DNA from: an uncultured Negativibacillus sp.
GTDB lineage: Bacteria; Bacillota; Clostridia; Oscillospirales; Ruminococcaceae
NCBI RefSeq assembly: GCF_944388365.1
Contig: NZ_CALXIN010000018.1
Span: 1 to 34,864, forward strand
Length of the DNA stretch: 34,864 nucleotides
Direction of reading: 5' to 3'
Positions 1-34,864 of this stretch are shown here, in pieces. Position numbers and translations under genes: made by a program. Below the pieces are notes generated by a model that saw only the letters and a list, made by a program, of their open reading frames with translations, had not been told where the DNA came from and ran no database searches. Every line of letters starts with the position of its first letter. The stretch's first letter is position 1.

Positions 1-35
1 TGCTGTGAGGTGCTTTTTCTCATCTCTGATCTTGT

Positions 36-428
36 TTAAAACTCAATGGTGCGGCTTGGCTGGGTAAAGGAAGAAAAAACAGCCGTCACTTTTTCCAAAG
101 CAAAGATCTGTGTGTTTCCATCTCCAGCCTTGTACATCTTCTGCAAAGATGGGTATGCTGCAAGCATGTGTTCCTGCGCTTCTATTCTTGGATCTTCTAC
201 CGCAGTTGCCGCCATACGCAGCCACTGTTCTCCGTCAAATGCGCAGATTTCTATTTTTGGATTCTCCATCATCTGTCTGGAAACGTCCTTGACCTTACCA
301 GTCTGAATGGTCAAACGTCCATCAAACAGGTCTATCGTTCCAAAAGGGCGCACTCTTGCCTGACCATGGTCAACGGTTGCCAGATAATAGGTTCCGCATT
401 TCTTTAAAAAATCATATACTTCCTTCAT
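36..428 (-). CDS. Pyridoxamine 5'-phosphate oxidase-family (NimC/NimA-like) flavin-binding protein
   Basis: This 130-residue protein has the split beta-barrel look of small PNPOx-family FMN proteins: an N-terminal helix followed by YYLATVD, then QARVRPFG (the typical strand-turn of NimA/NimC-like members), and later strands ending in a short basic tail. The family binds FMN or F420 and includes nitroimidazole reductases, but the substrate cannot be told from sequence. I chose the start at 428 because GGGAGG lies just upstream; the frame stays open to 476 without a ribosome binding site. The first codons overlap the end of the upstream YibE/F gene by 17 bases, so the two are probably co-translated. 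Family is fairly certain, function is not. Confidence 0.8.
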   Translation of the reverse strand: MKEVYDFLKKCGTYYLATVDHGQARVRPFGTIDLFDGRLTIQTGKVKDVSRQMMENPKIEICAFDGEQWLRMAATAVEDPRIEAQEHMLAAYPSLQKMYKAGDGNTQIFALEKVTAVFSSFTQPSRTIEF

Positions 429-1674
429 TTTCTCTGCCTCCCTGTTGTATATGGCAATTTTCCGCAGGTCGTTCACTGTCCAATGTCAGTTTCGCCTGCT
501 CATTATTTTCATTATAGTATCTTTCTTGCACCTTTTCATTTCCAGAAGGTTTCAAAGATGTTAAAAATACACCTGCACATAATGCTGTAAAGGGAGCTAC
601 TGTCACCAGTCCAAAGGAACCAATGACGGTATGAATCATCTCTGCCGCTACATATTTATAGTTGAGGATGTTGATTAAAGGGGTTCCCTGCGCCATAAAT
701 ACCATCAGCAGCGCAATATAGCCGCCGGAATATGCCAGCAGCAGCGTTGTCGTCATGGTACCCATCGCTGCACGGCCCACATTCATACCGGAATGAACGG
801 CTTCTTTCCAACCGATCTCCGGTTTTTTCTCCACTACCTCACAAACAGCGGAGGTAATATCGACCGACAGATCCATCAGTGCGCCGGACGAACCGACAAA
901 GATGGACGCCATAAAAATTCTCGTCAGATTCAGATCCTGGTATCCCGCATACAACAAACTTTCCGAGGAAGACATCACCGCACCATGGATTTTAAACAGG
1001 TCGGTAAAGATCGCTCCCAGAATGCAGGTGACAATTACACCCAAAATCGTGCCCGAAACTGCCGATGCACACCGGCGGTCAAATCCATAGACCAGGGAAA
1101 TAATCAGCACACTCAGAATCAAGGTGAATACAACACCAATCCAAATCGGATTGTATCCCTTCAGATAAAGCGGGACCAGCAGCTTCCAGATTGCCAGAAT
1201 CGTCAAAATAAAGCTCAATACTGCGCGCACGCCGGTTCTGCCTGCAAACAAAATCAAGAACAGTACAAAAATTGCACCCATCAAAAGCTCTGCGGGAATT
1301 CGGTTGTGGTCGATCATCGTCACCATCAAAATCTCGTCACCGTCATAGCTGACAACCACCTGTGCCTTGTCGCCAACTTCAAACAGCTTGTCCTGCTCCA
1401 GCGAACCGTTGAGCATATTGACGCCCTGCGTTGTCTGTCCCTTAAATTTACCGCTGAGAATCTCCAGCTCGCAGCGCTGCTCGCCGGAACGGACCAGTCC
1501 GGTGTCAATGATGGTGCTGTTGTCAACTTCCAGAACCTGTGCCACACACTGATCAGCCTCACGATAAATTTCCTGGTAGCCGGTCGGAATCAAACATAAA
1601 ACGATGATAAACAGGATGCACACCCAAACCGGTGCATTGTACTGCAATTTTTCCTTTGTAAGCAGACCTTTCAT
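412..1674 (-). CDS. YibE/F-family multipass membrane protein
   Basis: This 420-residue membrane protein has one N-terminal transmembrane helix, a soluble extracytoplasmic-looking domain (about residues 30-125) and then six to eight hydrophobic segments. The middle includes the YibE/F-type stretch with FVGSSGALMDLSVDI and GRAAMGTMTTTLLLAYSGG, both highly characteristic. No molecular function is established for the family; a transport or export role is often suspected. The start at 1674 is preferred because AAAGGG precedes it at good spacing, whereas the ATG at 1692 has no ribosome binding site. It lies downstream of the alkaline phosphatase but is separated from it by a strong terminator, and it overlaps the following flavoprotein gene. 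Confidence 0.85.
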   Translation of the reverse strand: MKGLLTKEKLQYNAPVWVCILFIIVLCLIPTGYQEIYREADQCVAQVLEVDNSTIIDTGLVRSGEQRCELEILSGKFKGQTTQGVNMLNGSLEQDKLFEVGDKAQVVVSYDGDEILMVTMIDHNRIPAELLMGAIFVLFLILFAGRTGVRAVLSFILTILAIWKLLVPLYLKGYNPIWIGVVFTLILSVLIISLVYGFDRRCASAVSGTILGVIVTCILGAIFTDLFKIHGAVMSSSESLLYAGYQDLNLTRIFMASIFVGSSGALMDLSVDITSAVCEVVEKKPEIGWKEAVHSGMNVGRAAMGTMTTTLLLAYSGGYIALLMVFMAQGTPLINILNYKYVAAEMIHTVIGSFGLVTVAPFTALCAGVFLTSLKPSGNEKVQERYYNENNEQAKLTLDSERPAENCHIQQGGRENEGSI

Positions 1675-1704
1675 AGAAGAACCCTTTCCCAATCATACAG
1701 AATC

Positions 1705-1741
1705 GCAAAAAAGCGGACAGAACTTCCATCCGCTTTTTTGC
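1705..1741 (-). terminator. Rho-independent terminator after alkaline phosphatase
   Basis: A perfect 13-bp stem (1705-1717 with 1729-1741) has an 11-base loop and A/T-rich ends, so it works as a U-tract terminator on the minus strand. It separates the phosphatase gene from the YibE/F gene. Confidence 0.85.
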
Positions 1742-1771
1742 TTTATTTTTCAGAAACCTTCAGGAGATATC

Positions 1772-3310
1772 TTATTTGATGTCCATCAGATCAGCCAGTT
1801 TGTGGTAGATCTGAGTGTTGTCATAGTAACCGCCGAACTCATCCTGACCAACGCCCTTTGCAAATACTGCTACCGGCAGACCAGTGTGAGAGTAAGAGGT
1901 GAAGTCGATACCGGATTTGTTGTTGAGCAGGTGGGTGATGGTGACAGACAGTGGCTCATAGGTACCGTACAGTACATACTCTGCCTGATTTTCTTCGTCT
2001 GCTTTTTCGTCAGCCAGTGTCTTTGCATAAGCTTCCTTGAGCAGGCCGATTTCGTAGTCGGTCAGAACCAGTTTGTCATCCTCTGCACCGGACATCTTCA
2101 GACCGAACAGCTGTTCAACGTCTTTCATCATATCCTCGAAGGAAGTCTGGTTTTCTTTGTATTTTGTAACATAGTCGCTGTCAAATTTTGCGTAGGAGAT
2201 TTTCTGGTTGGTCAGGTTGGTCAGATAGGTGTCGTAGTCGGTACCAGCATAACCAATGGTCAGACCACCGGTTTCATGGTCGCCGGTAACCAGGATCAGG
2301 GTTTCATCTGCATGATCTTTTGCAAATTCCAGTGCCTCGTCAACTGCATCTGCCAGAGCAAGCGTATCGTTGATTGCGGAACCTGCATCGTTTGCATGGC
2401 AAGCCCAGTCGATCTTACCGCCTTCAACCATCATGAAGAAGCCTTTGTCGTTGTCGGACAGTACTTCGATGCCCTTGTCTACATAGTCAGCCAGTGCCCA
2501 TTCGCCATTTGCACGGTCATTTTCATAGGAGATGGAATCGCCGTCTGCCAGTTTTTCGCTGATGAGCAGAACCTTCTCATCTTTTGCGCTGATCTTTTCA
2601 GCTTCCGCCTGTGTGTTCACTACTTTGTAGCCAGCTTCTTCTGCTCTGTCGTACAGGCTTTCTTTGTCGCCGTCTGCACCATTTGGTTTGAGCAGAGCGC
2701 CGCCTGCAAAGTAATCGAAGTCGGAAGCAATCAGCTCTTCACCGATTTCATAGTAGTTGTTTCTGCTTGCCTGATGGCAGTAGAAAGCAGCTGGTGTTGC
2801 ATGGTTTAAGTTTACCGAAGAAACAACGCCGATGTCGTAGCCCTCGTCTTTGAGCTGTTCAGCGATGGTTTCATATTTTACGGTCATGGTTTCATCCATG
2901 TTGATGGTACCGGAATAGGTCTTGTGACCGGTCGAGATGGAGGTTGCAGTGGATGCAGAGTCTGGGCAGAAGGAAGTGGAATCATAGGTAACTGCGGAAC
3001 CTGCAACTGGGAAGTTCATAAAGTTCAGTGCTTTGTTTCCGTCGAGAATATCGTCGTTGTCGGTGTCAGCAACTGCACCCAGATAATCGGAAGCAGCCTG
3101 GAACTGTGGATAGCTCATACCGTCGCCGATGAACAGGAAAACATACTTTGGTTTTTTGCTTGTAGAATTTACAATGCCGGTGGACTGGGTCAGACCGGTG
3201 GTCAGTGCTGCAGATTTTGTATCAGTACCTGCCGCATAGGCACAGCTGAGCAGCATTGTGCCAGCCAAAGCTGCAGCTGCAACTTTGGAAAATACTTTCT
3301 TTGTGTTCAT
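1772..3310 (-). CDS. phoA: Secreted alkaline phosphatase (PhoA family)
   Basis: This 512-residue metallo-phosphomonoesterase is exported. Residues 1-27 form a signal peptide with basic start and hydrophobic core. It contains LLSC ending at C23, which could be a lipobox, followed by AYA, a possible signal peptidase I site, so anchoring is undecided. The catalytic core has IGDGMS (D63 as metal ligand), DSASTAT (D117, nucleophile S118), EGGKIDWACHAND (two-metal site), VTGDHETGG (D and H ligands) and SHTGLPV near the end. Length and motif order match bacterial PhoA-type enzymes, which hydrolyse phosphate esters to release phosphate. The ribosome binding site is AGAGGAGAG. No convincing Pho box was found in the upstream region 3311-3487. 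Confidence 0.95.
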   Translation of the reverse strand: MNTKKVFSKVAAAALAGTMLLSCAYAAGTDTKSAALTTGLTQSTGIVNSTSKKPKYVFLFIGDGMSYPQFQAASDYLGAVADTDNDDILDGNKALNFMNFPVAGSAVTYDSTSFCPDSASTATSISTGHKTYSGTINMDETMTVKYETIAEQLKDEGYDIGVVSSVNLNHATPAAFYCHQASRNNYYEIGEELIASDFDYFAGGALLKPNGADGDKESLYDRAEEAGYKVVNTQAEAEKISAKDEKVLLISEKLADGDSISYENDRANGEWALADYVDKGIEVLSDNDKGFFMMVEGGKIDWACHANDAGSAINDTLALADAVDEALEFAKDHADETLILVTGDHETGGLTIGYAGTDYDTYLTNLTNQKISYAKFDSDYVTKYKENQTSFEDMMKDVEQLFGLKMSGAEDDKLVLTDYEIGLLKEAYAKTLADEKADEENQAEYVLYGTYEPLSVTITHLLNNKSGIDFTSYSHTGLPVAVFAKGVGQDEFGGYYDNTQIYHKLADLMDIK

Positions 3311-3419
3311 AAATACACTCTCCTCTTTTTGTTTGCTTTGATCTTGCTCCTATATCATAATTCATTCATGTAAAACTCACACCCTTTCTCCCGTAAAAGG
3401 TGTGTTAAACTATTTTCCA

Positions 3420-3449
3420 TTGCATGAACAGATTGTAAAATGATATACT
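3420..3449 (+). promoter_or_regulatory. Probable sigma-A promoter of the FliB-like gene
   Basis: TTGCAT (3420-3425) and TATACT (3444-3449) are separated by 18 bases, about 38 bases before the start codon. A separate inverted repeat, CACACC (3378-3383) with GGTGTG (3399-3404), lies between the two divergent genes and could be an operator; nothing identifies its binder. Confidence 0.5.
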
Positions 3450-3487
3450 GAATCCAAAAATATGGTAAACACCACAGGAGAACATCT

Positions 3488-4579
3488 ATGAAACTGACTG
3501 TACCATCCTTCTATTTTGATTTTCACTGCATCGCCTCCCGATGCACCGACAGCTGCTGCATCGGCTGGGAGATTGACATCGACCCAAGCACTGCTGCCTA
3601 CTATCGACAGCGCGCACAGAAAAACGATTCCTTTGCCGCCCGCCTTGAGCAGAATATCGACTTTTCCCAGACACCTCACTTTCTCCTGACACCACAGGAA
3701 CGCTGTCCCTTTTTGAATAAACAAAATCTCTGCGACCTGATCCTGCACCTCGGCGAGGAGCATCTGTGCGAAATCTGTGACCAGCATCCTCGCTTTCATG
3801 AATGGTTTGGAAGCTATAAGGAAAGCGGTCTCGGACTCTGCTGTGAAGAAGCAGTCCGATTGCTGATTTCGGACGCCTCTCCTCTGCACTTTGTGCAGAC
3901 CGAGATTGAAGAAGCCCCTGATGATGCTCCCTTCGACCCACAGCTGCTGCAGCTTCTGCTTTTGCTGCGGGAGCGTTTCTTTGCTGTCCTTCAGGACCGT
4001 ACAAAACCGCTTTCTCAGCGGTTTTGTACTCTCCTTTCTCTTGCAGAACAAGCGCAGGAAGCCATCGACTTTGGTGATACCGAAGCGCTCGAACAGCTGA
4101 CCAAAGATTCCTCTGTTTCTCTCCCTGAACCGTCGAAGGAACAGCCTTCCGAAGTGCTCGATGCTATCCTTTCCTTTTTGCAGACGCTCGAACCTATCGA
4201 CCCACTTTGGCCGCAGCGTCTGCAAACACTCCAAAATCAGCTGCCCAAACTTCTCAGCAAAAAGTATTCTCCTTCCCGTCCTCATGAGTATGAACATCTC
4301 TGCGTCTACCTTCTCTACCGCTACCTGCTCAAAGCGGCGCGCGACGGCGAACTTCTCTCCCGCGTCAAAGCTGCCGTCCTGTTTTCCCTGCTGGTGCTTG
4401 TGCTGGAAATGGAAACTGCCGCCGATTTTTCCCTTTCCCAGCAGATCATCAACATTAAAGCCCTCTCCAAGGAGCTGGAATACTCGGACGAAAATTGGGA
4501 CGCCCTGCTGGAACAAAGTTGGAACTATCCCGCTTTCTCCTGCCAAAACCTGTGTTCTCTCGCTGCATCCCTCCTGTAA
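3488..4579 (+). CDS. fliB: FliB-like (flagellin lysine-N-methylase family) cysteine-cluster protein
   Basis: This 363-residue protein matches the clostridial family annotated as flagellin lysine-N-methylase. The signature is a cysteine-rich N-terminal third: CIASRCTDSCCIGWEIDI, then CPFLNKQNLCDL, then LCEICDQHPRFHEWFG and GLGLCCEEA. Such cysteine clusters resemble metal-binding YkgJ-type modules. The C-terminal two thirds are helical and poorly conserved. In Salmonella, FliB methylates flagellin lysines, but many clostridial homologues sit in genomes or loci without flagella. There are no flagellar genes in this window, so the true substrate is uncertain. It is transcribed alone and ends at a strong terminator shared with glpK. 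Confidence 0.8.
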   Translation: MKLTVPSFYFDFHCIASRCTDSCCIGWEIDIDPSTAAYYRQRAQKNDSFAARLEQNIDFSQTPHFLLTPQERCPFLNKQNLCDLILHLGEEHLCEICDQHPRFHEWFGSYKESGLGLCCEEAVRLLISDASPLHFVQTEIEEAPDDAPFDPQLLQLLLLLRERFFAVLQDRTKPLSQRFCTLLSLAEQAQEAIDFGDTEALEQLTKDSSVSLPEPSKEQPSEVLDAILSFLQTLEPIDPLWPQRLQTLQNQLPKLLSKKYSPSRPHEYEHLCVYLLYRYLLKAARDGELLSRVKAAVLFSLLVLVLEMETAADFSLSQQIINIKALSKELEYSDENWDALLEQSWNYPAFSCQNLCSLAASLL

Positions 4580-4623
4580 GCAATTAAAAAAGGACTGTCG
4601 TTTGACAGTCCTTTTTTAATTGC
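4580..4623. terminator. Bidirectional Rho-independent terminator between fliB-like gene and glpK
   Basis: A perfect 20-bp stem (4580-4599 with 4604-4623) has a GTTT loop and A-run/T-run flanks within the stem. It starts directly after the stop codon of the plus-strand gene and lies nine bases beyond the glpK stop on the minus strand, so it serves both convergent genes. Confidence 0.9.
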
Positions 4624-4632
4624 TTTTCTTTT

Positions 4633-6117
4633 TTATTCTGCCCAGCCCATGCTGCGCTCAACCGCCTTGTGCCATCCGTGCAGAAGCTGCTCTCTCTTTT
4701 GCTCCTGCATCTGCGAAACGAAGGTGACATCGCAGTTCCACAAACTGCGGATTTCCTCCTTGTCCTTCCAGACGCCGACCGCCAGTCCTGCCAGATAAGC
4801 TGCTCCCAGTGCCGTCGTCTCCCGAATCATCGGACGGCGCACCTCACAGTCAAGAATATCCGCCTGAAACTGCATCAGGAAGCGGTCACGGCTGGCGCCG
4901 CCGTCCACCTTCAGCTCCCGCATCTTCACGCCGGTGTCGCGCTCCATCGCCCGCACCAGATCATAGCTCTGGTATGCGATCGACTCCTGTGCCGCGCGGA
5001 TAATATGTTCCCTGCGGGTACCTCTGGTGATGCCGATGATGCAGCCTCGGGCATACATATCCCAGTGCGGCGCACCAAGTCCCGTGAAGGCCGGCACCAG
5101 ATACACGCCGCCGGTGTCCTCAACCTTCTGCGCATAGTACTCCGCATCCTTCGACTCGGTGATAAAGCGCATCTCATCGCGAATCCACTGGATGACCGCA
5201 CCGCCCACAAAGACGCTGCCTTCCAGCGCATACTGCACCTTTCCGTTTAAGCCGATGGCGATGGTGGTGATCAACCCGTTTTCGCTCACACAAGGCTTTT
5301 CTCCCGTGTTCATCAGTAAAAAGCATCCGGTTCCGTATGTATTTTTCGCCTGACCTTCCTCAAAGCAGCACTGTCCAAACAGCGCTGCCTGCTGGTCGCC
5401 GGCAATGCCTGCAATCGGAATCTGTTCTCCCTGAATGGTGGTATAGCCGTAAATTTCGCTGCTGCTTTTCACCTGAGGAAGCATCGCCCGTGGAATGTCC
5501 AGCGCCTCCAACAGTTTTTCATCCCACTCCAATGTTCTGATGTTAAACAGCATGGTTCGCGAAGCGTTGGTCATGTCGGTAACATGTGCCTTTCCACCGG
5601 TCAGCTTCCAGATCAGCCAGCTGTCCACCGTACCAAACAGGATTTCTCCTCGTTTTGCCCGTTCTCTTGCACCTTCAACATGGTCAAGAATCCACGCAAT
5701 TTTGGTCGCTGAAAAATAGGCATCCGGCACCAGTCCGGTGACTTCGCGGATATACTCTCCCAAACCCTGCTGTTTTAAACGATCGACGATGTCCGCTGTG
5801 CGGCGGCACTGCCAGACAATCGCATTGTAGATCGGCCGTCCGGTTTTTGCATCCCATAAAATCGTGGTTTCCCTTTGGTTGGTGATACCGATGCCCTTGA
5901 TCTGTTTTATATCCACATTGCTCTGTGCGATGACCTCCATCATCACCGCATACTGGGAGGAATAGATCTCCATCGGGTCATGCTCGACCCAACCTTCCTT
6001 AGGATAATGCTGGGTAAACTCCTTCTGTGAGATTCCCACGATATTTTGCTGCCGGTCAAACAGGATGGCACGGGAACTGGTTGTTCCCTGATCCAATGCC
6101 AGAATGTACTCTTCCAT
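4633..6117 (-). CDS. glpK: Glycerol kinase
   Basis: This 494-residue FGGY-family kinase phosphorylates glycerol to sn-glycerol 3-phosphate. It opens with the canonical [15 protein letters not shown], continues with [42 protein letters not shown], the [13 protein letters not shown] phosphate-binding loop, [14 protein letters not shown], and the C-terminal [24 protein letters not shown] with [13 protein letters not shown]. Length is normal. The start at 6117 has GAGGGGGG seven bases upstream; 25 extra in-frame residues upstream are not needed. It is the last gene of a likely operon (histidine phosphatase, DUF308, glpK). No glycerol facilitator or glycerol-3-phosphate dehydrogenase is present in the window. 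Confidence 0.97.
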
Positions 6118-6136
6118 GAAAAAACCCCCCTCGTTT

Positions 6137-6667
6137 TTAGGACAGCCTGTTAAATACAACGTTAAACCATGCGCCGGTGATGCCGTCCGCAATCAGCAGG
6201 ACACCCATGATGCGCACCGTGACGACCAGCGCACCAAATGGATTAAAGATCAGCACTGCTCCCAGAACCGCGATGAGAATACCTGTCACCATTGCGCCAA
6301 TCCACTTTGGATACGCATAGCGGCGCAGCATCCATGCGCGCTGTACCTTGGAAATGCCTTCGACCAGCACCAGAATACCCAGCACAATCGGCAGCAGCGC
6401 AAAGATACCGCCTGGATTCATCAGACAGAACAGTCCGATGCCCAATAAAAAGATACCCAGCACCAGCTCTCCGATAAAAAAGGCGGAAAGCTCCCTGTTC
6501 CGAAGGTAGGAAATCACCTTCATCAATCCATAGATCAGCGATAAAATGCCGATACCGTAAGTAATGACATCGATTGCCTGCGACGGAAAAAATACCAGTA
6601 CTGCTCCCGCTACAATACCAACCAACGCCGCCAGATATTCACTTCCACCAAATTGAAGCTGTTTCAT
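6137..6667 (-). CDS. DUF308 (HdeD-like) membrane protein
   Basis: This 176-residue protein has six predicted transmembrane helices in three repeated pairs ([60 protein letters not shown]). That internal repetition, with a G-x-x-x-G helix followed by FxP or NP, is the hallmark of the DUF308/HdeD family. In Escherichia coli HdeD belongs to an acid-resistance island; the biochemical role is unknown. Its ribosome binding site is GGAG. It sits 21 bases after the histidine phosphatase gene and 19 bases before glpK, so all three are likely co-transcribed. Confidence 0.88.
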
Positions 6668-6688
6668 CGTTTGTTCTCCTTTTCTTTT

Positions 6689-7219
6689 TTATAGTTCAAA
6701 CTGATATGCCTGTGCATTTGCCAGCAGGATGTCGGTCAGATTGTCCTCCTTTTTGGATCGTCCCGAATAGCTGCTCACCGGTGCAAAGACGCCGCCATGT
6801 GCTACCAGCAGCACACTGCCCTCTTTTCCTTTGAGGGTATCCAGAAAATCATAGACTCTTGCAAAAAATTGTTGGATATTTTCCGCCTTTTCATACTGGA
6901 TGTTGGCTGTGTAGTCCCAGAACAGGCGGGAGTCAAACTGCGTCCAATCCATCCCCTGAAATTCGCCCATGTCCCGCTCGATCAGACGCTGTTCCAGATA
7001 GATCGGAATATTTCTTCCCTCACAGATAATGTTTGCTGTCTGCCGGGCACGCATCAGCGGCGAACAGTATGCACAATCAAACTGCTCGCCTTTGAGCAGT
7101 TCCCTGGTTTTTCTGGCCTGCTCCATTCCCGTTTCATTGAGCGGAATGTCCGCAAGTCCCTGCTGCTTTCCCTGCTTGTTCCAATCGGTCTGACCATGAC
7201 GAACAAATGTCACTTTCAT
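6689..7219 (-). CDS. Histidine phosphatase (phosphoglycerate mutase-like) family protein
   Basis: This 176-residue cytoplasmic phosphatase starts with TFVRHGQTDWN, carrying the RHG catalytic motif with phospho-acceptor H8. It also has SPLMRARQTA (R57), the proton-donor region ERDMGEFQG (E81) and the second catalytic histidine in VAHGG (H141). Arrangement and length fit the broad-specificity PhoE/GpmB/CobC-like branch; the substrate cannot be assigned. I chose the start at 7219 because the RHG motif then begins at residue 7, as in homologues; upstream in-frame codons to 7255 have no better ribosome binding site. It is first in the operon with the DUF308 gene and glpK, just after a palindromic terminator. 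Confidence 0.9.
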   Translation of the reverse strand: MKVTFVRHGQTDWNKQGKQQGLADIPLNETGMEQARKTRELLKGEQFDCAYCSPLMRARQTANIICEGRNIPIYLEQRLIERDMGEFQGMDWTQFDSRLFWDYTANIQYEKAENIQQFFARVYDFLDTLKGKEGSVLLVAHGGVFAPVSSYSGRSKKEDNLTDILLANAQAYQFEL

Positions 7220-7254
7220 TCTTTCGGCTTCCCTTCCAAAATCAGATAAAAACA

Positions 7255-7288
7255 AACAGGCGCAGGTAACATGTTACCTGCGCCTGTT
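7255..7288 (-). terminator. Perfectly palindromic terminator after rluB
   Basis: The entire 34 bases are their own reverse complement: arms 7255-7270 and 7273-7288 around an AT centre. On the minus strand the hairpin is followed by a T-rich tract (complement of about 7240-7254). It ends rluB transcription and insulates the phosphatase operon. Confidence 0.85.
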
Positions 7289-7315
7289 CTGTACAGAAAA
7301 AGACTGTTTTCTCTG

Positions 7316-8308
7316 TTACATTCCCGAACCTTTTTTGGTAAACGGCTTGCTTCCAATTCCCTTGGAATACGGCTTGCCGCCTCGACCTGCAAAAGCACGG
7401 TTGCGGTCCTGACGCTGGTTCTGTCTGCTGCGTGCCTGTTCCTTTGTACCGAAATCTCTTCCTGTATAGCGAGATCCCGATTCAAAGACAACGCGCTCCA
7501 CCGCCGGTTTTTTACGGCGGACATTTTTGCCCAGGATGTCCTCATCCAGATCGCCCAGCACCTCAGGTGCACCGGTGGAGGTCTTGACTGCATTGCGCAG
7601 CATACCAATTTCTCCCGGACGCAGCTCACGCCATTTTCCTGGTGCCAGCATTCCCAGCTTCAGCGGTCCGATTGCTGTACGTTTGAGCCTTGCAACCTCC
7701 AGACCCACCGCTTCACACATCTTTCTGACCTGACGGTTTCTTCCTTCATAAATCACAATCTGCATAACCACTCTGCCTGGTTCCTTTTCCAGTACGGTGA
7801 CATGTGCAGGACTTGTCTTTTTGCCGTCGATCACTACGCCGGTGGACAGTTGGATCACCTGTGCATCGGTGACATCAGGACGTACCGTAACACGGTAGGT
7901 CTTGGAAACATGGTGGCTTGGGTGCATGATGAGGTTTGCAAAGTCGCCGTCGTTGGTAAACAGCAGCATTCCTTCGCTGTCCTTGTCCAGTCGGCCGATC
8001 GGATAGACACGCTCCGGCACGTCCTCCACCAGCTCTGCCACACATTTTCTGCCCAGCTCGTCGCTCATGGTGGTCACATAGCCGCGCGGCTTGTGCAGCA
8101 TGATGTAATATTTCTGGCTGCTCTTCTGAAAATATACTCTCTCGCCGTCGATGGTGACCACATCACGGTTGGGGTTGATCTTCTGACCCAGTACAGCAGG
8201 GCGGCCGTTAATTTTGATCTTGCCCTGTTCGATCCATTCCTCCGCCTTTCTGCGGGATACGATTCCCTGCTCGGAGAGGACTTTTTGAATTCTGGTACCT
8301 TTTTCCAT
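7316..8308 (-). CDS. rluB: RluB/RsuA-family pseudouridine synthase
   Basis: This 330-residue rRNA-modifying enzyme has an N-terminal S4 RNA-binding domain (TRIQKVLSEQGIVSRRKAEEWI, residues 5-50). The synthase domain contains YPIGRLDKDSEGMLLFTNDG, where D108 is the catalytic aspartate, followed by KTYRV and the RQVRKMCEAVGLEVARLKR core. Firmicute RluB isomerises a uridine in 23S rRNA helix 93; the RsuA/RluB/RluE group cannot be fully separated by eye. The last 70 residues form a low-complexity basic tail rich in R, G, K and Q, a common RNA-binding extension. The start at 8308 has GAGGAG upstream; the frame is open to 8380 without support. It appears monocistronic. Confidence 0.92.
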   Translation of the reverse strand: MEKGTRIQKVLSEQGIVSRRKAEEWIEQGKIKINGRPAVLGQKINPNRDVVTIDGERVYFQKSSQKYYIMLHKPRGYVTTMSDELGRKCVAELVEDVPERVYPIGRLDKDSEGMLLFTNDGDFANLIMHPSHHVSKTYRVTVRPDVTDAQVIQLSTGVVIDGKKTSPAHVTVLEKEPGRVVMQIVIYEGRNRQVRKMCEAVGLEVARLKRTAIGPLKLGMLAPGKWRELRPGEIGMLRNAVKTSTGAPEVLGDLDEDILGKNVRRKKPAVERVVFESGSRYTGRDFGTKEQARSRQNQRQDRNRAFAGRGGKPYSKGIGSKPFTKKGSGM

Positions 8309-8487
8309 TTGAAACTCCTCTTTAGAAAATAATTCTGTCGATAACTTCTGTCTTCTGGATGTAGTCTTATTGTAAGTCAAAGGGACAACGCTGTCAATCT
8401 TCTTTTCCAGATTCCCCTGCTATATTCTCATTGTACCATGCTTGTGGTTGTCTTACAAGCATCCGGCATAAAGCCATGCTTTCTCCC

Positions 8488-8516
8488 TTGAAAGAAAGTT
8501 GTAAATGTGTTAAACT
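8488..8516 (+). promoter_or_regulatory. Probable promoter of the dtxR-mutY operon
   Basis: TTGAAA (8488-8493) and TAAACT (8511-8516) are 17 bases apart, about 95 bases before the TTG start of the regulator. The whole gap 8309-8611 holds no other gene that I can support. A metal-box palindrome for autoregulation was looked for and not clearly seen. Confidence 0.45.
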
Positions 8517-8611
8517 GGATGCATGAAATCGCAGACAAAAACTGTACAAATCGTTGAATGTTCCCTTCTGGAGCCCAACACGATACTTTTCCCGAAAGGA
8601 GCCATGTTGCC

Positions 8612-9001
8612 TTGAAGATTCAGGAATCCGGCGAAAACTACCTTGAAACCATCCTTATTCTCGAACAGAAAAACGGCGTTGTCCGTTCGATTGATATTGC
8701 AAATGAACTTGAATTCTCCAAACCCAGCGTCAGCCGCGCCATGGGCATCCTCAAAACCGCAGGTCTGATTACCATGGATAAAAATAATTTCATCCTGCTC
8801 ACCGAGCAGGGACGTCAGAAGGCAGAGGCCGTCTATGAGCGTCACTGTCTGCTCAGCCGTTTTCTGGAGGAGGTTCTGGGGGTCAGCCGTGAAAATGCGT
8901 CCGCAGATGCCTGCCGCATTGAGCACGTCATCAGCAATGAGACCTTTGAAAAGATCAAATCCTCCCTTCGCCTGCACGATTCGCAACAGGAAGCAGAATG
9001 A
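8612..9001 (+). CDS. DtxR/MntR-family metal-dependent transcriptional regulator
   Basis: This 129-residue regulator has an N-terminal winged helix-turn-helix (RSIDIANELEFSKPSVSRAMGILKTAGLI, residues 25-53) and a dimerisation/metal-binding domain. H78, C101, E104 and H105 sit at metal-ligand positions. The CRIEH signature with a cysteine resembles the iron-sensing DtxR site; MntR has glutamate there, so iron is at least as likely as manganese. No C-terminal SH3-like domain is present. I chose the unusual TTG start at 8612, preceded by AAAGGAG, because homologues begin MKIQES-ENYLETI. The stop overlaps the mutY start as ATGA, so the two are translationally coupled. Confidence 0.88.
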   Translation: MKIQESGENYLETILILEQKNGVVRSIDIANELEFSKPSVSRAMGILKTAGLITMDKNNFILLTEQGRQKAEAVYERHCLLSRFLEEVLGVSRENASADACRIEHVISNETFEKIKSSLRLHDSQQEAE

Positions 9002-10134
9002 TGAACAACTTTCTTTGTCAAACCAAGCGGCTCCAACAAATTGTTGAGCCGCTTTTGTTATGGTATCACCAAAATAAACGCGACCTTCCCTGGCGCCAGC
9101 AGGTATCTCCCTACCGTGTGTGGGTTTCCGAGATCATGCTGCAGCAGACCCGCGTCGAAGCGGTCAAACCCTATTTTGAACGCTTTATGCAGGAGCTGCC
9201 CGACGTCCGCGCGCTGGCAGACTGTCCCGAGGATCGGCTGCTCAAGCTCTGGGAAGGGCTGGGCTATTATAGCCGCGCACGCAATCTGCAAAAGGCTGCC
9301 CGCGTGCTGGTTGAGCAGTATGACGCAAAACTTCCCGCAAACTTTGAGCAGCTTCGCGCTCTGCCAGGTATCGGCGATTATACCGCCGGCGCCATCGCCT
9401 CCATCGCCTTCGATCTGCCGGTGCCCGCCGTCGACGGCAATGTGCTGCGGGTGCTCACCCGTGTGCTCTGCTGCTCCGACGACATCTCGCTGGAAGCAAC
9501 CAAACAGCAGTTTCGTTCCCTCCTTGCTCAAGTGGAACCTTCGCACGGTGCCGGCGCTTTTAATCAGTCGCTGATGGAACTGGGCGCCACCGTCTGCCTG
9601 CCAAACTCTCCGCCTCAGTGCCTTGTGTGCCCGCTGCAAACGCTCTGCCTTGCAAATCAAAAAGGAACCCAGACCGATTTTCCGGTCAAGGCTCCCAAAA
9701 AAGCCCGCCGCATCGAACAGCGGACCTTGTTTATCTTTTCCTGCGACATCGACGGCAAAAGCTATACCCTCCTGCACCGCCGTCCTTCCAAAGGAGTGCT
9801 GCGCGGACTGTGGGAATTTCCTTCTGTCGAAGGCTGCCTTAACTGTGACGACGCCTTTTCGGCGGCATGCAGCCTTGCCGATGAGCTTGGCATCTTTGCG
9901 CTGAAAATTCAGCCGGCACCATCCTCCCGCCATATTTTCACCCACATCGAGTGGCAGATGTCCGCCTGGGAGATCACCGCACATGCAAGCGATTTTGCTC
10001 CGCTGTCCAGACAGCTTCTCGACGACTATCGCCTGGTCGAAATCGCCTGTCTCTCCCACGATCATCCCACCTCCGATGTCGCTCTTCCTTCCGCTTTTGC
10101 TCCCTGGCGGGAAATGCTGCTTTCCACTTTTTAA
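8998..10134 (+). CDS. mutY: A/G-specific adenine glycosylase MutY
   Basis: This 378-residue base-excision repair enzyme removes adenine mispaired with 8-oxoguanine. The HhH-GPD domain shows VSEIMLQQTRV (catalytic E45), the helix-hairpin-helix LPGIGDYTAGAIASIAF, and PAVDGNVLRVLTR (catalytic D146). The [4Fe-4S] cluster loop has C200, C208, C211 and C217, with seven residues between the first two, which I believe is usual for Firmicutes. The C-terminal half (about 235-375) is the NUDIX-like 8-oxoG recognition domain with LLHRRPSKGVLRGLWEFP. The ribosome binding site AGGAAG lies inside the end of the dtxR-like gene; two consecutive ATGs make the exact start ambiguous by one codon. Confidence 0.96.
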   Translation: MMNNFLCQTKRLQQIVEPLLLWYHQNKRDLPWRQQVSPYRVWVSEIMLQQTRVEAVKPYFERFMQELPDVRALADCPEDRLLKLWEGLGYYSRARNLQKAARVLVEQYDAKLPANFEQLRALPGIGDYTAGAIASIAFDLPVPAVDGNVLRVLTRVLCCSDDISLEATKQQFRSLLAQVEPSHGAGAFNQSLMELGATVCLPNSPPQCLVCPLQTLCLANQKGTQTDFPVKAPKKARRIEQRTLFIFSCDIDGKSYTLLHRRPSKGVLRGLWEFPSVEGCLNCDDAFSAACSLADELGIFALKIQPAPSSRHIFTHIEWQMSAWEITAHASDFAPLSRQLLDDYRLVEIACLSHDHPTSDVALPSAFAPWREMLLSTF

Positions 10135-10185
10135 TGTGATCTTGTTAAAAATTCTTCTGTGTGTAAAAAAAGAGGAGTGTGTCCT

Positions 10186-10890
10186 GTGACAAAATCCCGA
10201 CATCTTGCCGCGATTCGCGCGGCCTTTCCGCTCACCGTTCCGGTGCTGTGCGGCTATTTTTTTACCGGCATGGCCTTTGGGCTTCTAATGTACAGCGGCG
10301 GCTATCCCTGGTACTGGGCTGCTCTGTGCAGCGTGTGCATCTATGCCGGTTCGATGCAGTTTGTTGCCGTCAATTTTTTTGCCGGCGGCTTTCACCTGCT
10401 TCAGGTTGCCCTCATGACCCTCGCAGTCAATATCCGCCACATGTTCTATGGCATCTCGTTTATTGACCGCTTTGCTGCCATGGGCAAAAAGAAACTTTAT
10501 ATGATTTTTTCTCTCACCGATGAAACCTATTCCCTCCTGTGTTCCGCCAAGGTTCCACAGGGTGTGGACGAGCATGCCTTCCTGTTCTGGATTGCCCTGC
10601 TTGACCAGCTCTATTGGATTGCAGGCACTCTGGCAGGATGTATCGCCGGCGCGCTCATTCCTTTTGATACCACCGGCATCGACTTTGCGATGACGGCTCT
10701 GTTTACCGTCATTCTGGTCGAGCAGATGGAGGACAAAAATAATCGCCTGCCCGCTCTGCTCGGTGCAGCTGCAGCCCTCGTCGGACTGCTTGTTTTTGGC
10801 GCCGACAGCTTTTTGATTCCGTCCCTTCTTGCGGCCACTGTGCTTTTATTGCTGTGCCGTTCCCGTCTGCACAAGGGAGGTGAGCGCTGA
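10186..10890 (+). CDS. azlC: AzlC-family branched-chain amino acid exporter, large subunit
   Basis: This 234-residue membrane protein has about five to seven transmembrane helices. It carries AzlC-type motifs: FFTGMAFGLLMYSGGYPWYWAALCSVCIYAGSMQF near the start, LMTLAVNIRHMFYGISF, and FTVILVEQM. With AzlD it forms a two-subunit exporter linked in Bacillus subtilis to branched-chain amino acids and the analogue 4-azaleucine. The GTG start at 10186 is chosen for AGAGGAG eight bases upstream; the open frame begins earlier but lacks support. It ends in a one-base overlap with azlD and follows mutY by 51 bases. Confidence 0.93.
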   Translation: MTKSRHLAAIRAAFPLTVPVLCGYFFTGMAFGLLMYSGGYPWYWAALCSVCIYAGSMQFVAVNFFAGGFHLLQVALMTLAVNIRHMFYGISFIDRFAAMGKKKLYMIFSLTDETYSLLCSAKVPQGVDEHAFLFWIALLDQLYWIAGTLAGCIAGALIPFDTTGIDFAMTALFTVILVEQMEDKNNRLPALLGAAAALVGLLVFGADSFLIPSLLAATVLLLLCRSRLHKGGER

Positions 10891-11234
10891 TGACTTCCCC
10901 TGTTTCCACCTTTGGAGCGCTGGCAATTATCGCTGTTACCGCCCTGTGTACCTTTGTCACCCGCGCCGTTCCCTTTGCCTTTTTCGGCGGCAAAAAGGGT
11001 TCTCCTGCCTGGATCACCTACCTCGGTCAGGTGCTTCCGCCGGCAATTATCGCTATTCTGGTCGTCTATTGTCTGCGCGGCATCACTCCGACCTCCTATC
11101 CTTTCGGTATCCCTGAACTGGTGTCGGTCGCGGTTGCTGCCGTACTGCAAAAATATAAACACAACAATCTCCTGAGCATCTTATGTTCGACGGTACTGTA
11201 TATGTTTTTGGTACAGACCGTCTTTCATTCATAA
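10890..11234 (+). CDS. azlD: AzlD-family branched-chain amino acid exporter, small subunit
   Basis: This 114-residue protein has four hydrophobic helices and the AzlD pattern: ALCTFVTRAVPFAFF near residue 20, then WITYLGQVLPPAIIAILVVYCL and a short loop before the last two helices. AzlD subunits partner AzlC in export of branched-chain amino acids. The TGATG overlap with azlC and the GGAGGTGAG ribosome binding site indicate coupled, roughly equimolar synthesis. Confidence 0.92.
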   Translation: MTSPVSTFGALAIIAVTALCTFVTRAVPFAFFGGKKGSPAWITYLGQVLPPAIIAILVVYCLRGITPTSYPFGIPELVSVAVAAVLQKYKHNNLLSILCSTVLYMFLVQTVFHS

Positions 11235-11263
11235 ACTCTCACCGCTTTGAAAGGAGTACAACC

Positions 11264-12151
11264 ATGAGCGATATCAAGGTAATCATCCTGATTGAAAACG
11301 AACGCGGGCAAAACTGTACCGCCTCCATGTCCAACGAACATGGCCTGTCCATGCTGATCGAAACCGGTTCGACCCGCATCCTGATGGACACCGGTGCAAC
11401 CGGCGCCTTTCTGGAGAATGCACAGATGCTGCATACCGATCTTTCCCATCTGACAGCGATCGTTTTCTCCCACAACCATTATGACCACACCGGCGGCATC
11501 CTTCGCCTGCTGGAATCTTCTCCCGATGCTCCTATTTATCTGCGCGAAGAAACCAAACGCCGCTTCTATCGCAAAAAAGACGGCGTCTTTACCTACCACG
11601 GAGAACCTCAGGATGTCTTTCTTACCTCCAAACCAAATTTCCACTTTCTGACCTCGGATCAGGACTGTGTGGAAATCGCACCCAACTGCTTTGTGCTCAA
11701 TAACCACCTGCACCGCGAAGAATTTTTCTGCCATGACCGTCAGCGCTTCTATTATCAGCAGGGCGACTTCAAGGTCAACGACGATTTCTGTCACGAGCAG
11801 TTTCTGCTCATCCGTGACCCAGAGGGAGATGTCATTTTCACCTCCTGCAGCCACAACGGCATTGTCAACATCGTCGATACCGTGCTGGAGCTCTTCCCGC
11901 AGGACACTATCCGCGCTGTCGTCGGAGGTTTTCACCTCAAGGCACACCGTCCCAATGCACAGGGAGAGATGGTGGAAACCATCAACTGCTCCCCAGAATT
12001 TGCTCATCAGACAGCACAGGTGCTTGCGCAGAAGGTCCGCGACCATGTCTATACCTGCCACTGCACCGGAGAGGTCGGCTGCGCTACCCTTGCTGAGGTA
12101 CTCGGCGATAAAATCAGCTATGTCCGCACCGGCGATGTCCTTCATTTATAA
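11264..12151 (+). CDS. Metallo-beta-lactamase-fold hydrolase (dihydropterin synthase-like branch)
   Basis: This 295-residue MBL-fold protein has the zinc-binding signature FSHNHYDHTGG (HxHxDH type) near residue 70. It also has FTSCSHNGIVNIVD, GGFHLKAH, and a late YTCHCTGEVG in place of the usual final histidine segment. This combination is typical of proteins related to the archaeal methanopterin-pathway dihydropterin synthase, which in bacteria are mostly uncharacterised hydrolases. The start at 11264 has GAAAGGAG upstream; the frame is open into azlD but the upstream part overlaps it. It lies 29 bases after azlD and ends the plus-strand gene run at a bidirectional terminator. Confidence 0.85.
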   Translation: MSDIKVIILIENERGQNCTASMSNEHGLSMLIETGSTRILMDTGATGAFLENAQMLHTDLSHLTAIVFSHNHYDHTGGILRLLESSPDAPIYLREETKRRFYRKKDGVFTYHGEPQDVFLTSKPNFHFLTSDQDCVEIAPNCFVLNNHLHREEFFCHDRQRFYYQQGDFKVNDDFCHEQFLLIRDPEGDVIFTSCSHNGIVNIVDTVLELFPQDTIRAVVGGFHLKAHRPNAQGEMVETINCSPEFAHQTAQVLAQKVRDHVYTCHCTGEVGCATLAEVLGDKISYVRTGDVLHL

Positions 12152-12177
12152 AGAAAAGATTTGCAGATACCTAAAAC

Positions 12178-12207
12178 AAAAACCCGTGCTTTACAGCACG
12201 GGTTTTT
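12178..12207. terminator. Bidirectional terminator between MBL-fold gene and ogt
   Basis: A 13-bp stem (12178-12190 with 12195-12207), including an A5/T5 base, encloses a TTAC loop. It lies between the convergent ends of the MBL-fold gene and the methyltransferase gene and serves both. Confidence 0.88.
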
Positions 12208-12210
12208 CTG

Positions 12211-12693
12211 TTAGCTATTTTCTTTTTCCAGCTTTAAAAGTTTTTCCTTGATCCAAAGTCCGCCGCCAAAGCCCACCAACCTGCCGTCGGCTCCGATGAC
12301 CCGATGGCAGGGAACAATAATGGAAATTGGATTGCGATGGTTTGCCATACCGACAGCGCGGCTGGCCTTCGGATTGCCCACCGCAGCCGCAATCTGTCCG
12401 TAGCTTCTAGTTTCTCCATAAGGAATGTCACGCAGTGCCGCCCAAACTTTCTTTTGGAATTCGGTTCCCTTCGGTGCAAGCGGCAGGTTAAAAACCTTCC
12501 GCTCTCCGGCAAAGTACTCATCCAGCTGTCGCTCTGCCTTCTCCAATACTTCTTTAGCTTGCAAGGGCAGTTCCTCAGCCTGCTCTTCTATGCCGGCAGG
12601 AATTTCCCGCTCAAAGGCGACGCGCACCAGAGCACCATCCTCCTCCCCCAGCATCAGTCTTCCGATCGGTGAATGCATCACTTTTCTGTGCAT
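12211..12693 (-). CDS. ogt: Methylated-DNA-[protein]-cysteine S-methyltransferase
   Basis: This 160-residue suicide DNA-repair protein transfers alkyl groups from O6-methylguanine to its own cysteine. It has an Ogt-like N-terminal domain (residues 1-75), then the helix-turn-helix IPYGETRSYGQIAAAVGNPKA with the arginine-finger region SRAVGMANHRNP, and the active site VPCHRVIGADG with acceptor C129. Length is normal for a stand-alone Ogt without an Ada N-terminal domain. GAGGAGGAG precedes the start. It lies 13 bases after lacZ on the same strand and is probably transcribed with it. Confidence 0.95.
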   Translation of the reverse strand: MHRKVMHSPIGRLMLGEEDGALVRVAFEREIPAGIEEQAEELPLQAKEVLEKAERQLDEYFAGERKVFNLPLAPKGTEFQKKVWAALRDIPYGETRSYGQIAAAVGNPKASRAVGMANHRNPISIIVPCHRVIGADGRLVGFGGGLWIKEKLLKLEKENS

Positions 12694-12706
12694 GAACTCT
12701 CCTCCT

Positions 12707-15769
<3,063 letters not shown>

Positions 15770-16702
15770 TTATTTTTGCTCTTCTTCAAACAGCAGCTCA
15801 GCCTCTGGGCTGTTGCTTCCTTTTTTCTTTGGCAGTTTCAGTTCGGTCATCAAAATAGAAATCAAGATAATGACTCCGCCCAGCACCATGTTGACCGTCA
15901 GTTTATCATAGCCGAGCGCCACCGAAAAGATCGTTCCGAACAAAGATTCCGTTGCCAGAATAATGGCTGCCTTTGCCGAATCGACATGCTGCTGTGCCGT
16001 CGTCTGCAAAAAGTAGCACAGACAGGTGCTGAATACACCCAGATAAATAACCGCTCCCATTCCTTTTGGAGAGGCAAACGCCGAAAAATTGCGGTCGGTC
16101 AGCATAAATACAAGAAATCCCAGCACCGTAGCCACTGCAAACTGTAAAAAGACGACCACCTTTGCATCCATCTGCTTTGCCAGAACACCGGTCGCAATAA
16201 TCTGGCAGGCAAATAAAAACGCACACAAGAGGGTCAGCAGATCGCCTGCACGCAGCGACAATCCCTGCGAGAAATTAAAGGACAAAATACCAATTCCCAG
16301 CAGACATAAAAAGGAAGAAACAAACACCTTAACCCCAGGACGTTTTTTACTGATGATCCACCACAAGAACGGAACCATCACCACATTGGACGCTGTAATA
16401 AACGCATTGTTGGAAGGGGTTGTATACTGCAGTCCCACCGTCTGCACATAGAATGCCAGAAACAAAAACAGGCCGATCATAATACCACCTTTGAGATGCT
16501 CTTTTTTCATGTTCTGGCGCAAGTCCTTGTAAAACACCACACCGACGATGATGGTTGCAACCGCAAAACGGACAAAAATAATAAAGGCCGAGCTTAAATG
16601 TGCATCCAATGCAAGCTGGGAACCGATAAATCCCGATCCCCAAATCATTGCCACCAACAACAGCGACAGATTGCTCAACAGTTCCATTCGATTCTTTTCC
16701 AT
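15770..16702 (-). CDS. EamA/DMT-superfamily transporter
   Basis: This 310-residue integral membrane protein has ten predicted transmembrane helices in two EamA repeats. The first begins LLLVAMIWGSGFIGSQLALD; the second includes GDLLTLLCAFLFACQIIATG and ATESLFGTIFSVALGYDKLT, a well-conserved EamA end. Family members export amino acids or metabolites, but substrate cannot be predicted here. I chose the ATG at 16702, with GGAG seven bases upstream; a TTG at 16714 is a weaker alternative. It is the first gene of a probable operon with lacZ and ogt, and the lacZ start lies 24 bases beyond its stop. Confidence 0.9.
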   Translation of the reverse strand: MEKNRMELLSNLSLLLVAMIWGSGFIGSQLALDAHLSSAFIIFVRFAVATIIVGVVFYKDLRQNMKKEHLKGGIMIGLFLFLAFYVQTVGLQYTTPSNNAFITASNVVMVPFLWWIISKKRPGVKVFVSSFLCLLGIGILSFNFSQGLSLRAGDLLTLLCAFLFACQIIATGVLAKQMDAKVVVFLQFAVATVLGFLVFMLTDRNFSAFASPKGMGAVIYLGVFSTCLCYFLQTTAQQHVDSAKAAIILATESLFGTIFSVALGYDKLTVNMVLGGVIILISILMTELKLPKKKGSNSPEAELLFEEEQK

Positions 16703-17359
16703 TTTAAACTCCAAATCCTTCCTGATAGAAAATCTTTTCGGGGATAGCTATACTGATTTCGATGAAAAAATTTCATTTTCGACGTATTTTTTGCCACATC
16801 TGATTTTTCTATAAAATTTTTGTATTTTGCACCCCATTTTATAATGGTATCACAGCCTGTGATGCTTCGCAATAGTTTTTCCTCTTTTCCCAAACGATTT
16901 TTTATTTCTATGTAAACAAAAATAAGCTATGTTATCTAAAAACATTAAAAATTTTGCTTCGAGATTATGTTGTTGAGAAAATAATTCCTGTGTCGCTCTA
17001 AAAATATCTCCCGCATGTTTTGCTCCTTATTTATGTTGTAGATCGTTTTCATTCTCGTGAGTGTTCTATTATTTGCATACAATACTATATAATAAAGCTC
17101 GACTATACACTTCTAATTTTTTCATTTATAAACCTTTTCCTTTATTTTTGCGCTTTTCTTTTTATGATCGCAAAAGAAAATCTCTTTAATTATTCTTTAT
17201 TGTGCATATTTTTTCACTTGAATTTTTAATATAATTGGTTTATATGATAATTTTGTATAATATCTTTATAAAAATTGCAAGAATAACTGACGGATTACCA
17301 AAAATATTCCTCATAATTTTAACAATTTCATAGAATATTCATAATTGCACTTTAACTTA
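16703..17359. other. AT-rich intergenic region between divergent EamA and DUF969 operons
   Basis: This stretch is much richer in A and T than flanking genes. No plausible gene was found. It holds a 15-base perfect palindrome at 16849-16863 (ATCACAG around a central C), next to a TATAAT on the plus strand at 16840-16845; the palindrome could be an operator for the EamA-lacZ operon. The rest is poly-A/T with no recognised element. Confidence 0.5.
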
Positions 17360-17388
17360 TTGAAATTTAAATTTCATGGCTGTATAAT
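17360..17388 (+). promoter_or_regulatory. Promoter of the DUF969 operon with embedded palindromic operator candidate
   Basis: TTGAAA (17360-17365) and TATAAT (17383-17388) are separated by 17 bases, an excellent sigma-A promoter. A perfect 16-base palindrome, TGAAATTTAAATTTCA (17361-17376), covers the -35 element and half the spacer, so a repressor could bind there. The regulator is not identified. Confidence 0.75.
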
Positions 17389-17401
17389 ATTTGTAGCAAA
17401 A

Positions 17402-17451
17402 CCAGCGGATGTGACTGGTCTCATCCACTGGCAATTTGAGGGGATCCTCAA
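17402..17451 (+). promoter_or_regulatory. Structured 5' leader of DUF969 mRNA
   Basis: Two consecutive hairpins lie in the roughly 90-base leader. The first pairs CCAG-GGATG with CATCC-CTGG (17402-17431). The second pairs TTGAGG with CCTCAA around GGAT (17436-17451) and is followed by an A-rich run, not a T-run. They may stabilise the mRNA or regulate it; no known riboswitch class is recognised. Confidence 0.4.
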
Positions 17452-17483
17452 AAAACAAACTATTCTTTTAAAGGGGTGTTCTT

Positions 17484-18176
17484 ATGTTAAGCTTACTTGG
17501 CGTAGTTGTTGTCATCATCGGTTTTGCGCTGAAGCTTGAGCCTATCGCAATCATCTTTGTATCAGCCATCGTAACCGCAATTTGTGGTGGCATCAATGTC
17601 GTCGACCTTCTGACCACCGTCGGCAGCACCTTTGTTGCCAACCGTAACCAGTTGATCACCATCATCTTGATGATCCTGACCGGTACTCTGGAAAGAAACG
17701 GTCTGAAAGAAGCTGGTGCTGAACTGATTAAAAAGGCAAAAGGCCTGACAACCGGTATGCTGATCGCTATCTGGGGCGTTCTCGACCAGATCTTCATCAT
17801 CTTCAAAATTCCGATCGGCGGTATTCCTTCCTACGTTCGTCCAATTCTGATGCCTATGACCTTGGGTATCGTTGAGGCAAAAGGCTATGAGGTTGCTCCA
17901 GAACACGAAGAAACCATCAAAGCTCTGTATGGTAAAGATTACAACATGTCCAACTTCTTTGGTCAGTGCTTGTTCGCTGCCAACTCCTCTGTCCTTCTGA
18001 TCCAGTCCACTCTGGCTACCGTTGGCGTTGAGGTTGACGTAATGCAGATCGTTAAGGTTCAGATTCCAATCGCTCTGTTCGCAATGTTTGTCAACGCTGC
18101 ACAGACTCTGATTGTCGATGGCCGTATGGTCAAGAAGTGCTATCCAGACGGCCTGAAAACAGCCAAGAACAAATAA
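17484..18176 (+). CDS. DUF969 membrane protein, probable transporter subunit
   Basis: This 230-residue protein matches the DUF969 family. It opens with LLGVVVVIIGFALKLEPIAIIFVSAIVTAICGG, then GSTFVANRNQLITIILMILTGTLERNGLKE, a pattern shared across the family, followed by several more hydrophobic helices. DUF969 proteins are nearly always encoded beside DUF979 proteins, and in several Firmicutes beside peptidase genes such as pyrrolidone-carboxylate peptidase. This suggests a two-part transporter for peptide-derived compounds; the substrate is inference. The ribosome binding site AAAGGGG is well placed. DUF979 follows after 22 bases. Confidence 0.88.
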   Translation: MLSLLGVVVVIIGFALKLEPIAIIFVSAIVTAICGGINVVDLLTTVGSTFVANRNQLITIILMILTGTLERNGLKEAGAELIKKAKGLTTGMLIAIWGVLDQIFIIFKIPIGGIPSYVRPILMPMTLGIVEAKGYEVAPEHEETIKALYGKDYNMSNFFGQCLFAANSSVLLIQSTLATVGVEVDVMQIVKVQIPIALFAMFVNAAQTLIVDGRMVKKCYPDGLKTAKNK

Positions 18177-18198
18177 GCGGTAGAAGGAGGAAAAAACA

Positions 18199-19161
18199 AT
18201 GTTATCTTATTTTATGAGTCCAGAGCTGACCATCTCTGATAAACTGGTACAGGTTATGTACCTTCTCTCCGGCTTTTTCTCCATGTACTGCGGTGTCCGC
18301 GCATGGCAGAAAAAGGATAATGACGCTTATATCTGGACCGGCCTGTTCTGGTTCGCTCTTGGTATCGTCGTTGCATTTGGTCAGTGGCTGCCATCTATCG
18401 TCAGCGGTATCATCGTAGCCATTATTTGTATCCCTGCTGCACTCCGCAAAGTTAAACGCGGCAACCTGCAGTCCGCTTCCAAGGCAGAACAGCAGAGAAA
18501 CTTCAAGAAGATCGGTATGAAAATCTTTATCCCTGCATTCGGTGCCGGCTTCTTCTCGATCATCATCTCCGTATTCCTCAAAGGCTGGAGCTCGCTGCTC
18601 GGTTCTTTGTTTGCAACCATCGTCGGTGTTATCCTGCTGGTTATCTGGAACCGCGAGAACAAACCAATGACCTTCCTGGAAGAGGGTCGCCGCTTCCTGG
18701 ATATGTCCAGCGCTGTATTTATCATGCCTCTGCTGCTCTCCTGTCTGGGTGCCGTATTTACACAGGCTGGTGTTGGTGATGCATTCGCTACCGTATTCGG
18801 TAAGATCATCCCACAGGGCAACGTATACATCGGTATCATCGCATACGCAGTTGGTATGGCACTGTTCACCATCATCATGGGCAACGCATTTGCTGCTATC
18901 ACTGTACTGACCGTCGGCGTCGGCGTTCCATTCGTAATCAACCTTGGTGCAGATCCTCTGTACATGGTTACCATCGCAATGACCTGTGGTTACTGCGGTA
19001 CCCTGCTGACTCCAATGGCTGCAAACTTCAACATCGTACCTGGTGTATACCTCGAGGTTAAGGATAAATACTCCATCATCAAGATGCAGGCGATTCCTTC
19101 CCTCATCATGCTGGTATTCCAGATCGCTTACATGTGCATCATTGCATCCCGTACAGTATAA
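18199..19161 (+). CDS. DUF979 membrane protein, partner of DUF969
   Basis: This 320-residue polytopic membrane protein fits the DUF979 family. It has about nine hydrophobic segments, including YLLSGFFSMYCGVRAWQKKDN near the start, IGIIAYAVGMALFTIIMGNAFAAITVLTVGVG, and GYCGTLLTPMAANFNIVPG, the most conserved block. The strong AGAAGGAGG ribosome binding site and adjacency to DUF969 support joint synthesis as a complex. A hairpin terminator follows, so readthrough may set a lower level for the downstream aminopeptidase-like gene. Function remains uncharacterised experimentally as far as I know. Confidence 0.88.
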   Translation: MLSYFMSPELTISDKLVQVMYLLSGFFSMYCGVRAWQKKDNDAYIWTGLFWFALGIVVAFGQWLPSIVSGIIVAIICIPAALRKVKRGNLQSASKAEQQRNFKKIGMKIFIPAFGAGFFSIIISVFLKGWSSLLGSLFATIVGVILLVIWNRENKPMTFLEEGRRFLDMSSAVFIMPLLLSCLGAVFTQAGVGDAFATVFGKIIPQGNVYIGIIAYAVGMALFTIIMGNAFAAITVLTVGVGVPFVINLGADPLYMVTIAMTCGYCGTLLTPMAANFNIVPGVYLEVKDKYSIIKMQAIPSLIMLVFQIAYMCIIASRTV

Positions 19162-19180
19162 TCATTATTATTAAAATCAT

Positions 19181-19205
19181 AAGGGGCTGGTTCTGCCGGC
19201 CCCTT
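19181..19205 (+). terminator. Hairpin terminator after DUF979 gene
   Basis: A ten-base-pair stem (19181-19190 with 19196-19205, one G-T wobble) with a five-base loop is followed by a modest T-rich stretch. It may act as a partial terminator before the aminopeptidase-like gene. Confidence 0.65.
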
Positions 19206-19253
19206 ATTCGGTTTTCTCAGATTTTTTAGATAAGAAAGGTTTTGATCTTTTCC

Positions 19254-20225
19254 ATGTCCTCCAAACTCCAAAAGGGTGCCGACATTGTTATTCGACGTTG
19301 GTGTCAGGTTAAGCGCGGAGAAAAACTGCTGATTATCACAGACCATTCTCATCTCAAAGAATGTGCTGCTCTGCAAAAGTCAGCAGAAATTATGGGCGCT
19401 TTCGTCATCACACTGGTCATCCCTGAAGACTGTACACAGGCAGGCACTCTGTTCGACTCCATGATCGAATTTTTCCTGAGCAACGATGTTATCATCGGTG
19501 CAACCAACTATTCCCTCATCACTACCCGTGCGGTTCGTGAGGTTCTTTCTCACGGAAGCCGCTACCTGTCGCTTCCGCTTTCGACCAACAATACCCGTTC
19601 CATGCTGACCTTCGATTTTATGCAGATGGACCCGAATATTTCCGAACAGCTCGCTTCCAGCATGATTGAGGCACTCAATCAGAGCGACGACATCCGCGTC
19701 ACCACCCCTAAAGGCACCAATCTTACCTTCGGAAAAAAAGGCAGGACTGCCGGTTTGTTCAATGGCATGGCTGCAAAGCCAGGTCAGGTCGGCTCCTCCA
19801 GCTTTGAAATATACATTGGCATCGAAGAAACAAAAACCAATGGACATGCTGTGCTGGATGGCTCCATGGGATATGTCGGACATCCACCGGAACCAATCAA
19901 CCTCACCTTCTGCGACGGCAGACTGATCGACATTGAAAAAAATGAAATTGGCCTGTTCCTCCAGGATTATATGGAGCGTTTTAATGACCCAGGTATCTTT
20001 GTTGCGGGAGAATTTGGCATCGGCCTCAATCAGCGTTCCAACTGTGTTGGCAACTGCTACATTGAAGATGAATCCACTTATGGCACCTTCCATATCGGTA
20101 TGGGTCGAAATCTTGCTCTGGGCGGCTGCCATGATGCTGCCGGTCACTTCGACCTTGTGTTCAATGAACCGACCATCTATGTAGGAAACCGAATTATCAT
20201 GAAGGATGGCCGCGCCATCTGCTGA
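19254..20225 (+). CDS. M29-family-like aminopeptidase (related to NicX-type metalloenzymes)
   Basis: This protein of about 323 residues resembles the thermophilic aminopeptidase M29/NicX family. The C-terminal metal-binding half shows VAGEFGIGLN, IEDESTYGTFHIGMG and GHFDLVF, giving candidate ligands E, E, H, H and D in the order found in M29 peptidases. It also has a family-like GSMGYVG and ITTRAVREVL. M29 enzymes release N-terminal residues from peptides; related NicX is a ring-opening dioxygenase, so the reaction is not settled. The start is uncertain: ATG 19254 is 14 bases from AAAGG, and TTG 19242 is too close. Its position after DUF969/DUF979 suggests processing of an imported substrate. 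Confidence 0.78.
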   Translation: MSSKLQKGADIVIRRWCQVKRGEKLLIITDHSHLKECAALQKSAEIMGAFVITLVIPEDCTQAGTLFDSMIEFFLSNDVIIGATNYSLITTRAVREVLSHGSRYLSLPLSTNNTRSMLTFDFMQMDPNISEQLASSMIEALNQSDDIRVTTPKGTNLTFGKKGRTAGLFNGMAAKPGQVGSSSFEIYIGIEETKTNGHAVLDGSMGYVGHPPEPINLTFCDGRLIDIEKNEIGLFLQDYMERFNDPGIFVAGEFGIGLNQRSNCVGNCYIEDESTYGTFHIGMGRNLALGGCHDAAGHFDLVFNEPTIYVGNRIIMKDGRAIC

Positions 20226-20265
20226 TGCTCCCTTTTTGCAAATTATCTGTACTTTGGAGGTTTCT

Positions 20266-20781
20266 ATGTTTTCTTTTCTTCGCAGAAAACCTAAATTCAC
20301 CGTCCGCGTCAAGGACTATGAACAGGATAAACTGGTTGCAGGAATGTCCGTCACTACCAGCAAAAATCGTCTGCAAAAGGATGTTTCCTCGCTGCAAAAA
20401 CGCTTCCAAAACAAGCGGGACAAGCTGGAACACCTTTCTAACCCCAGCGGTACGATTGTCGTCTATCGCCAGCCTGACGACAAAGGATATTTTTCCTATT
20501 TTGTCGGTGACCTGGTAGACAGCTGCCAGCAGGACGAAAACTTTGAAGTTGTTACCCTGCCTGCCGGAAAATATGCTCATATCAGCGTCGATTTCAAGGT
20601 TCCTTCCGACCTGACGCTGGCTGTCGCGAAAGCAAAATACTTTTTCTTTCATAAGTGGCTTCCGGACTCCGGCTATCAAGTCATCGGTGACATCGAATCT
20701 ATCGAACTGTACGACCGCCGCAGTAATATCGGACTGCCGTCGATGGATCTGATCTTCCCTGTTGAATCTATCCAGAAATAA
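20266..20781 (+). CDS. GyrI-like small-molecule-binding domain protein (stand-alone)
   Basis: This 171-residue cytoplasmic protein looks like a free-standing GyrI-like (SOUL/bacterial effector-binding) domain. After a basic N-terminus it has YEQDKLVAGMSVTT, later FSYFVGDLV, FEVVTLPAGKYAHISVDF and FFHKWLPDSGYQVIGDIESIELYD, which is the classical end of this fold. Such domains bind cationic or amphipathic ligands, often fused to AraC or MerR regulators, but here there is no DNA-binding region. The start at 20266 follows TTTGGAGG; the open frame upstream overlaps the aminopeptidase gene. It lies 40 bases after that gene and ends at a bidirectional terminator. Confidence 0.8.
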   Translation: MFSFLRRKPKFTVRVKDYEQDKLVAGMSVTTSKNRLQKDVSSLQKRFQNKRDKLEHLSNPSGTIVVYRQPDDKGYFSYFVGDLVDSCQQDENFEVVTLPAGKYAHISVDFKVPSDLTLAVAKAKYFFFHKWLPDSGYQVIGDIESIELYDRRSNIGLPSMDLIFPVESIQK

Positions 20782-20796
20782 ATTTCTGTATAACAA

Positions 20797-20833
20797 AAAA
20801 GAGAGGAAATACCAATGGTATTTCCTCTCTTTT
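20797..20833. terminator. Bidirectional terminator between GyrI-like gene and nrdG
   Basis: A perfect 17-bp stem (20797-20813 with 20817-20833) with a three-base loop and A-run/T-run ends separates the convergent genes and can terminate both. Confidence 0.9.
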
Positions 20834-20840
20834 ATTTTGC

Positions 20841-21362
20841 TTATTGTGCGGATTCTCCAACCCAGCTTTCACGGGTTTCCAAAACCGCCTTGTTTTGTTT
20901 CAGGCTTTGTGGAACATTGATCACACGCTGATTCCGGCTTCCGCGAAAACGCAGCTCCAGCGTCCGCTCCTCCAGCACAAACCGGCCGTCGACTAGAATG
21001 TCGATGTTTTCCAGCAGAGTTCGCTGCTCCGGCGTTCCATTCATCAGTTCCTCAAAGGTATACCCGCTGTACGACGCCACCTCATAGCCGTGCTGATGCA
21101 GCAGCTTGGCAAGCTCTGCATGTTCCAGCGGCTGTGCAAACGGCTCGCCTCCCGAGAAGGTAACTCCTCGGATCAGTGGATTTTTCTGAACCATCTCCAG
21201 AATCTCCTGAGGTTCTATCCGCTGGCGCTCCTCAAAGGCCCAGGTTTCAGGGTTCTGACATCCAGGGCAGTGATGCGGGCATCCCTGGCAAAATACCGTC
21301 AGACGGATGCCAGGGCCATCCACAATGCTTTCACCGATGATTCCTGCTACGTTGATCTTCAT
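20841..21362 (-). CDS. nrdG: Anaerobic ribonucleoside-triphosphate reductase activating protein
   Basis: This 173-residue radical SAM enzyme generates the glycyl radical on NrdD. It has MKINVAGIIGESIVDGPGIRL followed by the cluster motif CPHHCPGC (C28, C32, C35), then TFSGGEPFAQP and DILVDGRFVLEERTLELRFRGSRNQRVINV near the end, all typical of NrdG. Its ATG follows directly after the TAA of the small glycyl-radical gene, with only a weak ribosome binding site, so translation is probably coupled to that gene. This matters because the target glycine is carried by the neighbour rather than by the large NrdD chain. Confidence 0.96.
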   Translation of the reverse strand: MKINVAGIIGESIVDGPGIRLTVFCQGCPHHCPGCQNPETWAFEERQRIEPQEILEMVQKNPLIRGVTFSGGEPFAQPLEHAELAKLLHQHGYEVASYSGYTFEELMNGTPEQRTLLENIDILVDGRFVLEERTLELRFRGSRNQRVINVPQSLKQNKAVLETRESWVGESAQ

Positions 21363-21527
21363 TTATCTGCATCCACAGGAAAGACCATGTTTTACGCGGT
21401 CATGCTCTTCCGCTTTCTTTGCATCGTTCCATTTGTCCATGGTTCCGACCAGGTAGCCGGTGATACGGCGGATTCTTTCAAAGCTGACATCTTTTCCTAC
21501 GGTAGACTGTTTCTGCATAGCGGACAT
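21363..21527 (-). CDS. Stand-alone NrdD glycyl-radical domain (54 residues)
   Basis: This 54-residue gene reads MSAMQKQSTVGKDV, then SFERIRRITGYLVGT, then a basic helix with KKAEEHDRVKH, and ends in CGCR. RRITGY with the following RVKH is the C-terminal glycyl-radical motif of class III ribonucleotide reductases (compare RRVCGYL and RRVKHL at the end of Escherichia coli NrdD), with G24 as the predicted radical site. The neighbouring large NrdD ends before this motif. GGAG lies nine bases before the ATG, 53 bases separate it from the nrdD stop, and the reading frames differ, so this is a separate gene and not simple readthrough. The stop abuts the nrdG start. Role is inferred: radical-bearing subunit of NrdD. 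Confidence 0.88.
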   Translation of the reverse strand: MSAMQKQSTVGKDVSFERIRRITGYLVGTMDKWNDAKKAEEHDRVKHGLSCGCR

Positions 21528-21580
21528 CGTTCATTTCTCCTTTTTATCTTTTACTTTATTTCCATTGTGATTATTTGTTT

Positions 21581-23866
21581 CTATTCAATTCCACGGAAGG
21601 TTGGAATATCTGGATACTGTTTTCTCAGCTGTGCCAGTTTTTCTGGGCTGATCGCTTCGCCGTCGCGTCTGCCGCAGCGTGGGCATACATCGCCGATAAC
21701 ACCGACATAGCCGCAGACAGGGTCGCGGTCAACCGGATGGTTGATGGAACCATAACCAATTCCTGCATCGTGCATGCAGCGGACAACCGACTCAAATGCA
21801 TCCACGTTGTTGGAGGTATCGCCGTCCAGCTCCACATAGCTGATGTGACCGGCATTGGTCAGTGCATGGTATGGAGCCTCTTTGCGGATCTTGTCAAAGG
21901 CGGAGATGTTGTACCATACCGGCACATGGAAGGAGTTGGTATAGTAATCTCGATCGGTAACACCTGGAATAATGCCGTAGCGCTTTTTGTCCATGCGGAT
22001 AAAGCGTCCCGACAGGCCTTCTGCCGGTGTTGCAAGCAGAGTGAAGTTCATCTTCATCTCCTTGCTCTTGCGGTCGCAGTAATCGCGCATGTAACCGACG
22101 ATCTCCAGACCCTTCTTCTGCATCTCCTCGCTCTCACCGTGGTGATGACCGTACAGTGCGGTCAAGGTTTCTGCCAGACCGATAAAGCCGATCGACAGTG
22201 TTCCATGTTTAAGAACCTCGCGCACCTCGTCGTTTGGTCCCAGCTTGTCGCTGTCGAGCCATACGCCCTGTCCCATCAGGAATGGGAAGTTGTATACGCG
22301 CTTGGATGCCTGAATCTCAAAGCGATCAAGCAGCTGGTTTGCAACCAGATCCAGCATTTTGTCCAGCTTCTGATAAAATGCCTTTTCATCGTGGTTGGAT
22401 TCGATAGCAAGACGCGGCAGGTTGATCGAAGTAAACGACAGATTTCCGCGTCCATAGCTGATCTCGCGGTTCGGGTCATAGACGTTGCCCATGACACGGG
22501 TACGGCAGCCCATGGTAGCTACCTCAGTTTCAGGATGACCTGGTTTATAGTACTGAAGGTTGAATGGCGCATCCAGGAAGATGTAGTTCGGGAACAATCT
22601 CTTTGCACTGACCTTGCAGGACAGTTTAAACAGATCGTAGTTCGGGTCACCTTCGTTGTAGTTAACCCCTTCCTTTACCTTAAATACATGGATCGGGAAG
22701 ATGCAGGTTTCACCGTGGCCCAGACCGGCATCGGTTGCCAGCAGGATGTTTTTGATTGCCATTCTGCCCTCTGGACTGGTATCAGTTCCGTAGTTGATCG
22801 AGCTGAATGGAGTCTGTGCGCCTGCACGGGAGTGCATGGTGTTCAGATTGTGAACAAAGCCCTCCATCGCCTGATAGGTGTCGCGATCTGCCTTTTTAAC
22901 AGCTCTGCGGCGGGCAACGCTCACCAGACGCTCTGCCTTCTCCTGTGGGATTTTATACTGCTCGCACAGTCCTTCTGCCACGGCAGCATCAAACTCTTTT
23001 GCACCCTTTTCCAGACGTGCTGTAAAGCCTGTCTTTTCCCTTGCTTCTGCCAGGATTTTGTCGATGGACTGTTTCTCATCCTCGGTATCCAAAAAGTCCT
23101 CCACGCCCTCTGTCAGCTTGTTTGCATAGGCTTTGCGGAAGGTTTTTGCAACACCCAGCGCCATTCCATAATCAAAGTTTGGAATGCTCTGACCGCCGTG
23201 CTGGTCGTTCTGGTTGGACTGAATCGCAATGGCAGCCAACGCTGCATAGCTCTGGATGCTCTGCGGTTCACGCAGGAATCCATGGCCAGTCGAAAAGCCA
23301 CCGTCGAACAGATTGATAATGTCGATCTGTGTACAGGTGGTAGTCAGCGAATAAAAATCAAAGTCGTGGATGTGGATATCGCCCTCACGATAGGCCTTTG
23401 CCTGTTCTGGTGTCAGCAGGTAAGCTTCGTTGTAAGCCTTTGCTCCTGCTGTGCCAATCTGCAGCATGCTGCCCATCGCAGTATTGCCGTCGATGTTTGC
23501 ATTATCGCGTTTGACATCGCTCTGTCTTGCATCCACCTTGGTGATTTCGTCGATGGTTTTCATCAGACTTGTATTTGCCTCGCGGATACGTGTACGGTTT
23601 GCACGGTATAAAATATACTGTTTTGCAACCTCGTCAAACCCCATGCGCATCAGTTCCTGCTCAACAATATCCTGGATCTCCTCGATCTTTGGAGGGGTAT
23701 CCTGATATGTTTCATTAAGACGTCTGGTGACCGCCTCAGCGACCGCTGCAGCTCCCTGTGGCGCCGGATGGCCAGCTGCCTCCATGGATTTTTCGATGGC
23801 TGCAAGGATCTTGCCGCCGTCAAAATCGACGATACGTCCGTCCCTCTTAATAACCTGTGTTATCAT
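21581..23866 (-). CDS. nrdD: Anaerobic ribonucleoside-triphosphate reductase, large chain lacking the glycyl-radical tail
   Basis: This 761-residue class III reductase makes deoxynucleotides from ribonucleotides without oxygen. An N-terminal ATP cone (VIKRDGRIVDFDGGKILAAI, residues 5-90) gives allosteric control. The barrel has TTTCTQIDIINLF and FSTGHGFLREP (thiyl-radical cysteine region) and ATMGCRTRVMGN (second conserved cysteine). The tail has VCGYVGVIGDVCPRCG, a zinc-type cysteine cluster, and then ends at TFRGIE. The C-terminal RxxGY glycyl-radical motif that normally follows is missing here and is encoded by the next gene. The ribosome binding site is AGAGGGG. A strong promoter with NrdR-like boxes lies upstream. 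Confidence 0.95.
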   Translation of the reverse strand: MITQVIKRDGRIVDFDGGKILAAIEKSMEAAGHPAPQGAAAVAEAVTRRLNETYQDTPPKIEEIQDIVEQELMRMGFDEVAKQYILYRANRTRIREANTSLMKTIDEITKVDARQSDVKRDNANIDGNTAMGSMLQIGTAGAKAYNEAYLLTPEQAKAYREGDIHIHDFDFYSLTTTCTQIDIINLFDGGFSTGHGFLREPQSIQSYAALAAIAIQSNQNDQHGGQSIPNFDYGMALGVAKTFRKAYANKLTEGVEDFLDTEDEKQSIDKILAEAREKTGFTARLEKGAKEFDAAVAEGLCEQYKIPQEKAERLVSVARRRAVKKADRDTYQAMEGFVHNLNTMHSRAGAQTPFSSINYGTDTSPEGRMAIKNILLATDAGLGHGETCIFPIHVFKVKEGVNYNEGDPNYDLFKLSCKVSAKRLFPNYIFLDAPFNLQYYKPGHPETEVATMGCRTRVMGNVYDPNREISYGRGNLSFTSINLPRLAIESNHDEKAFYQKLDKMLDLVANQLLDRFEIQASKRVYNFPFLMGQGVWLDSDKLGPNDEVREVLKHGTLSIGFIGLAETLTALYGHHHGESEEMQKKGLEIVGYMRDYCDRKSKEMKMNFTLLATPAEGLSGRFIRMDKKRYGIIPGVTDRDYYTNSFHVPVWYNISAFDKIRKEAPYHALTNAGHISYVELDGDTSNNVDAFESVVRCMHDAGIGYGSINHPVDRDPVCGYVGVIGDVCPRCGRRDGEAISPEKLAQLRKQYPDIPTFRGIE

Positions 23867-23968
23867 CTCGATCCCCTCTTATCTTCAAATTTTAAAATTT
23901 CTGTATAAAAAACTTTTTTGGATTTTCTCTGTGTCTGTGACCAGATATACCCTTTGTATTGCCGCTTT

Positions 23969-24023
23969 TATCTATACTTTGTGTCACCTCGTAAGTTATA
24001 CCACTATATCTTGGGTTTGTCAA
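23969..24023 (-). promoter_or_regulatory. nrdD promoter with paired NrdR-like boxes
   Basis: On the minus strand, TTGACA (24018-24023) and TATAAC (23995-24000) are 17 bases apart, a near-consensus promoter about 125 bases before nrdD. Two 16-base sequences resemble the NrdR box (acaCwAtATaTwGtgt): 24001-24016, which occupies almost the whole spacer, and 23969-23984, just past the start point. Their corresponding positions are 32 bases apart, about three helical turns, as is usual for NrdR box pairs. Matches are good but not perfect. Confidence 0.78.
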
Positions 24024-24440
24024 GCGCTTGAAAATCAGAGCAAATGAAAGAAAATCTATGATTTTTGCTGTTTTTCTCCCCCTATGCCCTTTACCCTGCT
24101 TTTTCAAGAAATCCAAGATTTTGGGTTTGGTACAAAAAACGCCGGATTTTATTGGGAGCTTGTGACAACCTCCACAAGAATACCTTATTAGTATAGTTTG
24201 CCTTTTCCACTGCTCTTTTCACAAACTCTCCCCATTTGTTCCACCGTCCGTTTTGCCGCATTACATACTGTATAAATGACCAATCCAGTCGAATGTTTTA
24301 CTTTTTCTTGTATGGTGAAATTATCGACATTTCTCGCTCACCTTTTGCCAAAATCGCAGAAGGTAAGCGAACCCGCAGCAAAGTGTGCGTGTATCAAGGA
24401 CAAATTTAGGGAAAGATGAGCAGCAGAGACGACACACAAA
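24024..24440. other. Intergenic region between nrdD promoter and secG terminator
   Basis: About 420 bases with no supportable gene. It contains AT-rich segments and a few short inverted repeats, but I recognise no RNA or mobile element in it. Confidence 0.5.
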
Positions 24441-24473
24441 AAAACAGGGACAGCAGCTGCCTGTCCCTGTTTT
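24441..24473 (-). terminator. Rho-independent terminator after secG
   Basis: A perfect 13-bp stem (24441-24453 with 24461-24473) with a seven-base loop is followed on the minus strand by a run of seven Ts. Confidence 0.9.
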
Positions 24474-24495
24474 ATGTTGTTTAGGATGGATTGTA

Positions 24496-24741
24496 CTATA
24501 CTGTAAATTTATCAATGATAGAAACAACGATTGTCAGGATGAAGAAAATCGCTGTCAGAATCTTTGTTCCCTTTACAAGCATAGCGTCTCTGGTTCTGCC
24601 GTAGTTGCGGTTGACAGCTTCGGACTGGCCACCTGTCAGCGCAGACATACCTCTTTTGCTTTCCTGCATGGAAACCAAAATGATGACCATAATGGATGCA
24701 AGAATCAGAACAATACCACAGATGATATCAATTACGCCCAT
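24496..24741 (-). CDS. secG: Preprotein translocase subunit SecG
   Basis: This 81-residue membrane protein is the small accessory subunit of the SecYEG channel. It has two transmembrane helices (IICGIVLILASIMVIILVSM and a C-terminal TAIFFILTIVVSII) separated by a cytoplasmic loop containing the family signature QESKRGMSALTGG. The start at 24741 follows a strong TTTAGGAGG site and gives the normal MGVID start; upstream in-frame codons are rejected. It is transcribed alone from a good promoter and terminated before nrdD. In many Firmicutes secG precedes rnr and smpB; neither is present here. Confidence 0.94.
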   Translation of the reverse strand: MGVIDIICGIVLILASIMVIILVSMQESKRGMSALTGGQSEAVNRNYGRTRDAMLVKGTKILTAIFFILTIVVSIIDKFTV

Positions 24742-24821
24742 TGTAAACCTCCTAAAGACGAAGATCGAACAGGAAAACTCCGCCAGCGCAGACTTCTCCC
24801 GCATCATAACCTAACTTGATT

Positions 24822-24850
24822 ATCATATCATAAGATGTCGTGTTTTTCAA
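24822..24850 (-). promoter_or_regulatory. secG promoter
   Basis: TTGAAA (24845-24850) and TATGAT (24822-24827) on the minus strand are separated by 17 bases, about 80 bases upstream of the secG start. Confidence 0.7.
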
Positions 24851-24947
24851 GTATTGAAGCCATTTTTCAAAAAGAAAATTCAAAAAAGGAAATCTATCTG
24901 TATAAAGCTCTGTCAGATGCGCAAACTATAACTGTTTCACCCATTCC

Positions 24948-25198
24948 TTGTTCGATAGAACAGCGTTTGCGGGAGGCCGATCCCTTTGGGGCGGCACCCC
25001 ATGGGGAAACAAAAAATCCGGTCATCACTCCTTTTCCTGTTAAACTAAAAGCGAGGATACCGGTAAAAAAGGACCGGTATCCTCTTTCCATCCGGCCTCC
25101 CCTGCAAACGTGGGAGCGGCTGAGCAGGCGATGTAGAAAATACAGCGTCAGGAACAGAGATGCAGGTCCTTTTTTCTGTCAAAAAGGACCTCTTTTTT
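24948..25198 (+). ncRNA. Candidate structured non-coding RNA with own terminator (unidentified)
   Basis: No protein is supported here, but the stretch folds extensively. A long-range stem pairs 24964-24970 with 25104-25110 and 24971-24979 with 25093-25101, interrupted only by a two-base bulge. Inside it are alternative GGGG/CCCC hairpins near 24988-25006 and a perfect 12-bp hairpin (25053-25064 with 25073-25084). A strong terminator follows: 11-bp stem 25164-25174 with 25181-25191, then six Ts. There is no upstream plus-strand gene for that terminator to serve. A weak promoter (TTCAAA, 16 bases, TATAAA at 24901-24906) may drive it. 6S RNA is one possibility; it lacks SRP and tmRNA hallmarks. 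The 5' end is a guess. Confidence 0.5.
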
Positions 25199-25229
25199 GA
25201 TGGATTTGTGCCCGTTTTACTGGAAAGAC

Positions 25230-25258
25230 TTGACTTCTAATCTAAAATATTGTATCAT
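25230..25258 (+). promoter_or_regulatory. Promoter of tRNA-Leu
   Basis: TTGACT (25230-25235) and TATCAT (25253-25258) are separated by 17 bases, ending 24 bases before the tRNA. Confidence 0.8.
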
Positions 25259-25282
25259 ATTTGGGTGATTATATAACGTTTC

Positions 25283-25369
25283 GCCGCTGTGGTGGAATAG
25301 GCAGACACAAGGGACTTAAAATCCCTCGGACTAACATCCGTACCGGTTCAAGTCCGGTCAGCGGCACCA
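25283..25369 (+). tRNA. tRNA-Leu(UAA), CCA encoded
   Basis: An 87-base class II tRNA. The acceptor arms GCCGCTG and CAGCGGC pair fully, the anticodon stem GGGA/TCCC encloses CTTAAAA (anticodon TAA), the variable arm is long as in leucine tRNAs, and the T loop is GTTCAAGTC-like. The 3' CCA is in the DNA. It has its own promoter and terminator. Confidence 0.97.
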
Positions 25370-25375
25370 AAAAAC

Positions 25376-25398
25376 AGGACACCCTTTAGGGGTGTCCT
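25376..25398 (+). terminator. Terminator after tRNA-Leu
   Basis: A nine-base-pair stem (25376-25384 with 25390-25398) with a five-base loop is followed by seven Ts. Confidence 0.88.
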
Positions 25399-25419
25399 AT
25401 TTTTTTATGTTTTGGAACG

Positions 25420-25866
25420 GACTCCAGGCTGAGCCTGGACGCAGTTCGCGTTTTCAAACTGTGCAGAATTTCCTCTTTTCCACTCGCGCTGTTACCTATT
25501 CTTTTTTCAAATCTTTTTCTTCCGCAGGCTGAGCCTGCACCCTATTCGCGTCTTGGGTTCGTCTGACACGCAAAAGAGAGCTCGCGTTCCGACCATCATC
25601 TTTATCAAACCTTTTTCTTCCGTAAGCTGAGCCTGCACCCTATTCGCGTCTTGGCTTTGCCTGACACGCAACATAGAGCTCGCGTTCCGACCATCATCTT
25701 TATCTAACCTTTTCTTCCGCAGATTGAGCCTGCACCCTATTCGCGTCTTGGCTTCGTCTGACACGCAACAGAAAGCTCGCGTTCCAACCATCATCTTTAT
25801 CCAACCTTCTCTTCCACGAGCTGAGCCTGCACCCTATTCGCGTCCTGGTCTTATCTGACGTTAAAA
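25420..25866. repeat. Five-copy tandem repeat, unit about 97-100 bp
   Basis: The anchor word GAGCCTG recurs at 25431, 25531, 25629, 25726 and 25823, giving periods of 100, 98, 97 and 97 bases. The last four copies share nearly the whole unit, including TGCACCCTATTCGCGTC, a TCTGACACGCAA-like segment and CATCATCTTTATC; the first is degenerate. The unit carries a small hairpin (arms around TGA): CCAGGC/GCCTGG in copy one and GCAGGC/GCCTGC in copy two, a paired base change that keeps the stem. Periods are not multiples of three, so open frames through it are accidental. It fills the gap between tRNA-Leu and rnpB. Positions 25867-25997 hold nothing recognisable. Confidence 0.9.
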
Positions 25867-25997
25867 ACAACCAACACAAAAGGTTTTCTATCCCAAAAAC
25901 ACCCAAAACATAATCTGCCTATCAGACAATTATCTCACAAAGAAAGTCCTTTTCCCAAATAGCTTGCCTGCATTTTTTCAATAAAACTGCCGGATAT

Positions 25998-26037
25998 ACC
26001 AAAACGCCCGTACTCTTTTGAGTACGGGCGTTTTGGT
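25998..26037 (-). terminator. Terminator after rnpB
   Basis: A perfect 18-bp stem (25998-26015 with 26020-26037) encloses a TTTT loop immediately beyond the 3' end of RNase P RNA on the minus strand. Confidence 0.85.
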
Positions 26038-26038
26038 G

Positions 26039-26396
26039 TGATCAAGCAAATAAGCCGGGTTCTGTTATGATGACAATCTATCTAGACCGGCGATCGCTCG
26101 ACGGTTCAAGCCACATAGACCGATGACAAAGTCGTTCGAAGGAGCGGCGGGCCACCTCTGCCTTCTGCGGTCACGGTGTTGCTTCGGATAGGGTTTACAT
26201 GGCAGTGCAGTCTCCTGCACCCCGGTGAGCTCTTACCTCGCCTTTCCACCCTTACCGGAAAATTCCGGCGGTATCTCTCTGTTGCACTGTCCCTAAAGTC
26301 GCCTTCGGCTGCCGTTAGCAGCTATCCTGCCCTGTGAAGCCCGGACTTTCCTCATGCACAGGTCTCCCTGTGCCCGCTGCCATCCTGCTTGGTCAC
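26039..26396 (-). ncRNA. rnpB: RNase P RNA, bacterial class A-like
   Basis: On the minus strand the 5' part contains GAGGAAAGTCCGGGCTTC and CAGGGCAGGATAGC, the middle has GGGTGGAAAGGCGAGGTAAGAGC-type core, and GTAAACCCTATCCG. The 3' end reads AACAGAACCCGGCTTA. These are the universally conserved P4 and core elements of bacterial RNase P RNA, which cleaves 5' leaders from pre-tRNAs with the protein RnpA. The outer P1 helix pairs about 26388-26395 with about 26039-26047. Ends are estimated to within a few bases; the 5' end is set by the promoter. P-loop layout suggests class A, not the Bacillus class B. Confidence 0.96.
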
Positions 26397-26402
26397 CCAA
26401 TG

Positions 26403-26431
26403 ATTATATCGTATTTTATCCGCGCCGTCAA
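26403..26431 (-). promoter_or_regulatory. rnpB promoter
   Basis: On the minus strand TTGACG (26426-26431) and a perfect TATAAT (26403-26408) are 17 bases apart, placing the start point near 26396. Confidence 0.88.
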
Positions 26432-26452
26432 TCCTTGCCCTGCAATTATGGT

Positions 26453-26662
26453 CTATTCCTCCTCGTCTTTCTCGACGGTGAATACCTCCTCAATGGACAC
26501 TCCAAAGACCTCTGCAATGTTCCACGCCAGCACCAGCGAAGGATTATATCTTCCCTTTTCCAGATTGCCGATCGTTTCTCTGCGCACGCCTACCAGCTTT
26601 GCCAGTTCCTCCTGCTTCATGTTGTGGCGGGCGCGCAGTTCCTTGATGCGGTTTTTAATCAT
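26453..26662 (-). CDS. Small Xre-family (Cro/CI-type) transcriptional regulator
   Basis: This 69-residue protein is essentially one helix-turn-helix domain: IKNRIKELRARHNMKQEELAKLVGVRRETIGNLEKGRYNPSLVLAWNIAEVFGVSIEEVF, followed by an acidic tail. It matches the short regulators often paired with small membrane proteins. The start at 26662 follows AGGGGG. It overlaps the end of the DUF3796 gene by eight bases, so both come from one mRNA. An inverted repeat at the operon promoter may be its own operator, suggesting autoregulation; that is inference. Confidence 0.93.
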   Translation of the reverse strand: MIKNRIKELRARHNMKQEELAKLVGVRRETIGNLEKGRYNPSLVLAWNIAEVFGVSIEEVFTVEKDEEE

Positions 26663-27014
26663 CCTGCAACCCCCTGCTCTCTTTAAATCCGTAGTAAGCC
26701 GAGGACAAGGCATAAACCGCTACCGAAACACCCCATCCCAGGGTACAGCCGGACATCAGTGCCTGACTGCTGGGCATTCCTACCAGAATTGCAAACAGTA
26801 CTGCAGCTGCCATCGACAGCATCCCAAACACAAAACCTCTGGCTGCAGAACGGCTCATATACCCTTCCAGCATCTCATCCGAGGGAATAAAGAAATACTG
26901 AAAATCCACGGCAAAGGCAAAAAACGCCAGAAAGCTCCGCTCTTCAGTAAAAACTCCAATGAGTCCCAGCAGGGATAAAAAACCTAAGTATCCATACAAA
27001 TTCTTCTTTTTCAT
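26655..27014 (-). CDS. DUF3796 small membrane protein
   Basis: This 119-residue protein begins KKKNLYGYLGFLSLLGLIGVFTEERSFLAFFAFAVDFQYFFIPSDEML, which is the family-defining repeat of aromatic and glycine residues in DUF3796, then carries two more hydrophobic helices (GFVFGMLSMAAAVLFAILVG and a later one). Function is unknown. In Firmicutes this family is regularly encoded just ahead of a small Xre regulator, as here. A strong AAGGAGG site precedes the start. The pair may form a membrane-signal or stress-response module, but nothing in the sequence shows what is sensed. Confidence 0.85.
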   Translation of the reverse strand: MKKKNLYGYLGFLSLLGLIGVFTEERSFLAFFAFAVDFQYFFIPSDEMLEGYMSRSAARGFVFGMLSMAAAVLFAILVGMPSSQALMSGCTLGWGVSVAVYALSSAYYGFKESRGLQDD

Positions 27015-27033
27015 TCTTGTTTCCTCCTTTTGT

Positions 27034-27091
27034 TATGTGGTGTATTTCTCTCTTTATGATATAAATATACCACATATTATTTTTTTGTCAA
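27034..27091 (-). promoter_or_regulatory. Promoter of DUF3796-Xre operon with operator-like inverted repeat
   Basis: On the minus strand TTGACA (27086-27091) and TATATT (27064-27069) are 16 bases apart. A 12-base inverted repeat, TATGTGGTGTAT (27034-27045) with ATATACCACATA (27065-27076), one wobble position, has one arm over the -10 element and the other near the transcript start. Its centre spacing of about three turns fits two bound dimers of a repressor. Confidence 0.7.
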
Positions 27092-27114
27092 GAGGTAAAT
27101 TCCTTTCCTTTGCA

Positions 27115-27143
27115 TTGAAATCTCCCTTTTTTGGGTTTATAAT
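27115..27143 (+). promoter_or_regulatory. gdhA promoter
   Basis: TTGAAA (27115-27120) and TATAAT (27138-27143) are separated by exactly 17 bases, about 65 bases upstream of the gdhA start. Confidence 0.82.
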
Positions 27144-27145
27144 AA

Positions 27146-28558
<1,413 letters not shown>

Positions 28559-28578
28559 ACAAGTTTCTAAAAAACAAC

Positions 28579-28611
28579 AAGGACGGTTCGGGAAATTCCC
28601 GAACCGTCCTT
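28579..28611. terminator. Bidirectional terminator between gdhA and AraC-family gene
   Basis: A perfect 15-bp stem (28579-28593 with 28597-28611) with a three-base loop sits between two convergent genes, followed by TTTCT on the plus strand and an A-rich run on the other side. Confidence 0.9.
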
Positions 28612-28613
28612 TT

Positions 28614-29483
28614 CTATGCCTGTTCTCTTTTTCTGATCGGAAGCCAGACTTCAAAGGCAGCATTTTCTGGGTTAGGCGTCAGATATGCCTCAATATCAGG
28701 TGCGTCTGCATACTCATAACCGGAAGATGGCAGCCACTCAGCAAAGATGCGCTGTTCCAGTTCTCGAATTGCCTCTGGCATTTTTCCCGTACCCGAAAAA
28801 ACAGCCCAATCCGATTCCGGCACATCATATTTTTCCATCTCTTTGGGTACATCCTGCGATGGCTGAGAAGCTACCGCAATATAGTACTTCCATTCATTGT
28901 TCATCATCCCGCAAACACCCAGTATTCCGTTGGGATGTTGATCCGACCTAGTTATTATTTCTGAAAGACGCGCTACAACACCCGTCGTCACTGCTTCGGT
29001 CCACATCTGAGGAATAATCTCTGCGTTATCTTCCATGGAAGCACCGACCACACGACCGATACCCACCACCTGAAACGCAGGTTTATGCTCCATACGATAT
29101 TCCATTTGTTCTGCCCCCTTGATGGTAATCTGGAAATAAAGACGTGGATAGGCTTTGAGGGAAACTCCCTCTTTTTTTGCTTCAGAGGGAGCTACTCCAT
29201 GCACCGCTTGGAACGCACGGTTAAATGCTGTCGGCGACTCATAACCATAGCGCAGAGCAGTGTCCAGAACTTTTTCTCCCATTCGCAGATATTGCGCTGC
29301 TAACGTCATTCTACGGCGACGCAGATATTCCGATAATGACATCCCCGATAGATAGGAAAATATTCTCTGGTAATGATATACTGAACATCCGGCCATCCGT
29401 GCAACCTTTGCAAGGTCCAGTTCTCCCTCCAGATGTTTCTCAATCTCATCCAATGAACGATTCAGTGCTGACAGCCAATCCAT
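28614..29483 (-). CDS. AraC-family regulator with C-terminal GyrI-like effector domain
   Basis: This 289-residue regulator has an N-terminal pair of helix-turn-helix motifs (LDLAKVARMAGCSVYHYQRIFSYLSGMSLSEYLRRRRMTLAAQYL and a second ending SPTAFNRAFQAVHGVAPSEAKK), residues 20-110. The remainder is a GyrI-like ligand-binding domain (FQVVGIGRVVG through YADAPDIEAYL and FEVWLPIRK). This is the Rob/SoxS-like domain order, with ligand sensing of amphipathic compounds and control of efflux or stress genes in known relatives. The start at 29483 follows GGAGATGGAG; an upstream in-frame ATG has no such site. It lies downstream of the topoisomerase gene with no clear terminator between. Confidence 0.9.
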   Translation of the reverse strand: MDWLSALNRSLDEIEKHLEGELDLAKVARMAGCSVYHYQRIFSYLSGMSLSEYLRRRRMTLAAQYLRMGEKVLDTALRYGYESPTAFNRAFQAVHGVAPSEAKKEGVSLKAYPRLYFQITIKGAEQMEYRMEHKPAFQVVGIGRVVGASMEDNAEIIPQMWTEAVTTGVVARLSEIITRSDQHPNGILGVCGMMNNEWKYYIAVASQPSQDVPKEMEKYDVPESDWAVFSGTGKMPEAIRELEQRIFAEWLPSSGYEYADAPDIEAYLTPNPENAAFEVWLPIRKREQA

Positions 29484-29565
29484 TTTTCTCCATCTCCCTG
29501 TACATAGTATAGTTCCATCGGCAGAGAAAAACCTCTCATCTGGCAAACATTTTATGGTAGATCGC

Positions 29566-31782
29566 TTACACCTGCGCCATCTTCAAAAAGTCACCTCTGG
29601 ACGGCAGCTCCTTTGCCATATAGCGGTGATCGTCCTCCAGCGTTCCCTCTTCATAGATGGTCGCCTCCGATACAACCGATCCCTTGGTCAGCTTCATCAC
29701 CTGAATTCCCTGCTGATCCTTGGTCGCTTTGGCCTGCAGCAGTCCCGTCGGCAGAATCAACATCCTCCCGTTGCTGGCGGTCATCAGCACCTTGCCGTCT
29801 TCCCGCAGGCACAGGGCTGCACTCAGCTTTTCCTTGGTGCTGTACGCATTGACCAGTTTCTTTCGGTTGGTTTTGGTTTCATAGGCGTTTAAGTTTACCT
29901 TTGCCACCTTGCCGTTTTCAAAGAAAAACAGCATATAGCCCACAAAATCCGGTGTCACTGCCATATAGACAGCACTTTCGCCCTCATCCATTCCCAGCTT
30001 GGCAGGAATAAAGTCACCCAGGACGCTCGCTTTGGTGTCCTCAAACTCGCTGGCTTTGGTCTTATAGACCTGTCCTTTGTCGGTGAAAAACAGCAGATTG
30101 TCGGTGTTGTTTCCTTCGACGTGCTGAAGGATCTCGTCTCCTTCTTTGAGGTCATGTTCGCTGGACATCCGGTAGGACTGCGGTGTAATCTTCTTAAAAT
30201 ATCCCTCGCGGCTGAAGAAAAGATTTACCGGATAGTTTTCGACGGCACTTTCTTCGGTAAAGGACTGTACATCCTCCTGCATCAGCAGCAGGCTCTTTCT
30301 GGGCTGTGCATAGTTTTTGATTACCTTTTTAAGTTCGTCAATGATAATCCGGTTGATCTTCTTTGGATCGTCCAGAATCGACTCCATCTCGCTGATTTCC
30401 TCGCCCAGTGCGCCGACCTCCTCGGTGCGCTTGAGGATGTATTCCTTGTTGATGTGGCGCAGCTTAATTTCCGCCACATATTCTGCCTGCACCTCGTCGA
30501 TGCCAAAGGCAATCATCAGGTTTGGAACTACTTCCTCCTCCGACTCGGTCTCGCGGATGATGCGGATGGCTTTGTCGATATCCAGCAGAATCTTCTTCAA
30601 GCCTTCCAGCAGGTGCAGCTTTTCCTTCTTCTTGTTTAAGTCAAAATAGACTCTGCGTTTGACGCACATCTGGCGGAAGGCAATCCACTCCTGCAGCAGC
30701 TCACGCACACCCATCACCTTTGGTGTGCCTCCGATCAGCACATTGAAGTTGCAGGAGAAGCTGTCCTCCAATGGGGTAAAGCGGTATAGCTTCTGCATCA
30801 GGGTATCGGGATCGACGCCGCGCTTGAGGTCGATTGCCAGCTTTAAGCCGGAAAGGTCGGTTTCGTCGCGCATATCCGAGATTTCCCGCAGCTTGTTCGA
30901 CTTAATCATATCGACCACCTTGTCCAAAATCGCCTCGGTGGTGGTGCTCGGTGGAATTTCGGTGATCTCAATGCAGTTGCAGCTCTTGTCGTAGTGCCAT
31001 CTTGCCCTTACCTTAAAGGAGCCTCGTCCGGTGCGGTAGATCTTGTCCATCTCAGCTGCATTGTAAATAATCTGACCGCCGCCTGGAAAATCCGGTGCCG
31101 TCAGTGTAGTGGAGATTTCGTGGTTCGGGTGCTTCATCAGTTCGATGGTGGTGTTGCACACTTCCTCCAGGTTGAACGGACAGATCGAGCTTGCCATACC
31201 GACGGCGATACCGGTGTTGGCATTGACCAGAATCGACGGGAAGGTCACCGGCAGCAGGGTCGGTTCCTTGAGCTTGTTGTCATAGTTGTCCACAAAATCG
31301 ACGGTGTCCTTGTCAATATCCCGAAACAGTTCCTGACAAATCGGGTCGAGCTTGACCTCAGTGTATCGGGAGGCAGCAAATGCCATATCGCGGGAATAAG
31401 CCTTGCCGAAGTTTCCTTTGGAATCGACATAAGGGTGCAGCAGCGCCTCGTTTCCGCGGGAAAGGCGCACCAATGTTTCGTAGATTGCCATGTCGCCGTG
31501 AGGATTGAGCTTCATTGTCGAACCAACAACGTTTGCCGACTTGGTTCTTGCTCCGCTGAGCAGTCCCATCTTGTACATGGTGTACAGCAATTTGCGGTGG
31601 GAAGGTTTAAAACCATCAATTTCAGGAATCGCCCTGGATACAATGACGCTCATCGCATAGGGCATGTAGTTTTTTTCCAGTGTACTTGTGATCTCCTGGT
31701 CGATCACCTCGCCGGCGTGTTCAATATACGCCTTTGTGTTGGTCGAATGGGAAGATCGTTCCGTTTGTTTTTTCCGTGCCAT
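29566..31782 (-). CDS. parC: Type IIA DNA topoisomerase A subunit (ParC/GyrA-like)
   Basis: This 738-residue subunit cleaves and rejoins DNA. The N-terminal breakage domain has MPYAMSVIVSRAIPEIDGFKPSHRKLLYTMYKMG, the quinolone-determining region VVGSTMKLNPHGDMAIYETLVRLSR (about residues 85-110) and the catalytic AASRYTEVKL (Y140, R139). A long coiled coil and a shorter than usual C-terminal DNA-wrapping domain follow. The clear partner subunit lies about 830 bases upstream on the same strand. Canonical gyrA/gyrB are expected elsewhere, so I name this ParC-like; GyrA cannot be fully excluded. AGGAAGGA precedes the start at 31782. Confidence 0.88.
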   Translation of the reverse strand: MARKKQTERSSHSTNTKAYIEHAGEVIDQEITSTLEKNYMPYAMSVIVSRAIPEIDGFKPSHRKLLYTMYKMGLLSGARTKSANVVGSTMKLNPHGDMAIYETLVRLSRGNEALLHPYVDSKGNFGKAYSRDMAFAASRYTEVKLDPICQELFRDIDKDTVDFVDNYDNKLKEPTLLPVTFPSILVNANTGIAVGMASSICPFNLEEVCNTTIELMKHPNHEISTTLTAPDFPGGGQIIYNAAEMDKIYRTGRGSFKVRARWHYDKSCNCIEITEIPPSTTTEAILDKVVDMIKSNKLREISDMRDETDLSGLKLAIDLKRGVDPDTLMQKLYRFTPLEDSFSCNFNVLIGGTPKVMGVRELLQEWIAFRQMCVKRRVYFDLNKKKEKLHLLEGLKKILLDIDKAIRIIRETESEEEVVPNLMIAFGIDEVQAEYVAEIKLRHINKEYILKRTEEVGALGEEISEMESILDDPKKINRIIIDELKKVIKNYAQPRKSLLLMQEDVQSFTEESAVENYPVNLFFSREGYFKKITPQSYRMSSEHDLKEGDEILQHVEGNNTDNLLFFTDKGQVYKTKASEFEDTKASVLGDFIPAKLGMDEGESAVYMAVTPDFVGYMLFFFENGKVAKVNLNAYETKTNRKKLVNAYSTKEKLSAALCLREDGKVLMTASNGRMLILPTGLLQAKATKDQQGIQVMKLTKGSVVSEATIYEEGTLEDDHRYMAKELPSRGDFLKMAQV

Positions 31783-32609
31783 AGTTCCTTCCTTTTCTGA
31801 TGATAACATTCCGTTTTTCGCGCCGAAGGCGAACAAAAGTTTTCGTCCACCTTTTTCAAAAGGTGGTGGGGGTACGGGGGCAACGCCCCTGTGATATTGT
31901 ATATCCGATTATTCAAAACGTTAGAGACTGTAAAGCCGTTTCGATGCTGCCGCACGTCAGTGCGCGGGCACACAGCGTGTGCCACGCAAGCTAGAGCGAA
32001 TCGAATAAATAAATTCTGCCTATCTTCGCGCCGAAGGCGAACAAAAGTTTTACTCAATTTTTTTCAAAAAATTGCGGTTTCCAAAGGCAGAGCCTTTGGT
32101 CGCTCGTCGCAACGAGCGAAAAACCTTTATAGTTGAAGCGCATTTTTGAAAGTGTGAAAACGGAGCTTTGCTCGGTTGCCGAAGGCAATTTTGCCCGATC
32201 CTTTATGGGCAAAAAGAGCAAACTCCTGATTGAAAACTTGTTTTCAATCTCCTTTTCTGCAAGAAAAAAAGTTTTCACAAGTTTCCGTTTTTGCACAAAC
32301 TAACCTCAAAAATTATCCAGTGGATGATTTTTGAAGGTAAAAACTTATACTTGAATTTCAGAAATTTTCTTATAAAAAATTTAACAACAAGATGTGCGAA
32401 GATTCAGTAAACCAAAAGCAGATTTCTACCGCCGAAAATGCGCCTGACGATAAGAGTTGAACAAGTTCAACTCGAGTATTTCGCACTCTGCGGAGTGCGC
32501 CCAAAGGCGTTGCCTCTGGACACCACGAGCTTTTTGTAAAAAGTTCGACCAAAAACTTCATTATTTCTCTGGCGAAGTCTTACGTCAAGCCGATGCAAGC
32601 TCAACCTGC
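31783..32609. repeat. Hairpin-dense intergenic island between parE-like and parC-like genes
   Basis: About 830 bases without a gene hold at least fifteen short hairpins, most with two- to four-base loops. Clear examples are 31847-31866, 31967-31983, 32055-32074, 32081-32099, 32100-32119, 32189-32214, 32228-32249, 32306-32334, 32454-32473, 32482-32499, 32501-32519 and 32526-32547. A 27-base identical direct repeat occurs at 31817-31843 and 32025-32051, each followed by a nine-bp stem with a TC loop whose arms differ in sequence but stay complementary. It resembles clusters of dispersed palindromic repeats seen in Firmicutes. A late terminator for parE could be among them. Confidence 0.8.
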
Positions 32610-34598
32610 TTATGATAAATCCAGCTCATCCAGGTACTGCGAACCGTTCTCCGCAATATAAGCCTTTCTTCCCTCCAGATTGTTGCCCAGCATCAAATCA
32701 AACATCGCCTCGGTGGCATGTGCATCCGCCGGAGACACCTTTATCAGCCTTCTTGTCTTAGGGTTCATGGTGGTCAGCCACATCATATCCGGTTCGTTCT
32801 CACCAAGACCTTTCGAGCGCTGCACATCGACCTTCTGTCCGTCCAACTTCTGCAAAATTTCCGCCTTCTCTGCATCCGAATAGGCAAAATACGTCTTATC
32901 CTTGCAGCGAATCTCAAACAGCGGTGACTCCGCGATATAAACATATCCCTTTTCAATTAGGGTCGGAGTCAATCGGTACAGCATGGTCAGAATCAAAGTT
33001 CGGATCTGGAATCCATCCACATCGGCATCGGTACATATAACCACCTTATTCCAGCGCAGACCATCCAGATGGAAAGTCGAAAGTTCCTTGTTTGCTTTGG
33101 AGCTGACCTCCACACCACATCCCAAGACTTTAATAATATCGGTGATAATCTCGTTTTTAAAGATTTTATCAAAATCCGCCTTCAGACAGTTGAGGATCTT
33201 TCCTCGAACAGGAATGATCGCTTGGAATTGTGCATCTCGGCCTAATTTGCAGGCACCCAGCGCCGAATCACCCTCTACGATGTAGATTTCACGTTCGTTT
33301 ACATCCTTGGAACGGCAGTCTACAAACTTCTCCACACGGTTGGCAAGATCAATCGAACCTGCCAGCTTCTTTTTGAGGTTCAGCCTTGTTTTTTCCGCAT
33401 TTTCACGGCTGCGCTTGTTAATCAGCACCTGCTCGGCGATTTTGACCGCCTCGTCTGGATTCTCAATAAAATAGACCTCCAGCTGACGCTTCAGGAAGTC
33501 GTTCATTGCTTCATAGATAAACTTGTTGGTTATTGCCTTTTTGGTCTGATTTTCATAGGAAGTCTGGGTCGAAAAAGAGGAAGAAACCAGCACCAGACAA
33601 TCCTCGACATCCTGAAAGGTAATCTTGCTTTCGTTCTTAAGATATTTACCGTTCTGTTTTAAATAGCCGTCAATTTTGGAAACAAATGCCTGTTTGACCG
33701 CCTTCTCCGGTGAACCGCCATATTCCAGATGGGAGGAGTTGTGGTAATATTCCAAAAACTTGACCCGATTGGAAAAGCAGCAGGCAACCGACAATTTCAC
33801 TTTATAGTCGTCCTTATCCTCACGGTCGCGTCCGCGCTGTTCAGTTTCCCAATACTGGATGCTGGTGAGGCTCTGATCTCCCACGATCTCCCCTACATAA
33901 TCGACGATACCATTTTCATAGCAGAAGCTTTCCTCGGTAAAGCTGCCGTCCTCCTGCTCTACCCGCAGTAAAAACTGCAGTCCTTTGTTGACGACCGCCT
34001 GTTTTTTCAATATATCCCGAAAATAATCGGTAGGAATCGCAATATCGGTAAATACTTCCAGGTCAGGTTTCCAGCGCTGACGGCTGCCCGTTTGCTTTTT
34101 GTTTGTTGGTTCCTTTTTTAGTCCGCCAACATTTTCGCCCTTTTCAAAATGGAGGTTATAGCAAAATCCATCGCGGTAGATTTCCGCATCGAAATATTCG
34201 GAGGAATACTGGGTTGCACACAGACCAAGACCGTTGAGTCCCAGAGAAAACTCATAACTCTCACCGTCATTGGTATTGTATTTACCGCCCGCATACAGTT
34301 CACAGAATACCAGTTCCCAGTTAAAACGCTGCTCTTTGGTGTTATAATCCACCGGTATTCCTCGTCCAAAATCCTGCACCTGAATGGAATGATCTCTCCA
34401 GGTGGTCACGATCACTCGATTGCCAAATCCTTCTCTGGATTCATCAATGGAGTTCGAAAGAATTTCAAAAACAGAGTGTTCGCATCCTTCCAACCCATCA
34501 GAACCAAAGATGACACCCGGACGCTTTCTGACACGATCTGCTCCCTTCAATGAAGAGATACTTTCATTTCCATATCCCTGATTTTTCTTTGTTGCCAT
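32610..34598 (-). CDS. parE: Type IIA DNA topoisomerase B subunit (ParE/GyrB-like, divergent)
   Basis: This 662-residue ATPase subunit has a GHKL domain with RKRPGVIFGSDGLEGCEHSVFEILSNSIDE (ATP-binding asparagine), QDFGRGIP and GLNGLGLCATQYSSE in place of the usual GLHGVGA loop. The Toprim domain has IVEGDSALGACKLGRDAQFQAIIPVRGKILN and the metal motif CTDADVDGFQIRTLILTMLYR, then QRSKGLGENEPDMMW. EGDSALG instead of EGDSAGG and other substitutions mark a divergent lineage, found in clostridia beside a ParC-like gene. The start at 34598 has AGGAGG upstream. A promoter (TTGTCA, TATGAT) lies just upstream. Confidence 0.88.
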   Translation of the reverse strand: MATKKNQGYGNESISSLKGADRVRKRPGVIFGSDGLEGCEHSVFEILSNSIDESREGFGNRVIVTTWRDHSIQVQDFGRGIPVDYNTKEQRFNWELVFCELYAGGKYNTNDGESYEFSLGLNGLGLCATQYSSEYFDAEIYRDGFCYNLHFEKGENVGGLKKEPTNKKQTGSRQRWKPDLEVFTDIAIPTDYFRDILKKQAVVNKGLQFLLRVEQEDGSFTEESFCYENGIVDYVGEIVGDQSLTSIQYWETEQRGRDREDKDDYKVKLSVACCFSNRVKFLEYYHNSSHLEYGGSPEKAVKQAFVSKIDGYLKQNGKYLKNESKITFQDVEDCLVLVSSSFSTQTSYENQTKKAITNKFIYEAMNDFLKRQLEVYFIENPDEAVKIAEQVLINKRSRENAEKTRLNLKKKLAGSIDLANRVEKFVDCRSKDVNEREIYIVEGDSALGACKLGRDAQFQAIIPVRGKILNCLKADFDKIFKNEIITDIIKVLGCGVEVSSKANKELSTFHLDGLRWNKVVICTDADVDGFQIRTLILTMLYRLTPTLIEKGYVYIAESPLFEIRCKDKTYFAYSDAEKAEILQKLDGQKVDVQRSKGLGENEPDMMWLTTMNPKTRRLIKVSPADAHATEAMFDLMLGNNLEGRKAYIAENGSQYLDELDLS

Positions 34599-34634
34599 GA
34601 TAGCCTCCTGTATTGATTTTGTCACACTATTTTA

Positions 34635-34664
34635 ATCATAACACATTTTACACTTGATTGACAA
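34635..34664 (-). promoter_or_regulatory. Probable promoter of parE-like gene
   Basis: On the minus strand TTGTCA (34659-34664) and TATGAT (34635-34640) are 18 bases apart, about 37 bases before the start codon. Confidence 0.6.
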
Positions 34665-34751
34665 CTGTACTTTTGGACGAGATCTTGTTTTTATACGAAA
34701 AAAGAAGCCAGCGCAGTTTTGCACTGACTTCAAAACAAGTTTAAAACAAGA

Positions 34752-34786
34752 AAAAACAGTTGGTAAATAACTTACCAACTGTTTTT
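34752..34786 (-). terminator. Terminator after tRNA-Thr
   Basis: A 15-bp stem (34752-34766 with 34772-34786), including an A5/T5 base, encloses a five-base loop directly beyond the tRNA on the minus strand. Confidence 0.88.
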
Positions 34787-34787
34787 C

Positions 34788-34863
34788 TGGAGCTGATGAC
34801 GAGACTCGAACTCGTGACCTCATCCTTACCAAGGATGTGCGCTACCACCTGTGCCACATCAGC
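34788..34863 (-). tRNA. tRNA-Thr(GGU), CCA encoded
   Basis: On the minus strand the acceptor GCTGATG pairs with CATCAGC, the anticodon stem ATCC/GGAT encloses TTGGTAA (anticodon GGT, threonine), the T loop is GTTCGAGTC-like, and the 3' end is TCCA. The 76-base length is normal. Its upstream end lies at the window edge, so the promoter is outside. Confidence 0.95.
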
Positions 34864-34864
34864 A

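Follow-up and report, generated by a model that had tools for sequence, protein, structure and literature searches.

Can a class III ribonucleotide reductase whose large chain carries no glycyl radical motif work together with a 54-residue chain encoded beside it? This question was raised by the nrdD locus of the window (the whole stretch of 34,864 nucleotides analyzed here, from an uncultured Negativibacillus sp.). The answer, which we hold to be highly probable, is that the reductase is encoded as two chains that likely assemble, the small one being where NrdG is predicted to generate the radical.

Layout of the locus and correspondence with single-chain NrdD

The features of the locus, together with a palindrome upstream of it, are the following.

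21581..23866, minus strand: nrdD large chain, 761 aa, comprising an ATP-cone, the catalytic barrel, the cysteine knuckle and, at its C-terminal end, the kind of tail usual in type-a split NrdDs
21584..21661, minus strand: tail of the large chain specific to split NrdDs, following CPRCG, GEAISPEKLAQLRKQYPDIPTFRGIE
21528..21580, minus strand: intergenic gap of 53 nt with the ribosome-binding site AAGGAG, small gene in frame +2
21363..21527, minus strand: small glycyl-radical chain, 54 aa, MSAMQKQSTVGKDVSFERIRRITGYLVGTMDKWNDAKKAEEHDRVKHGLSCGCR, matching PF13597 532-562
20841..21362, minus strand: nrdG, anaerobic RNR activase, 173 aa, TIGR02491 139.6 bits against a cut-off of 126.1
24001..24016, strand undefined: weak NrdR-box-like palindrome upstream of nrdD, two mismatches to the consensus

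An earlier note on this DNA had described a 761-residue NrdD that ends behind its cysteine cluster without RxxGY and, 53 nt downstream of it, a distinct gene for 54 residues that lies in a different frame and has its own Shine-Dalgarno site. Both descriptions are correct: the large chain ends in ...CGYVGVIGDVCPRCGRRDGEAISPEKLAQLRKQYPDIPTFRGIE and has no RxxGY motif, and AAGGAG sits 9 nt ahead of the ATG of the small gene, which lies in frame +2. The TAA of the small gene is immediately followed by the ATG of nrdG, the next gene of the operon. Measured against that consensus, the palindrome at 24001..24016 did not rise above chance; an nrdR gene was found in the window genome. The window also holds a tandem repeat at 25503-25848 (unit 97 nt, 3.5 copies), with a tRNA-Leu gene nearby at 25283-25369.

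The two chains complement each other along the Pfam NRDD profile (PF13597), residues 121-735 of the large chain covering profile positions 1-531 of 562 (E 1.4e-185) and the small chain positions 532-562 (E 7.2e-9). The large chain further carries the ATP-cone PF03477 at residues 4-92 (E 8.9e-23) and exceeds the cut-off of NF005497 with 1093 bits. As expected of a class III NrdD, it possesses the active-site cysteines, the formate-type Asn and a catalytic domain with ATP-cone, and a dedicated NrdG is encoded nearby; the glycyl radical motif, which should lie in the same chain, is found on the 54-residue gene instead. When aligned with the structure of Prevotella copri NrdD (8p23), the large chain spans chain residues 5-246 and 282-705 and the small chain residues 707-738, so that the break falls inside the glycyl radical domain. 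The proposal in the earlier note that the glycyl-radical domain is encoded by a separate gene is right for the glycyl loop and the C-terminal tail, whereas the 8p23 alignments leave the cysteine knuckle on the large chain.

In the small chain, the counterpart of P. copri Gly711 (numbered as in passages of PMC11226230) is Gly24 of RRITGY, a pairing that assumes four extra residues in the 8p23 chain (743 vs 739), and we infer from this alignment that Gly24 is the radical glycine. Cys178, Cys454 and Asn475 of the large chain align with P. copri Cys171, Cys416 and Asn435, and these three residues, as well as Glu616, are invariant in a 58-row alignment (A3). At residue 715 the large chain has Asp where P. 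copri NrdD has a knuckle cysteine; this Asp occurs throughout the 58 rows of A3, also in the intact NrdDs, and the metal ligand set of the knuckle may differ from that of P. copri accordingly.

Recurrence of the split and the reductases of the window genome

A full-row census covered 76 family genomes, 70 of which gave a PF13597 match. NrdD without the glycyl loop (GRD-less) was encoded in 26 of these 70 NrdD-bearing genomes, and a stand-alone glycyl piece accompanied it in 25 of the 26, directly downstream in 19 and on another contig in six (G015, G030, G035, G049, G065 and G071); the single genome lacking such a piece, G016, is 55% complete. Two of the 26 (G020 and G065) encode a GRD-bearing NrdD in addition. 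GRD-bearing NrdD only was found in 43 genomes, three of them with the gene broken over frames or contigs, and the remaining one (G072) contributed a weak N-terminal NrdD fragment only. A stand-alone glycyl piece occurred in nine of the 43, the matches of one (G056) falling under the family cut-off; in another, G057 (C417:1323-3440), an intact NrdD is followed by a second glycyl piece in the same frame.

The search that the earlier note had called for, i.e., for NrdDs lacking RxxGY with a small gene next door, yielded 62 cis loci, and this arrangement accounts for the 19 of 26 GRD-less genomes in the census. The collected loci comprise 57 cis type-a, five cis type-b (whose piece is longer, see below), seven truncated without a neighbouring piece and 48 intact, with four intact loci added later. 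At one locus (L035:2919-3553), two tandem type-a glycyl genes stand behind one GRD-less NrdD. Within the genus set of six genomes, the window genome has the split nrdD only; in the sister species G145 intact and split nrdD coexist; G038 and G623 combine an intact NrdD with a stand-alone piece (93 residues in G038, 92 in G623); G624 (77% complete) has an intact NrdD; and G625 (87% complete) gave no PF13597 match. Further stand-alone glycyl pieces emerged from tblastn surveys of the class and the phylum. In another class of the phylum, a GRD-less NrdD of 686 residues is followed by a 101-residue piece and then by an NrdG-like gene (L190:784-3690), which is probably an independent split. A protein search with the 54-mer retrieved at least 7987 relatives of similar length among 7999 scored; where named among the matches listed, such short relatives carry either the name of the reductase itself or the label hypothetical.

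In the window genome, the PF13597 search returned the two split pieces only, and PF02867, the barrel of class I and II reductases, gave no match there while matching in 11 of 14 control genomes. Since the genome is a draft of 169 contigs with 95.16% completeness, an intact NrdD or another reductase may have been missed. Even so, a second intact NrdD with its own glycine, which the earlier note had named as evidence against its reading, was not found by PF13597 in this assembly. Because its large chain is encoded without a glycyl motif, the small chain looks obligate rather than spare.

It could nevertheless be supposed that the small protein is a GrcA-like spare part mending an oxygen-cleaved NrdD, with an intact NrdD elsewhere acting as the main enzyme. 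The nine of 43 family genomes that add a stand-alone piece to a GRD-bearing NrdD favor such a role, as does the coexistence of intact and split genes in the same-genus genome G145. For the window we consider it improbable: neither a second NrdD nor a PF02867 gene was found in its genome, the NrdD at hand itself lacks the glycine motif, and a stand-alone piece accompanies the NrdD in 25 of the 26 GRD-less genomes.

Compared with the same-genus copy in G145 (L156), the large chain is identical at 698 of 761 residues and the small chain at 52 of 54, and dN/dS amounts to about 0.05 and about 0.014, respectively, which points to strong purifying selection on both genes. This selection, the intact catalytic residues and the failure of PF02867 to match (against the 11 of 14 controls) make it very improbable that an undetected reductase or nucleoside salvage supplies the dNTPs, leaving the split pair as a relic or with a different role, although a draft genome at 95% leaves some room for such a source.

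The gap measures 53 nt in the window and 45 nt in L156, and the frame differs too. Across the cis loci the gap varies from 11 to 483 nt; the glycyl gene occupies frames 0, 1 and 2 at 22, 22 and 18 of the 62 loci; and a Shine-Dalgarno-like stretch precedes an in-frame start at 60 of 62, a count that accepts any in-frame start with such a stretch, the starts chosen in the gap survey having been selected for it. The layout is neither chance nor assembly error, since 62 cis loci, that of the window among them, show it with 61 distinct large chains. The fused frames that, according to the earlier note, resequencing might reveal find no counterpart in this even spread of frames.

Frameshift, read-through, pseudogene and assembly error were ruled out by the variable gaps, the even frames, dN/dS and the independent genomes, and an intron or homing endonuclease in the window locus was ruled out by the gap of only 53 nt. 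That the pieces sum to one NrdD across a short gap might still suggest that nrdD broke recently and is either without function or bridged by programmed frameshifting or read-through of the stop, an idea rendered extremely improbable by the selection on both genes, the gaps, frames and start sites just given, the six genomes with the piece on another contig and the existence of an all-split clade.

The split-specific tail, the longer glycyl piece and viral contigs

The relationships of 118 NrdD cores were estimated under LG+G4 (L131, L079 and L087 being left out), and single branches of this tree are weak grounds because the search was short. The labels intact and split require at least 16 changes on it, and for the intact label 11 changes follow from starred branches; such changes may be losses or gains. 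The window falls in a clade of 26 rows, all type-a split and with support 99*; record titles in this clade name both Oscillospiraceae and Lachnospiraceae.

Large chains of the window clade share a tail like GEAISPEKLAELRKKYPxxPxF. Of 31 further cis type-a NrdDs, a profile built from the 26 window-clade tails matched 24 at E <= 1e-3, several of them weakly and mainly over the first residues, and 17 at E <= 1e-6; the type-a tail of L120 had been mis-cut by the pattern and so could not match. At E <= 1e-3 the profile found none of 52 intact, seven trans or unpaired and five cis type-b NrdDs. Because it matches most type-a rows and no intact ones, the type-a junctions probably share ancestry. On this sequence evidence the tail probably has some function, and we infer that it is a candidate docking element for the small chain, replacing the covalent link in most type-a enzymes. 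Trans-split NrdDs end directly behind the knuckle, one of them (L133) keeping 'GFERIKRIR' as a vestige of FERIRRITGY. Some group with the intact NrdD of G063, whose genome has a type-b piece, and this grouping fits a route in which the spare part came first.

The type-b piece, of about 90 residues, combines the same glycyl loop with an extra N-terminal domain, and was found with truncated NrdD, with intact NrdD in the manner of a spare part, and in viral contigs. AlphaFold gives the N-terminal domain a beta-alpha-beta-beta fold at pLDDT of about 84, the loop at residues 66-79 staying below 50; no PDB fold matched this domain at E <= 0.001. PF13597 covers the loop part alone and is the sole Pfam family matched by all 31 members, other Pfam matches being weak and limited to at most four members each.

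At two type-b loci of related genomes (L073:2928-4141 and L082:2885-4141) a FUR-family gene, a rubrerythrin gene and a glycyl piece of about 94 residues stand in a row on one strand, resembling an oxidative-stress operon, and at two others (L164 and L199) a flavodiiron-type gene lies near the piece. Relatives of the Fur, rubrerythrin or flavodiiron queries occurred beside five of 35 stand-alone type-b loci against two of 119 control loci, a comparison that is suggestive only, because the queries were drawn from the same loci (which makes it partly circular), L073 and L082 are alike, one of the five (L178) matches weakly and on the opposite strand, and the control loci surround nrdD. The other 30 of 35 loci had no Fur, rubrerythrin or flavodiiron relative nearby.

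In IMG/VR, 437 stretches encode relatives, and among the best 80 of these 437 (L200-L279) a stand-alone frame of less than 180 residues was recognized by pattern in 71. We searched 20 viral contigs of 43-252 kb, picked mostly for length, over their whole extent with PF13597: 18 of the 20 carry a glycyl piece and no NrdD (in two of these 18 the matches fall below the family cut-off), an absence that is no proof, because the records may be fragments. L210, L211, L241 and L244 are examples of such contigs in which the piece has the N-terminal domain. The other two (L227:2175-4745 and L240:2134-5280) encode a short GRD-less NrdD that measures 606 or 623 residues and has no ATP-cone; in both, the start of the type-b piece coincides with the NrdD stop or lies just ahead of it, and a candidate for NrdG adjoins, that of L227 matching Fer4_12 and Radical_SAM. 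Six of eight neighbour proteins tested on viral contigs match PHROG families, including RNA polymerase and clamp-loader, and two match none. Among 50,697 phage records, 14 matched the 54-mer.

A phage-borne NrdD piece has a precedent in kind, since T4 carries a spare-part protein for pyruvate formate-lyase (PFL), according to passages of PMC8683613. Jug phages have a fragmented nrdD in 95 of 104 cases, with up to four fragments, and one fragment of 91 residues has no evidence of splicing ahead of it (passages of PMC12363816). This fragment is about as long as the type-b glycyl piece, a likeness by length alone.

Assembly of the two chains, precedents and meaning

How, then, might the two chains cooperate? 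Judging from sequence and alignment, the large NrdD and the 54-residue chain would assemble into a working enzyme, the small chain inserting its RRITGY into the barrel beside Cys454 like the loop of an intact NrdD. NrdG would abstract a hydrogen to leave a glycyl radical at Gly24, and the radical would move from there to Cys454 and start formate-dependent reduction. The radical subunit may be exchangeable: were oxygen to cleave the small chain at the radical, 54 residues would have to be replaced instead of about 815.

Docking was modeled on L156, whose two genes share one frame, by reading through the stops and folding the product as one chain with AlphaFold, from an alignment of 58 rows, half of them without the glycyl loop. 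The body folded confidently; the small part reached a pLDDT of only 28-46, and docking is therefore not predicted; structure-alignment rows reaching residues above 756 of this fold, which rest on its unreliable part, were set aside. The two-chain reading of the earlier note is supported insofar as neither an intact second gene nor fused frames turned up, whereas its docking gained no support from the read-through fold. In passages of PMC11226230 the glycyl domain of P. copri NrdD is described as mobile, and as disordered with dATP, which makes a detachable version plausible. Passages of PMC12662201 on Streptococcus thermophilus NrdD report that the cone leaves the position of the glycyl domain unaffected, which counts against the argument from mobility, and state that activation is said to involve the domain flipping out.

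The two-chain enzyme may be compared with several known systems. It differs from the single-chain formate-type NrdD (P. copri 8p23, PF13597) in that the glycyl loop and C-terminal tail form a separate gene, a new tail on the large chain would replace the covalent link, and one knuckle Cys of P. copri is Asp. With the PFL spare parts GrcA/YfiD and T4 Y06I it shares a small stand-alone glycyl-radical chain that would complete a large enzyme chain, and viral contigs carry such chains for NrdD too. At E <= 1, however, the window small chain matches PF13597 only and not the PFL family PF01228, and a partner with its own glycine, found in some relatives, was not found in the window draft genome. The GrcA analogy drawn in the earlier note thus suits relatives such as G145, where split and intact genes coexist, and those with a piece beside an intact NrdD, but not the window, whose small chain looks obligate. 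Passages of the YfiD paper (PMC8683613) treat spare parts as demonstrated only for PFL and as speculation for other enzymes.

Split class II NrdJa/NrdJb, as described in parts of PMC9669993 and PMC5704485, likewise place a C-terminal functional piece on a separate gene; there the piece is a cysteine-rich/zinc-finger domain for turnover in a class II enzyme, whereas here it is the radical motif of a class III one, and the PF02867 barrel gave no match in the window genome. Phage nrdD genes split by introns or homing endonucleases (passages of PMC3653736 and PMC12363816) resemble the locus in comprising several reading frames; the 53-nt gap of the window is too small for an intron or endonuclease gene, and its break lies at the radical loop and is found again in many bacterial genomes.

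The remark in the earlier note that a class III split lacks a detailed description agrees with our search of the open-licence literature, outside which most subscription papers lie: it turned up neither a class III enzyme split in this way in cellular bacteria nor an NrdD spare part, and passages of PMC9531940, PMC4493059, PMC3019208, PMC2795772, PMC12288474, PMC12386605 and PMC4390871 contained neither. Split reductases as such are already known; what appears to be new here is that the break lies at the radical loop, that the enzyme belongs to class III, and that the form is widespread and has relatives in viral contigs.

A broader reading, to which we give an even chance, holds that the NrdD radical loop is an interchangeable, disposable cofactor protein in many clostridia and their phages, occurring in obligate, spare (type-b) and phage-borne forms. 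A phage-borne piece would then plug into the host NrdD and keep or restart dNTP synthesis during infection, and spare-part-first evolution would explain why some NrdDs lost their own radical loop. With a natural two-chain class III enzyme, chemists could load, swap, label or mutate the radical chain independently of the catalytic one; the spare-part idea, which the passages of PMC8683613 restrict to PFL as yet, would extend to DNA synthesis; spare parts of other glycyl radical enzymes would become a directly testable question; and thousands of short proteins of anaerobes and viral contigs would gain a function.
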